Shown here: in pieces, positions 1-64,000 of the stretch | Numbering within the stretch: the first letter of the stretch is position 1 | Layout: each line of letters begins with the position of its first letter | Origin: Sulfurovaceae bacterium | GTDB lineage: Bacteria; Campylobacterota; Campylobacteria; Campylobacterales; Sulfurovaceae | Length of the DNA stretch: 64,000 nt | Reading direction: 5' to 3' | Assembly: GCA_028714675.1 (NCBI GenBank) | Contig: JAQTLV010000002.1 | Location: 124,001 to 188,000 of the forward strand | Notes under the pieces: generated by a model | The model's input: only the letters and a program-made list of their open reading frames with translations | Databases searched by the model: none | What the model was told of the DNA's origin: nothing | Position numbers and translations under genes: made by a program

Positions 1-918
1 GAAGAAACAATCAGAATACTTTCAATAGTAAGTTCACTATTTGCCCAATCTATTTATGCTCATATGGCATTTGAGCTTGAGAAAGAAAAAATAGAAGATT
101 TAAAACAATATTATAAAATGGAGTGGGATTCTAAAGTACATAATTTTGGAGATATGATTGGTGAAGATCCTAAAATAAAACAAGTATTTAAAATTATAGA
201 GAGAATTGCACAATCAAATGTAACAATTTTAGTTAGAGGAGAAACAGGTACTGGCAAAGAGCTTGTAGCGGCCGCAATTCACAAAAGAAGCAAAAGAGCA
301 GATGAGCCTTTTGTAAAATTAAACTGCGCTGCAATTTCTGATACTTTGATAGAGAGTGAGCTTTTTGGTCATGAGAAAGGTGCATTTACTGATGCAAAAG
401 AGATGAGAAAAGGCAGGTTTGAGTTGGCCGATGGTGGAACCCTTTTTTTAGATGAGATAGGAGATATTTCGCCTTCCGCTCAAGTTAAATTGCTAAGAGT
501 CTTACAAGAGAGAGAGTTTGAGCGTGTTGGAGGAGCTAAAACAATAAAAGTCAATGTTCGTCTTATCGCAGCTACAAATCGTCCATTAGAACAAATGGTA
601 AAAGAAGGAAAATTTAGAGAAGATTTATATTATAGGCTAAATGTAATTCCTATAGATTTGCCACCACTCAGAGAAAGAGGGGATGATATAAGATTGCTTG
701 TAAATTTTTTCCTTGAGCGTTCTATGAAAAATCATAAAAAAAGCATAGTAATAACAGATGAAGCGATGGATGAGTTAATGAGATATAGATGGCCGGGAAA
801 TATCAGAGAACTTGAAAATACAATCGAAAGAATTGTTTTGATGGGAAGCGAAGAAGACGGCATAGGTGCTGATGATATGAGACTTCTCCTTCCTGCACTT
901 GAACCTCAAAATAGGTAA
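1..918 (+). CDS. nifA: NifA-type sigma54 activator, 5' end outside the window
   Basis: Transcriptional activator of sigma54-dependent nif promoters. The frame is open from base 1, and the first 21 codons look like the last helix of a GAF sensor domain, so the ATG at 64 is internal. From that Met, an AAA+ domain follows: Walker A GETGTGKE (about 59-66), the sigma54-contact loop reading GAFTDA instead of GAFTGA, Walker B GGTLFLDEIGD, and the sensor-II region RWPGNIRELEN. The protein stops about 30 residues after that motif, so the usual C-terminal helix-turn-helix is absent. No frameshift is evident because the next gene starts 5 bases downstream with its own frame. Assignment to NifA rests on the GAF-AAA+ layout and on the nif genes around it. 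Sure of the family; DNA binding is doubtful. Confidence 0.85.
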   Translation, partial: EETIRILSIVSSLFAQSIYAHMAFELEKEKIEDLKQYYKMEWDSKVHNFGDMIGEDPKIKQVFKIIERIAQSNVTILVRGETGTGKELVAAAIHKRSKRADEPFVKLNCAAISDTLIESELFGHEKGAFTDAKEMRKGRFELADGGTLFLDEIGDISPSAQVKLLRVLQEREFERVGGAKTIKVNVRLIAATNRPLEQMVKEGKFREDLYYRLNVIPIDLPPLRERGDDIRLLVNFFLERSMKNHKKSIVITDEAMDELMRYRWPGNIRELENTIERIVLMGSEEDGIGADDMRLLLPALEPQNR

Positions 919-922
919 ATAT

Positions 923-1450
923 ATGAGCCATATTAAATATAAAGATGAAATATTATCACTGAGCGATGAACTAGCTGATGTTGGATATATGGCTGAAAAT
1001 ATTCAAGTTGTTGATGTAGATAAAAATAATTTGGTAGTAAAAAGAAGCCATTTAGATTATGCAATGACAATTTTGATTTCGTTTCCAAAATCAGTTTTTG
1101 ATGAAATTTATAGATTAGATGAATTTTTGTCAATGATTCAAGTTCCTATACATTGTTATGCAATTTTTAATGAATATTCAGACGAAATTGCCAAAATCCA
1201 GAAAGATTTTAAAAAAATAAATATAGTGTTTGATGATTTTGATGAATTTAAAGAACTCTACGGAACAGAAATTGTAACAGGAAGTATGGCTGGAGATTTA
1301 TGCAAGTCCATTTTTCTCATAAGCAAAGATGGAGCAATATTTTATATAGATATTTTAGATGATTTAGAAAAGAGTTTTGATTTAGAAAGATTGCAAGTAG
1401 AATTAAATAAAGCATATGTAACATATACTGGAGTAGGATGTCATGGTTAA
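923..1450 (+). CDS. Thiol peroxidase (Tpx)-like redoxin lacking the peroxidatic Cys
   Basis: A 175-residue protein. The ATG at 923 is preferred over the TTG at 899, which would overlap nifA. The C-terminal half reads like the end of a Tpx-type peroxiredoxin: a strand-rich segment, then FKELYGTEIVTGSMAGDL, then KSIFLISKDGAIFYIDI. At the place where Tpx has its TPVC active site, this protein has SFPKSVFDE with no Cys. The remaining Cys residues (IHCYAIF, DLCKS, GVGCHG) are not in the Tpx pattern. It is therefore probably a redoxin fold without peroxidase activity, perhaps a partner or sensor. It overlaps the next gene by 8 bases and sits in the nifA operon. The fold call is by eye and moderate. 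Confidence 0.6.
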   Translation: MSHIKYKDEILSLSDELADVGYMAENIQVVDVDKNNLVVKRSHLDYAMTILISFPKSVFDEIYRLDEFLSMIQVPIHCYAIFNEYSDEIAKIQKDFKKINIVFDDFDEFKELYGTEIVTGSMAGDLCKSIFLISKDGAIFYIDILDDLEKSFDLERLQVELNKAYVTYTGVGCHG

Positions 1451-2276
1451 AATTATAGAAGATTTAAAAAGTGGGGCATTGATTCCATTTTTGGGCATGG
1501 GTATATTTAAGGGCGTTGTTGCAAAAGATGGGACAGAACTTCCTTATGATAGCGACAGCATGATTTTAACACTCAATGGTGGTAGAGCTATGAGTCCTCG
1601 TTTGATGTATGAATATACAAGAGCCGCAATGAGTTTAGAGCAGAGAAAAGGTAGAGGCTTTTTAGTAGGTATGGTAAACCATATATACACAAAAGAGTAC
1701 GATTTGCCAATGGTTTATGAGTTTTTTAAAAAAATTCAACCCCCTTTTTTGATAGATACCAATTTAGATGATAGTGGCTGTAAAGTCTACGAGGGTATTG
1801 AGCACTTTATGATTGTTGGCGTTTCAAGAATAATGGGCGGTTATGATAGATTTATAGTATATGAATATGATGTAAAGTCAAATAGTTACAGTGTTGTTGA
1901 TAAAAATCTTTTAAATGCAACAAAACCCATTCTTTTTAAACCACTAGGTTCAACTATTCCAGATAAAAATTTTATCATTAGCGATGCGGATTTTGTGGAT
2001 TGGCTAACGGAAGCCATGGGTGGGTTTGCCATGCCAGCTTTTCTAAAAGCATACAAAGAAAACAAATCATATCTTTTTTTAGGTGTTGATTTTAATCGAG
2101 ATACTTATAGAATGGTTGCAAATGAACTAACTTTTGGACTTAAAGGCGGTATTTTGGTAGAACCCAAAAGTCAATTAAGTAGAAAAGAGTCAAGTTTTAT
2201 AAAAAAACATAATTTAGATTTTATAAATCAAGAAGTTCAAGATTTTATTGAGGCATTATCATGCAAAGCGAATTAA
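1443..2276 (+). CDS. SIR2-like (SIR2_2 type) protein of the nif region
   Basis: A 277-residue protein. The N-terminus, LIPFLGMGIF, has the form of the glycine-rich NAD-binding loop of SIR2-like proteins. Near the C-terminus, SYLFLGVDFNRDTYRMV matches the second Rossmann strand seen in SIR2_2 proteins. In the middle, FKPLGSTIPDKNFIISDADF occupies the place of the usual His-Gly with a following Asp-rich turn, but the His is missing, so NAD hydrolysis or deacetylation is doubtful. It overlaps both neighbours (8 and 16 bases), which implies translational coupling with the redoxin-like gene and clpX2. SIR2-family proteins occur in nif clusters of other diazotrophs, and their role is unknown to me. 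Confidence 0.6.
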   Translation: MVKIIEDLKSGALIPFLGMGIFKGVVAKDGTELPYDSDSMILTLNGGRAMSPRLMYEYTRAAMSLEQRKGRGFLVGMVNHIYTKEYDLPMVYEFFKKIQPPFLIDTNLDDSGCKVYEGIEHFMIVGVSRIMGGYDRFIVYEYDVKSNSYSVVDKNLLNATKPILFKPLGSTIPDKNFIISDADFVDWLTEAMGGFAMPAFLKAYKENKSYLFLGVDFNRDTYRMVANELTFGLKGGILVEPKSQLSRKESSFIKKHNLDFINQEVQDFIEALSCKAN

Positions 2277-3487
2277 CTTGCGATTTTTGTGGTAAAAAAT
2301 ATAGCGATGTTTTAAAAATTTTTAGTGCAGAAAATGCACATATTTGCAATGAGTGTATTGAGAATTGTTCAAACATTATATATAAAGATAGAATCAAAAA
2401 GGATAAAGAAGAGTTTCAGCGAGGTTTGCCTACTCCTCATAAAATAAAAGAGCATTTAGATAAGTATGTAATTGGGCAAGATGAAGCTAAAAAAATACTC
2501 TCCGTAGCTCTTTATACCCACTATAAAAGAATAGACAAAACGATTTTTAAAGACACAGAAATAGAAAAAAGTAATATTATGCTGATAGGATCAACTGGAA
2601 GCGGAAAGACACTTCTTGCAAAATCTTTGGCAAAAGTTATGGATGTTCCATTTGCGATAGCTGATGCCACGGCTCTTACCGAAGCTGGCTATGTTGGGGA
2701 AGATGTAGAATCTATACTATCAAGACTACTAGCCGCTTGTGATTACGATTTGCAAAAAGCACAAAAAGGGATTGTCTATATCGATGAAATAGATAAAATT
2801 GCAAAAAAAGGCGAAAGTTCTGTAAGCGGGAGAGACGTATCTGGAGAAGGCGTTCAACAAGGTTTACTTAAAATAATTGAAGGCTCTGAAATATATGTTC
2901 CACTCAAAGGTAGTCGTAAAAATGCTACTGCGGATACTATTTTGTTTGACACAACACACGTTTTGTTTATTTGTGGTGGTGCTTTTGTCGGACTTGTGGA
3001 AAAAGAGAGTACAAATCAACAAAAAAATACCAGCTCCAAAGTTGGCTTTTTAAAGTCATCTGATGAGGATGATAAACAAAAAGAAATTGAAGCCAAAGAT
3101 TTGATTTCATTCGGACTGATACCAGAATTTATAGGAAGAATACCAGTAATTGCAAAATTAAATTCTTTGAGCGTTGATGATTTGATTAGAATTTTAAAAG
3201 AACCAAAAAATGCTCTTATAAAACAATATGAGGCTATTTTTGAACTTGATGGTGTTGAGCTTAGTTTTGAAGATGATGCACTTGAAGCAATAGCAAAAAT
3301 GGCATTTGATAAAGGTGTTGGGGCTAGGGGACTTAGAGGAATTGTTGAAAAATTCATGCTACCTTTACTTTATGATATTCCATCCTTTGAAAATATTAGT
3401 AAATGCACAATTACCAAAGGTTATCTAGAAGGCACACAAGAGCCATGTGTCGAATATGTAAAAAATAATAAAAAAGAGGTCAATTGA
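2261..3487 (+). CDS. clpX2: Second ClpX-type unfoldase, nif-associated (ClpX2-like)
   Basis: A 408-residue AAA+ unfoldase. It has an N-terminal zinc domain (Cys7, 10, 29, 32), Walker A GSTGSGKT, Walker [15 protein letters not shown], pore loop [10 protein letters not shown] and the ClpX C-terminal lid. A VGF tripeptide stands where ClpX carries the IGF loop that docks to ClpP, so it probably still works with ClpP. The RKH substrate loop reads SRKNAT here, whereas the housekeeping ClpX at 35954-37174 has GRKHPN. In Azotobacter vinelandii a nif-linked ClpX2 is known to control NifB and NifEN levels, and the same job is inferred here. The gene overlaps the SIR2-like gene by 16 bases and the GNAT gene by 4. 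Confidence 0.88.
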   Translation: MQSELTCDFCGKKYSDVLKIFSAENAHICNECIENCSNIIYKDRIKKDKEEFQRGLPTPHKIKEHLDKYVIGQDEAKKILSVALYTHYKRIDKTIFKDTEIEKSNIMLIGSTGSGKTLLAKSLAKVMDVPFAIADATALTEAGYVGEDVESILSRLLAACDYDLQKAQKGIVYIDEIDKIAKKGESSVSGRDVSGEGVQQGLLKIIEGSEIYVPLKGSRKNATADTILFDTTHVLFICGGAFVGLVEKESTNQQKNTSSKVGFLKSSDEDDKQKEIEAKDLISFGLIPEFIGRIPVIAKLNSLSVDDLIRILKEPKNALIKQYEAIFELDGVELSFEDDALEAIAKMAFDKGVGARGLRGIVEKFMLPLLYDIPSFENISKCTITKGYLEGTQEPCVEYVKNNKKEVN

Positions 3488-3930
3488 AAGAAATAAGTGT
3501 AGCAACGATACGCGATATTCCAGATTTGTGTGATTTGCTTTTCTTGTTATTTTCACAAGAGGATGAATTTATTCCAAATAAATCTATGCAAGAACAAGGT
3601 TTAAAAATAATTATAGAAAATCCTTCCGTTGGGCATATTTTGGTAGTTAAAAAAGAGAATAAAATTGTAGGTATGATAACTATTCTCTATACGGTTTCAA
3701 CTGCACTTGGTGGGATGGTCGGTATACTAGAAGATATGATTGTTCATCCAAATTATAGGTCTAGTGGAATTGGCAATAAACTCATGGAATATTCTTTGGA
3801 GTTTGCTAAAAATCAAAATCTAAAACGCCTTACTCTTCTTACTGATGAATCAAATATCGCTGCTCATACTTTTTATAAAAAACACAATTTCTCAAAATCT
3901 TCAATGACACCATTTCGAAAATTTATTTAA
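3484..3930 (+). CDS. GNAT-family N-acetyltransferase
   Basis: A 148-residue protein with a GNAT fold. The acetyl-CoA loop region is DMIVHPNYRSSGIGNKLM (about residues 85-102), followed by LTLLTDESNIAAHTFYKKHNF, which is typical of the end of the domain. The start is TTG, overlapping the clpX2 stop as ATTGA, which implies coupled translation. The substrate is unknown. As the last gene of the nifA-redoxin-SIR2-clpX2 set it may modify a protein or a small molecule linked to nitrogenase, but nothing in the sequence shows which. Confidence 0.75.
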   Translation: MKEISVATIRDIPDLCDLLFLLFSQEDEFIPNKSMQEQGLKIIIENPSVGHILVVKKENKIVGMITILYTVSTALGGMVGILEDMIVHPNYRSSGIGNKLMEYSLEFAKNQNLKRLTLLTDESNIAAHTFYKKHNFSKSSMTPFRKFI

Positions 3931-3964
3931 TTTTTTAGCATAAATTTTACTTTTAAATCTGTTT

Positions 3965-3980
3965 TGGAACAGATAATGTA
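3965..3980 (+). promoter_or_regulatory. Sigma54 (-24/-12) promoter of the ferredoxin-nifB operon
   Basis: TGGAACAGATAATGTA has the GG and the TG of the -24/-12 elements at the standard spacing, with TGTA instead of TGCA. It lies 36 bases before the first ferredoxin start. Confidence 0.65.
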
Positions 3981-4016
3981 TGTATTAGATTATATTAATA
4001 ATTTAAGGAGTATATG

Positions 4017-4403
4017 ATGGCTGTAATGATAACAGACGAATGTATCGCTTGTGATGCATGTGCAACAGAGTGCCCAGTAGCTGCTATATTGGACGAAAAA
4101 AATGAAAAAAATCCAAATGATAATAAATACTATGTTAAACCAGAATCTTGTGTAGAGTGTGTTGGGCATTCAGATTCGCCAAGATGTGCCGAGGCTTGCC
4201 CAACTGAAGGTGCTATCGTATGGGATATGCCGTACATTGCAGAGTATGAATCATACTTTTTAGAAGGACAAGATGGTGGCAAATATAACATTAGGGTTCA
4301 TAACAAAAAAGGTTTAATGTTACCATCAGTTAAAGAACAGCCTTACAATGAGTCAGTTGCCATAGGGCAAAGACAGTCTCACGAAAATGTAAGCACTTTT
4401 TAA
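4017..4403 (+). CDS. 2[4Fe-4S] ferredoxin, nif type (first copy)
   Basis: A 128-residue bacterial-type ferredoxin, probably an electron or cluster donor for nitrogenase or NifB. Cluster motif one is CIACDACATECP near the N-terminus. Motif two has the nif-ferredoxin form CVEC-x8-C-x3-CP. A conserved tail of about 60 residues follows. ATG 4017 is chosen over ATG 4014 because AAGGAG ends 6 bases before it. It is followed 10 bases later by a paralogue that shares the PTEGAIVWDMPY and YNIR-H-KKG segments. It is the first gene of an operon ending in nifB, under the sigma54 site at 3965. Confidence 0.9.
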   Translation: MAVMITDECIACDACATECPVAAILDEKNEKNPNDNKYYVKPESCVECVGHSDSPRCAEACPTEGAIVWDMPYIAEYESYFLEGQDGGKYNIRVHNKKGLMLPSVKEQPYNESVAIGQRQSHENVSTF

Positions 4404-4413
4404 AGGATAAATT

Positions 4414-4794
4414 ATGGCAGTTATGATTACTGATAGTTGCATAAGTTGCAATTCTTGCATAGACGAATGTCCAGCAACCGCTATAGTTAGTGCAGATGAA
4501 AGTCCTATAGAATTTGCAGATATTGTTTATGTTAAACCTGAAAAATGCATAGAGTGTGCAGATAGCACTATGCCAAAATGTGCTGATGCTTGTCCAACTG
4601 AAGGCGCTATTGTATGGGATATGCCTTATGTGGAATTGTATGATGATTATTATATGCAAGGACATAATGAAGGTAGATATAACATTAGAATACATCCCAA
4701 AAAAGGAATATTTTCTCCCAAAAACAATCCTAAACCTTTTAGAGAAAATATATCTACAGAAGATAGAACTGCGCATCAGCCAGTTATTATATAA
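4414..4794 (+). CDS. 2[4Fe-4S] ferredoxin, nif type (second copy)
   Basis: A 126-residue paralogue of the preceding ferredoxin. Motif one is CISCNSCIDECP. Motif two is CIEC-x7-C-x3-CP, one residue shorter between the Cys pairs than in the first copy. It shares the long C-terminal tail with the upstream copy, so the pair is a tandem duplication that has since diverged. nifB starts 10 bases after its stop. FdxN-type ferredoxins next to nifB are known to support NifB-co synthesis, and one or both copies may do so here (inference). Confidence 0.9.
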   Translation: MAVMITDSCISCNSCIDECPATAIVSADESPIEFADIVYVKPEKCIECADSTMPKCADACPTEGAIVWDMPYVELYDDYYMQGHNEGRYNIRIHPKKGIFSPKNNPKPFRENISTEDRTAHQPVII

Positions 4795-4804
4795 GGAGAA
4801 TAAA

Positions 4805-6250
4805 ATGAGTTGCGCATGTGGTACTTCAAGTCAATTTGATCCAAATGATTCTAGGGCTTTGGAGATACAAGAAAAAATAAATAATCATCCTTGTTATAGT
4901 GAAGGAGCTCATCAACACTATGCTAGAATCCATGTGCCAGTTGCTCCAGCTTGTAATATTCAGTGTAATTATTGTAATCGTAAATATGATTGTTCCAATG
5001 AAAGTCGTCCAGGCGTAACAAGTGGAAAATTAACACCCGAAGAAGCAGTTAAAAAAGTTCTTTTTGTCGGAGGAGAGATACAACAGCTTTCCGTTGTAGG
5101 CATTGCAGGCCCTGGTGATGCTTTGGCAAATCCAGCTAAAACTTTCGAAACATTTAGGCTTTTGCAAGAGAAGGCACCAGATTTAAAACTTTGTTTATCT
5201 ACAAATGGATTAAGACTTTCAGAGTATATAGATGAGATAGTTAAATACAATGTTGATCATGTCACAGTAACTATAAATACTGTTGATGCCACAGGTGAGA
5301 TAGGTTCAAAAATATATCCATGGATATATTATGGGCACAAAAAAATAAAAGGTAAAGAGGGTGCTAAAATATTGCTTCAAAAGCAATTAGAGGGTATCAA
5401 AATGCTTACAGATAGAGGTATTTTAGTAAAAGCAAATTCTGTACTTATCCCAGGGGTTAATGACAAAGATTTACCAAATGTTGCTAAAAAACTAAAAGAG
5501 TTAAATGTATTTTTGCACAATATAATGCCTATTTTATCATCTCCTGAATTTGGAACAAAATTTGGGCTTGATGGTGTGCCAAGTGCAACAGATCAGCAAG
5601 TTATGGAAGCACAAGAGGCTTGTGGAATGGATATGAAACTTATGAGCCATTGCAGACAATGCCGTGCTGATGCTGTTGGTCTTATAGGAGAAGACAGAGG
5701 AGAAGAGTTTACCAAAGAGAGCTTCACATCTATGGATTTTGAACAATTAGAAGAAAAGTACAATATCAAATCAAGAGAAGAGTTTCATGATAAAATAGAG
5801 ATTTGGAGAAGTGCTTTAGAAAAAGCAAATCAAAGAATAAAAATAGAACAAGCAACAAAAGAACAATTAAGTTCAACAGGCATTACAAAACTTGTAGCAG
5901 TAACAACTGCTGGAGAAGGTCTTATCAATTTGCACTTTGGAAGTGCAAAAGAGTTTTTGATATATGAAGCTGGTGATAAAGCTATAAAGTTTATTATGCA
6001 TAGAAAAATAGAAAGTTCGTATTGTAGTGGGCCTGAAAATTGTCATGGAAATAACCCAATAGAGGAAATAAAACAAACTCTTAAAGATGTTGATGTTTTA
6101 TTGACTGAAAAAATTGGAGATTGTCCTATGGAAGAATTAAATTCAATCGGCTTAGTTTGTGACGATAGCTATGCCCTGCAACCAATTGAGAAATCTGTAC
6201 ACGATATCGTGAAAAAACTATTTTTCAAAGACGAGAATGAAATAGGATAA
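4805..6250 (+). CDS. nifB: NifB, FeMo-cofactor precursor synthase
   Basis: A 481-residue radical-SAM enzyme that builds NifB-co, the 8Fe-9S-C core of FeMo-co. The start is ATG 4805, with AAGGAG 7 bases upstream; the open frame that runs back to 4556 lies inside the ferredoxin gene. It has an N-terminal Cys motif (MSCACG), the SAM-cluster motif CNIQCNYC (residues 50-57), the HCRQCRADAVG motif near the end of the SAM domain, and a fused C-terminal NifX/NafY-like domain beginning near TKLVAVTTAGEG with the LHFGSAKEF signature. It has the full two-domain form. Third gene of the sigma54 operon. Confidence 0.97.
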   Translation: MSCACGTSSQFDPNDSRALEIQEKINNHPCYSEGAHQHYARIHVPVAPACNIQCNYCNRKYDCSNESRPGVTSGKLTPEEAVKKVLFVGGEIQQLSVVGIAGPGDALANPAKTFETFRLLQEKAPDLKLCLSTNGLRLSEYIDEIVKYNVDHVTVTINTVDATGEIGSKIYPWIYYGHKKIKGKEGAKILLQKQLEGIKMLTDRGILVKANSVLIPGVNDKDLPNVAKKLKELNVFLHNIMPILSSPEFGTKFGLDGVPSATDQQVMEAQEACGMDMKLMSHCRQCRADAVGLIGEDRGEEFTKESFTSMDFEQLEEKYNIKSREEFHDKIEIWRSALEKANQRIKIEQATKEQLSSTGITKLVAVTTAGEGLINLHFGSAKEFLIYEAGDKAIKFIMHRKIESSYCSGPENCHGNNPIEEIKQTLKDVDVLLTEKIGDCPMEELNSIGLVCDDSYALQPIEKSVHDIVKKLFFKDENEIG

Positions 6251-6267
6251 TCTCGATAATATCGCAT

Positions 6268-6283
6268 TGGAACATATATTGCA
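6268..6283 (+). promoter_or_regulatory. Sigma54 (-24/-12) promoter of nifV
   Basis: TGGAACATATATTGCA is the best -24/-12 match in the window, with perfect GG/GC spacing. It lies 31 bases before the nifV ATG. No TGT-N10-ACA NifA site was found in the roughly 90 bases upstream. Confidence 0.8.
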
Positions 6284-6314
6284 TATTAGTTTATAAAAAA
6301 CTAAAGGTGACAAG

Positions 6315-7421
6315 ATGGTTCGAATTAATGATACGACACTTAGAGATGGTGAACAAGCTCCATTTGTCGCTTTTAATACACAAGAAAAAATTGAAATTGC
6401 ACAACTTCTTTTTGAATCTGGCACAGATGAAATAGAAGTTGGCATACCTGCTATGGGCAAAAAAGAGCAAGAAGATATCAAAGAGATTGTTTCTCTAAAA
6501 CTTCCTATTCCGTTGATGACTTGGAACCGTGCAACTATGAGTGATCTCGAATCATCTATTGATTGCGGTGTAAGTTCTGTTGATTTGTCTATCCCAACTT
6601 CAGATATGCTCATAAATGTCAAATATAAAGGTGATAAAGCTAAATTATTGAAAAATTTAGAACAAGTCATAAGAGCTGCGAAACAAGAAAATCTAACTGT
6701 TTGTATAGGCGGGGAAGATTCTAGTAGAGCGAATATAGACTTTTTAAAAGAAGTTTTAATCATGGGAAAAGAGATAGGTGCTCAAAGATTTCGTTATTGT
6801 GATACAGTAGGGATATTAACACCGATACAAACATTTAAAAATATTACCCAGCTTTGTAAATTAAATCTCTTAGATATAGAGATGCATACTCATAATGATT
6901 TTGGTATGGCAACTGCAAATGCAATTGCTGGTATTGAAGCAGGGGCAACTAGTGTCAATACAACAGTCATTGGGCTAGGAGAGCGTGCAGGAAATGCATC
7001 TTTTGAGCAAGTTCTTATGAGTTTAACACACCAATTTAATGAAAATCGCAAGATAGATGCAAATATGTTAACAAAATTGGTAAACAAAGTTAGTACCGCA
7101 GCAAATAGAACGATAGATAATAATTTTCCTATCGTTGGTGCTCATATATTTTCTCATGAGTCTGGTATCCATGCCAATGGAATGATGAAAAATACATCTT
7201 CTTACGAAGCATTTTGTCCAGAAGAGGTAGGACTTTTTAGAAATTTCCCAATCGGAAAACATTCAGGTACATCTACTCTAGATTATCATCTGAGCACTTT
7301 TGGTATCCATGCGAGTAAGAGAAAATTAACCAGTCTATTACCAAAAGTAAGAGAAATAGTAACCATGAGAAAGCAAGTTCTTGAGCCGTTTGAGCTAAGA
7401 GAGTTGTATTTATGTTCATAG
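6315..7421 (+). CDS. nifV: NifV, homocitrate synthase
   Basis: A 368-residue enzyme of the HMGL/isopropylmalate synthase family. It condenses acetyl-CoA and 2-oxoglutarate to homocitrate, the organic ligand of FeMo-co. The family motif is at the N-terminus (INDTTLRDGEQAP), the metal-site HTHNDFGMA is at about residue 193, and the GIHANG motif is near residue 285. Its place directly behind a sigma54 site in the nif cluster favours homocitrate synthase over isopropylmalate synthase, as does the lack of the LeuA regulatory C-terminus. It overlaps the following gene by 10 bases. Confidence 0.95.
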   Translation: MVRINDTTLRDGEQAPFVAFNTQEKIEIAQLLFESGTDEIEVGIPAMGKKEQEDIKEIVSLKLPIPLMTWNRATMSDLESSIDCGVSSVDLSIPTSDMLINVKYKGDKAKLLKNLEQVIRAAKQENLTVCIGGEDSSRANIDFLKEVLIMGKEIGAQRFRYCDTVGILTPIQTFKNITQLCKLNLLDIEMHTHNDFGMATANAIAGIEAGATSVNTTVIGLGERAGNASFEQVLMSLTHQFNENRKIDANMLTKLVNKVSTAANRTIDNNFPIVGAHIFSHESGIHANGMMKNTSSYEAFCPEEVGLFRNFPIGKHSGTSTLDYHLSTFGIHASKRKLTSLLPKVREIVTMRKQVLEPFELRELYLCS

Positions 7422-8218
7422 GATGGCATACTGAAGATTTTCCAAAAAAATTAGACACTTTCGTTCAAGATAATTTGTGCGATAAGAATCTCCTTGTTAA
7501 AACATGGATGGAAAATAAAACAATCTGTTTTGGTGCATATCAAGATGAAGTATTGGTTGGAATGATTGGTGCTTATGTCTTTAAAAATAGTATTTTAATT
7601 AACAATTTTTACTACAAAGAAGACTTGGAATTTGAGGCAAAAGAGAGATTATTATCTTTATTATTAAAAAATATTAATAATGACAATAAAACAATTATAG
7701 TTTTAGCAAGTCAAGATGAAAAAGCTCTTTTTGAAAAGTATAATTTTAATGAATATGCTCCATTTTATAAAGCTTGGTACAGCGGTAGTGGTGGCATGGG
7801 GTTTAACACAAGAGTTGACGAGATAGAAAGTTTGAATTATGTTGAAAATCTTAGAAAAAATGACAAGTACGCTTTTGGCGAGGATAGATTTTTTTATATT
7901 ACACAAATCATGATGAAACAGTCATCATTACTTTTGAGTACGCCAAATGGTTACCAGCACTCATACGCGCTTAGTAAAAGTGTGATAAAAATATCACCAT
8001 GGATTATGAAATCAGGTGCATTTGATGATGCTCATAAGCTTTTAAAAGAATTATTGCATCACAGAGGACTTAAAAAGATTATATCATTTATCCCATCTAA
8101 GGTTAAAGAGATTACAGACCTATATAGTTATTATAAATTTGATTATGTGCAAAATTATACATTAATGTATATGAACAAAAAACCAACCATAAATTTGGAT
8201 ATGGTATATGGATTTTAA
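7412..8218 (+). CDS. GNAT-like protein of the nifV operon
   Basis: A 268-residue protein. The first half (CFGAYQDEVLVGMIGAY, then IIVLASQDEKALFEKYNF) has the strand order and ending of a GNAT acetyltransferase. The second half (SYALSKSVIKISPWIM..., LLKELLHHRGLKKIISFIP) looks like a second, degenerate repeat of the fold. I see no clean acetyl-CoA P-loop in either half. The gene overlaps the nifV end by 10 bases, so it is cotranslated with nifV. The function is unknown. Confidence 0.6.
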   Translation: MFIGWHTEDFPKKLDTFVQDNLCDKNLLVKTWMENKTICFGAYQDEVLVGMIGAYVFKNSILINNFYYKEDLEFEAKERLLSLLLKNINNDNKTIIVLASQDEKALFEKYNFNEYAPFYKAWYSGSGGMGFNTRVDEIESLNYVENLRKNDKYAFGEDRFFYITQIMMKQSSLLLSTPNGYQHSYALSKSVIKISPWIMKSGAFDDAHKLLKELLHHRGLKKIISFIPSKVKEITDLYSYYKFDYVQNYTLMYMNKKPTINLDMVYGF

Positions 8219-8237
8219 TTTTTATAAAGGATAAAAT

Positions 8238-8444
8238 ATGGAACAAGAAATAGATGAAAAAGAGATAAAAAAAATATTTGCAGGTGCGAAGAGAAAAGTT
8301 GTAGAAGTTGCTGGAGAGATACACGATATCGTAGAAGATACTATCTGGGTCGATTATGATAAATTGCCAATTCTAAGCAAAAAAATACAAGAAGCTATGG
8401 TTGAAGTTACACAAATGAGAGAAAAATACGAATTTTTAAAATAA
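8238..8444 (+). CDS. DUF683 / CCE_0567-type small nif protein
   Basis: A 68-residue helical-hairpin protein. The segment GEIHDIVEDTIWVDYDKLP matches the diagnostic centre of the DUF683 family, small proteins found only in nif clusters and thought to bind metal. AAAGGA lies 7 bases upstream of the ATG. The role in FeMo-co assembly is inferred from context. Confidence 0.75.
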   Translation: MEQEIDEKEIKKIFAGAKRKVVEVAGEIHDIVEDTIWVDYDKLPILSKKIQEAMVEVTQMREKYEFLK

Positions 8445-8455
8445 AAGGATAGTTT

Positions 8456-8713
8456 ATGGAAGATGTTGGCAATAAAATCATTTGTGATTGCGGCCAAAAG
8501 ACTATAAATGAAGCAGTGCAAATTTTTAGCCAAACAGATCTTCCATATAAAAAAGCAAAGAAATTAGTCACTGAGTGTAATAAAACTTGTTGCAGAAGAC
8601 CATTGATGAGGCTATTTGATATGATAAAGTTTGGCGAAGTTGACTATGAAGAGATTGACTTTTTGATCGAGCAAAGAAAAATAAAAGATATGGAGATGGA
8701 AAATGAAGAATAA
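8456..8713 (+). CDS. Small Cys-motif protein, BFD-like
   Basis: An 85-residue protein with Cys-x-Cys near the N-terminus (IICDCGQKTINEA) and CNKTCC about 33 residues later. This spacing resembles the [2Fe-2S] domain of bacterioferritin-associated ferredoxin, which uses CxC and CxxC, although here the second pair is C-x3-CC. It may hold a small Fe-S cluster. The tail is charged (EQRKIKDMEMENEE). It overlaps the LRR gene by 11 bases. The family call is tentative. Confidence 0.5.
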   Translation: MEDVGNKIICDCGQKTINEAVQIFSQTDLPYKKAKKLVTECNKTCCRRPLMRLFDMIKFGEVDYEEIDFLIEQRKIKDMEMENEE

Positions 8714-9701
8714 TGAATTGATAGATTTTTCTATATGGATAAAGTCAAATGGACTCAATTCTGTTATCCCAACAGACCTAGAAACTCTAAAAAAACTTTC
8801 TGTTTTAGATTTGACCAAACAAAAACTAAGAGAGTTGCCATCTAGTATCGGCTCTTTGGAAAATTTAACAGTTTTAAAGATATCTGGCAATAGATTAAAG
8901 AAGTTGCCCGATAGTATCTGTAATCTTAAAAATCTTAGAAATTTACAATGTGAAAATAATCTATTAGAAGAGTTACCAAAAGAGTTTGGTTTGTTGGATT
9001 CTTTGTTGGTATTAAATCTCAACGGAAATCATCTAAGAGAATTGCCAAAAAGTTTTTGTAAGCTAACAAAATTAACAAGGCTAACAATAGCTGCCAATTT
9101 ACTCCAAGAAATAGATGATGAGTTTAAAAATCTCAATAAATTACTGTATCTTTCACTCGATACGAATGACCTAAAACAATTACCAGATGTTTTTGGAAAA
9201 ATGAAAGCACTATATTATCTTGATCTCTCATACAATAAACTAACAACAATTCCAGATTCTATCTCACAAATAGATGAACTCGAGACTTTGCTTCTAGAGG
9301 GCAATCACATATCGAATCTACCTTCATTGGAATCTCATGATATGCTCATAAAGCTCAATCTCAATAATAATGAGCTTTGGGAGCTTGATTTTGATTTGAG
9401 TAAGCTCGAAGATTTACAAATATTGACATTGGACAATAACCAACTCGAATCACTCCCACAAAGTTTATGTAAGTTGAAAAAGTTGAGACATCTAAGCACG
9501 GCAGGTAATTTATTGATAAATTTACCTGAGTGTATAGGAGAGCTTGAAAATCTAATAGAACTTGATGTGGAAGATAATCTTTTGCATTCACTTCCAGCAT
9601 CTTTTGTAAATTTAACAAATTTAAAAGTTTTATACATTGATGGCAATAATGGAGTGCAAAAACCAGAAATCAAATCTTTGGAATATTGTGATGTTGAGTA
9701 A
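8703..9701 (+). CDS. Leucine-rich-repeat protein of the nif cluster
   Basis: A 332-residue protein made almost wholly of LRR units of about 23 residues with the form L-x-x-LP-x-x-x-x-x-L-x-x-L-x-x-L-x-L-x-x-N (for example SVLDLTKQKLRELPSSIG). About twelve units are visible. There is no signal peptide or membrane segment, so it is cytosolic and probably a protein-binding scaffold. It is the last gene of the nifV operon. Its last codons are imperfectly repeated at 11572-11600, beyond an insert. The partner is unknown. Confidence 0.85.
   Translation: MKNNELIDFSIWIKSNGLNSVIPTDLETLKKLSVLDLTKQKLRELPSSIGSLENLTVLKISGNRLKKLPDSICNLKNLRNLQCENNLLEELPKEFGLLDSLLVLNLNGNHLRELPKSFCKLTKLTRLTIAANLLQEIDDEFKNLNKLLYLSLDTNDLKQLPDVFGKMKALYYLDLSYNKLTTIPDSISQIDELETLLLEGNHISNLPSLESHDMLIKLNLNNNELWELDFDLSKLEDLQILTLDNNQLESLPQSLCKLKKLRHLSTAGNLLINLPECIGELENLIELDVEDNLLHSLPASFVNLTNLKVLYIDGNNGVQKPEIKSLEYCDVE
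9661..9700. repeat. Left copy of LRR-gene-end direct repeat
   Basis: The end of the LRR gene. Bases 9672-9700 match 11572-11600 with two mismatches in 29. A further AACCAGA at 9661-9667 is matched at 11563-11569. Confidence 0.8.
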
Positions 9702-9750
9702 TAAATATTTCGCCTCTAATTTTTTGTTATCTTATTGGTAATGATAGAGG

Positions 9751-10044
9751 TCATTGATCATAACTAGAAAGATATTCTTTTATTGTTTTGAGCTCTTGTG
9801 AACTTTGGGCAATTTTTTCAGAAATATGAAAACGGCTACTATCTCCAAAAGGTTCCATTATTTCAAATATTTTTGCCCCAAACTCAAATATACAAAAAAT
9901 ATCATCATGTTTTGTAATTGAAATAATCTTAGCACCACCCAATTTTTTTATAGCTTTTATAAAGTCAGTTTTTCCAAAAAATGTATTGGAAATTTCAAAA
10001 TAAGCTAGATTACCTTGTTCGTCTTTTCCTTCAAAAATTTTCAT
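9751..10044 (-). CDS. Hypothetical protein, 97 aa
   Basis: The start is taken at 10044, where AAGGA precedes the ATG by 6 bases. The longer reading frame from 10125 runs through the hairpin repeat and is unlikely to be translated. The sequence (MKIFEGKDEQGNLAYFEISN...) suggests a small soluble alpha/beta protein. I do not recognise the family. It is the last ORF of the cassette-like insert and ends 47 bases before the LRR gene end on the opposite strand. Confidence 0.55.
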   Translation of the reverse strand: MKIFEGKDEQGNLAYFEISNTFFGKTDFIKAIKKLGGAKIISITKHDDIFCIFEFGAKIFEIMEPFGDSSRFHISEKIAQSSQELKTIKEYLSSYDQ

Positions 10045-10065
10045 TCTTGTATCCTTTTTTATTTC

Positions 10066-10092
10066 GTTACACCTCGGGAGAGGTGGAACAAG
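10066..10092 (-). repeat. Hairpin repeat, copy 1
   Basis: CACCTC-GGGA-GAGGTG is a perfect 6-bp stem with a 4-base loop, flanked by GTTA and GAACAAG. It lies between the 77-aa and 97-aa ORFs. Only the hairpin half of the longer repeat is present here. Confidence 0.7.
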
Positions 10093-10125
10093 ACAATTTA
10101 TTGGCTTCACTGATTTGTTATGCAT

Positions 10126-10359
10126 TTAGTACAATTCATCTAAAGTTCTAATTTCATGTTTTCGAATTATTTTATTAGTCATTTTATCAATTACTATATA
10201 GAAAGGCAAGTAATCATTTTCATGATTTGAATATACCATTCTTCCTTTTTTATTGTCCGAATCAAGGTTGAATCGAAACTTCATTATTCGTTCTGCTTCT
10301 TCGAGTGTCATGCCAAGCTTTACCTGCGACCAATTTTGTTTCAAATGATAATATTTCAT
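10126..10359 (-). CDS. Hypothetical protein, 77 aa, BamE/SmpA-like motif
   Basis: A small protein. WSQVKLGMTLEEAERIM recalls the start of the SmpA/BamE-like fold (a 'G-M-T-x-x-E' helix), but there is no lipoprotein signal, so it would be a cytosolic relative. An AGAGGAAG Shine-Dalgarno precedes the ATG. The stop is followed by GCATAACAAATCAGTG, which looks like the first half of an integron attC site, although no matching second half is present. Confidence 0.55.
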   Translation of the reverse strand: MKYYHLKQNWSQVKLGMTLEEAERIMKFRFNLDSDNKKGRMVYSNHENDYLPFYIVIDKMTNKIIRKHEIRTLDELY

Positions 10360-10411
10360 AAACTTCCTCTCATTCTACCTTCTTGTGAGAGCAGAATGCA
10401 TTAATTGTAAC

Positions 10412-10489
10412 ATTGTAACACAACCTCTCTTTTTATCCCTATTTAAAAACAATAATATATAGGTTACACCTCAGGAGAGGTGGAACAAG
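10412..10489 (-). repeat. Hairpin repeat, copy 2 (long form)
   Basis: The unit consists of TTGTAACACAACCTCTC, an AT-rich spacer, and the hairpin CACCTC-AGGA-GAGGTG. The first part is identical to 11501-11517. The hairpin part supplies the last codons and the TGA stop of the DUF4238 gene on the minus strand. Confidence 0.75.
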
Positions 10490-11466
10490 GTAAACCTTAA
10501 CTTCTTCATCCAAATTTTGTTATTTTGGATTGCTATTATAGGCTTTTTTTTGCTAGTAAGTCCTCCGACATAGTTCCTGAATTCTTGAGAATTAAAGAGA
10601 TCCACAATATCATCCAAATCTTCTGGATCTTTTGATGCAAATACAATACTTTTCTTAACTGACTGTAAATAACCTACACATGTTGTATACTGCAAGTTTA
10701 CCACATCATCTTCAAATACAATATTCGCCATCATAAATCTCTGAACGTAGTCCTCGTCATGGCACATTAATAGTATTTCATATTCCCCGACTATTATATC
10801 TCCACAATCAATTGGAGGATTCAAATAGTCAATCCTGCTTCCTTCATCATATCTATATCTCGCAGGGAATTCATTTAATATTAATTTTCCTATTGACTTC
10901 GCTTTATCAAATTTTATGTGGAATAATTTGAACCCATCAAAGGCAGTAAGCCTCGAATTATCTTCGATGCCATTGATGTATTCTTTTAGCGATTCTTGCT
11001 CTTGGAAAAGTTCGTAATGTGACGCAACTGTTAATATGTGCATGAAGGCATTAATTCTAGATTTGATTTTATTACTAACATTAATTTGTTCAAATATTAT
11101 TCCATATTTCCGAGAATAAATTGAATCTTCAAGAACCACGGTTTTTTTTGTTTTTCTATTTGAGTCAAACAGTGTACTTAGAAGATTGTTCTCAATTCTG
11201 TCATTAAAGAGTGATTCTAATTCAGAATCCCAAAACATATTTGATTTTGAGTAACTATCATTTGAGCAAAACGCCAATTCTTTAATGCTCGCATTTTCAA
11301 CAATATTACTAACTTTTTCGCATTGATAATATATGTTCTTAGCTCCATCACTATTGGTATGAAAATACAATCGACGATATAGGTGAACAGTATTAATTGT
11401 TTTTCCATCACCTGAAAATCTTTTCACTAAACTTTTGTTTACATAATGTTGATTTTGCTTGCTCAT
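10471..11466 (-). CDS. DUF4238-family protein
   Basis: A 331-residue protein. The start is at 11466 (MSKQNQHYVNKSLVKRFS), with AAAGG about 7 bases upstream; a longer frame to 11529 would run into the repeat. The N-terminal QHYV...KRFS motif is the signature of DUF4238 proteins, which are of unknown function and scattered among bacteria. The last residues (F-H-L-S) and the stop codon lie within hairpin repeat copy 2, so the gene's end was formed by the repeat. There is no membrane segment. A role in defence or toxicity is possible but not shown. Confidence 0.65.
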   Translation of the reverse strand: MSKQNQHYVNKSLVKRFSGDGKTINTVHLYRRLYFHTNSDGAKNIYYQCEKVSNIVENASIKELAFCSNDSYSKSNMFWDSELESLFNDRIENNLLSTLFDSNRKTKKTVVLEDSIYSRKYGIIFEQINVSNKIKSRINAFMHILTVASHYELFQEQESLKEYINGIEDNSRLTAFDGFKLFHIKFDKAKSIGKLILNEFPARYRYDEGSRIDYLNPPIDCGDIIVGEYEILLMCHDEDYVQRFMMANIVFEDDVVNLQYTTCVGYLQSVKKSIVFASKDPEDLDDIVDLFNSQEFRNYVGGLTSKKKPIIAIQNNKIWMKKLRFTLFHLS

Positions 11467-11499
11467 CTTTAAACCTTTGATGTTATACATGCTTGTAAT

Positions 11500-11568
11500 A
11501 TTGTAACACAACCTCTCTTTTTCGCCCATAATAATATATATATTACACCTCAGGAGAGGTGGAACCAG
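11500..11568 (-). repeat. Hairpin repeat, copy 3 (long form)
   Basis: Same two-part unit as copy 2 with a shorter spacer. It precedes the DUF4238 gene and runs directly into the right LRR-end copy. Its right edge reads GGAACCAG instead of GGAACAAG, which is where the element and the LRR-derived sequence seem to join. Confidence 0.75.
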
Positions 11569-11600
11569 ATGAAATCTTTGGAATATTGTGATATTGACTA
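11563..11600. repeat. Right copy of LRR-gene-end direct repeat
   Basis: Bases 11572-11600 repeat the last 29 bases of the LRR coding region with two mismatches. They overlap the stop codon of nifN (minus strand, 11598-11600). See the left copy at 9661. Confidence 0.8.
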
Positions 11601-12869
11601 GTGGGCTTCTCTGCTTTCTCTGATGAGGTTTGCAAGTTCAAAAAGAAGATAACAACTTCCTTCATAAAGTACATCATTTTTCATCCCATTGCCAACAGCT
11701 TCAAAGTTTGGAAATCCTCTTAGCATTATGCTTTTATGATGTTTATGTGCGATCCTCTCTCCATGAAAATTTGAGATGATAATCTCACATTGCTCTATGA
11801 TATTTTCTAGATCTTCCATATCTCCAACAACTGTATTTTTTGCATTTATGTACTCATTGATAGCACTTTTTGTGGGAACAAAAGCATATGGTATATTTGC
11901 TCCTGCCTCATTGATAGCTTTTGCGAGAGAATATACTTTATCTGATTCATCGGCTATGACTATGCTACTACTTCCGATTAGAAAATGAGTGTCGAGCAAG
12001 GCATCTTGAAGTCTTTTTCTCCATCTTGCGACATAAGAAGGTGGGGTTTTGATGTTTTTATAATCCATCAATATTTTATAAAAATTATCAGTATCGATTA
12101 GACCGCTCAAACCATCAATATGAAAATGTTGTACAAGGGGCTGCACGGTTTTAAATTTTTCACCACATTTTCTCATACTTTCGCCTATGGATATAACTAT
12201 GCCAGCATCGCCTAGTGCTTCTATGGTAGAAACTTCTACACCGCCACTGCTAAGTGCGCCTTGTTTTTCTCCTAGATGCCCATCAAGGCTTTCGCTTATA
12301 TCAGGCAAGGCAATTACTTCAAAGCCAAAAAGAGCAATACTCTCTTTTATTTTTTCAACTTCTATCGGGGTGAGATTTACATTTGGAAGTAAAAGAAGTT
12401 TATTTGGATTTACACGCTCTTGTGGTTTTATGAGTTGTGATATGATGCTTGCAACGCTTAGACTCCATCCACTCTCCAGCCCACCTTCAAAATCAGGAGT
12501 ATTGACATAGACGATTTTTTGTTTATCTTTGAGCAGTATAGTTGCTCCTTTGATGTCATCACCTTTTGTTTCTGTTAGACCAGTAGTAAAAAGTCCCACT
12601 AAGTCAGGAGCTACTTTGGCAGTTATATTTTTTATTGCTTCACTGATGGAATAATCTCCTCCATCAATAATGGCTGTAATATCATTTACAGCTGTTGTTT
12701 GAATGGCGATAGGGTCATTGAAGTGTCTTGTAAAAAAAACTTTTGTAAAACTAGCACAACCTTGAGCACCATGCATGAGCGGCATACAGTTTTTTATTCC
12801 CAAAAAAGCAAGTAATGCTCCCATCGGTTGAGAAAGCTTTAGTGGGTTTATCTGAAATGGTTTTGCCAT
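11598..12869 (-). CDS. nifN: NifN, FeMo-co scaffold subunit
   Basis: A 423-residue NifK-related protein that forms the NifEN scaffold on which NifB-co matures. The N-terminus NPLKLSQPMGALLAFLGI and the motif HGAQGCASF-x5-TRHFNDP are typical of NifN. The N-terminal extension of NifK is absent. It is read from its own sigma54 site at 12905-12920, separated from nifE by a hemerythrin gene. Its 3' end now abuts the LRR-end repeat and the cassette-like insert. Confidence 0.95.
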   Translation of the reverse strand: MAKPFQINPLKLSQPMGALLAFLGIKNCMPLMHGAQGCASFTKVFFTRHFNDPIAIQTTAVNDITAIIDGGDYSISEAIKNITAKVAPDLVGLFTTGLTETKGDDIKGATILLKDKQKIVYVNTPDFEGGLESGWSLSVASIISQLIKPQERVNPNKLLLLPNVNLTPIEVEKIKESIALFGFEVIALPDISESLDGHLGEKQGALSSGGVEVSTIEALGDAGIVISIGESMRKCGEKFKTVQPLVQHFHIDGLSGLIDTDNFYKILMDYKNIKTPPSYVARWRKRLQDALLDTHFLIGSSSIVIADESDKVYSLAKAINEAGANIPYAFVPTKSAINEYINAKNTVVGDMEDLENIIEQCEIIISNFHGERIAHKHHKSIMLRGFPNFEAVGNGMKNDVLYEGSCYLLFELANLIRESREAH

Positions 12870-12904
12870 AATTTGCTCTTTATAGTGTAAGTTTTATCTA
12901 TAAT

Positions 12905-12920
12905 ATACAAAAATTGTTCC
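12905..12920 (-). promoter_or_regulatory. Sigma54 (-24/-12) promoter of nifN
   Basis: On the minus strand TGGAACAATTTTTGTA has correct -24/-12 spacing, 36 bases from the nifN ATG. It overlaps a perfect inverted repeat TTGTTC-CAA-GAACAA (12913-12927), a possible operator. Confidence 0.65.
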
Positions 12921-12956
12921 AAGAACAAATAATCATTATTTATACAAGATACAAAG

Positions 12957-13433
12957 TTACCCAAAAAATTTCTTAACGAGTGAGCTAAGCCACTTGTCTT
13001 TTTTTGCTTTTTCATTTGGGGAAATATTTTTTTTGAGTAATGCTTTTTGAACTATATCTTTATAATCCGCATCATCTCTTTGGATATGATTTATAAGCCA
13101 CATTTGAAGATCCATTACCAACTGTTTTGTGATATCTTCTCCATCTTCAAATCTTTGTTTAAAAAATGCAACTCTCTCTACAAAAGCCTCGTGTACTTTT
13201 ATGTGTGGTGCAAGCATAGGATAACCAGCTTCTTCCATTAGCTCTTCCTCGAACGAGAAGTGCGATATCGTATAATCAACAAGTTTTATAAGAACATCTT
13301 GAACTCTTCGTCTATTTTCAAATGATCTATATGCTCCAGCAATACCAAGTTCATTTATATATTCTATAAGTCGTTTATGTTGATGATCAATTACTTCTAT
13401 ACCAACTGAATATTTAGATTCCCATGTCCACAT
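12957..13433 (-). CDS. Bacteriohemerythrin
   Basis: A 158-residue di-iron O2-binding protein. The ligand set is complete: DHQHKRL near residue 17, SHFSFEEELM, HIKVHEAF, and WLINHIQRDDADY. A basic tail of about 30 residues (KKDKWLSSLVKKFFG) follows the four-helix bundle. It lies between nifE and nifN on the same strand, 62 bases after nifE, so it is probably transcribed with nifE. Hemerythrins bind O2 and could buffer or deliver O2 around nitrogenase (inference from position). Confidence 0.93.
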   Translation of the reverse strand: MWTWESKYSVGIEVIDHQHKRLIEYINELGIAGAYRSFENRRRVQDVLIKLVDYTISHFSFEEELMEEAGYPMLAPHIKVHEAFVERVAFFKQRFEDGEDITKQLVMDLQMWLINHIQRDDADYKDIVQKALLKKNISPNEKAKKDKWLSSLVKKFFG

Positions 13434-13495
13434 TTCTAACTCCTATTTGTAATCTAATAAAAACACATGTAATTATACCAATAAGTTTATCAAAT

Positions 13496-14839
13496 TTAAT
13501 TCTCCCAAGGAGCTTTTGTTCCTACTATGCTAAATACTGGGTTATTAAGAGCATATGTTACATCTTTCGCTAGATTAATGAGACCACTATATGCACCATA
13601 ACTTACTTTTTTTTCTTGATTTACATCAACAAAAGCAATTTTTTTCTTGATAGCAGTATAAAGACTTCTTCCACCTGCTAGCAATATATCAATATTGTGT
13701 TCATCGATTAATTTCGCTTGCTCATTTGGCGGCGATTTCATTAGAATCGGAACATAACTTTTGGCAATCTCTATATCTTCTAGCGTGGCTTTGGCTATAC
13801 TTGTTGCAACTACTTCTATACCTATATCTTGAAGAGCAGAAGCTATCGACCATGATTTGTTCCCGCCTGTGTTTAAGATAGCTTTTTTCCCATTTAAAAT
13901 TTTTCTATATGAAAGAAGAGAATTTTCTAATTTTTCTTCCTCTTCTTTTATAATCATTTTGGCTTTTTTTATCAATGCTTCATCACCAAAAGCATTTACA
14001 ATACTCATAATGGCATTACTTGTATCTCGTTTACCATAAAATGATATAGATATATATGGAATATTGTATTTCTCTTGCATTTTACGACATAGAGTTATAA
14101 GAGATTTTGCACATACTATAACATTTAGTTTTGCTCTATGTGCCATTTGTATATTTTCTATTCTTCCATCACCTGCTAAAGTTGAAATTACTTTTATCCC
14201 AATACGCTCTAAGATAGGAATGTATTGCCACATATCTCCAGTAACATTATATTCGCCTATTAGGTTGATACCGTATGGATGTATCTCTTCCGGTTCTCTT
14301 GTACCTATCAAATGATCCAGTACAGCTTCACCGCCTAATCTTGAACCTAGATTTTTATTTCCAACAAAACCAGGAGAGTGGACTACTATTATTGGAGTAT
14401 TGTATTTTTTTTCTATTCTAGCACATACATTATCCATATCATCACCTATCATGGCAGTAACACATGTTTCATATACAAAAATAGCTTTTGGATCTTTATT
14501 TGCTATGATGTATTCTAAACTCTCTTCTAATTTTTTGTTTCCACCAAAAATAATATCATTTGTTGTAACATCAGTACAATATCCCAAAACTGTATTATTT
14601 TCACCTTTAAAACTTGTCAAAGTAGCACGAGTTTCCCACGATGCACCAAGACATGTCGCTGGAGAATGCACCAAATGAACAGCATCGGCATATGGAAAAA
14701 GAGAAATTTGAGCTCCCTCAAATGCACATCCTCCATTTGTAGCACCTGGTTTTGGTCTATCACAACTTACTTTTTTTGTTTTATTATGAGAGCAAGCGGA
14801 TTCACTTAATAGTTCTTTGATAAGTTTTCTATTTACCAT
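13496..14839 (-). CDS. nifE: NifE, FeMo-co scaffold subunit
   Basis: A 447-residue NifD-related partner of NifN. The start is at 14839, with AAGGAG 8 bases upstream; an in-frame ATG at 14878 is not preceded by a good site. Motifs seen: GGCAFEGAQISLFP (with Cys), HSPATCLGASWETR, DVTTNDIIFGG, and VVHSPGFVGNKN-GSRLGGEA. The FeMo-co-anchoring His of NifD is not expected here. The gene is transcribed divergently from cowN. Confidence 0.95.
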   Translation of the reverse strand: MVNRKLIKELLSESACSHNKTKKVSCDRPKPGATNGGCAFEGAQISLFPYADAVHLVHSPATCLGASWETRATLTSFKGENNTVLGYCTDVTTNDIIFGGNKKLEESLEYIIANKDPKAIFVYETCVTAMIGDDMDNVCARIEKKYNTPIIVVHSPGFVGNKNLGSRLGGEAVLDHLIGTREPEEIHPYGINLIGEYNVTGDMWQYIPILERIGIKVISTLAGDGRIENIQMAHRAKLNVIVCAKSLITLCRKMQEKYNIPYISISFYGKRDTSNAIMSIVNAFGDEALIKKAKMIIKEEEEKLENSLLSYRKILNGKKAILNTGGNKSWSIASALQDIGIEVVATSIAKATLEDIEIAKSYVPILMKSPPNEQAKLIDEHNIDILLAGGRSLYTAIKKKIAFVDVNQEKKVSYGAYSGLINLAKDVTYALNNPVFSIVGTKAPWEN

Positions 14840-14866
14840 CACATACTCCTTTAATGTAATTTTATA

Positions 14867-14882
14867 TACATATTTCATTCCT
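14867..14882 (-). promoter_or_regulatory. Probable sigma54 promoter of nifE
   Basis: Minus-strand AGGAATGAAATATGTA has GG and TG at -24/-12 spacing, 28 bases before the nifE ATG. It is weaker than the other sites. Its -24 half forms a palindrome (ATTCC-TCAAA-GGAAT) with the -24 half of a plus-strand site. Confidence 0.5.
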
Positions 14883-14885
14883 CAA

Positions 14886-14901
14886 AGGAATACTATATGA
14901 A
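14886..14901 (+). promoter_or_regulatory. Possible sigma54 promoter of cowN
   Basis: AGGAATACTATATGAA keeps the -24/-12 spacing but has TGAA at -12. It is back to back with the nifE site, 32 bases before cowN. Confidence 0.4.
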
Positions 14902-14932
14902 TATTAAGTTTTGAAAATCGATAAGGGTTTAA

Positions 14933-15229
14933 ATGAGTAGAGATAGATATGTGACATTTGAAAATATTGATTGTTATCATAATGCAGTAGAGGTGCTTGA
15001 TGCGATGCATGAACTTTTTACTAAAAATACTAAGGCAAAAAATGAATTTTGGGAGATATTTTTAGACAATATTGATCCAGACTATCACGAAGTATATGCC
15101 AAAAATGGTCGCAAAGATATCTTGTATCATGTATGTTCTAATGTATTTTATATCTCAGATTTGTTTGAAGAGTATAATTTTGAAAAAGGTATTAAGTTAC
15201 TTGAAATAGCTGAAATGGAGTGTTGCTAA
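14933..15229 (+). CDS. cowN: CowN, protects nitrogenase from CO
   Basis: A 98-residue protein. The N-terminus (RYVTFENIDCYHNAVEVLDA), the central FWEIFLDNIDP and the Cys-Cys C-terminus (LEIAEMECC) match CowN, which binds nitrogenase and allows N2 fixation in the presence of carbon monoxide in other diazotrophs. The gene ends in a TAATG overlap with the Sel1-NifU gene. Confidence 0.88.
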   Translation: MSRDRYVTFENIDCYHNAVEVLDAMHELFTKNTKAKNEFWEIFLDNIDPDYHEVYAKNGRKDILYHVCSNVFYISDLFEEYNFEKGIKLLEIAEMECC

Positions 15230-15966
15230 TGAGTCATATGGAAGCATTAAAGGCGTATAGAAATGAAGATTATAGTTTGGCAAAAGAACTTTGGATAGAT
15301 GAAACAGACAAAGGCAATGACCAAGCTATGGTTAATTTAGGATTACTTTATCTTAAAGGCGAGGGAGTGCAAAAAGATTTTGCATTGGCAAAAGAGTGGT
15401 TTGAAAAAGCGATGAAGTATGAAAATTCTTCCGCATATTATAATCTAGCATTAATGTATCAAAGCCATATAGGAGTTGAAGAGGATTTAGATAAAGCATT
15501 GTTGTATTTTCAAAAAGCCCATAAACTAGGACACACCAATGCATCTTTTCGTCTTGGGATTTGGCTTTTAAAAGATAGAAGTGATGTAGAAAAAACAAAA
15601 GAGGGATTTGAAGCTATGCTTCATGCTGCAAAAAATGGTCATGCTATGGCAAAAATGCAGATGGGAGGAATAGAACATAAATTAGATAAAAAGAAAAATT
15701 TGAATATCTCTTTTAGAAAAAAACTTTATGAAGAAAAAAAAGAAATTATAGAAGATGCATTAAACAGATACATTAGACCAATCCTTATAAAAGATGGTGG
15801 GAATATAGTACTTATAGATTTTATAGATACCATAGATGCAGAGATAAGATTAGCATATCAAGGCAACTGCGCTGGATGTTCTATGGCTACTACCGGTACA
15901 TATAGTATCATTTTTGATACTTTTAGTAAAGTTATTGATGAAAATATTTTGGTATATGTAATATGA
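15229..15966 (+). CDS. Sel1-repeat protein fused to a NifU C-terminal (Nfu) domain
   Basis: A 245-residue protein. ATG 15229 overlaps the cowN stop (TAATG). Residues 1 to about 150 are four Sel1-type helical repeats (for example AMVNLGLLYLKGEGVQKD and AYYNLALMYQ-x-GVEEDLDKA). Residues about 165-245 are an Nfu domain with the cluster motif NCAGCSM (Cys214, Cys217), which in dimers holds a [4Fe-4S] cluster for delivery. The usual NifU N-terminal scaffold is absent. The fusion suggests an Fe-S carrier with its own target-binding arm. No separate nifU is in the window, so this may be the dedicated carrier (inference). Confidence 0.82.
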   Translation: MSHMEALKAYRNEDYSLAKELWIDETDKGNDQAMVNLGLLYLKGEGVQKDFALAKEWFEKAMKYENSSAYYNLALMYQSHIGVEEDLDKALLYFQKAHKLGHTNASFRLGIWLLKDRSDVEKTKEGFEAMLHAAKNGHAMAKMQMGGIEHKLDKKKNLNISFRKKLYEEKKEIIEDALNRYIRPILIKDGGNIVLIDFIDTIDAEIRLAYQGNCAGCSMATTGTYSIIFDTFSKVIDENILVYVI

Positions 15967-16340
15967 AAATAGCATTTGCTTCTAAACAAAATGTATATAT
16001 AGATGAGCATTTTGGATGGTGCGAAAGATTTTTTGTATATGAAGTTAGTGGTGATGGTTTTTCTTTTGCCCGCGAAATTGACTCTTCTTTAAAATATGAA
16101 AATGAAGGTGAAAAACTTTTATATAAAATAGAATGTATAGATGCTTGCGACATAGTATATGTTTTGCAAATTGGTCCAAAAGCAGCAAATATGGTTCAAA
16201 GTGCTGGAATTTTTCCATTGAAATCTTCAAGCGAAACAGAAAGCATCGAAGATGCATTACAAAAAATCCAATATCTTATAAATAACAATCCACCATTGTG
16301 GCTCAAAAGGATACTGCTTAAGGATTCAGTTAATGAATAA
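15963..16340 (+). CDS. NifX/NafY-like cofactor-binding protein (first)
   Basis: A 125-residue single-domain member of the dinitrogenase Fe-Mo cofactor biosynthesis family. Signatures: DEHFGWCERFFVYEV, then GPKAANMVQSAGIFPLK and a C-terminal NPPLWLKRIL. The family binds FeMo-co precursors such as NifB-co and the VK-cluster. It overlaps the Sel1-NifU gene by 4 bases and the flavodiiron gene by 8, so the three are translated together. A close paralogue lies at 17615. Confidence 0.88.
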   Translation: MKIAFASKQNVYIDEHFGWCERFFVYEVSGDGFSFAREIDSSLKYENEGEKLLYKIECIDACDIVYVLQIGPKAANMVQSAGIFPLKSSSETESIEDALQKIQYLINNNPPLWLKRILLKDSVNE

Positions 16341-17553
16341 TGTAGCAATGGCGGATAAAGATGTTTATTATGTAGGCGTAAGTGATAGCGATATAAGGAC
16401 ATTTGACATTATTATGAAGACATCAAATGGGACAACATATAATGCATATCTCATAAAAACTACAGATGGCTTTATCTTGCTTGATACAGTAAAAGAGGAA
16501 TTTTCAAATATATTTTTTGAAAAAATAGAATCTATATGTTCATATGATGAGATAAAGTATATTGTAATGCATCATCTCGAGCCCGATCATTCTGGGGCAT
16601 TGCCTGAATTAGTAAGAAGAGTGCCAAGCGCTAAGATTTTTATATCTCCTATGGCTACAAGTATGTTTAAATCAATTGCTAAAATTGACAATATGGATTT
16701 TGAAACAATTTGGACAAACAAAAAGATAACACTAGGAGACAAAACTCTTGAGTTTTTGAGTACACCAAATTTGCATTGGCCAGAAACAATGAGCAGTTAT
16801 CTAGTGGAAGACAAAATACTCTTTAGTGGAGATGTTTTCGGAAGTCATTATTATGATAGTAGGGTTTTTGATGATTTGGTTGGAGATTTTGATTATTCAT
16901 TTAAATATTATTATGATCATATCATGAGACCATTTAAAAGTGATGTTTTAAATGCTCTTAAATTGTATGATAAACTAGATATAAAAATCATTGCACCACT
17001 ACATGGACCAATTATTCGCTCAAACCCACAAAAATACATATCTCTCTATCGTCAATGGAGTACAAAAGAATCTAAACATTATGGTAAAAAAATAATATCA
17101 ATATTTTATGTCACAAGCTATAAAAATACACAAGAGATGGCACAAAAGATGTATGAGGGAGCAGAAAATATCGATAATATTGTGGCAAATATCTATGATT
17201 TAAGTGCACTAGATGAACATAGTATGTTAAATATATTAGAAGAGAGTACAGGTGTATTGATTGGAGCTCCAACTATAAATGGAGATGCACCTAAGCCAGT
17301 TTGGGATTTGCTTGGTTGTATGATGCTTTTAGAGAAAAAAGGCAAAGTAGGTGGAAGTTTTGGTAGTTTTGGGTGGAGTGGAGAAGCACCAGATATGATA
17401 CATCAAAGAATGAAAAGTTTAAATTTTAGAGTCCCATTAAATCCACTAAAAGTAAAATTGATACCAACAGAAAATGAGCTTGAAGAGTGTTATAGCTTTG
17501 GTAAAGAGTTTGGAGAAATTGTTAATGGTAAAATGATAGAAATGACACTCTAA
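16333..17553 (+). CDS. Flavodiiron protein (FprA family)
   Basis: A 406-residue A-type flavoprotein that reduces O2 to water and/or NO to N2O. The N-terminal metallo-beta-lactamase domain carries the di-iron motif HHLEPDHSG, then FSGDVFGSH and APLHGP. The C-terminal flavodoxin-like domain begins near ISIFYVTSYKNTQ and includes FGSFGWSGEAP. There is no rubredoxin extension. Embedded in the nif cluster, it most likely removes O2 near nitrogenase (inference). A sigma54 site for the next operon starts 11 bases after its stop. Confidence 0.92.
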   Translation: MNNVAMADKDVYYVGVSDSDIRTFDIIMKTSNGTTYNAYLIKTTDGFILLDTVKEEFSNIFFEKIESICSYDEIKYIVMHHLEPDHSGALPELVRRVPSAKIFISPMATSMFKSIAKIDNMDFETIWTNKKITLGDKTLEFLSTPNLHWPETMSSYLVEDKILFSGDVFGSHYYDSRVFDDLVGDFDYSFKYYYDHIMRPFKSDVLNALKLYDKLDIKIIAPLHGPIIRSNPQKYISLYRQWSTKESKHYGKKIISIFYVTSYKNTQEMAQKMYEGAENIDNIVANIYDLSALDEHSMLNILEESTGVLIGAPTINGDAPKPVWDLLGCMMLLEKKGKVGGSFGSFGWSGEAPDMIHQRMKSLNFRVPLNPLKVKLIPTENELEECYSFGKEFGEIVNGKMIEMTL

Positions 17554-17563
17554 ATTTTTTTAA

Positions 17564-17579
17564 TGGAACACTTTATGTA
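17564..17579 (+). promoter_or_regulatory. Sigma54 (-24/-12) promoter of the nifX operon
   Basis: TGGAACACTTTATGTA, correct spacing, 35 bases before the nifX ATG. Confidence 0.7.
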
Positions 17580-17614
17580 TATGAAAAGTAAATTATACAA
17601 AAAGGAGTTTCAAA

Positions 17615-18001
17615 ATGGAAGCTGTATCTAATAACTATGAAAATGGTGCAATTAAAGTTGCATTTGCTACTAATGATACTAAAAATATTGATGCACACTT
17701 TGGTGGTGCAAAACAATTTTACATATACAATGTTACTTCAACAAATAGTGATTTATTTCATGTTGTAAATATTGAAGCAAAAGACACAGATGCAACTATT
17801 GCGAAACTCCATGGCGTAGATATAGTATATTTTGTTGATATAGGACCTATTGCTGCAGCAAAAGTTATCAATAGTGGGATATTTCCTATAAAATATAAAG
17901 ATATAGTAAATATAGATTCAGAAATAGATAAGCTTAAAAATATGCTGGGTACAAATCCACCACCATTTATCAAAAAGATTATTGATAGAAAGGAAGCTTA
18001 G
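17615..18001 (+). CDS. nifX: NifX, FeMo-co precursor carrier (second)
   Basis: A 128-residue NifX. The N-terminus IKVAFATNDTKNIDAHFGGA has the family's HFG motif. The middle is DIGPIAAAKVINSGIFPIK and the end is NPPPFIKKII. It is followed 2 bases later by the DUF269 gene, the usual NifX partner, which makes this copy the better nifX candidate of the two. AAGGAG lies 8 bases upstream of the ATG. Confidence 0.92.
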   Translation: MEAVSNNYENGAIKVAFATNDTKNIDAHFGGAKQFYIYNVTSTNSDLFHVVNIEAKDTDATIAKLHGVDIVYFVDIGPIAAAKVINSGIFPIKYKDIVNIDSEIDKLKNMLGTNPPPFIKKIIDRKEA

Positions 18002-18003
18002 TA

Positions 18004-18432
18004 ATGGAGAATGTATTTATTGAAACATTAGTTGGTCAAGTTAGAGCTTTGGATCAATTTGGAACATGGGCAAACAAAAGCAATGAAGATATTTTGGTAG
18101 AGAAATACATCAGAACAAAAGAAGATCTAAAAAATATTCCAGTAATTGCAGATATAGACGAGATGCAAATACAAGACATTCGTCTGATTTTTCAAGCCTT
18201 AGCTTTAGCGTTTGAACAAAAAACAGGTGTTATGTGTAGTGTTGTAATGGAAATGAGCCATGAAGGTTTTGGTAGAGCGGTTGTAATAGCCAATAAGATT
18301 GTAGTGGTAAATAAATTCTTTAAAGATGCTCATAGGTATTCATTTAGAACTTATGATGAGTTAGTTGTGAGTGGAAATCAAATGTTAGATGATGCAATTA
18401 ATATATATAACAAATATCAAGCAGTAGCTTAA
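18004..18432 (+). CDS. NifX-associated protein (DUF269)
   Basis: A 142-residue member of the DUF269 family, found next to nifX in most nif clusters. Visible features are FIETLVGQVRALDQFGTW at the N-terminus and EMSHEGFGRAVV near the centre. The biochemical role is not established. It starts 2 bases after the nifX stop. Confidence 0.9.
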   Translation: MENVFIETLVGQVRALDQFGTWANKSNEDILVEKYIRTKEDLKNIPVIADIDEMQIQDIRLIFQALALAFEQKTGVMCSVVMEMSHEGFGRAVVIANKIVVVNKFFKDAHRYSFRTYDELVVSGNQMLDDAINIYNKYQAVA

Positions 18433-18443
18433 GGAGGTTTTTT

Positions 18444-18959
18444 ATGAATATCGGTATTTTTTATGCAAGTGCTGGCGGATCAACAACGAGTATTGCTGAG
18501 AGTTTAGCAAAAGAATTTGATGTAGATGATGAAAATCTTATTTTCATGGAAGATGATTACGATGATATTGATCAGTTTGAACCATTTGACGTTTTGTTTA
18601 TAGGAAGTTCAACATGGGGGCAAGGTGATCCACATTTTTCATGGGTCGATGCTATTTTAGAAATTGAAAATGATGGTGATTTTGATGGCAAAAAAGTTGC
18701 CTTTTTTGGTGCTGGCGATTGTGATAAACACAGTGAGCATTTTTGTTCAGCTCTCGGGAAGCTTTACAAGACATTTACAAAAGCAGGTGCCAAACCAATA
18801 GGTTTCGTATCCAAAGATGATTATAGTTATGAGTTTTCATTAGCAGAGATTGATGGTAAGTTTTGTGGTTTAGCAATTGATAATCACAATGAGAAAGACA
18901 AAACACCAAAAAGAGTTGATGCTTGGATTGAAATTTTAAAATCAGAATTAGGAGTTTAA
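18444..18959 (+). CDS. nifF: NifF flavodoxin
   Basis: A 171-residue long-chain flavodoxin, electron donor to NifH. The FMN phosphate loop is YASAGGSTTSIAE, where the classical pattern has T/S-x-T-G-x-T, so the loop is slightly unusual. It also has GSSTWGQGDPHFSW for the ring-binding loop and FFGAGDCDKHSEHFCSA. A strong AAGGAGG precedes the ATG by 7 bases. It lies between DUF269 and a P-II-like gene in the sigma54 operon. Confidence 0.9.
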   Translation: MNIGIFYASAGGSTTSIAESLAKEFDVDDENLIFMEDDYDDIDQFEPFDVLFIGSSTWGQGDPHFSWVDAILEIENDGDFDGKKVAFFGAGDCDKHSEHFCSALGKLYKTFTKAGAKPIGFVSKDDYSYEFSLAEIDGKFCGLAIDNHNEKDKTPKRVDAWIEILKSELGV

Positions 18960-18960
18960 A

Positions 18961-19362
18961 ATGTATATGTTAATCGCAGTATTTAATGAGTATAACCTAA
19001 AAGCTGTCCTTGAAGATTTGTTTAAAAACAATATTGAAGGTATTACTGTAAGTGAAGTTGTTGGCAAAGGTTCATTCGGACTAAAAGAAGCCGACAATAG
19101 CATTACTGATCTATTTGCAAAAGTTAAAATTGAAATAGTTGTTTCTAGCGATAAATTTTTAAAAATAGCCCAAGAATGCATTAGAGCAAATTGTCATGAT
19201 TTGGGCAGAGGCGCTGGTAAAATGTGGTGGGTTCCAGTTATAGGTGTAGAGAGAATCAGAACTGGCGAGAGAGATGAGGATGCTTTGACAACTCAGGTGG
19301 ATAAAAAAATACCTAATGTAGATGTCATACTCAGTACACATGCTGATACGCCTTGTTCATAG
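18961..19362 (+). CDS. P-II-like signal protein without the uridylylation Tyr
   Basis: A 133-residue protein. The C-terminal half is clearly P-II-like: LFAKVKIEIVVSSDKF, then LGRGAGKMWWVPV for the B-loop, then GVERIRTGERDEDAL. The T-loop between GITVSEVVGKGSFG and the beta-3 strand is short and has no Tyr at the site modified by GlnD. A 20-residue tail (DVILSTHADTPCS at its end) extends past the usual end. It starts 1 base after nifF. It may sense nucleotides or 2-oxoglutarate and act on the nif apparatus without covalent control (inference). Confidence 0.78.
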   Translation: MYMLIAVFNEYNLKAVLEDLFKNNIEGITVSEVVGKGSFGLKEADNSITDLFAKVKIEIVVSSDKFLKIAQECIRANCHDLGRGAGKMWWVPVIGVERIRTGERDEDALTTQVDKKIPNVDVILSTHADTPCS

Positions 19363-19380
19363 AATATTGAGGAGAATATA

Positions 19381-19722
19381 ATGGAAAATAATACAAAATC
19401 TCTAGATGAATTTCAAGAGCTTACTGACGCTGAAGAGTATTTTGAATTTTTTGACATAGATTATGATGCAAGTTTGGTAAATGTTAAAAGATTCCATATA
19501 CTCAAAGAATATGGAACTCTTATTAAAAATGGACTTGAGTATTTCAAAAATGATGAAAATCGCTTATTGGACTTTTTAAAATTTTCACTTTTGAGAGTTT
19601 ATGGAGAATTTAAAAATGGTTATGCGCCAAGTGCAGCACAAGTATGGGATATGTTCAAAGATGGTAAATTGAGTGGATGTGCAAGCTGTACACCAGTGGA
19701 AGGAAATAGTTGTGGTTGTTGA
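19381..19722 (+). CDS. nifW: NifW, nitrogenase-stabilising protein, with a Cys-rich tail
   Basis: A 113-residue protein. The N-terminal half (ELTDAEEYFEFFDIDYDASL, then VNVKRFHILKEYG) is typical of NifW, which protects or helps assemble the MoFe protein. Unusual is the last 15 residues, GCASCTPVEGNSCGC, with four Cys in a CxxC and CxC pattern, which could bind metal. GAGGAG lies upstream of the ATG. It overlaps the start of nifZ. Confidence 0.88.
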   Translation: MENNTKSLDEFQELTDAEEYFEFFDIDYDASLVNVKRFHILKEYGTLIKNGLEYFKNDENRLLDFLKFSLLRVYGEFKNGYAPSAAQVWDMFKDGKLSGCASCTPVEGNSCGC

Positions 19723-20089
19723 TCCAGATATAGTTTTACATGATAGTGTTACTGCAAAACTTTCTTCAAAAGATGCAGAACGACCAAAGTATCATGTTGG
19801 ACAAAAAGTTAAATTGTTAGAAGATGTGGTAAATGATGGCACTTACCCACATTCGCCAATCGGTACACTTATGATGAAAAAAGATTCTGTTGGATATATA
19901 AAATCAATGGGAGAATTTTTGCAAGTTATTCGTGTATATGAAGTACATTTCTTTGGAGTTGATGCTCCAGTAGAGATACTAGGGTGCAGAGAGCATGAGC
20001 TTGAAGCACTTGAAGAATATGAAGATGAAATGGAGCTAGAACGCTCCTATCTCAAGGCACATAGAGAGCGTATGAATAGGAAAAATTAA
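19712..20089 (+). CDS. nifZ: NifZ, MoFe-protein maturation factor
   Basis: About 125 residues. The core PKYHVGQKVKLLEDVVNDGTYPHSPIGTLMMKKDSVGY... matches NifZ, which assists P-cluster formation. No ATG fits. A GTG at 19712 with AAGGA about 7 bases upstream is the best start and overlaps nifW by 11 bases; an upstream ATG at 19673 would add 13 unrelated residues. The C-terminus is strongly charged. Confidence 0.85.
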   Translation: MVVDPDIVLHDSVTAKLSSKDAERPKYHVGQKVKLLEDVVNDGTYPHSPIGTLMMKKDSVGYIKSMGEFLQVIRVYEVHFFGVDAPVEILGCREHELEALEEYEDEMELERSYLKAHRERMNRKN

Positions 20090-20108
20090 TCTTAAAAAGG
20101 GAGGGAAA

Positions 20109-20444
20109 GTGGCAAAAGTTATTTTTATGCATTTTGATATAGATAAAGATGGTATTTATGATGCCAAAATAGGCGAACCATTGATGAGAATATTTCGCGA
20201 CAAAGGAATACAAATAGATTGTAATAATTACAAAGATTGTCTTATCGAGGTTCAAAATATTAGCGACGAAGAACCAACTAGCTATATGGAAGACGAAGAG
20301 TTGGATATATTAGTGGAATTAGGAGCTATCACCAAAGAAGAAGCTCTTGAGTGCCAACAATATACAATTAGTCCAAAAATAAGAGTTGCATCAATGATGT
20401 TAATCAAAGGCGATGTTTTAATAAAGCCATTCAAATTAAAATAA
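20109..20444 (+). CDS. Ferredoxin-like protein with incomplete [2Fe-2S] ligands
   Basis: A 111-residue protein starting at GTG 20109 behind GGGAGG. The fold looks like that of plant-type ferredoxins (IYDAKIGEPLMRIFRDKGI), but the ligand loop reads IDCNNYKDC, not C-x4-C-x2-C, and only one further Cys (EALEC) is present. The central part EEPTSYMEDEELDILVELG and the end ASMMLIKGDVLIKPF are distinctive. The next gene encodes a ferredoxin with full ligands. It may have lost the cluster or bind it differently. Confidence 0.6.
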   Translation: MAKVIFMHFDIDKDGIYDAKIGEPLMRIFRDKGIQIDCNNYKDCLIEVQNISDEEPTSYMEDEELDILVELGAITKEEALECQQYTISPKIRVASMMLIKGDVLIKPFKLK

Positions 20445-20454
20445 AGGATAAGAA

Positions 20455-20751
20455 ATGACAACAAGAGTAGAGATAGTTAATGATTTTTTGGCCATTAACG
20501 TAAAAGAAGGCGCAACAATACAAGATATCGTAGAGGCAAGTGGAAGTGCACTTCCATTTGGATGTAGAGATGGAGAATGTGGAACTTGTGTTGTAGAAGT
20601 TGTTCAAGGTATGGAATTTTTGAGCCCTAAAACAGATAAAGAGATTAAAGTTCTTAAAGAAATTTGTTCAGGAACATGTACACCAAATTCAAGACTTTCT
20701 TGTCAAATGAAGATAGCAAAACCAAATGGTATTGTTAGATTGAAGTATTAG
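20455..20751 (+). CDS. [2Fe-2S] ferredoxin
   Basis: A 98-residue plant/adrenodoxin-type ferredoxin. Ligands CRDGECGTC (C-x4-C-x2-C) are near residue 37, and the fourth Cys is in SRLSCQM. Two extra Cys occur in EICSGTC. It is the last gene of the sigma54 operon begun at nifX. Probably an electron carrier for nitrogenase or for FeMo-co synthesis. Confidence 0.9.
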   Translation: MTTRVEIVNDFLAINVKEGATIQDIVEASGSALPFGCRDGECGTCVVEVVQGMEFLSPKTDKEIKVLKEICSGTCTPNSRLSCQMKIAKPNGIVRLKY

Positions 20752-20765
20752 TCTATTTTTTAATC

Positions 20766-20804
20766 ACTCTACTTGTTCCAAATCTTTTTTGATTTGGATA
20801 GAGT
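20766..20804 (+). promoter_or_regulatory. Hairpin just upstream of rpoN
   Basis: ACTCTA-(6)-CCAAATC-TTTTTT-GATTTGG-A-TAGAGT. The inner 7-bp and outer 6-bp stems are perfect. The structure ends 6 bases before the rpoN ATG and contains the only purine-rich stretch (GGATAGAG) that could be its ribosome-binding site. It may attenuate read-through from the ferredoxin operon or control rpoN translation. Confidence 0.5.
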
Positions 20805-20810
20805 ATTATT

Positions 20811-22040
20811 ATGAAAAATAGACTTTTATTTAAACAAAAACAATCGCTAAATATTTCTTTGAAGCTTTGGCTGCCAATACTTCAATCATCAATACAAGAA
20901 CTTGATGATATTTTTAAAAAATATAGCTATGAAAATCCATTTTTAGAATGTAGTTGTAAAAATTACTCTTCTGATAATAATCAAAAACAAAATTTTATAG
21001 AAAATACATTATTGCATGAAGAATCTTTATATGATGTGCTTTTAGAACAAATTACCTCACCATTATTTCCAACACCAAATTCGCAAAAAGTCGCTCATGA
21101 AATACTACTTGATATTGATGATAGAGGTTATTTTGATGGAGATATTGATGAAATTGCAAAAAAATGCAATGTTTACAAAGAGTTTGTAGAGAATATACGG
21201 CAAAGATTTGCCTATCTTGAACCTGCAGGCGTTGGAGCAAAAGATTTACAAGAAGCATGCGAGTTTCAACTACTGCAACTAGATCTCGATGATGAGCTAA
21301 ATAAACTTGTTTCTAAAATGATTCAAAACTTCAAAACACTTGATAAGTACTATAAACATCATCGTTTTAATGAAGCTATGAATATTATTAAAGGTTTTAG
21401 ATTTTCGCCATCAGCAGATTATATGGAAGAGGAAAAAGAAATAATCCCAGATTTTTTTGTAGAAGTGGGCGATGATATAAACATCAAAATCAACAACGAT
21501 AGCTATCCGGATATTGTGGTTAATGATCCGTTTAATTCCAAAAATGAAGAATTGCGTTATCAACTCAAGGAAGCTAGAGATTTGGTTGGTTTGTTGGAGC
21601 TTCGTAAATCTACACTTTATAAACTTGTTTTGATTATTGTTGAAAAACAAATCGGATTTTTTATAGGTGGAGAGCTCAAACCTCTTATTATGAAAACAGT
21701 TGCAGACGAGCTTGGTTTCGAGGAATCAACAATTTCAAGAGCTGTTTCAAATAAATACATAGAGTGCTCTCGTGGAATTTTTGCTCTAAAACATTTTTTT
21801 ACAAATGCTGTTTCTAAAAATTTATCTTCTTCTGAGATAAAAAACTTTATAAAACAACTTATTGAAAATGAATCTCGTGATATTCCATTGAATGATGATG
21901 AGATTTTAGAAAAAATAGAAAGTCGTTTTAATGTAAAAATGGTTAGAAGAACTATAACAAAATATAGAAAACTATTAAACTTGCCATCTTCAAAAGAGAG
22001 AAAGAAACTTTATAAAATGGATATAGAATGGACAATTTAA
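20811..22040 (+). CDS. rpoN: RpoN, sigma54 factor
   Basis: A 409-residue sigma54. Region I is at the N-terminus (LFKQKQSLNISLKLW, then IQELDDIFKKYSYENPFLE). The core-binding region follows, then the HTH, and a C-terminal RpoN box reading VRRTITKYRK, where the consensus is ARRTVAKYRE. Lying between nif operons it is probably devoted to them, but I cannot tell whether the genome has another rpoN for flagellar genes. A hairpin covers its translation start. It overlaps the following gene by 13 bases. Confidence 0.93.
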   Translation: MKNRLLFKQKQSLNISLKLWLPILQSSIQELDDIFKKYSYENPFLECSCKNYSSDNNQKQNFIENTLLHEESLYDVLLEQITSPLFPTPNSQKVAHEILLDIDDRGYFDGDIDEIAKKCNVYKEFVENIRQRFAYLEPAGVGAKDLQEACEFQLLQLDLDDELNKLVSKMIQNFKTLDKYYKHHRFNEAMNIIKGFRFSPSADYMEEEKEIIPDFFVEVGDDINIKINNDSYPDIVVNDPFNSKNEELRYQLKEARDLVGLLELRKSTLYKLVLIIVEKQIGFFIGGELKPLIMKTVADELGFEESTISRAVSNKYIECSRGIFALKHFFTNAVSKNLSSSEIKNFIKQLIENESRDIPLNDDEILEKIESRFNVKMVRRTITKYRKLLNLPSSKERKKLYKMDIEWTI

Positions 22041-22342
22041 AAAGATTAGAAAAAAAAGTAACTATTTTTTTACAACAATATGCAAAAGATGATATATCAA
22101 AAAATAAAATAGCCCCACATTTGGCTCATGTGTCATTGATGATGAATCATTTATATCAAGATTTAGGTTTTGACAATAGAGCACAAATGAATAATTTTAT
22201 GCAAGAACATTTTCCAAAACTTGTAAACATAAAACCAAAAGATAAATTATGGAAAAAATTTATATACGATTCTATAGACGAAGTTGCACCAGCTTGTGAG
22301 TTTTGCCCCGACCAAGATAGCTGTTTTGTGTGTAAAATTTAA
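22028..22342 (+). CDS. Short NifQ-like protein
   Basis: A 104-residue protein. APHLAHVSLMMNHLYQDLGF, then the segment ending FPKLVNIKPKDKLWKKF, and a C-terminal Cys cluster CEFCPDQDSCFVC (C-x2-C-x5-C-x2-C) resemble the second half of NifQ, which delivers molybdenum for FeMo-co. Full NifQ is about 160-190 residues, so this is a minimal form lacking the N-terminal part. It starts within the rpoN end. Confidence 0.62.
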   Translation: MDNLKRLEKKVTIFLQQYAKDDISKNKIAPHLAHVSLMMNHLYQDLGFDNRAQMNNFMQEHFPKLVNIKPKDKLWKKFIYDSIDEVAPACEFCPDQDSCFVCKI

Positions 22343-22350
22343 AATAATAA

Positions 22351-23343
<993 letters not shown>

Positions 23344-23349
23344 TTTAAG

Positions 23350-23384
23350 CTTTTGTGGATGAATCCAAAAGTAGCTCAGCTACT
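23350..23384 (+). other. Hairpins after nifH
   Basis: Two inverted repeats: CTTTTGTGGAT/ATCCAAAAG (2-base bulge) and AGTAGCT-C-AGCTACT. There is no T-run, so processing or stabilisation of the nifH message is more likely than full termination. Confidence 0.5.
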
Positions 23385-23419
23385 TAGAGAAGAAAATAAA
23401 CAATAAAAAGGAGAATAAA

Positions 23420-23773
23420 ATGTTTGTATGTGGTTACCACTTCCCAGCGAGTGAAGGAAATGATGTAAGTTTTGACAAAGTGATAGAAAAAGTTAAAGAT
23501 GGCGTTGATCCAAAAGGAAAAGTTGTTACTTTAACAAGTGAAACTAGAGAAGGCGCTAAATTAGAAGAAATATCTGTGCCAGAAGGTACTTTTGCTCATG
23601 TGGCATTTGTTGACTATTATGAAAACACAGAGGTTCAAGGCGATTTCAGAATGGTTTATTATACTAATAAATATCAAATAAGTGAAATTTCAAAGTCTGT
23701 AGATGGTGAAGCTACAAAAGATTTATGTAGAAAACTAGACGATATGAATCTATACAGAGTAAAAGTATCTTAA
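23420..23773 (+). CDS. Unrecognised protein between nifH and nifD
   Basis: A 117-residue soluble protein. AAGGAG precedes the ATG by 7 bases. The sequence starts [18 protein letters not shown] and includes [20 protein letters not shown] and [15 protein letters not shown]. There is no membrane segment and only two Cys. It is not a P-II (NifI) protein, NifT, or DraT, the usual insertions near nifHDK. The strong Shine-Dalgarno and its position in the nitrogenase operon imply high, coordinated expression. Function unknown. Confidence 0.8.
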
Positions 23774-23801
23774 TACTTTTATTTTTACAAAAGGAGAAAA
23801 A

Positions 23802-25268
23802 ATGGTAGCAGGAACATTAGAAGAACTACAAAAAGAAGCAATCGAAGAGATATTAAAAGTATATCCAGAGAAAGCTAGAAGCAACCGTGAAAAACATCTT
23901 GGAGTTGATTCTCCAGAAGGTGTTAAGGGAGCTTGCGATAAAACAAAAAGCAACAAACAAACAGTTCCTGGCGTAATGAGTCAAAGAGGATGTGCATATG
24001 CTGGTTCAAAAGGTGTTGTTTGGGGCCCAGTAAAAGATATGATTCATATCTCTCACGGACCTATAGGATGTGGACAATATAGTCGCGCAGGAAGAAGAAA
24101 CTATTATGTTGGATTAACTGGTGTTGATACTTTTGTTACAATGAATTTTAGTACAGATTTTAGTGAAAAAGACATCGTTTTTGGTGGAGATAAAAAGCTA
24201 AAACAAGCTCTTGAAGAGATTGATGTTTTATTCCCATTAAACAATGGTATTTCAATCCAATCAGAGTGTCCAATCGGACTTATCGGAGATGATATACATG
24301 CAGTTGCTAAAAAACATAAAGCTGATAGCTCAAAACCAACTATAGCTGTATCTTGTGAAGGTTTTCGTGGTGTTTCTCAAAGCTTGGGTCACCATATAGC
24401 AAACGATATGATCAGAGATGAAGTTATGCCAGATGCTAGTGCTAGAAAAGACTTTGAGTCTACTCCTTATGATGTTGCTATTATAGGCGACTATAACATA
24501 GGTGGAGATGCATGGAGTTCAAGAATACTTCTTGAAGAAATGGGTTTAAGAGTTATTGCTCAATGGAGTGGTGATGCAACATATAAAGAATTGGCAATTG
24601 CACCAAAAGCAAAGTTGAATCTACTTCATTGCTATAGAAGTATGAACTATATCAGCAGACATATGGAACAAGAATTTGGTATACCTTGGATCGAATATAA
24701 CTTTTTTGGCCCTAGCAAAACAACAGAAAGTTTGAGAAAAATTGCAGCATGTTTTGATGATACTATTAAAGCTAAAACAGAAGCAGTAATAGAAAAATAT
24801 ACAAAAATGACAGATGCAGTAATAGAAAAATATAAACCTAGATTAGAAGGTAAAAAAGTTATGTTATATGTTGGAGGTCTAAGACCTAGACACGTAATTG
24901 GTGCTTATGAAGATTTAGGAATGGAAATAGTTGGAACTGGGTATGAGTTTGGACACGGGGATGACTATAAAAGAACAAAAGAAGAAATATCTAAAAGTAC
25001 ACTAATATATGATGATGTAAATGAGTATGAATTAGAGCAATTTGTTAAAATTCTTAAACCAGATCTTGTTGCATCTGGAGTAAAAGAAAAATATGTATTT
25101 CAAAAAATGGGGCTACCATTTAGACAAATGCATTCCTGGGATTATAGTGGACCATATCATGGGTATGATGCTTTTGCAATTTTTGCAAAAGATATGGATT
25201 TGGCACTAAATTCACCAGTATGGAGTCATACAAAGGCACCATGGACCAAAACAGAGATAGGAGCATAA
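23802..25268 (+). CDS. nifD: NifD, MoFe protein alpha chain
   Basis: A 488-residue catalytic subunit. P-cluster Cys residues are seen in [17 protein letters not shown] and [13 protein letters not shown]. The FeMo-co ligand Cys lies in [11 protein letters not shown] and the ligand His in [12 protein letters not shown]. The Gln/His-rich region [10 protein letters not shown] matches Mo-type NifD, and the length fits Mo rather than V or Fe-only enzymes. nifK starts 1 base after its stop. Confidence 0.98.
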
Positions 25269-25269
25269 C

Positions 25270-26817
25270 ATGCAAGATATAGAAAACATCGTAAATGGTC
25301 AAAAACTTTTTTTAAAACCAGAATATCAAGAAGTTCTGAAAAACAAAAAAGAGTTTGAAGGCAATATGGGATCAGTTAATCCAGCGAAAGCTGAAGAGAT
25401 TTCTGAATGGACAAAATCTTGGGACTATAGAGAAAAAAATCTAGCTCGTGAAGCTATCACTGTAAATCCTGCAAAAGCTTGTCAGCCTTTAGGGGCTATT
25501 ATGGCTGGACTTGGTTTTGAAGATACTATGCCGTATGTTCATGGAAGTCATGGTTGTGTTGCATATTTTAGAAGTTATTTTACAAGACACTTTAAAGAAC
25601 CAACACCATGCGTATCCGATAGTATGAGTGAATCTGCTGCGGTATTCGGTGGACTTTCAAATATGAAAGATGGTCTTAGAAACTGTAATGCTATGTATAA
25701 ACCAAAAATGATTGCAGTAAGTACAACTTGTATGGCTGAAGTTATAGGTGATGACTTGAATGCATTTGTAATAGGTGCTAAAGAAGATGCTGAAGGTGAG
25801 CTTGATAATACAGTTATCACACATGCACATACACCATCTTTTGTTGGTAGTCATATTACAGGTTATGATAATATGATGAAATCAATCTTGGAACAACTTA
25901 GCCCAGAGAGAAGTGAAAAAGTATTGAACGAAGAAAGAATCAATATAATTCCTGGATTTGAGCCATATCTTGGAAGTTTAGCAGAAATAAAAGAGATAGC
26001 AAAACTTTTTGGCGATAAAATTGTTATGATTGGTGACCATGAAGAACAATGGAATACTGGAGCAGGTGAATATAAACTTTATGCTGGCGGTACAACTTTG
26101 GATAATGCAAAAACTGCTATAAATGCGAAAGCAACTATCAGTTTGCAAAAATATTCAACAGTTCAAACAGCAAAAACAATTAAAGTAAAATGGAAACAAG
26201 ACTATGCAGCTTGTAACCCAATTGGTTTGGGCGGTACTGATGAGTTTATTATGAAACTTTCAGAGCTTACAGGCAAAGATGTTCCAGAAGAGTTAAATGT
26301 ACAAAGAGCTCAACTTGTTGATGCTATGCAAGACAGTTATCCTTATATGCATGGTAAAAAATTTGCAATATATGGCGATCCTGATTTCTTGTTGGGCTTA
26401 GTTTCATTTATTGTTGAAATGGGTGGTATTCCAACTCATGTTTTATGTCACAATGCACCTAAAAAAGGTTGGGAAGATGATATGCAAAAAATCATAGATA
26501 AATCTCCTTGGGCAAGTGAATGTCAAATTTGGCCTGGTAAAGATTTGTGGCACCTAAGAAGCCTTCTTTTTACAGAGCCAGTTGATTTCTTAATCGGAAA
26601 TGTATATGGGAAAGAGCTTTATAGAGATACTGGAATTCCACTAATAAGAATTGGATTCCCAATCTTTGATAGACACCATTTGCATAGATATTCTATCAGC
26701 GGATACAAAGGAGCTTTGAATCTTTTAACATGGATTACAAATGCAATCCTTGATCAGCTAGATGAAGAAACAAAAGAAATTGGGAAAACTGACTTCTTCT
26801 TTGATTGTGTAAGATAA
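25270..26817 (+). CDS. nifK: NifK, MoFe protein beta chain
   Basis: A 515-residue subunit. It has the N-terminal extension typical of NifK, then NPAKACQPLGAIMAGLGF and HGSHGCVAYFRSYFTRHFKE with the P-cluster Cys residues, STTCMAEVIGDDL, and the C-terminal IGFPIFDRHHLHR. Complete. Last gene of the nif cluster, converging with znuB. Confidence 0.98.
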   Translation: MQDIENIVNGQKLFLKPEYQEVLKNKKEFEGNMGSVNPAKAEEISEWTKSWDYREKNLAREAITVNPAKACQPLGAIMAGLGFEDTMPYVHGSHGCVAYFRSYFTRHFKEPTPCVSDSMSESAAVFGGLSNMKDGLRNCNAMYKPKMIAVSTTCMAEVIGDDLNAFVIGAKEDAEGELDNTVITHAHTPSFVGSHITGYDNMMKSILEQLSPERSEKVLNEERINIIPGFEPYLGSLAEIKEIAKLFGDKIVMIGDHEEQWNTGAGEYKLYAGGTTLDNAKTAINAKATISLQKYSTVQTAKTIKVKWKQDYAACNPIGLGGTDEFIMKLSELTGKDVPEELNVQRAQLVDAMQDSYPYMHGKKFAIYGDPDFLLGLVSFIVEMGGIPTHVLCHNAPKKGWEDDMQKIIDKSPWASECQIWPGKDLWHLRSLLFTEPVDFLIGNVYGKELYRDTGIPLIRIGFPIFDRHHLHRYSISGYKGALNLLTWITNAILDQLDEETKEIGKTDFFFDCVR

Positions 26818-26821
26818 TTTA

Positions 26822-26852
26822 AATAGTCTAGATGTGAAAACTCTAGGCTATT
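26822..26852 (+). terminator. Hairpin between nifK and znuB
   Basis: AATAG-T-CTAGA, a 9-base loop, then TCTAG-G-CTATT, with one central mismatch. It lies 5 bases after the nifK stop and overlaps the last codons of znuB on the other strand. It could serve both directions but lacks a strong T-run. Confidence 0.45.
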
Positions 26853-27670
26853 GTCCCTCGTTTAAATAAATCATATATTTTTTTAATTGTTAAAAATAGT
26901 ATCATTCCAACGACACTAACCAATATAATTGTAGCTCCAGTTGTTAAATTATAATAATAAGATACCATTAAACCAATTATAGTAAAAAGCGTAGAAATCA
27001 ATCCAGACACTATCATCATACCAATTAAGCTATTGGATATTTTTTCTGCTATAAAAACAGGGATAGTAAGCATTGAGATGACCAATATAAGTCCAACAAC
27101 TTTCATGGTCATAACAATACCAATTGATGAAACAACAAGTATTAGGGTATAAAAAAGCCCTACATTAACACCTCTAATATGTGCATATTCGCTATCATAA
27201 GAGACAGCAAGTATATTTCTATATCCAAAAATTACAAAAATCAAAATCATAACAAATACACTAAACATAGTATATAAATCGCTTGTCTCAACAGCCAATA
27301 TTGAGCCAAAAAGATAGCTCATCAAATCAACATTGTATCCAGGTGTCAAATCTATCAGGATAACACCTATAGCCATACCTGTTGCCCAAATTAGACCTAT
27401 GAATGTATCTACTCTCTCTTTGTATTTTAAAGCCAAAAAAGCCATCAATATTGAAGCAGCAACAGCAAATATGGAAGCTCCTAAAAATATAGGCAACCCT
27501 AAGAATATAGCCAAACCTATACCCCCATAAGATGTATGAGCAATTCCACCAGCTAAAAATACCATTCTGTTAACTACAATAAGTGATCCTATTATACCAG
27601 AGATTAAGCTAACTAAAACTCCTGCCATAAGAGCATTTTGCATAAAGTCAACTGTAAAAATTTCAAACAT
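26843..27670 (-). CDS. znuB: Zinc/manganese ABC transporter permease
   Basis: A 275-residue inner-membrane protein of the ABC-3 permease family with about eight hydrophobic segments, and GGIAHTSYGGIGLAIFLG and GYNVDLMSYLFGSIL as family signatures. It forms the channel of the importer encoded with znuC and znuA, overlapping znuC by 8 bases. The metal is likely Zn, judging by the His-rich binding protein, but Mn or Fe cannot be ruled out. Confidence 0.85.
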   Translation of the reverse strand: MFEIFTVDFMQNALMAGVLVSLISGIIGSLIVVNRMVFLAGGIAHTSYGGIGLAIFLGLPIFLGASIFAVAASILMAFLALKYKERVDTFIGLIWATGMAIGVILIDLTPGYNVDLMSYLFGSILAVETSDLYTMFSVFVMILIFVIFGYRNILAVSYDSEYAHIRGVNVGLFYTLILVVSSIGIVMTMKVVGLILVISMLTIPVFIAEKISNSLIGMMIVSGLISTLFTIIGLMVSYYYNLTTGATIILVSVVGMILFLTIKKIYDLFKRGTIA

Positions 27671-28403
27671 TTTTATTCCTAAACATTTGCATCAATTCAA
27701 CTTCACAAAAATGACCATTTTGAGGCGTAGTAGAAAATTTATTTATATTATTGTGTAGTTTTAAAAATTTATTGATGTAGGCAACTTTGTTGGCATAATT
27801 GAGTGTGACAGATATATCATGACTTACTACAACTATAGTTATAAATTTATTGAGCTCTTTTAGTAGCTCATAAATTTGTTTTTGTCCATCGACATCAATA
27901 CTAGCAGTTGGTTCATCCAACAATAAAAGAGTAGGGTGATTGCACAGAGCTCTCGCTATCATAACCCTTTGTCTTTGACCACCAGAGAGAGAACCTATTT
28001 TAGAATTTGCAAATTTTTCCATACCAACTTGTGCCAATGCCCCTAAAGCACAAGCTATCTCATCTTTACCATAACCAAAAATAGGCTTTTTATAACTAAT
28101 ATGACCCATTAGAACAACTTCAATGACTTTGATGGGGAAAGATGTATTTATGTTTGTATTCTGAGGAACATAGCCTATATTTGACAGTTGGAGCGATGGA
28201 TTTTGATTGTTTATGGTTATTTTTCCATTTTTTGTTTCCAAAATCCCTAAAATAAGTTTAAGTAGAGTCGATTTCCCGCCACCATTTGGACCAATGATAG
28301 CTAAAAAGTCTTTTTCATTTAGAGATAAATTTATATTTTCTAATACATTGTTGTCATCATAACTAAATGTTAAATCATCTATCTCTAATATTTTTTTAAT
28401 CAT
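27663..28403 (-). CDS. znuC: Zinc/manganese ABC transporter ATPase
   Basis: A 246-residue ATPase. Walker A GPNGGGKST, signature LSGGQRQRV, Walker B TLLLLDEPTASID, H-loop VVSHD. The start at 28403 overlaps the znuA stop as ATGA; the longer frame extends into znuA. Powers metal import with znuB. Confidence 0.9.
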   Translation of the reverse strand: MIKKILEIDDLTFSYDDNNVLENINLSLNEKDFLAIIGPNGGGKSTLLKLILGILETKNGKITINNQNPSLQLSNIGYVPQNTNINTSFPIKVIEVVLMGHISYKKPIFGYGKDEIACALGALAQVGMEKFANSKIGSLSGGQRQRVMIARALCNHPTLLLLDEPTASIDVDGQKQIYELLKELNKFITIVVVSHDISVTLNYANKVAYINKFLKLHNNINKFSTTPQNGHFCEVELMQMFRNKNV

Positions 28404-29254
28404 TTGTAATGCGCTATAGCCTTTGCAAAACTTATCATATACTCGTGCCAATTATATCCAAGATTTGATATTTTTACTACAGGTATCTTAAGGGTATTTG
28501 ATATCTGTGATGCACTTTTGTCTGAAAATTCAGGTGCTACAAATATAGCTTTTATATGTTCTTTTTTTGCTTTTGACATTAGCATTATTAAATCTTTTGC
28601 TTTTGGTTCTTTTCCTTCTAGCTCTATTGGTAATTGAATTAAGCCATATTCTTTTGCAAAATATCCCCAAGATGGATGAAAAATCATAAATTTACTACCA
28701 TTGGGAGTATTTTTTAAAATAGTTTTTATTTGTAAGTCAGTTTGTCTCAGAGAGTTAACAAGTTTGATATAATTTTTGCTATATACAACTTTATTAGAAG
28801 GATCAAGTCTAATTAGCGTATTTTTAATGTTTGTGGCCATAATGATAAGATTTTTTGGGTTTGTCCACACATGAGGGTCAAGTTCATTTTCATGATGATG
28901 CTCATCTTCGTCTTCATCATGGTGAGCTACCATTTTAATTTTTTTAATGCCAAGTGCACTATCAGCTATCATCATATTTTTATTTTGTGATTTAAATCTT
29001 CCAATCCATGCTTCTTCAAACTCTATCCCAACTGTAAAATAAACTTTCGCTTTTGAAATAATTATCATTTGTGACGGTTTAGGCTCATAAGAGTGTGGGC
29101 TAGCACCAGCTGGTATCATAGCGATTGTATTTACATTTTTGCCACCTATAGCGTCAACAAGAGCTTTTTGAGGCGCTATAGAAGTAGCTATATCAATTTT
29201 TGCAGATAGAAGCGTTGACATTAGCATAAAAGCAATAAATATTTTACTTTTCAT
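28400..29254 (-). CDS. znuA: Periplasmic zinc-binding protein
   Basis: A 284-residue cluster A-I binding protein with a signal peptide (KIFIAFMLMSTLLSAKIDIA). Metal-ligand regions include PAGASPHSYEPKPSQ and DPHVWTNP. Between them lies a His/Asp/Glu-rich loop (HHDEDEDEHHHENE) like that of ZnuA, which points to zinc. First gene of the minus-strand operon. Confidence 0.88.
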   Translation of the reverse strand: MKSKIFIAFMLMSTLLSAKIDIATSIAPQKALVDAIGGKNVNTIAMIPAGASPHSYEPKPSQMIIISKAKVYFTVGIEFEEAWIGRFKSQNKNMMIADSALGIKKIKMVAHHDEDEDEHHHENELDPHVWTNPKNLIIMATNIKNTLIRLDPSNKVVYSKNYIKLVNSLRQTDLQIKTILKNTPNGSKFMIFHPSWGYFAKEYGLIQLPIELEGKEPKAKDLIMLMSKAKKEHIKAIFVAPEFSDKSASQISNTLKIPVVKISNLGYNWHEYMISFAKAIAHYK

Positions 29255-29324
29255 TTTATCTCCATCTTATTATTTAGTGAATTATAATTTTTTAGCGCTT
29301 TAATGCCACTTAGTCGCATTTAAT

Positions 29325-29345
29325 TTAGGAGTAAATAACTCCTAA
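29325..29345. promoter_or_regulatory. Inverted repeat upstream of znuA
   Basis: TTAGGAGT-AAATA-ACTCCTAA, perfect 8-base arms, between znuA and the divergent 81-aa gene. Possible operator for a metal regulator, or a hairpin. The regulator is not identified. Confidence 0.4.
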
Positions 29346-29399
29346 TATTTAAGTAAATTTTGATATTATCAGGTTTTTAAAATACAGTAAGGATAAAAA

Positions 29400-29645
29400 A
29401 TGACAAAAATAAATGTATTAAAAGAGTGTAAATGTTTTCAAAAAAGTGATTTTGTAAATAATGAAGAGTTTGCTTCAAAAGATGATGCACTTTTAAAAGC
29501 TAGTCATATTGTTAGATTTATGAATGAGGAGTTTTGTCAAAAACATAATTTTACATTAAGTGAAGTTGGTAATGAACTTCAAATTTCAGTTGAGATGAAT
29601 GAGCCAAAAAGCAGTGGATGTTGTGGTGGTGGACACTGTTCGTAG
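29400..29645 (+). CDS. Small protein with Cys/His-rich tail, 81 aa
   Basis: A soluble protein with two N-terminal Cys (KECKCF) and a C-terminus SGCCGGGHCS that could bind metal. Divergent from the Zn importer and sharing its upstream region. I do not recognise a family with a known function. Confidence 0.65.
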   Translation: MTKINVLKECKCFQKSDFVNNEEFASKDDALLKASHIVRFMNEEFCQKHNFTLSEVGNELQISVEMNEPKSSGCCGGGHCS

Positions 29646-29652
29646 AGTAAGT

Positions 29653-30021
29653 TTAAGAGTCCAAATTTTCAATTAATTTTTTTATAAACTCATCCATAGG
29701 AGGGAGATTTGGCTCTTTATTTCTTTGTTTTTCTCCCCACATAGGTTCTGGAAAATGGCTATCATTTTCGAATCTAGCCATTATATGCCAATGAACATGA
29801 GGTAGATAATTTCCAAATGATGCTATGTTGATTTTTTTTGGATTATAGTACTCTATCATCAATCTTTCTATGATATCAAGTATCTCATATATCTCATATC
29901 TTATCTCTTTTGGGACTTCGCTCATCTCTTGGTATTGGTACTTTGTAAATATCTTAAGCCATGGAATACTACTTTCCTCGACATCTATGTATAGATTGCT
30001 GTTTTTCCAGATTGTATTCAT
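29653..30021 (-). CDS. HIT-family hydrolase
   Basis: A 122-residue protein. The histidine triad reads HVHWHIMAR near residue 75. HIT proteins hydrolyse or transfer nucleotidyl groups. The C-terminal half is rich in Trp and Pro. It overlaps the Sua5-like gene by 4 bases. Confidence 0.85.
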   Translation of the reverse strand: MNTIWKNSNLYIDVEESSIPWLKIFTKYQYQEMSEVPKEIRYEIYEILDIIERLMIEYYNPKKINIASFGNYLPHVHWHIMARFENDSHFPEPMWGEKQRNKEPNLPPMDEFIKKLIENLDS

Positions 30022-30467
30022 GCTCTAAGCCTTTTAATCTTTGTATTGTTTATACTAAATATCTGCGATGCCTTAATATTTTTTTTATTCAAAGGATATA
30101 TTATTATATCTGCATTTTCAATAGCAAACTCTTCATCATATAATTCACCACTTTGATTTGCTGAAGTTGTGTATGCCCATTTTAGCTTATCTAGAAGTAG
30201 CAAATGTTTTTTGTCATTTATTACTCTAAAAGATTCATCTTTAATTATAAATGTAGATTTCTCTGCTCTTCTAACTCTTTTTTTATGCATATTTGGAACT
30301 CTCGCAAAAGTTTTTAGAGTATCAAGTGAGTTAAGTGCTTTTATAAATTTTTTATCTTTAGGTCTTTGTTTTATCTCATTTAGTTTATCCATATTTTGTG
30401 AAACAAAACCTATGGTAGTATCGGTCGATGTCAGAAAAACAAATTGGTTTAAATGCTCACTGCTCAC
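30018..30467 (-). CDS. Sua5/YciO/YrdC-type protein, short
   Basis: A 149-residue protein. FLTSTDTTIGFVSQNMDKLNEIK recalls the 'PT-D-T-x-Y-G' entry of the YrdC fold, KRRPKDK-type and TTSANQSGELY the later motifs. TsaC/Sua5 makes threonylcarbamoyl-AMP for tRNA t6A. The protein is shorter than typical TsaC (about 190), so it may be a divergent form. It lies between carB and the HIT gene. Confidence 0.7.
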   Translation of the reverse strand: MSSEHLNQFVFLTSTDTTIGFVSQNMDKLNEIKQRPKDKKFIKALNSLDTLKTFARVPNMHKKRVRRAEKSTFIIKDESFRVINDKKHLLLLDKLKWAYTTSANQSGELYDEEFAIENADIIIYPLNKKNIKASQIFSINNTKIKRLRA

Positions 30468-30480
30468 TGTTTGTTACTTG

Positions 30481-33400
30481 TTAATTGAGATAGTCTTGCA
30501 AAGCTTTTGGCTCAAGCGTATTACCACTTTTTTGCAATTCTTTTATAGCCAATGCAGTTGCCCTAGCTGCTGCAACTGTAGTAAAGTATGCCACATTTGC
30601 ACTAAGGACCGATTGGCGAATGATTTTTGCATCATCTTTGCTTGATTTATTATCACTTGTGTTTATAGCAAGAGCAATTTCTCCATTTTTTATCATATCA
30701 TCGATATTAGGTCTTCCCTCAGATACCTTTAAAACCTTTGTAGAAGCTATCCCAGCTTCGCTTAGAGAATTATGTGTTCCTGCTGTTGCAACTATTTCAA
30801 ATCCTAAATCAACAAAAGATTTTCCTATCTCGCCAGCAAAACATTTATCATTTTGGGTCAAAGACAAAAATAGTTTACCGCTTAGTGGTATATTGTTTTT
30901 GCTTGCAAACTGACTTTTTGCAAAACTCATACCAAAGTTATCGCTTATTCCCATAACTTCGCCTGTTGATTTCATTTCTGGTCCTAAAATAAGGTCAGAT
31001 CCAGGAAGTTTGTTAAATGGAAATACAGCTTCTTTTACGGCTATATGATTTTTAAGATTTGGTTCCATTATATCTTTGTCAAAATTAACTACACAAAATG
31101 TATCATAATATTTTAAAGCTTCTTTTAAATTGCCTTGCACCATAACTCTTGTTGCAACTTTAGCCAATGGAACACCTGTTGCTTTGCTCACAAAAGGAAC
31201 CGTTCTTGAAGCCCTAGGATTAACTTCGATAAGGTAAATTTCACCTTTATGTATAGCATACTGAACATTCATTAGACCAACAACACCTAGCCCTAATGCA
31301 ATAAGAGCAGTTTGTTTTTTTATCTCTTCTTGAAGTTCATTTGATATAGATACAGGAGGAAGAGAACAGGCACTATCTCCAGAGTGGATACCCGCCTCTT
31401 CTATATGTTGCATAACAGCACCAATATAAACATCTTTGCCATCACATATAGCATCCACATCAAGTTCTATTGCATTATCTAGGAATTTATCAACAAGAAC
31501 AGGTGCATCATTTGATACACTTACGGCCTCATCCATATACTCTTTTAGTTCACTATCGCCATATACAGTTCTCATACCTCTACCGCCCAATACAAAACTA
31601 GGGCGAACCAATACTGGATAACCAATACGATTTGCGATGATTAGAGCATCTTCTTTTGTTACTGCCGTTCCATTATCTGGTTGTTTTAGTCCAAGATCAT
31701 TAATAAAAGTAGAAAATTGTTCTCTATCTTCAGCTAAGTCAATTACCTTTGCACTAGTACCTGCAATCTTTGCTCCAATGGATGTAAGTTTCTTAGCTAA
31801 TTTCAAAGGTGTTTGACCTCCAAAGTGAACTATAACGCCATCCGGATTTTCAAGCTCTATAACACTTCTAACATGCTCAAAGTCTATTGGCTCAAAGTAT
31901 AAAATATCGGATGTATCATAATCCGTCGAAACAGTTTCTGGATTACAGTTATACATAATTGAGGTTACCCCCATATCTTCAAGCGCAAAAGATGCATGAA
32001 CACAGCAATAGTCAAATTCTATTCCTTGACCAATTCTGTTTGGACCACCGCCAATTACCAATACTTTTTTCTTTTCATTTGATTTTTGACTAATGGACGG
32101 CAATTTAGTAATATTTGTAGTTGAATATAGATATGGTGTCAAAGCTTTAAATTCAGCGGCACAAGTATCAACTTCGTTATATTCTAATTTTATATCAAGT
32201 TTTTCTCTTATGTTATATATATCATTTTCGCTTATTTCAATATCATCATTTTTTAGAATTAACTTTGCAATCATTGCATCGCTAAATCCTTCACTTTTAA
32301 TTTTTCTCATAAAATCAGCATCTTTTATAGATTCAAGATTGATTTCATCTTCTCTTTTTACAAGTTCTTCTATTTGGTATAAAAACCATTTATCTATTTT
32401 ACTAAGTTCATAAATGTCTTCTACGCTAAGCCCATCTCTAAAGCCTTGTGCAACATAAAGTACTCTTTTGTCGTTTGGTCTTCGAATCTCTTTTGATAGA
32501 ATATCTTTATCACATGAAATAAAATCAAATCCAACAAGTCCAGTTTCAAGAGAACATAGTGCTTTTTGAAATGACTCTTTAAATGTTCTACCCATGCTCA
32601 TAACTTCACCCACGCTTTTCATAGCAGTTGTCAAAGTTGAGTTTGCCTGAGGGAATTTTTCAAATGTAAATCTAGGTATTTTTGTTACGATATAATCTAT
32701 TACAGGCTCAAAGCTTGCTGGAGTACCTGTGATGTCATTTGTAATTTCATCAAGCGTGAAGCCAACAGCTAAAAGCGTAGCAACTTTTGCTATAGGATAA
32801 CCAGTTGCTTTACTAGCTAGTGCCGAGCTTCTACTTACTCTAGGATTCATCTCTATTACTATCATTCTTCCAGTTTCTGGATTGATAGAAAACTGCACAT
32901 TAGATCCACCAGTATCAACGCCAATTTCTCTTAGGATTTTAAAGCTGGCATTTCTCATATGCTGATACTCTTTATCAGTCAAAGTAAGTGCAGGTGCTAT
33001 TGTGATACTATCTCCAGTATGAACACCCATTGGATCAAAGTTTTCTATAGAACAAACTATTATACAGTTATCATCTTTGTCTCTGATAACTTCCATTTCG
33101 TACTCTTTCCATCCAAGAAGTGATTCTTCGATTAGAATTTCGCTAATAGGACTAACTTCTAAACCATGTTTAACGATTTCTTTATATTCGTCCATATTAT
33201 AAGCAACACCACTTCCTCCGCCTGCAAGAGTAAAAGATGCTCTAACAATCAATGGAAACCCTATCTCTTTTGCTGCTATTATTGCTTCATCCATATTATA
33301 AGCATATCTTGATATTGCCATATCCATGCCTATTTTTATCATAGCTTCTTTAAAATCTTGTCTATCTTCACCTTTTTTTATAGCTGCTGGATTTGCACCA

Positions 33401-33741
33401 AGAAATATAATCCCCTCTAACATACCTTTTTCATGCATACTCATAGCTACATTTAGTGCAGTTTGTCCACCCATAGTAGGTAATATAGCATCAACATTTT
33501 CTTTTTCGATAATTTTTGCAATTACCTCTTCAGTAATTGGTTCTATGTAAGTTCTGTGTGCAAACTCAGGATCTGTCATAATAGTAGCGGGGTTAGAATT
33601 TATAAGTATAACTTTATAGCCCAAATCTTTTAAAGTTTTTGCGGCTTGTGTTCCAGAGTAATCGAATTCACAGGCTTGTCCTATAACAATTGGACCTGAA
33701 CCAATAAGTAAAATTGTTTTTATGTCATCTCTTTTTGGCAT
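30481..33741 (-). CDS. carB: Carbamoyl-phosphate synthase large subunit
   Basis: A 1086-residue enzyme that makes carbamoyl phosphate for pyrimidines and arginine. Two ATP-grasp halves are visible: the first begins [20 protein letters not shown] and the second [20 protein letters not shown]. The C-terminal allosteric MGS domain is present ([13 protein letters not shown]). Full length. A TATAAT on the minus strand lies about 30 bases upstream. Confidence 0.98.
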
Positions 33742-33769
33742 ATTGAAGAACCCCTAATTTAAGTCTAAT

Positions 33770-33775
33770 ATTATA
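33770..33775 (-). promoter_or_regulatory. Probable -10 box of carB
   Basis: Minus-strand GGTATAAT, an extended-type -10 with TATAAT at 33775-33770, 28 bases before the carB ATG. No convincing -35 box. Confidence 0.4.
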
Positions 33776-33813
33776 CCAAAAACCCTCTTAAAGTCCCAAA
33801 AAGGGAAGCCTAT

Positions 33814-34911
33814 CTAGTTTGTTGAATTTAACAATTCAAGGTTTTCTTTATTTGAGTTTTTATTGTCACTATCTGTATTTTTTTCTGTTGATTGAGAATT
33901 GGAATTAGAGTTTGAATTATCATTTACTCTTGATGTTGATCCATTTGGCTGCATTTGTTTTGTTGTGTCTATTTCATATTCTCTGGTTTGATCTATTTCA
34001 ACAAGTGGAGTACTTGAAAGTGATGCTGGTTTTTGACCACCTGGCAATGATTTATTCAAATCTTGCATTTGTCCATCTTTTGGCATCATACTAGTAGGTA
34101 CTCTAGCATAGTTTACCAAATTAGAATCATATAGCACAGGTTTTATATTTTTTACAAGGAAAAATATCTTTGGATTGAATGCATTACCATATATTTCGAT
34201 ATGTGCAACTTTAAAATTCCCCTGAAGTTCAACTTGTTTTACAATACCAACGGGTATATCGCCATAGAATATACCATCCAATCCACTAGTTACAACCTTG
34301 TCTCCAATTTTTATATTAAACCATTTTGGTATAAACTGAACAGTAGCGTATCTATCACCACTACCTATAGCAATTCCAGGTGCACTTGCTTTACCAACAA
34401 AAACAGAAAATCTACTTTTGCCATCATTTGGAAGATAACCTATAAGTTGATTGTTTTCTACTCTAGCCACTCCTCCAACTACACCATTTTGGATAAGTCC
34501 ATATATTCTATTTTCTTCTAATTTATCCGGCTTTGTTAATATTATTTGTGAAAAATTATTAAATTTTATGTATGAAATAGTTTGCACTAAATCTATATTT
34601 TTATTTAATTTCATTTTTTTTAGAGCAGGAAAAACTTTATAAAGTTTTTTGCTTTCATCTATATAGTTTAGTTGATCCAATAGTTGAAGTTTTAGTTCCT
34701 CGTTTTCTTTTTTATATTTTTCAATGCTTCGTTTTTGGTTTATATAGTCATTAAATGAGCTTTTAATATCATCAACAGTATTTATATAAAATTTTTTTAA
34801 TGGCGAAAGTTTAGATTGAAAATTTGAATTAATAATATGGTTTTTATTATGTAGAATTAATGCTATTAGTATGACTAATAGCAGAAAAATAGTAATGACT
34901 TTAGTCTTCAT
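33814..34911 (-). CDS. mreC: Cell-shape protein MreC
   Basis: A 365-residue inner-membrane protein of the elongasome. One N-terminal membrane helix, a coiled coil (about 60-95: NQKRSIEKYKKENEELKLQL), then the beta-barrel domain with GLIQNGVVGGVARV and GDKVVTSGLDGIFYGDIPVG. A low-complexity Asn/Ser tail ends the protein. It overlaps mreB by 11 bases. Confidence 0.95.
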   Translation of the reverse strand: MKTKVITIFLLLVILIALILHNKNHIINSNFQSKLSPLKKFYINTVDDIKSSFNDYINQKRSIEKYKKENEELKLQLLDQLNYIDESKKLYKVFPALKKMKLNKNIDLVQTISYIKFNNFSQIILTKPDKLEENRIYGLIQNGVVGGVARVENNQLIGYLPNDGKSRFSVFVGKASAPGIAIGSGDRYATVQFIPKWFNIKIGDKVVTSGLDGIFYGDIPVGIVKQVELQGNFKVAHIEIYGNAFNPKIFFLVKNIKPVLYDSNLVNYARVPTSMMPKDGQMQDLNKSLPGGQKPASLSSTPLVEIDQTREYEIDTTKQMQPNGSTSRVNDNSNSNSNSQSTEKNTDSDNKNSNKENLELLNSTN

Positions 34912-35935
34912 ATGCTACGTGTTGTAAAATATCAAGTTGTTCGATTGCTTTGCCTGTGCCTTTAGTTACACACAGCAAAGGTTCCTCAGCAGCATATACT
35001 GGTATTTTGATAATATCAGAAAGGTATTTGTCTAAACCTCTTATTAATGCTCCTCCACCTGTGAGCACAACCCCATTTTCTACTATATCTCCAGCAAGTT
35101 CTGGTGGCATCTCCTCAAGAACTGATTTTAATGCTTCGGCTATTTCTCTTAATGTGTCAGAAATAGCCATTCTTATATGTTCGCTTGTAACTTCAATAGA
35201 AATCAAATTTCCTTCAACTTGATCTCTACCATACACTGTAGAACTTAATTCTTCATTTAATGTTACTGCTGTCCCAATTTTTATTTTTAGGTTTTCAGCA
35301 ACTCTTTCGCCTATTAATAGGTTGTAGTTTTTCTTGATATAATCTATAATTACTTGGTCTAATCTGTCACCAGCAATCCTAATAGATTTACATAGCACCA
35401 AACCACCCATAGAGGTTACACCAATTTCTGTTGTACCTCCACCTATATCAACAACCAGATTTCCTTGTGGTTCTTTTACTGCAAGTCCAGCTCCAATTGC
35501 AGCTGCCATTGGTTCTTCGATTAGATAAACTGCTCTTGCTCCTGCGTTTAGAGCAGATTCTTTTACCGCTTTTCTTTCTACTTGTGTTATGCCATAAGGA
35601 ACACAAATCATAACTCTAGGACTAAAAAATCTTTTTCTTTTATGGGCTTTTTCTATGAAGTATCTAATCATCATTTCAGTAACATGAAAATCAGCAATTA
35701 CTCCATCTTTCATTGGTCTTATAGATCTAATATGTGCAGGAGTTTTTCCAGCCATCTCTTTGGCTTCATGTCCAACAGCCAAGATTCTCTCTTTGCCCAT
35801 ATGATCATATTGAACAGCAACAATGGAAGGTTCATTTATGACTATACCTTCTCCTTTTACTAAAACTAGAGTATTTGCTGTTCCAAGGTCAATTGCTAAA
35901 TCGCTTGAAAAGAGCCCAAATAATTTTTTAATCAT
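34901..35935 (-). CDS. mreB: Cell-shape actin homologue MreB
   Basis: A 344-residue actin-like ATPase. DLGTANTLVLVKGEGIV (phosphate 1), LVVDIGGGTTEIGV (phosphate 2) and GVVLTGGGALIRGLDKYL (adenosine) are intact. It guides wall synthesis for rod shape. It starts 18 bases after the clpX stop in the same direction. Confidence 0.98.
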   Translation of the reverse strand: MIKKLFGLFSSDLAIDLGTANTLVLVKGEGIVINEPSIVAVQYDHMGKERILAVGHEAKEMAGKTPAHIRSIRPMKDGVIADFHVTEMMIRYFIEKAHKRKRFFSPRVMICVPYGITQVERKAVKESALNAGARAVYLIEEPMAAAIGAGLAVKEPQGNLVVDIGGGTTEIGVTSMGGLVLCKSIRIAGDRLDQVIIDYIKKNYNLLIGERVAENLKIKIGTAVTLNEELSSTVYGRDQVEGNLISIEVTSEHIRMAISDTLREIAEALKSVLEEMPPELAGDIVENGVVLTGGGALIRGLDKYLSDIIKIPVYAAEEPLLCVTKGTGKAIEQLDILQHVAYED

Positions 35936-35953
35936 TCTAATCCTTTTATTATT

Positions 35954-37174
35954 TTATGCAGTTTGTTTTTGTTTGATATATAAAGGTTTTGTACCACTTA
36001 GTACATTATCGGATGTTATTATAACTTCATAACCTTTAAGCTCTGGAAGTTCATACATAGTTTCTAAAAGCAACTCTTCCAAAATTGATCTTAGTCCTCT
36101 TGCACCAGTCTTTCTTTCTATTGCTTTTTTTGCAATTTCACTCAAAGCTTCTTTTTCAAAAGATAGTTTAACTTCATCTAATTCAAATAGTTTTTGATAC
36201 TGTTTTGTAAGTGCATTTTTTGGTTCAGTTAAAATTCTAATCATATCTTCTTGAGTTATTTTTTCAAGTGTTGCTATCACATGTAATCTTCCTATAAGTT
36301 CAGGAATTAAACCAAAACTTACCAAATCATCAGGTTCAACGAAAGATACCGCTTCTTCTTTTTCTAGACTACTTTTTTTCTCTTGTTCAAAACCAAGAAC
36401 ATTTGCTCCTTGTCTTCTTCTGATAATTTCAGATAATCCATCAAAAGCTCCACCACAAATAAATAGTATATTTGAAGTATCAATTTGTATAAAATCTTGA
36501 TTTGGATGTTTTCTCCCACCTTTTGGAGGAATATTTACAATAGAGCCCTCTATAATTTTTAAAAGAGCTTGTTGTACTCCCTCTCCCGAAACATCTCTAG
36601 TTATAGATCTATTTTCGCCCATTCTAGCGATTTTGTCTATCTCATCTATAAAAACTATACCATGTTCGCATTTTTGTACATCACCATCTGCTGCTTGAAA
36701 TAGTTTAACTAATATATTTTCTACATCCTCACCTACATATCCAGCTTCTGTCAATGTTGTTGCATCGGCAATTGCTATAGGAACATTCAAAAATCTAGCG
36801 ATACTTTGAGCGAGTAATGTTTTTCCGCTTCCTGTTGGTCCGATTAGTAGTATGTTGGATTTTGATATCTCTGTTTCATCCTCTGACTCATGTTGTTTAA
36901 ATATTCGTTTGTAGTGATTATAAACAGCAACAGAAAGAGTTTTTTTTGCATTATCTTGACCTATGACATAATCATCTAGAAGTTTTTTCATCTCCTTTGG
37001 ATATATAAGTTCGCCTTCCATCTCTTGTGGCAAAAATGCATCTTCGGTATCACCAAAAAGTATTTTGTATGCAGAAACAACACAATTGGCACATATAAAT
37101 GCTTCTTTTCCAGCTACCAATGGATTTTCTTGAGTGTCTATTGCTCCACAAAAATTACAATGTTTTTCAATCAT
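35954..37174 (-). CDS. clpX: ClpX, housekeeping Clp protease ATPase
   Basis: A 406-residue unfoldase. Zinc domain CNFCGA... CANC, Walker A GPTGSGKT, Walker [15 protein letters not shown], pore loop [13 protein letters not shown] loop GRKHPN intact, ClpP-docking tripeptide LGF (GANVLGFEQ). All key motifs match the canonical enzyme, in contrast to the nif copy at 2261. Located in the usual Campylobacterota order before mreB. Confidence 0.97.
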
Positions 37175-37956
37175 TTTTGTTCTCTCTCAAATGGAATTCC
37201 TCTTTTAGAATTAATAATAAAATTAGCTAAATTTTTGACTGAATTAGATTCACTTGATAGAGCTAGTTTTTTTGCTGTGTCTTGCAGAGGATTTCCTTGT
37301 TCAAATAGTTCTCTATACGCTATTTTTAAATTATCGATTTCAACTCTATCAACATGTCTTCTTAACCCTGTCAAGTTTAATCCTCTAAGCATTGCATGAT
37401 TTCCTTGTGCCAAACAATAAGGCGGAACATCTTGAGATAATGCGCTTGCACCTGCTATCATAGCAAAGTCTCCAATGTGAACAAATTGATGTATAGGGGT
37501 TAGTCCGCCAACGACAACATAATTTCCAAGTTCAACATGACCTGCCAATGTAGCGCCATTTGCAAGTATGCAATTATCACCCATGATAACATCGTGTCCT
37601 AAGTGAACATAGCCCATTAGTAGATTATTGCTTCCTACTTTTGTTATCATCCCGCCGCCTTCAGTTCCAGGATTTATAAGTGTGTATTCTCTTATTTTAT
37701 TATTGTCACCAATTATAAGTTCGCTTTTTTCGCCATTGTATTTTAAATCTTGTGGTATTGAGCCTACTGTGGCATGCGAAAAAATATGATTATTTTTTCC
37801 TATGGTAGTGTAACCCTCAATAAGTGTATGTGTATCAACAATACTCCCATCGCCTATGGTAACATTTTTGCCTATATAGCTATATGCACCTATAGTTACA
37901 TTTTCTCCTATTTTTGCCCCATCTTCTATGATGGCTGTTGGATGAATATTGGTCAT
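37171..37956 (-). CDS. lpxA: LpxA, UDP-GlcNAc acyltransferase
   Basis: A 261-residue left-handed beta-helix enzyme, first step of lipid A synthesis. Hexapeptide repeats start at once ([19 protein letters not shown]), and the catalytic His lies in [12 protein letters not shown]. It overlaps the clpX start by 4 bases and abuts fabZ. Confidence 0.97.
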
Positions 37957-38399
37957 TATTTATCTACAATCATAGCTTTAAGTTCAGCTTCACTTACAAG
38001 ATTATCATCCACATACGCTTTACCTTCAAGTACCCATATAGCACCCTTGTGTTTTGTGACTGTCATGCGATATTCTAATTTGTCGCCAGGTTTTACTGGA
38101 TGGCGAAATTTTGCACCATCAATACTCATAAAATATACAACTTTTCTTGCTGCTTCTTCTTCTGTCATGTCCATACTTTGAAATGCAAGTATTCCACCAG
38201 CTTGTGCCATGCCTTCTAGTATCATAACACCAGGGTAGATTGGATGATCTGGAAAATGACCTTGAAAAACAGGTTCAGATATAGAAACATTCTTGTATCC
38301 TACAACATATTCATCTTTTTTAATTTCTGTAATTCTATCAACCAACAAAAATGGATATCTATGTGGAAGTATTTTTTGTATATCAGTAACACTAAGCAA
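37956..38399 (-). CDS. fabZ: FabZ, hydroxyacyl-ACP dehydratase
   Basis: A 147-residue hotdog-fold enzyme of fatty-acid synthesis. Catalytic His in [12 protein letters not shown], and [20 protein letters not shown] with the catalytic Glu. One base overlap with lpxA. Confidence 0.97.
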
Positions 38400-38481
38400 T
38401 TTATTGACCTTTTGTTTTTTAGTTCATATATTTTACATTATTAATGCTAAAAAAAATAAATACAAATCAAATTAATATCAA

Positions 38482-39564
38482 TTATGGATTTTTTGTTAAT
38501 AAAATCTCTTGAGTATCTTCGTAAGTTTTACTTTGACATAGAATTTCAAATTTATCTTGAAATTTTTCATCGACGACAATTATAGTACTCAAATTGTAAG
38601 GATTTGAGATTATTTTATTTCTTGTTTTTATCTCTATATCAAAAGCAGGTGGATTAAAAATAAGTTCTTTTACTGTACGATAGTTTGTATTTGACAATTT
38701 GTTATAAAACTCAAGTGATATAAATATTATCTCATCTCTATCAAAATATCCAATTTCATCTTGCCAGTTTATTTTGCCTCTCGAATAGCCTTTTTTTAGT
38801 GTTGAGTATGGCAAAAAATGTGAAGTTATGACTTTATTACCACATTTAACTAAACCTCTAAGAAGCCTCCAGTTTAAGAATCTCTCTCTTTTGATTTCAT
38901 ATTTTTGGTTATTTTTTTCAAGTTCATATCGTGCTTCATAAAGTTCAACTCTAGCTTCAATTGATTCTGGCATTATTTGGTTTGAGATTGGAGAAAAAAG
39001 CTCATCAGCAAGTTTATTTTGATACTCTCTTTGTTTCGTAAGTCCAAAAATACATCCACAATAGTCTTGTCTATAGAGTTTGTCTTGTTTTGCTAAAATA
39101 TTTTGCTCCTGTGTTCCTTGTTTGCTTCTATAATCTGGCGCTATAAATTCTAGATTATATTTATTTGCTAGATAGTCGCCTGAATTTTTGAGTTGGTTTA
39201 ATGATTTTTTTGGACTTGTTAGCAGAGTAGATGTAAATATTTTTTCGCCCAACTCTTTCGTTTTTAAAGCACTTATTTCAAAACGATTATCAAAACAAAT
39301 AGAGCATCTAACACCCTTTTCTGGCTCGTTTTCATATCCTTTTACAGCTTCTAACCATTTGGCGGTATCATATTCACCTTCAATCAACTCAATACCCAAC
39401 AATTTGCAACTTCTTTTTACATCAATTAAGCGGAGATAATATTCGCTAAATGGATGTATATTTGGATCATAAAAAAATCCAATCAATTTTTCATTTGGAT
39501 AATCATTTCTTAATTTTTGTAAAAAGTAATGGCTATCAACTGCACAGCAAATATGGACTAACAC
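38482..39564 (-). CDS. queH: QueH-type epoxyqueuosine reductase, long form
   Basis: A 360-residue protein. The first 190 residues match QueH: HICCAVDS, YDPNIHPFSEYYLR, GVRCSICFDNR, LLTSPKKS, DYRSKQGTQEQ and LYRQDYCGCIFG. QueH reduces epoxyqueuosine in tRNA to queuosine. A further 170 residues, rich in charged and aromatic residues, form a C-terminal extension that shorter QueH proteins lack. It overlaps lpxB by 1 base. Confidence 0.85.
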   Translation of the reverse strand: MLVHICCAVDSHYFLQKLRNDYPNEKLIGFFYDPNIHPFSEYYLRLIDVKRSCKLLGIELIEGEYDTAKWLEAVKGYENEPEKGVRCSICFDNRFEISALKTKELGEKIFTSTLLTSPKKSLNQLKNSGDYLANKYNLEFIAPDYRSKQGTQEQNILAKQDKLYRQDYCGCIFGLTKQREYQNKLADELFSPISNQIMPESIEARVELYEARYELEKNNQKYEIKRERFLNWRLLRGLVKCGNKVITSHFLPYSTLKKGYSRGKINWQDEIGYFDRDEIIFISLEFYNKLSNTNYRTVKELIFNPPAFDIEIKTRNKIISNPYNLSTIIVVDEKFQDKFEILCQSKTYEDTQEILLTKNP

Positions 39565-40601
39565 TATTTATCCATTAAAATATTAGCTACATTTTGGCTT
39601 GAACCAAAACTTAGATATTTTTTTAACTCATTTGCTTTTTGGGAGAAGATATCTCTATCAGTTTTATTATAAGCATTGACTAGGTTGAGGGCATTTACAT
39701 CATTTTGCAATAACTCTTCATTAAGTAGCGTATCATTGTATTTTTTTAACATTATATTTGCTAAGCCAACTAGCTTAATACCCAAAATATTTCTTCCGAT
39801 AAAAAAGTCTATTTTTTTTGCTTTATAAACTAACACAAAAGGAGTTCCAATGAGGGCTGCTTCAAGAGTTGCTGTACCACTACATACAAATGCAAATTCA
39901 CTTGAGCTGAGTGCCTCATGTGTATCTCTAGAAATTTCAAAATCACTTATATCGCCATATAATTCTTCTATCTTTTGATTATCAAATGAAGCAGGTATTA
40001 CAAGTGTGGCTTTTTTGCCAGATAAAGCTTTTCTAACCTCTCTAAATATAGGCATAAGTCTAGTTATTTCTCCAGCTCTACTCCCTGCTAAAAATGCAAT
40101 TCTATCTTTGTCAAAATTATCTCTATGTATATTAATCTCATCTAGCAGAGGATGTCCTACATACTTAGCTTTTCCACTTTTATACATATCTATCTCAAAA
40201 GGTAAAATGCCAAGAAGTTTATCGCAATAAAGTTCCAGCTTAGCAACTCTTTTTGGTCTGCTTGCCCATACTTGGGGCAATATATAATAGATGATTTCTT
40301 TGTCTGGATATTTTTCTTTTATTTTTTTCGCCAATGGCAGGTTAAAGCCAGAACCATCCATGAGTAATACTTTGTCGCATTTTGATGCAAGCTCTACCAT
40401 TTCATCTGCAACTCTATAAAACCATCTGAGTTTTTTTAATGCATCAACTACACCCATAATGGCCATTTGTGATATGTCATAAGCTGGGCTGCCAAGACTT
40501 TTATCAAATATACCTGCAAGCTCTACATTTTTGGTATATTTAAGTACCTCTTTTAAGTGTAGATTTGATGATGGCTCAAGAGCCAAGACGAGAAGTTTCA
40601 T
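39564..40601 (-). CDS. lpxB: LpxB, lipid A disaccharide synthase
   Basis: A 345-residue glycosyltransferase. ALEPSSNLHLKEVLK at the N-terminus (family 'GE-SGD-G' region, diverged), YYILPQVWASRPKR, GHPLLDE, LAGSRAGEITRLMPIF and SGTATLEAALIGTPFVLVYK are typical. Same operon direction as lpxA and fabZ. Confidence 0.95.
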   Translation of the reverse strand: MKLLVLALEPSSNLHLKEVLKYTKNVELAGIFDKSLGSPAYDISQMAIMGVVDALKKLRWFYRVADEMVELASKCDKVLLMDGSGFNLPLAKKIKEKYPDKEIIYYILPQVWASRPKRVAKLELYCDKLLGILPFEIDMYKSGKAKYVGHPLLDEINIHRDNFDKDRIAFLAGSRAGEITRLMPIFREVRKALSGKKATLVIPASFDNQKIEELYGDISDFEISRDTHEALSSSEFAFVCSGTATLEAALIGTPFVLVYKAKKIDFFIGRNILGIKLVGLANIMLKKYNDTLLNEELLQNDVNALNLVNAYNKTDRDIFSQKANELKKYLSFGSSQNVANILMDK

Positions 40602-40631
40602 GTGAATTTTGTCCTAAGTTTGTGGTTTGAT

Positions 40632-41036
40632 TTATTGCTCGATATTTTCTTCTTTTTTATTTTCAATCGCTTTGCAAGTTAAAAAAGAAAGACCGCCACC
40701 CAAGAAACCAAGCACGGCAACAACTATGCCCGAAGCTACCCATTGAGAAAATGGAAAACCAAATAGTGCGACATTGATTAATCCAAACAACCATACAGCC
40801 AACATAACATAAGCAAGATATTTAAATCTACTTGCTTCTCCTGTTTTGTTGATACACCCAACAATCCAAAAGCCTGCTAGTAATGATATAATATTAGATA
40901 GGGCAATTAACATCATTTTTTGTTCGTCGCTCATTGATGTAAAAGCACCAAAGAAACCTATAAAAAATCCACCAAGTGCCGATAAACCTATAACTATTAA
41001 AACATCTATTATGTATCTTTTTGCATTAAATTGCAT
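40632..41036 (-). CDS. Membrane protein of unknown function, 134 aa
   Basis: Start at 41036, with AAGGAG 8 bases upstream; the longer frame lacks a ribosome site. Four hydrophobic segments (IDVLIVIGLSALGGFFIGFF, LIALSNIISLLAGFWIVGC, YVMLAVWLFGLINVALFG, ASGIVVAVLGFLGGGLSFL). Family not recognised. Confidence 0.7.
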   Translation of the reverse strand: MQFNAKRYIIDVLIVIGLSALGGFFIGFFGAFTSMSDEQKMMLIALSNIISLLAGFWIVGCINKTGEASRFKYLAYVMLAVWLFGLINVALFGFPFSQWVASGIVVAVLGFLGGGLSFLTCKAIENKKEENIEQ

Positions 41037-41162
41037 AATTTTCTCCTTGTGCTTATTGTTAAAATTATACCTTAACCTTATGAATTTTATCAAAAAATAT
41101 ATAGTTTAGTTTAATTTAATATAATACTATTAAAACATTTATTTCCAAAAGGAGAATATTTT

Positions 41163-41870
41163 ATGAGGATTCTACTTTTTACATTACTATTTATTTCTAC
41201 TATTTTTGCTACAGAAAACAATCAAACAAATATTCCAAATAAACAACACACACAGATGATTGTGGTCATTTCAGATGATTACAATTCATCAAATGCAAAA
41301 CTACAAAGATATTTTCAGGAAGACAACAAATGGAAACAAGTAGGAGAGAGAATAGACATAAAAATAGGAAAAAATGGTATGGGATGGGGGCTTGGACTTC
41401 ATGACACTCCTAAAGATGCTACTATTATCAAAAAAGAAGGTGATGGTAAGGCTCCTATTGGAATTTTTGAGCTTGGAAGTGCTTTTGGTTATGATGAATA
41501 TAATGTCGAGTATCCATATGCTGTTATGACAGAAATGAATCATTGCGTAGATGATGGCAATTCGAAGTATTACAATCAAATCATAGATATACTAAATATA
41601 AAAACACAAGATTATACAAGTTTTGAAAATATGAAATTCGAAGCAAATTACTATAAATATGGCATCGTAGTAAAACACAATCCAGACAATATTCCAGATC
41701 GTGGTTCATGTATATTTATGCACATCAAAAGCATTCCAACATCTGGATGTGATGCCATGAGTGAAGATCAGATAAAAGATATTATAAGTTGGTTGAAAAA
41801 AGATGCAAATCCAATCCTTGTTCAAGCACCAAAAAGCGAGATAAATGGATTATTGAAACAAATAAAATAA
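41163..41870 (+). CDS. Secreted L,D-transpeptidase (YkuD-like)
   Basis: A 235-residue protein with a signal peptide (MRILLFTLLFISTIFATE). The catalytic part reads DRGSCIFMHI then TSGCDAMSED, the His and Ser-Gly-Cys arrangement of YkuD enzymes. These cross-link or trim peptidoglycan. A TATAAT-like box and AAGGAG lie upstream. Confidence 0.82.
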   Translation: MRILLFTLLFISTIFATENNQTNIPNKQHTQMIVVISDDYNSSNAKLQRYFQEDNKWKQVGERIDIKIGKNGMGWGLGLHDTPKDATIIKKEGDGKAPIGIFELGSAFGYDEYNVEYPYAVMTEMNHCVDDGNSKYYNQIIDILNIKTQDYTSFENMKFEANYYKYGIVVKHNPDNIPDRGSCIFMHIKSIPTSGCDAMSEDQIKDIISWLKKDANPILVQAPKSEINGLLKQIK

Positions 41871-41922
41871 AAGTTGATTTAAAGTCACAAGATGTTAAAT
41901 TAATAAAAACAAAGGAGATAAT

Positions 41923-42108
41923 ATGGATATAGTAAAAGTAGAAAAAATATGTCGACCACTTCGTATAGTAGTTGGCATAATACTTCTTGCACTTGGATTT
42001 TATACTAGAAATGATTGGTTCTTGCTGGGGCTTATTCCTTTAATTGTAGGAATTGCAGGATGGAGACCATTTTGTAAATTTACAGGAAAATGTTCGTTTA
42101 AAGAATAA
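41923..42108 (+). CDS. DUF2892-type small membrane protein
   Basis: A 61-residue protein with two hydrophobic helices and the end GWRPFCKFTGKCSFKE, typical of DUF2892 proteins. Function unknown. A strong hairpin follows. Confidence 0.7.
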   Translation: MDIVKVEKICRPLRIVVGIILLALGFYTRNDWFLLGLIPLIVGIAGWRPFCKFTGKCSFKE

Positions 42109-42122
42109 AACTACATTTTTAT

Positions 42123-42147
42123 GCTTTTCTTTTTAGTAAAGAAAAGC
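42123..42147 (+). terminator. Terminator-like hairpin
   Basis: GCTTTTCTTT-TTAGT-AAAGAAAAGC, a perfect 10-bp stem 15 bases after the DUF2892 stop. There is no T-run on the plus side. Confidence 0.55.
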
Positions 42148-42160
42148 AACAAAAGAAAAT

Positions 42161-42245
42161 CGTCATCCTCACAATGTCGCGGACGGCATATTTCAATGCT
42201 GACCGCTATGAAATATTGCCTGCTTTCAAAGATGCTCGGATGACA
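42161..42245. repeat. Complex palindromic repeat upstream of hemL
   Basis: Outer arms GTCATCC (42162-42168) and GGATGAC (42238-42244). An inner stem GGC-ATATTTCA / TGAAATAT-T-GCC (42185-42220), with a loop that contains CCGC complementary to GCGG just outside the stem. Its base composition is more G+C-rich than the surroundings. It looks like a dispersed repeat, not a gene. Confidence 0.6.
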
Positions 42246-42339
42246 TTTATTTAAATACAATAATACACAATGCAATTCCAACTTCTTACTATTTTTAAGT
42301 TATAATCTAATCAATAATTATTTTAAGGATTTTGTGTTT

Positions 42340-43632
42340 ATGACTCATGAAAAAAGTATAAATGCCTTCAAAGAGGCATATGAAGTAATCCCTGGTGGAG
42401 TGGATTCTCCAGTTAGAGCTTTTAATAGCGTTGGTGGAACACCACCATTTATCCAAAGAGGAGAGGGTGCATATATCTACGACATAGATGGAAACAAATA
42501 TATTGACTATGTTCAGAGTTGGGGACCGCTTATTTTTGGTCATTGTGACAATGATGTCGAGGTTGCTGTTATCGATGCAGTCAAAAAAGGACTTAGCTTT
42601 GGTGCGCCTACATTGGCGGAGACAGAATTGGCAAGAGAAATAGTGTCACTATTTGACAACATTGACAAAGTTAGATTTGTAAGTTCTGGCACAGAAGCAG
42701 TTATGAGTGCCATTCGTCTTGCTCGTGGATTTACAGGCAAAAATGGACTTGTAAAATTTGCAGGGTGCTATCATGGACATAGTGATTCCCTTCTTGTTCA
42801 AGCTGGAAGTGGATTAGCTACTTTTGGTTCGCCATCAAGCCCTGGGGTTCCAAGTGATCTTACAAAACATACACATTTGGCAACTTATAATGATATTGAT
42901 AGTGTTAAAAAATGCTTTGCTGATGCCAAAGGTGATATGGCTTGTGTTATAATCGAGCCAATTGCAGGCAATATGGGACTTGTTCCAGCGCAAGAAGAGT
43001 TTTTAATAGCTTTAAGAGAACTTTGTGATCAACATAATGCACTACTGATATTTGATGAAGTAATGAGTGGATTTAGAGCATCACTTAAAGGTGCTTGTGG
43101 AATTAGTAGTGTCAAGCCTGATATTGTTACATGGGGAAAAGTAATAGGTGCTGGTATGCCAGTAGGTGCATTTAGTTCTAGAAGTGAGATTATGTCGTAT
43201 CTTTCACCAGAAGGGCCAGTTTATCAAGCAGGAACTTTGAGTGGAAATCCAGTAGCTATGAGAGCAGGTTTGGTATCTCTAAAAAAATTAAAAGCAAATC
43301 CATCTATTTATGGTGAACTTGAAGCAAAAGCCAAAAAACTAATGCAAGGATTTGAAGATGCTGCTAAAAGTGCAGGGTTGGATATAGTAACTGATGTGAG
43401 AGGTTCTATGTTTGGATTTTTCTTTAGTGACAAAAAAGTTAAAAATTTTGACGATGCTCAACAAAATGATACAGTTTTGTTTGGAAAATTTCATCAAGCC
43501 ATGTTAAATAGTGGAGTTTATCTAGCATGTTCATCGTTTGAAACAGGATTTATGTGTACAGCTATAACAGATGCCGATATAGAAAATACTATTAAAGCAG
43601 CACATGATGCTATGAAAGAGATAAAAGGTTAA
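42340..43632 (+). CDS. hemL: HemL, glutamate-1-semialdehyde aminomutase
   Basis: A 430-residue PLP enzyme of tetrapyrrole synthesis. ATG 42340 is chosen because AAGGA ends 9 bases before it; a GTG at 42334 is closer. Motifs: [42 protein letters not shown], and the PLP lysine in [23 protein letters not shown] lies at 42301. Confidence 0.97.
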
Positions 43633-43635
43633 AGA

Positions 43636-43938
43636 ATGGAAGATAAACAAGAGCCAAAATTAAAAAAAATAGTTGATGCAGCTGATGGACTTAGCCTCGG
43701 AATTTCAATAGTTGTAGCAGTACTCATAGGTGTTGGTATAGGCTTAGGACTTAAAAAACTTACAGGTCTAACATGGACATTATGGATAGGCGTTTTTATA
43801 GGTGTAGCAGCAGCTATTTTGAATGTTTATAAAGCATACATAAAACAAAAAGCATCTCTTGATGAGCTTGCAAATGACCCTAAATACAATTACAAAGCAC
43901 TCAAAAAAGATGATGACGAGGATGATGATGAGTATTAA
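43636..43938 (+). CDS. AtpZ/AtpI-like membrane protein
   Basis: A 100-residue protein with two helices (LGISIVVAVLIGVGIGLGL, TLWIGVFIGVAAAILNVY) and an acidic C-terminus (DDDEDDDEY). The layout fits the AtpZ/AtpI family linked to F-type ATP synthase assembly. Starts 3 bases after hemL. Confidence 0.7.
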   Translation: MEDKQEPKLKKIVDAADGLSLGISIVVAVLIGVGIGLGLKKLTGLTWTLWIGVFIGVAAAILNVYKAYIKQKASLDELANDPKYNYKALKKDDDEDDDEY

Positions 43939-44479
43939 AATAAAGATTATCAATACTCTATTGATAGTTGATATAGGGATAGTAATTTTCTGTTATCTTG
44001 CAGGTGAGAGGAATTGGTTTTTTAATTCTCAAGTAGCTTATCTTAGTTCAATAATAATTGTGCTTGCTTCAATGTATAGTTATGCTCAAATGGTTAAAAC
44101 AGGTGTAGAAAATGAGATAATCACAACTTCAAATGATGAACTCTTAGATAAGATCGAAGATCCACATGGTTTGTATGATGATAACAATCCACAACAAGCT
44201 TTAGAAACTAAAAATGATGAGATTATGACAGAAGTTCAAGATGACAATACAGAAGACAAGATTAGCACCATTGAAGCTATGAAAAAAAACAAAGCTTATG
44301 TTTCGTTTTACAGAATAGGAGCTTATGCTATCTTGGTTCTTGGTTTTTTGTATCTTCAAAATATTAAAATATTTCATATGGCAAGCTATATGTTTGGACT
44401 ATTTTTACCGCCTGTATTGATTGCAAGTGTATTTTATTTTGGCTCAAAAACATCAAAGGAAGATAATGAGAATAATTAG
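43922..44479 (+). CDS. Membrane protein of unknown function, 185 aa
   Basis: The start is one of the ATGs at 43922-43928, inside the end of the AtpZ-like gene; the exact one is unclear. Two hydrophobic segments at the start and two at the end flank an acidic, soluble middle (TSNDELLDKIEDPHGLYDDN). Family not recognised. Confidence 0.6.
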   Translation: MMMSIKIKIINTLLIVDIGIVIFCYLAGERNWFFNSQVAYLSSIIIVLASMYSYAQMVKTGVENEIITTSNDELLDKIEDPHGLYDDNNPQQALETKNDEIMTEVQDDNTEDKISTIEAMKKNKAYVSFYRIGAYAILVLGFLYLQNIKIFHMASYMFGLFLPPVLIASVFYFGSKTSKEDNENN

Positions 44480-45143
44480 TTTATTTATGTTTGCAATCTT
44501 TAGTTTTGGATATGCAAAAGATTTTGCAATTATCGATAAACCGATAGATTTTGGTCCAAATAGGGTCTCTATGACAAAAGACTATATAAAAAATCACTAT
44601 GGTTTGAATGTAAAAGATATAATTATAAATCCAAAGATTATAGTTCTTCATTGGACAGCAGTTCCTACGCTTGAAGGCTCATTTGATAGACTAAAACCAG
44701 AAATGCTACTTACAGACCGCAAAGATATAGTAAAAGCAGGGGCTGTGAATGTTTCATCTCAATTTTTAGTTGACAGAGATGGCACTATATATAGACTTAT
44801 GCCAGAAAATTATATGGGAAGGCACACAATAGGGCTAAACTACTATGCGATAGGCATAGAAAATGTTGGCGGTAGAGGCGATAAATCTGAGGATTTGACA
44901 CAAGCCCAAGTGGAAGCAAATGCTTATTTGGTTAGATACTTAAAAAATAAATATCCCCGAATCGAACTTTTGATGGGACATCATGAGTATGACAGGATGA
45001 AAAATACCTCTTATTGGCTTGAGCGTGATGACAATTATTTCACTTTTAAAAATGATCCAGGTGATAAATTTATGGCTGAAGTGAGAAAAAGAGTTAAAGA
45101 TTTACATCTACTTACACCTCCTGTTTCTAAGGATTGTCGATGA
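44466..45143 (+). CDS. N-acetylmuramoyl-L-alanine amidase, exported
   Basis: A 225-residue protein with a signal peptide (MRIISLFMFAIFSFGYAKDF). The amidase_2 fold is indicated by IIVLHWTAVPTLEGSF (Zn His), AVNVSSQFLVDRDGTIYRL, HTIGLNYYAIGIENVG and MGHHEYDRMKNTSYW. Cleaves the lactyl-Ala bond of peptidoglycan. Overlaps its neighbours. Confidence 0.85.
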   Translation: MRIISLFMFAIFSFGYAKDFAIIDKPIDFGPNRVSMTKDYIKNHYGLNVKDIIINPKIIVLHWTAVPTLEGSFDRLKPEMLLTDRKDIVKAGAVNVSSQFLVDRDGTIYRLMPENYMGRHTIGLNYYAIGIENVGGRGDKSEDLTQAQVEANAYLVRYLKNKYPRIELLMGHHEYDRMKNTSYWLERDDNYFTFKNDPGDKFMAEVRKRVKDLHLLTPPVSKDCR

Positions 45144-46633
45144 ATTCCGCGTTTAGTACCATTGATTGGGTAATCTTTGGTATTTACTTTCTTTTGGTAA
45201 TTGCATCATCGGTTTGGTTGGCAAAAGTAAAGATTAAAAACTCAAAAGATTATTTTGTAAGTGAAAAATCTCTTCCTATGTTCGCTGTGGCTATCTCAGT
45301 TCTTGCTACTTCCCAATCAGCTGCTACATTTTTGGGTGCTCCAGAGTCATCGTATGGTGGTAATCTCACATTCGTTGGTTTTTTCTTTTCAGGTCTTTTG
45401 GCGGTTGTCATAGTGTCAAAAGTTCTAGTGCCAAAATTTTATGATATAGGTGCTATTACTGTTTATGAATTGTTAGAAAAAAGATATGGTTCAGAGGCCA
45501 AAAGAGATGCAGGCATGATGTTTTTAGTTGGTAGACTTTTTGCCAGTGGGGCAAGGCTTTATATCGGAGCTTTGGCAGTATCAATGATACTATTTAGTGA
45601 TATAGAAGCGTATCATATGGTATTTGCTATCATAATTCTTATGGCTGGATCATTAGGATATGCATACTTTGGTGGGATTAAATCCATCATCATAGCTGAC
45701 ATTGTCCAAGTTACTATCTACATTGGTGCAGCTATGTTTATCATTTATCATCTTTTTAGTGCGCTTGGAGGCGATATAGGTGTTATCTATTCTACGCTCG
45801 AAGCAAGCGATAAACTTAAACTTGTTGATTTTTCATTTACTGGAAGTTATAATTTTTGGGCTTTGATAAGTGGGCTATTGTTGCTCAATATCGCAGCGTA
45901 TGGGCTAGATCAGGATATGACACAACGGATACTTACTTGCAAAGATAAAAACGAGGGCGCTAAATCGCTCATTGTTTCTATTCTTATAACTATTCCTACA
46001 GCATTTTTATTTTTAGTTATAGGGTTGTTGCTTTATCTTTTTTATCAACATCCAGAACTTTCTCATTTTAGCAGCGAAATAAATCAAAATTTTGCAGGCG
46101 AAAAGATAACAGTATTTATGACTTATATACTAAATGAGTTACCAGATGGGTTTAAAGCACTTGCTACTATCGGTGTAGTTGCTACTACTTTTACAAGCAC
46201 AAGCTCAGTTCTTGGTGCTATGTCATCTGTTGGTGTTACGGATATGTATAAACCAATGTTTAAAGGCAAAAGCGAGGAGCATTATCTAAAAGCATCAAGA
46301 ATGGGTGTACTTATATCTGCTTTGCTGTTAGCACTCATGGCAATTTTGAGCTATTATTGGCAGAGAGTTAGCGATATCCCACTACTTGACTTTGCACTTG
46401 GTGTGATGGTATTTGCTTATGCAGGACTGCTTGGGGTTTATGGTGCTGCTTTGTGGACTAAGCGAGGCAATGAGAGAAGCGTAAGAGCTGCTCTCATAGC
46501 TGGATTTGTGACTGTGTTGTTACTTCAACCATATATCACAAAAGCACTTTTTGATTTTGATGTCAATTTTGCGATGCAAATTATCATAGGGACTATTGTT
46601 TCTTTTGCGATTATGATGATGTGGAAGAAATAG
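45140..46633 (+). CDS. Sodium:solute symporter (SSS family)
   Basis: A 497-residue membrane protein with about 13 helices. DYFVSEKSLPMFAVAISVLATSQ near the N-terminus and GLDQDMTQRILTCKDKNEGA are SSS signatures. The substrate is unknown. Overlap with the amidase gene by 4 bases, and the nearby anmK-amgK-murU genes, suggest a wall-derived solute (inference, weak). Confidence 0.8.
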   Translation: MNSAFSTIDWVIFGIYFLLVIASSVWLAKVKIKNSKDYFVSEKSLPMFAVAISVLATSQSAATFLGAPESSYGGNLTFVGFFFSGLLAVVIVSKVLVPKFYDIGAITVYELLEKRYGSEAKRDAGMMFLVGRLFASGARLYIGALAVSMILFSDIEAYHMVFAIIILMAGSLGYAYFGGIKSIIIADIVQVTIYIGAAMFIIYHLFSALGGDIGVIYSTLEASDKLKLVDFSFTGSYNFWALISGLLLLNIAAYGLDQDMTQRILTCKDKNEGAKSLIVSILITIPTAFLFLVIGLLLYLFYQHPELSHFSSEINQNFAGEKITVFMTYILNELPDGFKALATIGVVATTFTSTSSVLGAMSSVGVTDMYKPMFKGKSEEHYLKASRMGVLISALLLALMAILSYYWQRVSDIPLLDFALGVMVFAYAGLLGVYGAALWTKRGNERSVRAALIAGFVTVLLLQPYITKALFDFDVNFAMQIIIGTIVSFAIMMMWKK

Positions 46634-46657
46634 TTATATTGTATAAAGGTTTATAAA

Positions 46658-46834
46658 ATGAGAAATTTATTTTTGATTATCGTAATAGTAATTTTTGTAG
46701 TATTTGGTTTTTTGCTATCTTTGATTTCAATGTATTCAGCACCAGATGAACAGGTTCATATATTAGAAGCAAGTTATTTTTGGATTGGAGACTCTATTGC
46801 TATTTTTGGACTTTTTTATTATTTGAAGAAATAG
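46658..46834 (+). CDS. Small membrane protein, 58 aa
   Basis: ATG preceded by AAAGG. Two hydrophobic stretches (LFLIIVIVIFVVFGFLLSLI and WIGDSIAIFGLFYYL) separated by a short polar loop. It starts 24 bases after the symporter stop and may be an accessory subunit. Confidence 0.55.
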   Translation: MRNLFLIIVIVIFVVFGFLLSLISMYSAPDEQVHILEASYFWIGDSIAIFGLFYYLKK

Positions 46835-46984
46835 TAAAAATTAGTTCTTTTTTTGGCTCATTCACATTATCTCAATAGGAATAGATATTTAGGCTAAACG
46901 ATATACTCTCACACAGAGCATAGAACTGAAGAATATTACTTTATTTAGCTATGTAAGATACAGACATACGAGATATCGCTTCCT

Positions 46985-47010
46985 CGCTCCCATCGTCCTC
47001 AATGGTAGCG
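46985..47010. other. Hairpin in the gap 46835-47036
   Basis: CGCT-C-CCAT, 8-base loop, ATGG-T-AGCG. The surrounding 200 bases hold no gene I can support. Confidence 0.35.
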
Positions 47011-47036
47011 TATCCACATTTATTTTCTATGATTTT

Positions 47037-47639
47037 TTATCTGTCAAGCTTTTTATGATAAGTATCTTTATATATGCGATAAAACAGAATATTGAACAAT
47101 GCGCCTAAAAAAGCGGCAATAGTATCTTCTTGCGAATCCCAGATATCTCCTTGTGTACCCAAAAAGGCAAGACCGAGTTCTGGATGGAAAATGATGGCCG
47201 CTAGCCATTCTAGTATCTCATAAAGTGTTGAAATCGAGAGAATGAGGGTGAATGTAAAAAACATAGTGGCTTTAAATGTTTTGACCTTAATGGAAATTAG
47301 CTCAAAGAGAGTTCGAAATACCAGCAGACCAAATAAAAAATGCACCACACGGTCAAAATGATTTCTTTCAAAGCCCATCCATTTGGTGATTACGTCAAAA
47401 TATTCCATTTCGGCATAGGTAAAATGTGATCCAAGCGAATGTAAAGAGGCAAATATCAAAAGCATTGCCAAAGCAGCTATGCTGAAATGATGTTTTATAT
47501 CCATCCAGATGAGAAAAGGGAAAAACAGAAATACCAATACATTTTCCAGAAGCCAATCCTCGGGATATTTGGGATGTATGGCCATAATAATCCACACGAT
47601 GATGTAGATTCCATAGATAAGTTTGTGTGATTTTGGCAT
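47037..47639 (-). CDS. DUF2238-type membrane protein
   Basis: A 200-residue protein with five or six membrane helices. GFERNHFDRVVHFLFGLLVF and FLGTQGDIWDSQEDTIAAFL are the DUF2238 (YjdF) signatures. Function unknown. Confidence 0.8.
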   Translation of the reverse strand: MPKSHKLIYGIYIIVWIIMAIHPKYPEDWLLENVLVFLFFPFLIWMDIKHHFSIAALAMLLIFASLHSLGSHFTYAEMEYFDVITKWMGFERNHFDRVVHFLFGLLVFRTLFELISIKVKTFKATMFFTFTLILSISTLYEILEWLAAIIFHPELGLAFLGTQGDIWDSQEDTIAAFLGALFNILFYRIYKDTYHKKLDR

Positions 47640-47814
47640 CGGTAAACCTCATTTGTTTATAATGTCATTTTAGCATAACTTTTTCTTGAAAAGCTACGGA
47701 CAAAACGAAGTATAAAAAGACCCAATGTCATTAATCATCATTCCAATCTATTCTCAAAAAATAATCTCTCTTACGATATAATGATATCCATATAAATGCT
47801 ACGAAAGGGATATG

Positions 47815-48960
47815 ATGGGTGAGCTTTGCATTGGTGTGATGAGTGGAACTTCGCTTGATGGTGTAGATATCGCACTTTGTGATTTTGACAAAAACAAAAA
47901 AGTTAAGTTAAAACATTTTGATAGTTTCCTATTCGATGTAGCACTTAAAAACGATATCCTAAAAGCTATCAATGAATGTGTAACGCTAAAAGAGATTGGT
48001 AGTATAGATGACGAACTTGGGCAGATGTATGCCAAATATATCAAAGATTTTATCAAGATATATAATCTTAATCCACAAGATATAAAAGCCATAGGACTTC
48101 ATGGACAAACGCTTTGGCATGAACCAAAATTAGGATTTTCTATGCAACTTGGCAATCCAAACAGAGTAGCATACGAAACAAAAATACCAGTAGTTTGTGA
48201 TATTAGAAGAATGGATATGGCAAGTGGTGGGCAAGGTGCGCCATTTGCTCCATTGTTTCATAAGCTTATGTTTGATGCTCCAAAAACTGCAGTTGTAAAT
48301 ATAGGTGGTATGGCAAATATAACTATTTTGGGATACGATTTAATAGGTTACGATATAGGGTGTGGAAATGTACTTATGGATAGCTGGTGTCAAAAGTATT
48401 TTGATACTTCTTATGACAAAGATGGTGAGATGGCAGAAAGCGGACAGATAGATAAAAAGCTATTGGAATTGATGTTAAATGATAGTTATTTTAAACAAAA
48501 TTATCCAAAAAGTACAGGTAGAGAGTATTTTAATATGGGCTGGATAGAGGAGAAACTTTTCCGTCATTCCGTACTTGATACGGAATCTAATGAGATCCTG
48601 AAACAAGTTCAGGATGACGATGAGCTTCATCATTACAAAAAACTAAAAACAAATATACTAAGAACACTTACAGAACTTACAGCAATGACTATAGTAAACG
48701 AAGCTAAAAAATTTGATATAGAATCTATCATACTCTGTGGCGGAGGAACAAAAAACAAATTTTTGGTTGAGAGAATTGGAAGTTTATTTGGTAAAGATGT
48801 AAAACTAACTAGTGATTATGGAGTGCGAGAAGATGCGATAGAGGCTATGATGATGGCTTATTTTGCATTTCTTAGAGTCAATAAAATACCATCAAATCTC
48901 AAAAGTATTACAGGAGCAAAAGAAAATCTTATAGCAGGTGGTTTGTATGAACCAAATTAA
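47815..48960 (+). CDS. anmK: AnmK, anhydro-MurNAc kinase, with an in-frame repeat
   Basis: A 381-residue kinase that opens and phosphorylates anhydro-MurNAc from wall turnover. CIGVMSGTSLDGVDIAL, GLHGQTLWHEP, ASGGQGAPFAPLFHK, NIGGMANIT and LCGGGTKNKFLVERI are intact. ATG 47815 sits better behind AAAGGGA than ATG 47812. At about residues 249-268 the protein reads RHSVLDTESNEILKQVQDD, which is encoded by a palindromic repeat (48562-48619). It replaces or extends a loop between helices, so activity may be kept. The next gene overlaps by 14 bases. Confidence 0.93.
   Translation: MGELCIGVMSGTSLDGVDIALCDFDKNKKVKLKHFDSFLFDVALKNDILKAINECVTLKEIGSIDDELGQMYAKYIKDFIKIYNLNPQDIKAIGLHGQTLWHEPKLGFSMQLGNPNRVAYETKIPVVCDIRRMDMASGGQGAPFAPLFHKLMFDAPKTAVVNIGGMANITILGYDLIGYDIGCGNVLMDSWCQKYFDTSYDKDGEMAESGQIDKKLLELMLNDSYFKQNYPKSTGREYFNMGWIEEKLFRHSVLDTESNEILKQVQDDDELHHYKKLKTNILRTLTELTAMTIVNEAKKFDIESIILCGGGTKNKFLVERIGSLFGKDVKLTSDYGVREDAIEAMMMAYFAFLRVNKIPSNLKSITGAKENLIAGGLYEPN
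48562..48619. repeat. Cloverleaf-like palindromic repeat inside anmK
   Basis: Outer arms CGTCAT / ATGACG enclose two perfect hairpins, ATTCCGTA-CTTGA-TACGGAAT (48566-48586) and ATCCTGAA-ACAAG-TTCAGGAT (48595-48615). It is read in frame as part of the protein. Confidence 0.85.
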
Positions 48961-49876
48961 ATCTTGGCTAGATAATATTGGCTGGGAGTATGATAAAATC
49001 GAAGTCGCTTCAAGTGATGCTAGTTTTAGAAGTTATTATAGAGTTTATAAAGATGAAACAAGCTATGTTCTTATGGATTCATCAAAACAAATAGATTCTC
49101 TAAAACCATTTTTGGATATACAGACAAGACTTTTTAGTGTAGGTGTCAGAGTACCGCAAGTTTTGCAAAAAAATTTAGAACTTGGATTTTTGATATTGGA
49201 AGATTTTGGTTCTACACATCTACTTGATGTATTGAATGATGATAATAAAAAAGAGCATTACAGACAAGCGATTGATGAGATAGTTTTGATGCAAAAAGCA
49301 GATGTTAGCGAACTTCCTCTTTATGATAAAGAGTTTTTGATATTCGAGATGAGCTTAATGAATGAATGGTATCTAGATAAACATTTAAACATTCATTTGG
49401 ATATCCAAAAACTATCAATACTAACTAATATTATAGAAACTATTGCAGATGAGGTTCTTTCTCAGCCACAAGGTGTTTTTGTACATCGTGATTTTCATTC
49501 TCGCAATATCATGATAGACAAAAATGGCAAATTAGGTATTATCGATTTTCAAGATGCAAGATGTGGAAGCATCACTTATGATTTAGTCTCACTACTCAAA
49601 GACTGTTATATCGAAACAGATGAGGTGCTTAGAGATGATCTCGTGCTTTATTTTAGAGATAAAAAAGGTTTAGATGTAGATGATGGCACGATGTTAAGAT
49701 GGTTTGATATGATGGGACTTCAAAGACATATAAAAGTGCTTGGAATTTTTGCTAGACTTTATCACAGAGATGGCAAAGATGGATATCTAAAAGATATTCC
49801 TTTGACGCTAAAATATGTACTTGAGACTGCGGACAAGTATCCACAGACAAAACAATTGTGCGAGATCTTGAAATGA
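48947..49876 (+). CDS. amgK: AmgK, MurNAc/GlcNAc anomeric kinase
   Basis: A 309-residue aminoglycoside-phosphotransferase-like kinase that phosphorylates MurNAc at C1. SYVLMDSSKQ (ATP Lys region), LGFLILEDFGSTHLLD, FVHRDFHSRNIMI (catalytic loop) and GIIDFQDARCG are present. Starts within anmK, with murU next, which supports AmgK over another kinase. Confidence 0.9.
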   Translation: MNQIKSWLDNIGWEYDKIEVASSDASFRSYYRVYKDETSYVLMDSSKQIDSLKPFLDIQTRLFSVGVRVPQVLQKNLELGFLILEDFGSTHLLDVLNDDNKKEHYRQAIDEIVLMQKADVSELPLYDKEFLIFEMSLMNEWYLDKHLNIHLDIQKLSILTNIIETIADEVLSQPQGVFVHRDFHSRNIMIDKNGKLGIIDFQDARCGSITYDLVSLLKDCYIETDEVLRDDLVLYFRDKKGLDVDDGTMLRWFDMMGLQRHIKVLGIFARLYHRDGKDGYLKDIPLTLKYVLETADKYPQTKQLCEILK

Positions 49877-49898
49877 TATTATTTTATAGGATGAATTT

Positions 49899-50588
49899 AT
49901 GAAAAAAGCAATGATACTAGCAGCAGGCAGAGGCGAGAGGATGAGACCTCTGACTGACACAATACCAAAACCATTGCTTGAAATTGGGGGTAAACCAATC
50001 ATCGTTTGGCATATAGAGAAGTTGGCAAATGCTGGATTTGGAGAGATAGTTATAAATATAGCTCATTTTGGCTCTAAAATCACAGAAGCTCTTGGAGATG
50101 GCTCAAGATGGGGCGTAAAATTGCTTTATAGTGATGAACAAAAAGAAGGGGCTTTGGAAAGTGCAGGGGGCATTGTCAAAGCATTGCCACTTTTAGGAGA
50201 TGAGCCGTTTTTGGTAGTAAATGGTGATGTATGGTGTGATTATGAGTTTGATAAAGATTTTAAATTACAAGATGGGATATTGGCTCATTTGATACTTGTT
50301 CCAAATCCTCCTCATAATTTAAAAGGCGATTTTTGTCTAAAAGATGGAATGGTAAGTGGAGCTGGAAATAAGAAATTTACATTTTCTGGCATAGGATACT
50401 ATAGCCCAAATCTATTTCGTTGGCTAGAATATGGTAAAAGAGGACTTGGCGATGTACTTAGGGAAGCTATGATGTTTGATGCTGTAAGCGGGGAAGTTTA
50501 CAATGGTTTATGGCGTGATATTGGTACGCCAGAAAGACTAGAAGAGGTAAATGCTTTGATTGGAGAAAAAAATGGAAGAAAATGTTAA
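49899..50588 (+). CDS. murU: MurU, MurNAc-1-phosphate uridylyltransferase
   Basis: A 229-residue nucleotidyltransferase that makes UDP-MurNAc directly from recycled sugar. AMILAAGRGERMRPLTDTIP and NGDVWCDYEF are its signatures. Downstream of anmK and amgK it completes a recycling route that bypasses MurA/MurB. Confidence 0.9.
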   Translation: MKKAMILAAGRGERMRPLTDTIPKPLLEIGGKPIIVWHIEKLANAGFGEIVINIAHFGSKITEALGDGSRWGVKLLYSDEQKEGALESAGGIVKALPLLGDEPFLVVNGDVWCDYEFDKDFKLQDGILAHLILVPNPPHNLKGDFCLKDGMVSGAGNKKFTFSGIGYYSPNLFRWLEYGKRGLGDVLREAMMFDAVSGEVYNGLWRDIGTPERLEEVNALIGEKNGRKC

Positions 50589-51051
50589 TGTGAAGAAATA
50601 TATTTTAATATTTGGGCTTATATATTTTATAGCATCTTTGATATTCATATATATAGAAACATATTTTAAGTTTAATCGTCATTGGTTTTTTTCGATAGAA
50701 ACAATATTAGGCGCAATGATTGCTGTCAGTTTTTTTATCTTAGATAATCATCGTATACCTAATAAATTTGAAAAATCAAAATTGATATGGCAATCTATTG
50801 TTGTTGTTATTTTTATAGATATGCTTATTGGTATAGTACAGGTATTTTATTTTAATATTTCATTTGCGCCAGCCTTTAAAAACCTATCAACTGCATCAAC
50901 AGCTTTGGCAAGTTTTATAATCATAATTGTAGCTTTATTGGTAATCGGGATACCTGCATATATTGCACTATTTTTGATATATGGTTATTATGCAAAAAGC
51001 CAACATAAAAATATTGAAAAAATTTTAAATAAAACAAAAACAAAAAAATAA
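50572..51051 (+). CDS. Membrane protein of unknown function, 159 aa
   Basis: ATG 50572 overlaps the murU end by 17 bases. Four hydrophobic segments; the C-terminus is Lys-rich (EKILNKTKTKK). Possibly cotranscribed with murU. Family not recognised. Confidence 0.65.
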   Translation: MEENVNVKKYILIFGLIYFIASLIFIYIETYFKFNRHWFFSIETILGAMIAVSFFILDNHRIPNKFEKSKLIWQSIVVVIFIDMLIGIVQVFYFNISFAPAFKNLSTASTALASFIIIIVALLVIGIPAYIALFLIYGYYAKSQHKNIEKILNKTKTKK

Positions 51052-51090
51052 TTAAGTAGTGTAAATCACTTTATGTTTGTTTGATAGTCC

Positions 51091-52104
51091 TCACCCCATC
51101 GGGTACATAATCTCTTTTTGAATCTCAGTTATTTTACTCATAGTGTCACTACTTAGTGTGATATCCATAGCTTTTAGAGATGGTTCAAGCTGAGCCACAC
51201 TCGTAGCACCAATGATAGTCGAAGCAACAAAATCAAAGTTTTTAGAATATGCAACTGCTAAAGTTACTGGGTGCATATCGAGTTCTTTTGCAAGATTTAC
51301 ATACTTAGCTGTTGTTGCTAAACTCTTTTCATTTACAAATCTAGCAGCTTGAGCTCTAATTCTTCCATTTTTATCATTTATATATGATGCATATCGCCCT
51401 GATGTAAGCTTTTGATTGTATTTGCCACTAAGAACGCCTCCTGCTATTGGAGAATATGGAAGTAGGGATATTTTTTCTCTTTGACATACATTGGCAAGCT
51501 CATCGAGGAATCTAGGGTTGTTGAGAGAAAAGTTATTTTGAATACTTTCAAATCTCGCAATTCCTAATTTTTTGCTAGTCTCATTTGCTTTGGTCAGACC
51601 ATAAGCACTATCGTTTGATGTGCCAATGTATCGCACTTTGCCCTCAGACACTAATTTATCAAATGCTTTAAGGCTTTCTTCGATTGGCACAATGGAATCT
51701 GGCCAATGCATTTGGTATAAATCAAGATAATCTGTTCCAAGTCTTTTTAGACTTCCTTCAATAGCTGTTTTTATATGAAAACTATCAATTGCTGTAAGCC
51801 CATTTCGTATTGGCGGTACAAACCATCCGTTTGCAGCTCCTGCCACCTTAGAAGCTAGTATAATATGATCTCTTGGTTTTGTTTTAAGCCATTTGCCTAC
51901 AATCTCTTCAGTTAATCCAGCTAATTTTTTACTTGGAGGTACAGGATAAAGTTCAGCAGTATCATAAAAGTTAATGCCATTATCATATGCAGTATCAAGT
52001 ATCTTAAATGCCTCTTTTTCATCGCATTGCAATCCAAAAGTCATGGTTCCCATGCATATTGGAGATACTCTAAGTCCACTTTTGCCTATATATCGATATT
52101 GCAT
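51091..52104 (-). CDS. Aldo/keto reductase
   Basis: A 337-residue NADPH-dependent oxidoreductase. Catalytic Tyr in FYDTAELYP, DYLDLYQMHWPD with the active-site His, and RYIGTSNDSAYGL. Substrate unknown. Convergent with the 159-aa gene. Confidence 0.92.
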   Translation of the reverse strand: MQYRYIGKSGLRVSPICMGTMTFGLQCDEKEAFKILDTAYDNGINFYDTAELYPVPPSKKLAGLTEEIVGKWLKTKPRDHIILASKVAGAANGWFVPPIRNGLTAIDSFHIKTAIEGSLKRLGTDYLDLYQMHWPDSIVPIEESLKAFDKLVSEGKVRYIGTSNDSAYGLTKANETSKKLGIARFESIQNNFSLNNPRFLDELANVCQREKISLLPYSPIAGGVLSGKYNQKLTSGRYASYINDKNGRIRAQAARFVNEKSLATTAKYVNLAKELDMHPVTLAVAYSKNFDFVASTIIGATSVAQLEPSLKAMDITLSSDTMSKITEIQKEIMYPMG

Positions 52105-52105
52105 T

Positions 52106-52960
52106 TTAGTCCTTTGTGATAAATTGTGATAGATATTTTGCTACTCCATCTTCATCGTTACTATGGGATAATATCATATTTGCCTCTTTTTTGACTTCAT
52201 CAAGAGCGTTTGCTACTGCGATACTTATATTTGCGAGTTTAAACATTTCTATATCGTTTATACTGTCCCCAAAAACTGTAAGATTTTGATGTGAGAAATC
52301 TATGTATTCTAAAACCTTTGTTATAGCATGAGATTTATCACCTTGTGGGTGAAGTATAGTTAAAAACCATCCGCCACCATATTTTTCTGGAGATAGTTTG
52401 TATTCCAATGAATCTTGAAAAACTGTTTTGAAATGAGTTGTAAGGGGTGCAAGAATTTCAAGAGTACCAAAATAAACAATTTTTAAAACTCTATTCATTG
52501 CACTCATTGGGTCTTTGAGCTGAAGCCTTGGATCATTTTTATAGTTTTTTAGAACATCTTTTTGGTAATCATTAAGTATTTTTGGATACCAAAAAATCTC
52601 TTCCATCCCACTATCTTCAAGCCCAATAATAAATGGATATATACCTATTTTAGAGCCTTCAAATATTATGGCATCTGCTACATCTTTGGTTATAAGTTTT
52701 AAGTCAATTATTTTTTTTTCGTTTGTAACTACCATCGTACCATCAAGTAATATCATCGGTGCATTTAATTCAATATCGGCTAAAAATTCTTGTACTTTAT
52801 GAAAACTTCTAGCAGTTGCGACGGTAAAAAGATGATTTTTGCAAATCTCATTTATAGTCTTTTTGGTAAATTCACTTATACTCTGATCACTTTTTAGAAG
52901 CGTGTGGTCTAAGTCTGTTATAAATATATTTTTATCCATTGGTATTTCGCTCTGTTTCAT
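52106..52960 (-). CDS. HAD-family (Cof-type) phosphatase
   Basis: A 284-residue protein. The catalytic motif is FITDLDHTLLKS, TVATARSF is motif II, and VFGDSINDIEMF is motif IV. Cof-type enzymes act on sugar phosphates and similar compounds. It starts 3 bases after the PabC-like stop. It is not clearly MupP, the phosphatase that links AnmK to AmgK. Confidence 0.88.
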   Translation of the reverse strand: MKQSEIPMDKNIFITDLDHTLLKSDQSISEFTKKTINEICKNHLFTVATARSFHKVQEFLADIELNAPMILLDGTMVVTNEKKIIDLKLITKDVADAIIFEGSKIGIYPFIIGLEDSGMEEIFWYPKILNDYQKDVLKNYKNDPRLQLKDPMSAMNRVLKIVYFGTLEILAPLTTHFKTVFQDSLEYKLSPEKYGGGWFLTILHPQGDKSHAITKVLEYIDFSHQNLTVFGDSINDIEMFKLANISIAVANALDEVKKEANMILSHSNDEDGVAKYLSQFITKD

Positions 52961-52963
52961 TAT

Positions 52964-53548
52964 TTAATTACTTATATCATAATTTTTTATTTCATAAAAG
53001 CCAAGCATTGCATTAAGAAGAGCAAATTTTTTAAATCTTTTTATGTCATTACTTTTGATATCTGCCAATTCTAAAAAATCATTATCAATTAACTTTGCTC
53101 TCATAGTGCCTTCTAGAAGTGGAGAAGCTGGAGTTAGCCATTTTTTACCATCAAAAAAAGCTATATTTGATATTGTTGTATCAGTAAGAAATCCATTTTT
53201 TTCTATAATAATCTCGTCAAAATCAGGATATTTTGATTTTAAATCTTCAAATTCTTTTCTGTTCGCGTATTTAAATGGGTATTCAATATTCGACGATATA
53301 ACTTTGAATTTTTTGAATTTTTTTGGTTCATAAGTTGAATATTCAATACTTTTTATATCTTTATCGTAAGATATTCTACATCTAAATAGTCCATTTTTTG
53401 GAGGATTAAGAAAATCTATCAAGTTTAATTCATCTTTTGTTTCAAAAAGCTTTGCTCTTGAGATGTCAAATCTTTTTTGATGATATTTTATATTTTCTAT
53501 AATACCATTATTGATTTTTATGGTTTCTAAAAGCATACGATTATTCAC
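52964..53548 (-). CDS. Class IV aminotransferase, PabC-like
   Basis: A 194-residue PLP enzyme. LLETIKINNGIIENIKYHQKR, FDEIIIEKNGFLTDTTISNI and LTPASPLLEGTMRAKLI fit 4-amino-4-deoxychorismate lyase (folate pathway). It is shorter than typical PabC (about 270). Overlaps the carbonic anhydrase start by 8 bases. Confidence 0.75.
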   Translation of the reverse strand: MNNRMLLETIKINNGIIENIKYHQKRFDISRAKLFETKDELNLIDFLNPPKNGLFRCRISYDKDIKSIEYSTYEPKKFKKFKVISSNIEYPFKYANRKEFEDLKSKYPDFDEIIIEKNGFLTDTTISNIAFFDGKKWLTPASPLLEGTMRAKLIDNDFLELADIKSNDIKRFKKFALLNAMLGFYEIKNYDISN

Positions 53549-54179
53549 CTAAAGGTTTAAATATCTTTTCATCATTATCATAATATGATATTTTTCCATG
53601 TACGATATCATAATACCATCCATGTATAAAAAGTTTTTTTTCATTCAGTTTTTTTTGTATGATAGGATATGTCATAAGGTTATTTAGTTGAAATACCACA
53701 GAAACCTTTTCAGTATATCTCAACAGTTCATCTTTTGGTAAATTTGGTTTATTAGACACAGCATAATCTTTTGCTTCTTTGCCAAGATCAAGCCATTTCA
53801 TAGTATGGATTATATCTATATCATAAATTGGTTCTTTATATAATGATTCAATTGCCCCACAATAAGAATGACCACAGATAATAACATCAGTAACCCCTAG
53901 TATGCCAACCGCATATTCTATGGCAGATGCTGTTGCATGATACTCTTCATCTGGCTTAAAAGGGGCAACAAAATTACCCACATTTCTAACTATAAAAAGT
54001 TCTCCAGGATCACTGCTTGTTATCATTTCAGGAATAACTCTACTATCACTACAGCCTATAAATAACGCTTTTGGCTTTTGCCCATTTTGAATAAGATCTT
54101 TAAATCTTTCTTCATTTTCTTTGAAATGCAAATCTTGAAAGTCTTGATAGCCGTTGATTATGGATTCTATATTATTCAT
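53541..54179 (-). CDS. Beta-carbonic anhydrase
   Basis: A 212-residue Zn enzyme interconverting CO2 and bicarbonate. Zn ligands in GCSDSRVIPE and in CGHSYCGAIESL. Adjacent to pyrC without a gap. Confidence 0.93.
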   Translation of the reverse strand: MNNIESIINGYQDFQDLHFKENEERFKDLIQNGQKPKALFIGCSDSRVIPEMITSSDPGELFIVRNVGNFVAPFKPDEEYHATASAIEYAVGILGVTDVIICGHSYCGAIESLYKEPIYDIDIIHTMKWLDLGKEAKDYAVSNKPNLPKDELLRYTEKVSVVFQLNNLMTYPIIQKKLNEKKLFIHGWYYDIVHGKISYYDNDEKIFKPLGE

Positions 54180-55187
54180 CTATTTGATACCTTTTATTCT
54201 CCAATGGATTTTTTCTCCAGCATACATCGGTACAACATCTCCATACTTTTGTTCTACCGTCATTTCATTGTCTTCTAATATCACTTTTTTATCTGGAGGA
54301 GTTATGCCATAAATTACTCTTGCATTATCCGAAATAAATTTTTGTAAATTGTTTTCGTTGGATTTTACCATAAAAATTTCAGCCAATTTAGCCAAAGCAA
54401 TTGGAGCTGTAAATACTCCAGCCGCACACCCACAACTCTCTTTTGCATGTTGCGGATGAGGTGCTGAATCTGAGCCAAACATAACTTTTGGATGAGCTTT
54501 TAATGCAACATTTTGTAGGGCATCTCTGTCGTGTGGTCTTTTCGCTATTGGTTTACAAAAAAGATGAGGTTTTAGCATACCACCAGCCACATCATCGAGC
54601 GTAATAAGCAAGTGATGAAGAGTTATGGTGGCATATAAGTTTTCATGTTTTTCTAATGCTTCTACGCTCTCTTTGGTAGTGATATGTTCCATTATGATTT
54701 TGAGTTTTGGAAAAGCAGTTGCTAATTTTTCATATATTGGCACAAACTGAGCTTCTCTATCCATCACAAAACCATTTGTTTCGCCATGTATACAGAGTGG
54801 AAGATTGAGCTCACTCATAGCTTCTAGAGTAGGAGCTAATTTCTTGATATCAAATCCACTCACTCCTCCTTCACTATTTGTAGTAATCCCAGCAGGATAT
54901 AGTTTGATAGCTGTTAGTTCATCGCCAAAGCTTTTTAAAAAATCATAATCATAACTATCTCTAAAAAATAGTGTCATATAGGGCTTGAATGTATCATTTT
55001 TTGTTGCCTGTAAAATTCTTTCTTTATAAGATATTAAATCATCTTTTGTAGTAACTGGGGGAATTAAATTTGGCATTATCAAAGCCCCTGCAAAACTATG
55101 ACTAGTAAGAGGTGCTACGATATTTAACATCTCTTGATCTCTTAAATGTAAGTGCATATCAAGTGGGCTATTTAATACTATTTCCAA
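54180..55187 (-). CDS. pyrC: Dihydroorotase (PyrC)
   Basis: A 335-residue Zn enzyme of pyrimidine synthesis. LDMHLHLRDQEM, YPAGITTNSEGG (Lys replaced region near LYPAG), LCIHGET, MEHITTKESVEALE and FGSDSAPHPQHAKE are typical of the class II enzyme. Overlaps yidD by 10 bases. Confidence 0.93.
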   Translation of the reverse strand: MEIVLNSPLDMHLHLRDQEMLNIVAPLTSHSFAGALIMPNLIPPVTTKDDLISYKERILQATKNDTFKPYMTLFFRDSYDYDFLKSFGDELTAIKLYPAGITTNSEGGVSGFDIKKLAPTLEAMSELNLPLCIHGETNGFVMDREAQFVPIYEKLATAFPKLKIIMEHITTKESVEALEKHENLYATITLHHLLITLDDVAGGMLKPHLFCKPIAKRPHDRDALQNVALKAHPKVMFGSDSAPHPQHAKESCGCAAGVFTAPIALAKLAEIFMVKSNENNLQKFISDNARVIYGITPPDKKVILEDNEMTVEQKYGDVVPMYAGEKIHWRIKGIK

Positions 55188-55522
55188 TCGAAATCCTTTA
55201 AGACATAATAGTGTGTTTTATCTTTCGGCACAAACCAATATTTGATATCTATTTTGCCATAATTGTTGTTAATGTATGGTTTGAGAAGAGAAAATTTTGA
55301 TGGTTTATAACTTATAATTGGATAGTCAATTCCACCTGCGAAGAATTGATTGCATCTTAGTATTCTAATGGTAGAATTTAATGAAGCGCTAAATGGATTT
55401 GTAGTTTCAAATTGCCATGTGGCATATTCCGAACAAGATGGATAGTATCTGCATTTACCTGGCATTAACCTAGAAAAATATTGGTATGTTTTTATGGGGG
55501 CTAAAAAAAACTTTTTTATCAT
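55178..55522 (-). CDS. yidD: YidD, membrane protein insertion factor
   Basis: A 114-residue protein. PIKTYQYFSRLMPGKCRYYPSC, then STIRILRCNQFFAGGIDY, is the YidD signature with conserved Cys. Assists YidC. The C-terminus is longer than usual. Confidence 0.9.
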   Translation of the reverse strand: MIKKFFLAPIKTYQYFSRLMPGKCRYYPSCSEYATWQFETTNPFSASLNSTIRILRCNQFFAGGIDYPIISYKPSKFSLLKPYINNNYGKIDIKYWFVPKDKTHYYVLKDFDWK

Positions 55523-55545
55523 TATGGAATTATACTATAGTATTA

Positions 55546-56820
55546 TTATTTCACATAAAATACTTCACCATTTCTAACAATATATGATGGAGACATGTTT
55601 ATGCTGTGATAAATAGTTGTTCCATATTTTTTGCTGTAGTATTTTAAGAGTAGTTTTTGAAGTGTTGGTTCTGTTGATGGCAAAAACCAACCATTATTGC
55701 TTATGGCTATCATATGCTTTGGTCCATCTTTGTATAACTCTTCACTTGTAGCTTCGTAACATATAGCATTTCTTATTCGTTTATTCTCTAGTTTGTAGTC
55801 AGTAATATTATCGCTAGCAACATAGTCTATGACGCCCTCTTTGAAAAATATTTTATTGATATATTTTCCAAGCCACTGAGGAAGTGGATTTGCTTCGCCA
55901 AATGGCACAAGTACGGCTTTATTTATAACCATTATTTTGTTGTTCGTAAATACATAAGTGCTATTTCTAGGAACATGTTTGTCTAAGTATAATGCGCCTA
56001 TAACCATATCTATTTTTTTAGCTTTTTCTTGAAGTTGCGAAAGAAGTTCCGGCTTCAAGTTTAAAAATAGTGGAAAAACTGATTCTGGAAATACAACAAT
56101 TTTCTTTTTCTGGGTAATTGCTTTGTCTATTTGTTTAAAAAATATTTTAAACATTGAATCTTGATGCGTTTCTTGCCATTTATCATCTACGCTGATATTG
56201 GTTGTAATTATTTTTATGTTCTGCAGTTCTGGTTTTTCTTGTTTTATTATCCACCCACTATAAGCAAATACAATCAACCATAAGAATATAAGTTTGTTTG
56301 AAATTTTAGATAGGACGATTGCACTTAAAACAATAGCAAATTGCCATTTTGTAATTCCTATAAAGCTATCAACAAATACAAGTTCTGGTTTGAACCAGTC
56401 AAATTCAAAAGGATGTATATAGCTAAAACCTAAAAGAAAAAAAGCATGAAATATGCTTATTGGAATTTTTAGAGTTTTTGAAAATTTATTTGACAAAAAA
56501 GCAAAAAACCAAAATAAGAATCCATAAACTAGTGCTACCATAAGTGTTCCTATAGGTATCGCCCATGCCATGTCATAAAACCTAAAACTCAGAAGTATCC
56601 ACCAAAACCAAAATAGTGCTATAAAAAAACCGCTCCAAAACCAAACTCTATTTTTGTTATCGATGATTAGGTATAAACCAAGCAATCCAAACACGGTATT
56701 TATAAATTTATTTTCTATATTTATATATGAAAAGTATATAAATGAAGATAGCAAAATAGCTATACTTAAGCCCTTTAGTATATCATCAGTGGTAAAATAT
56801 TTAAAAATTTTTTTAAACAA
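55546..56820 (-). CDS. lnt: Apolipoprotein N-acyltransferase
   Basis: A 424-residue membrane enzyme that acylates lipoproteins. N-terminal membrane helices are followed by a nitrilase domain with VVFPESVFPLFLN (Glu), MVIGALYLD, LVPFGEANPLP and RNAICYEATS (catalytic Cys). TTG 56820 behind GGAG is the likely start. Divergent from yajC. Confidence 0.9.
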   Translation of the reverse strand: MFKKIFKYFTTDDILKGLSIAILLSSFIYFSYINIENKFINTVFGLLGLYLIIDNKNRVWFWSGFFIALFWFWWILLSFRFYDMAWAIPIGTLMVALVYGFLFWFFAFLSNKFSKTLKIPISIFHAFFLLGFSYIHPFEFDWFKPELVFVDSFIGITKWQFAIVLSAIVLSKISNKLIFLWLIVFAYSGWIIKQEKPELQNIKIITTNISVDDKWQETHQDSMFKIFFKQIDKAITQKKKIVVFPESVFPLFLNLKPELLSQLQEKAKKIDMVIGALYLDKHVPRNSTYVFTNNKIMVINKAVLVPFGEANPLPQWLGKYINKIFFKEGVIDYVASDNITDYKLENKRIRNAICYEATSEELYKDGPKHMIAISNNGWFLPSTEPTLQKLLLKYYSKKYGTTIYHSINMSPSYIVRNGEVFYVK

Positions 56821-56832
56821 AAGGATAACTCC

Positions 56833-57126
56833 ATGAATGGTGCTGAACAAGGAAGTACACTACTATCATTTTTACCTCTAGTTGCTTTATTTGCAATTTT
56901 TTATTTTCTAATCATTAGACCACAGCAAAAACAACAGCAAAAACATAAAGATATGATAAATGCTTTAACCAAAGGTGATAAGGTTATCACAAATGGTGGA
57001 TTGTATGCTGAAATCGTTAAGGTTGAAGAGAATTTTATCAAAATAAAACTAAATGAGAATACTATAGTTAAAATAGACAAAGCGTTTGTGTCTAAAAAAG
57101 TAGATTTGGTAAATGAAGCAGTTTAA
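56833..57126 (+). CDS. yajC: YajC, Sec accessory subunit
   Basis: A 97-residue protein with one membrane helix (LLSFLPLVALFAIFYFLIIR) and the PQQKQQQKH motif. Partner of SecDF; overlaps secD by 14 bases. Confidence 0.95.
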   Translation: MNGAEQGSTLLSFLPLVALFAIFYFLIIRPQQKQQQKHKDMINALTKGDKVITNGGLYAEIVKVEENFIKIKLNENTIVKIDKAFVSKKVDLVNEAV

Positions 57127-58684
57127 TTATAGATTAGCAATATTTGCAATAGCTTTTATTTTTGGTATAGCGTTTTCTCTCCCGACATTAATGCAATCTA
57201 GCTGGGGTAAAAAGATAACATTAGGGCTTGATTTGCAAGGTGGTTTGCATATGGTTTTAGGTGTAAAAACAGATGTTGCCATAGAATCACGCTCAAAATC
57301 CATAGCAACTTCATTGAAGTTTTTAATGGATGAAAACGATATTATATATGACAATCTAGCCATACAAAGCAATGTGATAAAATTTGAACTACTTGATAAT
57401 GATGATGTTGCAAAGCTCAAAGGTTTAGTAACAAAAGAGATTCAAGGTGTGGCTTTAAAAGAGAATAAACTAAATTTCAGTATCGCTTTAACTCCAGAAG
57501 AGATAGCAAAAACAAAACAAAATGCTATATCACAAGCAGTAGAGACTATCAGAAACAGACTTGATATGTATGGTCTTGCAGAACCTACTGTAGCAAAGCA
57601 AGGCGAGGATAAAGTCTTAGTTGAGATAGCAGGTGTGAAAACTGGAGCAGATGAGCAAAGAATCAGAGATTTGATAGCCAAATCTGCTCATCTTCAAATG
57701 ATGGCAGTTGATGAAGAGAGAGCCGCTAGAGTTACTACTATGACAGAGGCAGAGGCGGCTACTTTTGGCGATGTTATATTAAAAGATGTTTCAACAAATG
57801 CACCATATTTGCTAAAAGATGTACCAATACTTGATGGGTCTATGCTAACAGACGCTAGTGTAGGATATAACCAAAGCAATCAGCCAGTTATTAATTTTGA
57901 ATTAAACTCTCAAGGTGCAAAGATTTTTGGAGATTTTTCTGGCAAAAGCATTGGCAAAAGAATGGCAATTGTGCTAGACGATAAGGTTTATTCGGCCCCT
58001 GTTATAAATGAGAGAATTGGTGGTGGAAAAGGTCAAATATCTGGGAGTTTTTCACAACAAGAAGCACATGATGTAGCAATTGCCCTTAGATCAGGTGCAC
58101 TTTTGGCTCCTGTGGTTATAGAGGAAAAAAGAAGCATAGGACCAAGCTTAGGAGCTGATAGTATAAATGCAAGCTTGATGGCTTTGGTCTTTGGATTTTT
58201 AGCAGTTGTTGTATTTATGGCTATTTATTATGGTATTGCTGGGGTAATTGCTGATATTGCCGTAATAGTAAATATATTTTTGATAGTAGCCATAATGTCA
58301 CTCTTTGGTGCCACTCTGACGCTGCCAGGTATGGCCGGTATAGTTTTAACCATAGGGATAGCAGTTGATTCGAATATCATTATAAATGAGAGGGTAAGAG
58401 AAGCTCTACGGCAAGGCATGAGTCTCAAAAAAGCACTTAATGATGGATATTCAAATGGTATGAGAGCTATTTTAGATTCAAACATTACACAAGTTTTAGC
58501 ATGTACTATTTTGTATGCCTATGGAACTGGTGCCATAAAAGGTTTTGCATTGACACTTAGTATAGGTATTTTAGCATCAATGTTAACAGCTATACTTGGT
58601 ACACATGGTGTTTATGATATTTTGTTATCTAAAATAGAAAAAACCAGAAGCTATAATTTTTGGTTTGGTTTAGGGGGCAAATAA
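57113..58684 (+). CDS. secD: SecD, protein-export subunit
   Basis: A 523-residue membrane protein. GKKITLGLDLQGGLHMVLGV, a large periplasmic P1 domain, and the helix region with GIVLTIGIAVDSNIIINERV. Uses the proton gradient to pull preproteins across. Followed 1 base later by secF. Confidence 0.98.
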   Translation: MKQFNYRLAIFAIAFIFGIAFSLPTLMQSSWGKKITLGLDLQGGLHMVLGVKTDVAIESRSKSIATSLKFLMDENDIIYDNLAIQSNVIKFELLDNDDVAKLKGLVTKEIQGVALKENKLNFSIALTPEEIAKTKQNAISQAVETIRNRLDMYGLAEPTVAKQGEDKVLVEIAGVKTGADEQRIRDLIAKSAHLQMMAVDEERAARVTTMTEAEAATFGDVILKDVSTNAPYLLKDVPILDGSMLTDASVGYNQSNQPVINFELNSQGAKIFGDFSGKSIGKRMAIVLDDKVYSAPVINERIGGGKGQISGSFSQQEAHDVAIALRSGALLAPVVIEEKRSIGPSLGADSINASLMALVFGFLAVVVFMAIYYGIAGVIADIAVIVNIFLIVAIMSLFGATLTLPGMAGIVLTIGIAVDSNIIINERVREALRQGMSLKKALNDGYSNGMRAILDSNITQVLACTILYAYGTGAIKGFALTLSIGILASMLTAILGTHGVYDILLSKIEKTRSYNFWFGLGGK

Positions 58685-58685
58685 T

Positions 58686-59657
58686 ATGGAATTGTTTAAA
58701 TCACATAAAGTTTATAATATTTTAGACAAAGGGAAGATATTTTTTGCTATTTCAATTATTGCTTTTTTTGCTGCAATTATATTGGTTTTTACAAAAGGAT
58801 TATCTTTTGGAATTGATTTTGCAGGCGGAACGATAGTTCAGGTTAAATACGAAGGCACAGCACCAATAGATGATATAAGAAGCAGATTATCTAAAAACAA
58901 ACTTTTTGAAAAAGCAACGGTTACACCTTTTGGTTCAGCTGGAGAGATAGTCATAAAAAGTCCAACTGTAAACTCAAATATACAAAATGACACAAGTGAT
59001 GTCATTAAAAGCCTACTTAATGGTAGTGGTAAATTTGAGATTAGAAAAGTTGATATGGTTGGACCAAAAGTTGGCGATGAACTTCGTCAAAAAGGTTTGA
59101 CAGCATTTTTCTTAGCTCTTGGGGTGATACTCTTGTCTGTAACGGTTAGATATGAATTCAGGTTTGCATTAGCCGGTGTTATAGCACTTTTACATGATAT
59201 AATAATAACAATAGGGGCAATATCTCTATTTGAAGTTGATGTAAATTTAGAAACTATAGCGGCAATATTGACAATACTCGGGTATTCTATCCATGACACT
59301 ATCATAGTTTTTGATAGGGTAAGAGAATATGTACAAGAGAGTAAAGAGACTGATTTCAAACAAATTATAAATGAAGCAGTATCTAGAACTCTTGCTAGAA
59401 CTATGCTAACATCTCTAGTGGTATTTTTTGTAATACTCACACTTTATATTTTTGGCGGAGAGATAATGCATGGATTTAGTTTTCCAATGCTTGTAGGCGT
59501 TCTTATAGGAAGTTATAGTTCAGTTTTTGTAGCCGCTCAACTTGTCATGTGGACTGGCTTTGATGTTAAAAAATATAGAGCAAAAATGGCAGAGAAGCAA
59601 AAAAGAGAAAAAGAAAAAGAAAAACTTAGAGCTATGTATGAACAAGGAAGAGTTTAA
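58686..59657 (+). CDS. secF: SecF, protein-export subunit
   Basis: A 323-residue partner of SecD. GLSFGIDFAGGTIVQVKY, LTILGYSIHDTIIVFDRVRE and SRTLARTMLTSLV are typical. Basic C-terminal tail (KQKREKEKEKLRAMYEQG). Confidence 0.98.
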   Translation: MELFKSHKVYNILDKGKIFFAISIIAFFAAIILVFTKGLSFGIDFAGGTIVQVKYEGTAPIDDIRSRLSKNKLFEKATVTPFGSAGEIVIKSPTVNSNIQNDTSDVIKSLLNGSGKFEIRKVDMVGPKVGDELRQKGLTAFFLALGVILLSVTVRYEFRFALAGVIALLHDIIITIGAISLFEVDVNLETIAAILTILGYSIHDTIIVFDRVREYVQESKETDFKQIINEAVSRTLARTMLTSLVVFFVILTLYIFGGEIMHGFSFPMLVGVLIGSYSSVFVAAQLVMWTGFDVKKYRAKMAEKQKREKEKEKLRAMYEQGRV

Positions 59658-59731
59658 AAATACTCATCAATGCTCTTTAACAATATATAAAATTTAATAT
59701 AAACAATAGATATATGATATGGAATTTAAAT

Positions 59732-61387
59732 ATGATAATTAGAATTTTGGCAATACTTGGCTTGTTTTTTTCATTTTCTTTTGGGGATTTGGCTTCTGAG
59801 ATTGAAAAAAAAATAGCAACTTCTGGAATTTCAAAAGATAATATAAGTATATCTATAAAAGAGACAGGCACTAATGGGAAAAAATTAATAGGGCTACATG
59901 AATACACTTCAAGAACTCCAGCATCTGTAATGAAAATTCCAACAACACTTTCTGCTTTGCTGGAGCTTGGAGAAGGCTTTAGGTGGAAAACAGAGTTTTA
60001 TAGCGATGGAAGCATAGATAATGGCATATTGAACGGAAATCTTTTTATAAAAGGTGGCGGAGATCCAGCGCTTTGTACAGAAGATGTTAAAAATATAGTT
60101 TCAAAGCTAAAGTTGGTTGGACTTAAAGCTATAAAAGGGAATATAATAATTGATAGAAATTATTTTGAACCATCAGAAAAAAGAAGTGCATATTTTGATG
60201 AAAATCCATATAGTCCATACAATGCTTTACCAGATGCCATGATGTTTAACCAAAATACAACAACATTATCAATAAATGGTGATTGTATAGATTGTGAAGT
60301 GGATGATAAGAGTTTTGATATAGAAAATGATATAAATTCAAATAGTAATAGATGTGATTGGCCAAAAGTTAAAATTATCGATAGTGTAAGACCAAAGGTT
60401 ATAATTAGTGGCAATATAGCACAAAAATGTGGAACAAAAAAAATAACAAAAATCGTTTCAAAATCATATTTAACTTTTTATCATAGCTTTAGAGAAAATT
60501 TAGCAAAAAATAGTATTAATTTCGATGGAAGACTAGTTATAGGTAGAGTTTCAAGTGAATCAAGAAAAATTTTTACACATTATTCAAAATCACTTTTGGA
60601 GATTGTTGGCGAAACAAATAAAGATAGCAATAATCTTTTTGCAAGACAAATATTTTTAACTCTCGGTGCAGAGATGTTTGAAAGCCCAAGTAATTTAGAC
60701 AAATCAAGAAAAGCTGTTTATCAAACTTTACAAAAGAATGGCATTAATGGCACAGATATGCTCAAAATAGAAAATGGAAGTGGACTATCTAGAACGGCGA
60801 AAGCTTCAACAATTGTTTTTGAGGAGATGTTAGAGCTGGCTTATGCTAAATTTGGTCACAAATGGCTAAATGCTTTATCAATAGCAGGAATTGATGGCAC
60901 TATAAAAACTAGATTTCCAAGTGATTTGAGAAATAGAGTATGGATGAAAACAGGAACCGTGAAGAATGTCAAAAATATAGCAGGATATGTCAAGTCAAAC
61001 GATGGCAAGCTTTATACTGTAGTTATCTTTGTGAATGATTCAAGAGCTCACACGGTAGGCTTTAAGTTAGAAAATGAGATTATAAAACTTTTGGCAAATA
61101 ATGGCAGTGAGTATGTAGATGATTATGTGGAATATGAAAAAGATTCGGTAGTTACAAAAACAGTATCTAGTGGAAATTATTTTATTCAAGTTGGAAGTTT
61201 TGCTTCAAATTCGAGTGCTTCGCTTGAGAGAAAACTAAAAAATTTGGACTATGATTATAAAGTCGTTACAAGTGGAAATGTTAAAAAAGTTTTAGTTGGT
61301 CCATATGCAACAAAAGAAAATGCTAGTAAGAATCTATATGATTTGAGAGAGCAGATAAATCCAGAAGCTTTTATAGTCACATTTTAA
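59732..61387 (+). CDS. dacB: D-Ala-D-Ala carboxypeptidase (PBP4 type) with SPOR domain
   Basis: A 551-residue exported enzyme (signal MIIRILAILGLFFSFSFG). Penicillin-binding motifs: TPASVMKIP (SxxK), DSNNLFAR (SxN), WMKTGTVKN (KTG). The last 75 residues form a SPOR domain (YFIQVGSFASNSSASLERKL), which binds denuded glycan at the division site. SPOR fused to PBP4 is uncommon. Confidence 0.9.
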   Translation: MIIRILAILGLFFSFSFGDLASEIEKKIATSGISKDNISISIKETGTNGKKLIGLHEYTSRTPASVMKIPTTLSALLELGEGFRWKTEFYSDGSIDNGILNGNLFIKGGGDPALCTEDVKNIVSKLKLVGLKAIKGNIIIDRNYFEPSEKRSAYFDENPYSPYNALPDAMMFNQNTTTLSINGDCIDCEVDDKSFDIENDINSNSNRCDWPKVKIIDSVRPKVIISGNIAQKCGTKKITKIVSKSYLTFYHSFRENLAKNSINFDGRLVIGRVSSESRKIFTHYSKSLLEIVGETNKDSNNLFARQIFLTLGAEMFESPSNLDKSRKAVYQTLQKNGINGTDMLKIENGSGLSRTAKASTIVFEEMLELAYAKFGHKWLNALSIAGIDGTIKTRFPSDLRNRVWMKTGTVKNVKNIAGYVKSNDGKLYTVVIFVNDSRAHTVGFKLENEIIKLLANNGSEYVDDYVEYEKDSVVTKTVSSGNYFIQVGSFASNSSASLERKLKNLDYDYKVVTSGNVKKVLVGPYATKENASKNLYDLREQINPEAFIVTF

Positions 61388-61388
61388 A

Positions 61389-61417
61389 TTGCACTTTGGA
61401 TATAATAATCCTATAAT
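61389..61417 (+). promoter_or_regulatory. Sigma70-type promoter
   Basis: TTGCAC, 17 bases, TATAAT, 20 bases before the aminotransferase start. The -35 box begins 1 base after the dacB stop. Confidence 0.5.
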
Positions 61418-61437
61418 AAAAATTAAGAGAATTTTAT

Positions 61438-62559
61438 ATGAATTTTGAACCATATCCATTTGAGAAATTATCAATGCTGCTAGAAGGCATTGAGCCAAAC
61501 AAAGACTATAGCCCATTGGCACTTACTATCGGTGAGCCACAGTTTGAAACGCCAGATTTTATACAAAATGCCTTGAGAGATAATTTATCTTTGTTAAATA
61601 AGTATCCAAAAAGTAGTGGCGAAGATTTTTTATATGATGGCATAAAAACTTATCTTGCCAACAGATTTGATTTGAGCCTTAAAAATTCACAAATTATTCC
61701 AACTTTTGGAACTAGAGAAGTGCTTTTTAATTTTCCTCAATTTTTACTTTTTGATAAACTAGATCCAGTGATGGCATTTTCAAATCCATTCTATCAAATA
61801 TATGAAGGAGCTGCAATTGCATCAAGAGCAAAAGTGATTCATCTTGATTTGGATAAAAACAACAATTTTTTACCAAAAATAGACAGAGATAAATTAAAAG
61901 ATGTAGATTTGGTAATACTAAATTCACCAAATAATCCAACATCTTCTGTTATGAGTTCTGAAGATATGCAAGAATGGATAAAATTGGCTTTAGAGTACGA
62001 TTTTGTATTGCTTAATGATGAGTGTTATGTTGATTTGTATACAGATGAACCGTTGCCGTCTATTTTAAATGCATCCATAGAAGTTAGAAACTGTGATTTT
62101 AAAAATGTATTAGTTGCTAATTCTATCTCAAAAAGATCAAGTGCACCAGGGCTAAGAAGTGGCTTTTTGGCTGGAGATGAAAATATACTAAGAGAATATA
62201 TGAAGTACAGAACATATATAGGATGTGCATCTCCTTTGCCGCTTCAGTATGCTTCAGCTTCAGCTTGGAGCGATAGCAAACATGCAGATTTTTTTAGAAA
62301 TAAATACAAAAAGAATTTTGAAATAGCAAAAGATATTTTGGGCATTACTCCTCCGAAGGCAACATTTTATATATGGCTAGAAGTTGATGATGAGCTTGAA
62401 TTTACAAAAAGATTATATAAAGAATATAATTTAAAAGTTCTCCCAGGATCATTTTTGGGCAGAAATGGTGTAGGTGAAAAGTATGTTAGGTTGGCTCTTG
62501 TTTACGATGAAGAAATAACAAAAGATGCTCTAAGTAGAATCAAAAAAGCATTAAAATAA
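61438..62559 (+). CDS. dapC: Class I aminotransferase, probable N-succinyl-DAP type
   Basis: A 373-residue PLP enzyme. SPLALTIGEPQFETPDF, LNSPNNPTSSVMS, LNDECYVDLYTDEP, and the PLP Lys in NSISKRSSAPGLRSGFLAGD. In Campylobacterota enzymes of this type are assigned to lysine/DAP synthesis. The substrate is inferred, not proven. Confidence 0.8.
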   Translation: MNFEPYPFEKLSMLLEGIEPNKDYSPLALTIGEPQFETPDFIQNALRDNLSLLNKYPKSSGEDFLYDGIKTYLANRFDLSLKNSQIIPTFGTREVLFNFPQFLLFDKLDPVMAFSNPFYQIYEGAAIASRAKVIHLDLDKNNNFLPKIDRDKLKDVDLVILNSPNNPTSSVMSSEDMQEWIKLALEYDFVLLNDECYVDLYTDEPLPSILNASIEVRNCDFKNVLVANSISKRSSAPGLRSGFLAGDENILREYMKYRTYIGCASPLPLQYASASAWSDSKHADFFRNKYKKNFEIAKDILGITPPKATFYIWLEVDDELEFTKRLYKEYNLKVLPGSFLGRNGVGEKYVRLALVYDEEITKDALSRIKKALK

Positions 62560-62572
62560 AAAAAGGATTGTT

Positions 62573-63163
62573 TTGAACGCAGATGAAATAAATATAGAAG
62601 AGTTGAAGCAAAATAATGATTTTTTGGATTTTTTAAAAACTTTAGAAGTACAAATGAAAGAAGAATCGAGTATAGTAAAAGGTTATCAACTTTTAGATGC
62701 AAAAATTTTAATGAATGATAACGAAGATGAAATAAACGATATATTTACTTTTTTAGTTTCTAGCTCTTTTGATAAATTGTCTGATAAGTTGGCAAATAAT
62801 CTTAAATTTAATATCAAAGATAGTGAAGATTTGTTTACAGCAAGAGCAATGTATGAACATGCCTTGCAACTATATAGTGAAGATGACAAAAAAGGCGCAA
62901 AAGAGTTATTTTTAGCACTTGCTCATACAATTGATGATGATGATTTGAGTGAATCTATGCTTATACATTCTGCAATTGTTATGGCTGGATATAGTTTTGA
63001 TGAATTTATTGATAAATTAGTTGATAGCAATATAGATACAACAAGTGATACATCATATTTTATTCAAGATTTTACGCAGCCAAAAGACACTTTAATGACT
63101 ATGTTGGCTAAATATATAAATGAAGCAAAAAATATACTATTCAAAATAGAAGGAGCTAAATAA
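62573..63163 (+). CDS. Unknown helical protein upstream of murC
   Basis: A 196-residue acidic protein, TTG start behind AAAGGA. Mostly helical, with FTARAMYEHALQLYSEDDKKG resembling a TPR helix pair. It overlaps murC as TAATG. Function unknown. Confidence 0.7.
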   Translation: MNADEINIEELKQNNDFLDFLKTLEVQMKEESSIVKGYQLLDAKILMNDNEDEINDIFTFLVSSSFDKLSDKLANNLKFNIKDSEDLFTARAMYEHALQLYSEDDKKGAKELFLALAHTIDDDDLSESMLIHSAIVMAGYSFDEFIDKLVDSNIDTTSDTSYFIQDFTQPKDTLMTMLAKYINEAKNILFKIEGAK

Positions 63164-64000
63164 TGAATACACACTTTATAGGCATTGGTGGAATCGGACT
63201 TTCTGCGCTTGCAAAATTTTTAGCAAATGCAGGTGAAAATATCAGTGGATCGGATATTAGACAAAGCGAGATTACAAACGATTTGGCTATAAATTTTAAT
63301 GCAAAGATAACTATTCCTCATCATGAAGATGCTGTTATAGGTGTTGATAGGGTTATATATTCTGCAGCAGTTAGACCAAATAATCCTGAATTTCAAAATG
63401 CAAAAAAATTAGGAATCGATTTGTATTCTAGAAAAGATGCATTGAAGTTTATTTTGGGCGATAAAGAGGTTTACGCAGTAGGTGGTGCTCACGGAAAAAG
63501 TACAACATCTGCGATTTTAGCTTCTTTGATTCCAGAGTCAAATGCACTCATAGGTGCCATAAGTAAAGAGTTTGGCTCAAATGTAAGATATTTCGATAAT
63601 AATAAAGTTGTTTTTGAGGCTGATGAGAGCGATGAGAGCTTTTTAAATTCAAATCCTTATTTAGCAATAGTAACCAATGTAGAACCAGAGCATATGGAGT
63701 ATTATGAGTATAACGAAGAGAGATTTTATAATGCCTATAAAAATTTTCTATCATTGGCTAAAGTTAGAGTAATAAATGCTGAAGATGAATTTCTAAGTTC
63801 TTTAGATATGGATAGTATCAAGCTTTATCCATCAAAGGATATGTCAAATATAGAGTATGTTTTAGTTGATGATAAGCCATATACAAAATTTAACCTAAAA
63901 AATCTTGGAAGTTTTGAAGTTTTTGGATTTGGGGAGCATATAGCACTTGATGCATCATTGGCTATCTTGGCTGCACTTGAGCTTGGAGAAGATATCGAAG
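63163..64000 (+). CDS. murC: UDP-MurNAc:L-alanine ligase, 3' end outside the window
   Basis: The first 279 codons of MurC, running off the right edge. HFIGIGGIGLSALAKFLANAG, SGSDIRQSE, YSAAVRPNNPEF, GGAHGKSTTSAI (P-loop, with Ser in place of the usual Thr) and VVFEADESDESFL are seen. It adds L-Ala to UDP-MurNAc. Confidence 0.93.
   Translation, partial: MNTHFIGIGGIGLSALAKFLANAGENISGSDIRQSEITNDLAINFNAKITIPHHEDAVIGVDRVIYSAAVRPNNPEFQNAKKLGIDLYSRKDALKFILGDKEVYAVGGAHGKSTTSAILASLIPESNALIGAISKEFGSNVRYFDNNKVVFEADESDESFLNSNPYLAIVTNVEPEHMEYYEYNEERFYNAYKNFLSLAKVRVINAEDEFLSSLDMDSIKLYPSKDMSNIEYVLVDDKPYTKFNLKNLGSFEVFGFGEHIALDASLAILAALELGEDIE

Follow-up and report, generated by a model that had tools for sequence, protein, structure and literature searches.

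The window, a 64,000-nucleotide stretch of contig JAQTLV010000002.1 from a Sulfurovaceae bacterium, carries among its nitrogen fixation genes a conserved fusion of Sel1 repeats to an Nfu-type domain (sel1-nfu, 15229..15966, forward strand; 245 aa from an ATG start). The fusion seems to be a delivery aid that is specific to nitrogenase building yet not indispensable for it. On balance, we favor its assignment as a nif-dedicated accessory Nfu-type [4Fe-4S] carrier, which would use the Sel1 part as a docking arm and serve the NifB-co/NifX/NifQ branch of cofactor assembly. The evidence comes from its domain architecture, its conservation and distribution in the Campylobacteria, and its genomic neighborhood. 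All coordinates refer to the window unless a locus of another genome is named.

Domain architecture of the fusion protein

The N-terminal part of the protein (residues 2-144; 15232..15660, forward strand) is a Sel1 solenoid made of four helical hairpins and a capping helix. Its tandem repeats are seen with the PF08238 profile (57.7 bits, Pfam gathering cut-off 30.7), in the AlphaFold2 model and in the Foldseek search, where the best matches of the N-terminal part are all Sel1/TPR solenoids. The model, built with 50 homologues, is confident overall (pLDDT 94, pTM 0.87), and its Sel1 part scores pLDDT 91-98 per block. A short linker follows (15661..15726, forward strand), in which F162 is invariant and N159 is conserved in at least 90% of the 50 aligned sequences. 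The Nfu domain (residues 167-245; 15727..15963, forward strand) matches PF01106, the NifU-like family, with 51.9 bits (gathering cut-off 27). In the model its secondary structure elements run helix-strand-strand-helix-strand, the order expected for Nfu, and its structure matches include the solved plastid and mitochondrial Nfu domains of chloroplast NifU-like 2 (2z51) and HIRIP5 (1veh). The cluster-ligand motif is CAGC (residues 214-217; 15868..15879, forward strand), in which C214, G216 and C217 are invariant in the alignment. Thus, the sequence-only reading was correct in describing Sel1 repeats joined to an intact Nfu domain with its CxxC.

The fusion combines the two features of an Nfu-type carrier, namely a domain above the curated cut-off and a conserved CxxC ligand motif, and judged from this domain and motif it probably carries an Fe-S cluster. 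It is neither a NifU nor an NfuA by the respective profiles, each of which aligns with the Nfu part only (TIGR02000, 30.5 bits against a cut-off of 273.3; TIGR03341, 21.7 bits against 269.35), and its N-terminus is Sel1. The ATG start at 15229 shares one base with the TAA stop of the preceding cowN gene (TAATG) and has a GGAG eight bases ahead of it; an alternative GTG start at 15220 appears in the mechanical ORF listing.

Distribution, conservation and link to nitrogen fixation

The sequence-only reading proposed a database search for the Sel1-Nfu pair. A survey of 397 Campylobacteria genomes found full-length or shortened homologues in 53 of them, among these the culturable environmental diazotroph Sulfurospirillum arcachonense (L037). 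A single-sequence search gave 30 close homologues (29 full-length and one shortened) and 18 more distant ones, and five further shortened homologues were found by a profile or partial match. The protein is 244-251 aa long in 33 of 34 close orthologues, and CxGC is present in all 54 homologue sequences extracted from the loci, two short homologues having the variant CSGC. The Sel1 arm is shortened in six genomes, so the full arm is sometimes dispensable. Comparison with near relatives gives a dN/dS of about 0.1 in both halves of the fusion; both are under purifying selection. An assembly artefact, which was considered in the earlier reading, is ruled out by the recurrence of the same fusion, with the same length and neighbor, in dozens of genomes: the Sel1-Nfu fusion is real.

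In a tree of Nfu domains, the 54 Sel1-Nfu domains form a single clade with full bootstrap support, separate from the NifU C-termini and from stand-alone Nfu proteins; the deeper branching of this tree is untrustworthy because the alignment is short (98 columns) and the root was placed at the midpoint. As to a spread beyond the phylum, a single contig scan with short peptide patterns from the fusion sequence gave matches in Campylobacterota only. Occurrence of the fusion on plasmids was considered and rejected: a plasmid search gave five regions with a query coverage of 80% or more, at 25-30% identity and annotated as Sel1/TPR proteins. No published description of a Sel1-Nfu nif carrier was found in the open-licence PMC papers searched, and Sel1 was mentioned in none of those listed by the wider searches, which does not by itself prove that the fusion is unpublished.

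The fusion is confined to nitrogenase genomes with a single exception, and its close orthologues lie in nif loci. A nifD gene is present in 52 of the 53 fusion-bearing genomes, and among the 322 genomes without a nifD match the fusion occurs in one (G368), which itself has cowN and nifQ. The association is strong (Fisher p ~1e-45 before allowing for kinship), although this value overstates it because the relatives are not independent. At least 23 Campylobacteria with nifD do not have the fusion, which is therefore accessory: nitrogen fixation in this class can proceed without it. The presence of NifQ was considered as a discriminator and proved uninformative, nifQ being found in 73 of the 76 genomes searched.

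Genomic neighborhood and coupling to NifX2

In the window the gene order is cowN, sel1-nfu, nifX2, a flavodiiron protein gene, nifX, a DUF269 gene, flavodoxin, a PII-like gene, nifW, nifZ and others, followed by rpoN, nifQ, nifH, PII, nifD and nifK, divergent from nifE (nifH, nifD, nifK and rpoN were assigned by sequence and a nifD match). The cowN gene (14933..15229, forward strand; 98 aa) matches PF20543 with 90.8 bits and NF033689 with 69.1 bits (cut-off 48). The divergent nifE gene (13496..14878, reverse strand) scores 500.4 bits with TIGR01283; scans for sigma-54 and sigma-70 promoters ahead of cowN revealed no clear promoter. Immediately downstream of the fusion lies nifX2, a second NifX-like gene (15963..16340, forward strand; 125 aa), with 63.1 bits for PF02579 and a TIGR02663 score of 101.7 bits, just below the cut-off of 112. 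It overlaps by 8 nt the gene for the flavodiiron protein (16333..17553, forward strand; ODP/MBL and flavodoxin domains, PF19583 92 bits and PF00258 48.6 bits). The canonical nifX and its DUF269 partner gene (17615..18432, forward strand) were assigned by profile matches. The short nifQ (22028..22342, forward strand; 104 aa) aligns with positions 62-158 of PF04891 at 62.8 bits. Two dicluster 4Fe-4S ferredoxin genes and nifB (569.8 bits in its own genome; start not fixed) occupy 4014..6250 on the forward strand.

Several further features of the region were noted. The C-terminal end of the window NifQ reads C-x2-C-x5-C-x2-C; NifQ matches in the class are mostly short likewise, with full-length ones in G117, G395 and G355. 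A hemerythrin gene (12957-13433) lies between nifN and nifE, as it does in some relatives, and a gene for a leucine-rich-repeat protein (8703-9701) is found near nifB and nifV. Genes of a ZnuABC-type metal ABC transporter (26843-29254) are located directly downstream of nifK on the opposite strand.

The stop codon of sel1-nfu and the start codon of nifX2 overlap as ATGA at 15963, an overlap that recurs in 23 of the 34 close orthologues. Within the limits of sequence evidence, this bears out the earlier suggestion of cotranslation with a NifX-like protein. NifX2 is encoded downstream, on the same strand and within 2.8 kb of the fusion, in 52 of 54 loci, the exceptions being one locus at a contig end (L023) and L051. 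In the latter genome (G303), an ABC-transporter pair after a TOBE protein replaces the ferredoxin and NifX2 (L051 1035-2881), and NifX2 is found on another contig. In one genus (g53; L073 6948-8822 and L078 9967-11850), sel1-nfu and nifX2 are separated by an inserted gene of about 625 aa with a likely N-terminal membrane helix. The nifQ gene follows close behind in the same run in many loci. In the distant branch the order is sel1-nfu, usually a TOBE/Mop-like protein, a dicluster ferredoxin, NifX2 and a second dicluster ferredoxin.

The reverse dependence does not hold. In Sulfurospirillum genomes without the fusion, a ferredoxin is followed by NifX2, a flavodiiron protein and finally nifB; in two further nif loci that lack it (G232 and G355), the order is ferredoxin, NifX2, nifB. 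In all of these, the slot of the fusion is taken by the dicluster ferredoxin. An all-or-none module of the fusion and NifX2 is thereby refuted. Therefore, NifX2 is independent of the fusion in some genomes, and the operon itself can manage without the fusion, which seems to have been added to it.

Residue H16 of NifX2 aligns with H35 of the NifX chain in 9ian. In A. vinelandii, H35 of NifX holds one apex of NifB-co during the hand-over by NifX to NifEN (PMC13128457), and the alignment suggests that NifX2 may handle NifB-co. The neighborhood as a whole points to the branch of NifX2, ferredoxin, NifB and NifQ rather than to NifH, with the reservation that adjacency alone cannot separate a client from a bystander, as cowN and the flavodiiron protein also adjoin.

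Proposed role and comparison with known carriers

The absence of nifU from the window, as stated in the sequence-only reading, is true and misleading: elsewhere in the genome there are a full NifU adjoining NifS (C1:49417) and a 92-aa stand-alone Nfu (C1:219169). Replacement of a lost NifU is ruled out by the presence of this NifU-NifS pair. Genomes with nifD contain at least three Nfu-domain genes when they have the fusion and mostly two when they do not. Given these genes and this count, the fusion is an extra carrier and not a substitute scaffold. Accordingly, the earlier notion of a nif carrier with a docking arm fits the conservation, distribution and synteny described above, whereas its implied role as a stand-in for a missing NifU is unsupported. 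In several relatives, a second NifU that is linked to nif lies next to the fusion; in some f7 genomes (L095, L099) the second NifU has CMSC in its Nfu domain instead of CxGC. In the genome of the window, the stand-alone nfu shares a few bases with the gene of a TPR-like protein of 184 aa, which has a weak TPR_6 match; this pair (L001 1465-2294) is a two-gene analogue of the Sel1-Nfu fusion.

Under the favored assignment as an accessory nif carrier, two copies of the fusion would dimerize via the Nfu domains, and a single [4Fe-4S] cluster, loaded by the NifU-NifS system of the cell, would be bound between the two CxGC motifs of the dimer. The Sel1 solenoid may then dock the carrier on a partner in FeMo-cofactor assembly, most likely the co-translated NifX2, or else NifB, the ferredoxin or NifQ proteins, to which the cluster would be passed on. 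It is known that NifU gives [4Fe-4S] to NifQ in A. vinelandii (PMC11605450). A narrower version, in which the fusion is a dedicated loading factor that docks via Sel1 on NifX2 or NifB and supplies [4Fe-4S] for NifB-co or for the Mo-Fe-S cluster of NifQ, is doubtful at present.

The main rival places the protein in a gas-protection operon, as a stress carrier that restores or shields the Fe-S clusters in nitrogenase and in the proteins that assemble it under O2, NO or CO. We consider it unlikely. It draws on the nearby cowN, which serves CO protection (PMC8047169), flavodiiron protein and hemerythrin (between nifN and nifE), on the higher sensitivity of H. pylori nfu mutants to oxidative stress (PMC8144621), and on the comparative O2 stability of holo-NfuA (PMC8593673). 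Neither cowN nor the flavodiiron protein, however, accompanies the fusion as constantly as NifX2 does: only about one in three close orthologues has cowN next to it, neither gene stands beside the fusion in the distant branch, and Sulfurospirillum has the flavodiiron protein without the fusion.

Two other explanations are both quite improbable. The fusion could act as an all-purpose Nfu that serves NifH and the further abundant Fe-S proteins of the nif system, offsetting a weak housekeeping NifU supply and having no particular link to NifX2. The only NifU in the genome of the window is indeed the housekeeping one with NifS, yet several relatives have a second, nif-linked one next to the fusion, and the fusion gene pairs with nifX2, not with nifH. 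Sel1 repeats normally act as scaffolds, and this habit, together with the separate clade and long branches of the Nfu domain of the fusion, would suit a non-carrier in which Sel1 is the working part and the Nfu fold is a structural or regulatory adaptor, for example a scaffold for the NifX2-bound cofactor. Against such a role, both cysteines and the glycine between them never vary, and it is the Sel1 arm that can shrink while the Nfu domain is always kept.

The loading-factor version, if true, would add an assembly step that is undescribed for the model diazotrophs. A practical bottleneck in transferring nitrogenase to plants is how [4Fe-4S] clusters are directed to the FeMo-cofactor assembly proteins from the general scaffolds; a naturally occurring carrier that brings a docking arm of its own and is produced together with a NifX-like chaperone would offer a component ready for testing. 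Such a carrier would also indicate a repeated gain of client-targeting domains by Nfu carriers, of A-type in NfuA and Sel1 here.

By analogy, the closest functional precedent is NfuA of E. coli and A. vinelandii, in which, as in the fusion, the Nfu domain with its CxxC is C-terminal and is preceded by a domain that binds no cluster. In NfuA this N-terminal domain directs the carrier to apo-proteins (PMC8593673), and in the fusion it would likewise target clients. The two differ in that the N-terminal domain of NfuA is a degenerate A-type carrier and that of the fusion a Sel1 solenoid, and in that NfuA is a general carrier, whereas the fusion gene is confined to nif genomes. The C-terminal domain of NifU shares PF01106 and the ligand motif with the fusion, which lacks the IscU-like and [2Fe-2S] domains of NifU and whose Nfu domain falls into a separate clade. 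Stand-alone Nfu proteins, such as HP1492 of H. pylori and the 92-aa Nfu encoded in the genome of the window, have the Nfu fold and motif and work with a NIF-type system; they have no Sel1 arm and lie outside the nif operon. Finally, the Sel1 repeat proteins HcpC (1ouv) and COA7 (7mqz) have the solenoid fold of the N-terminal part of the fusion without an Nfu domain.
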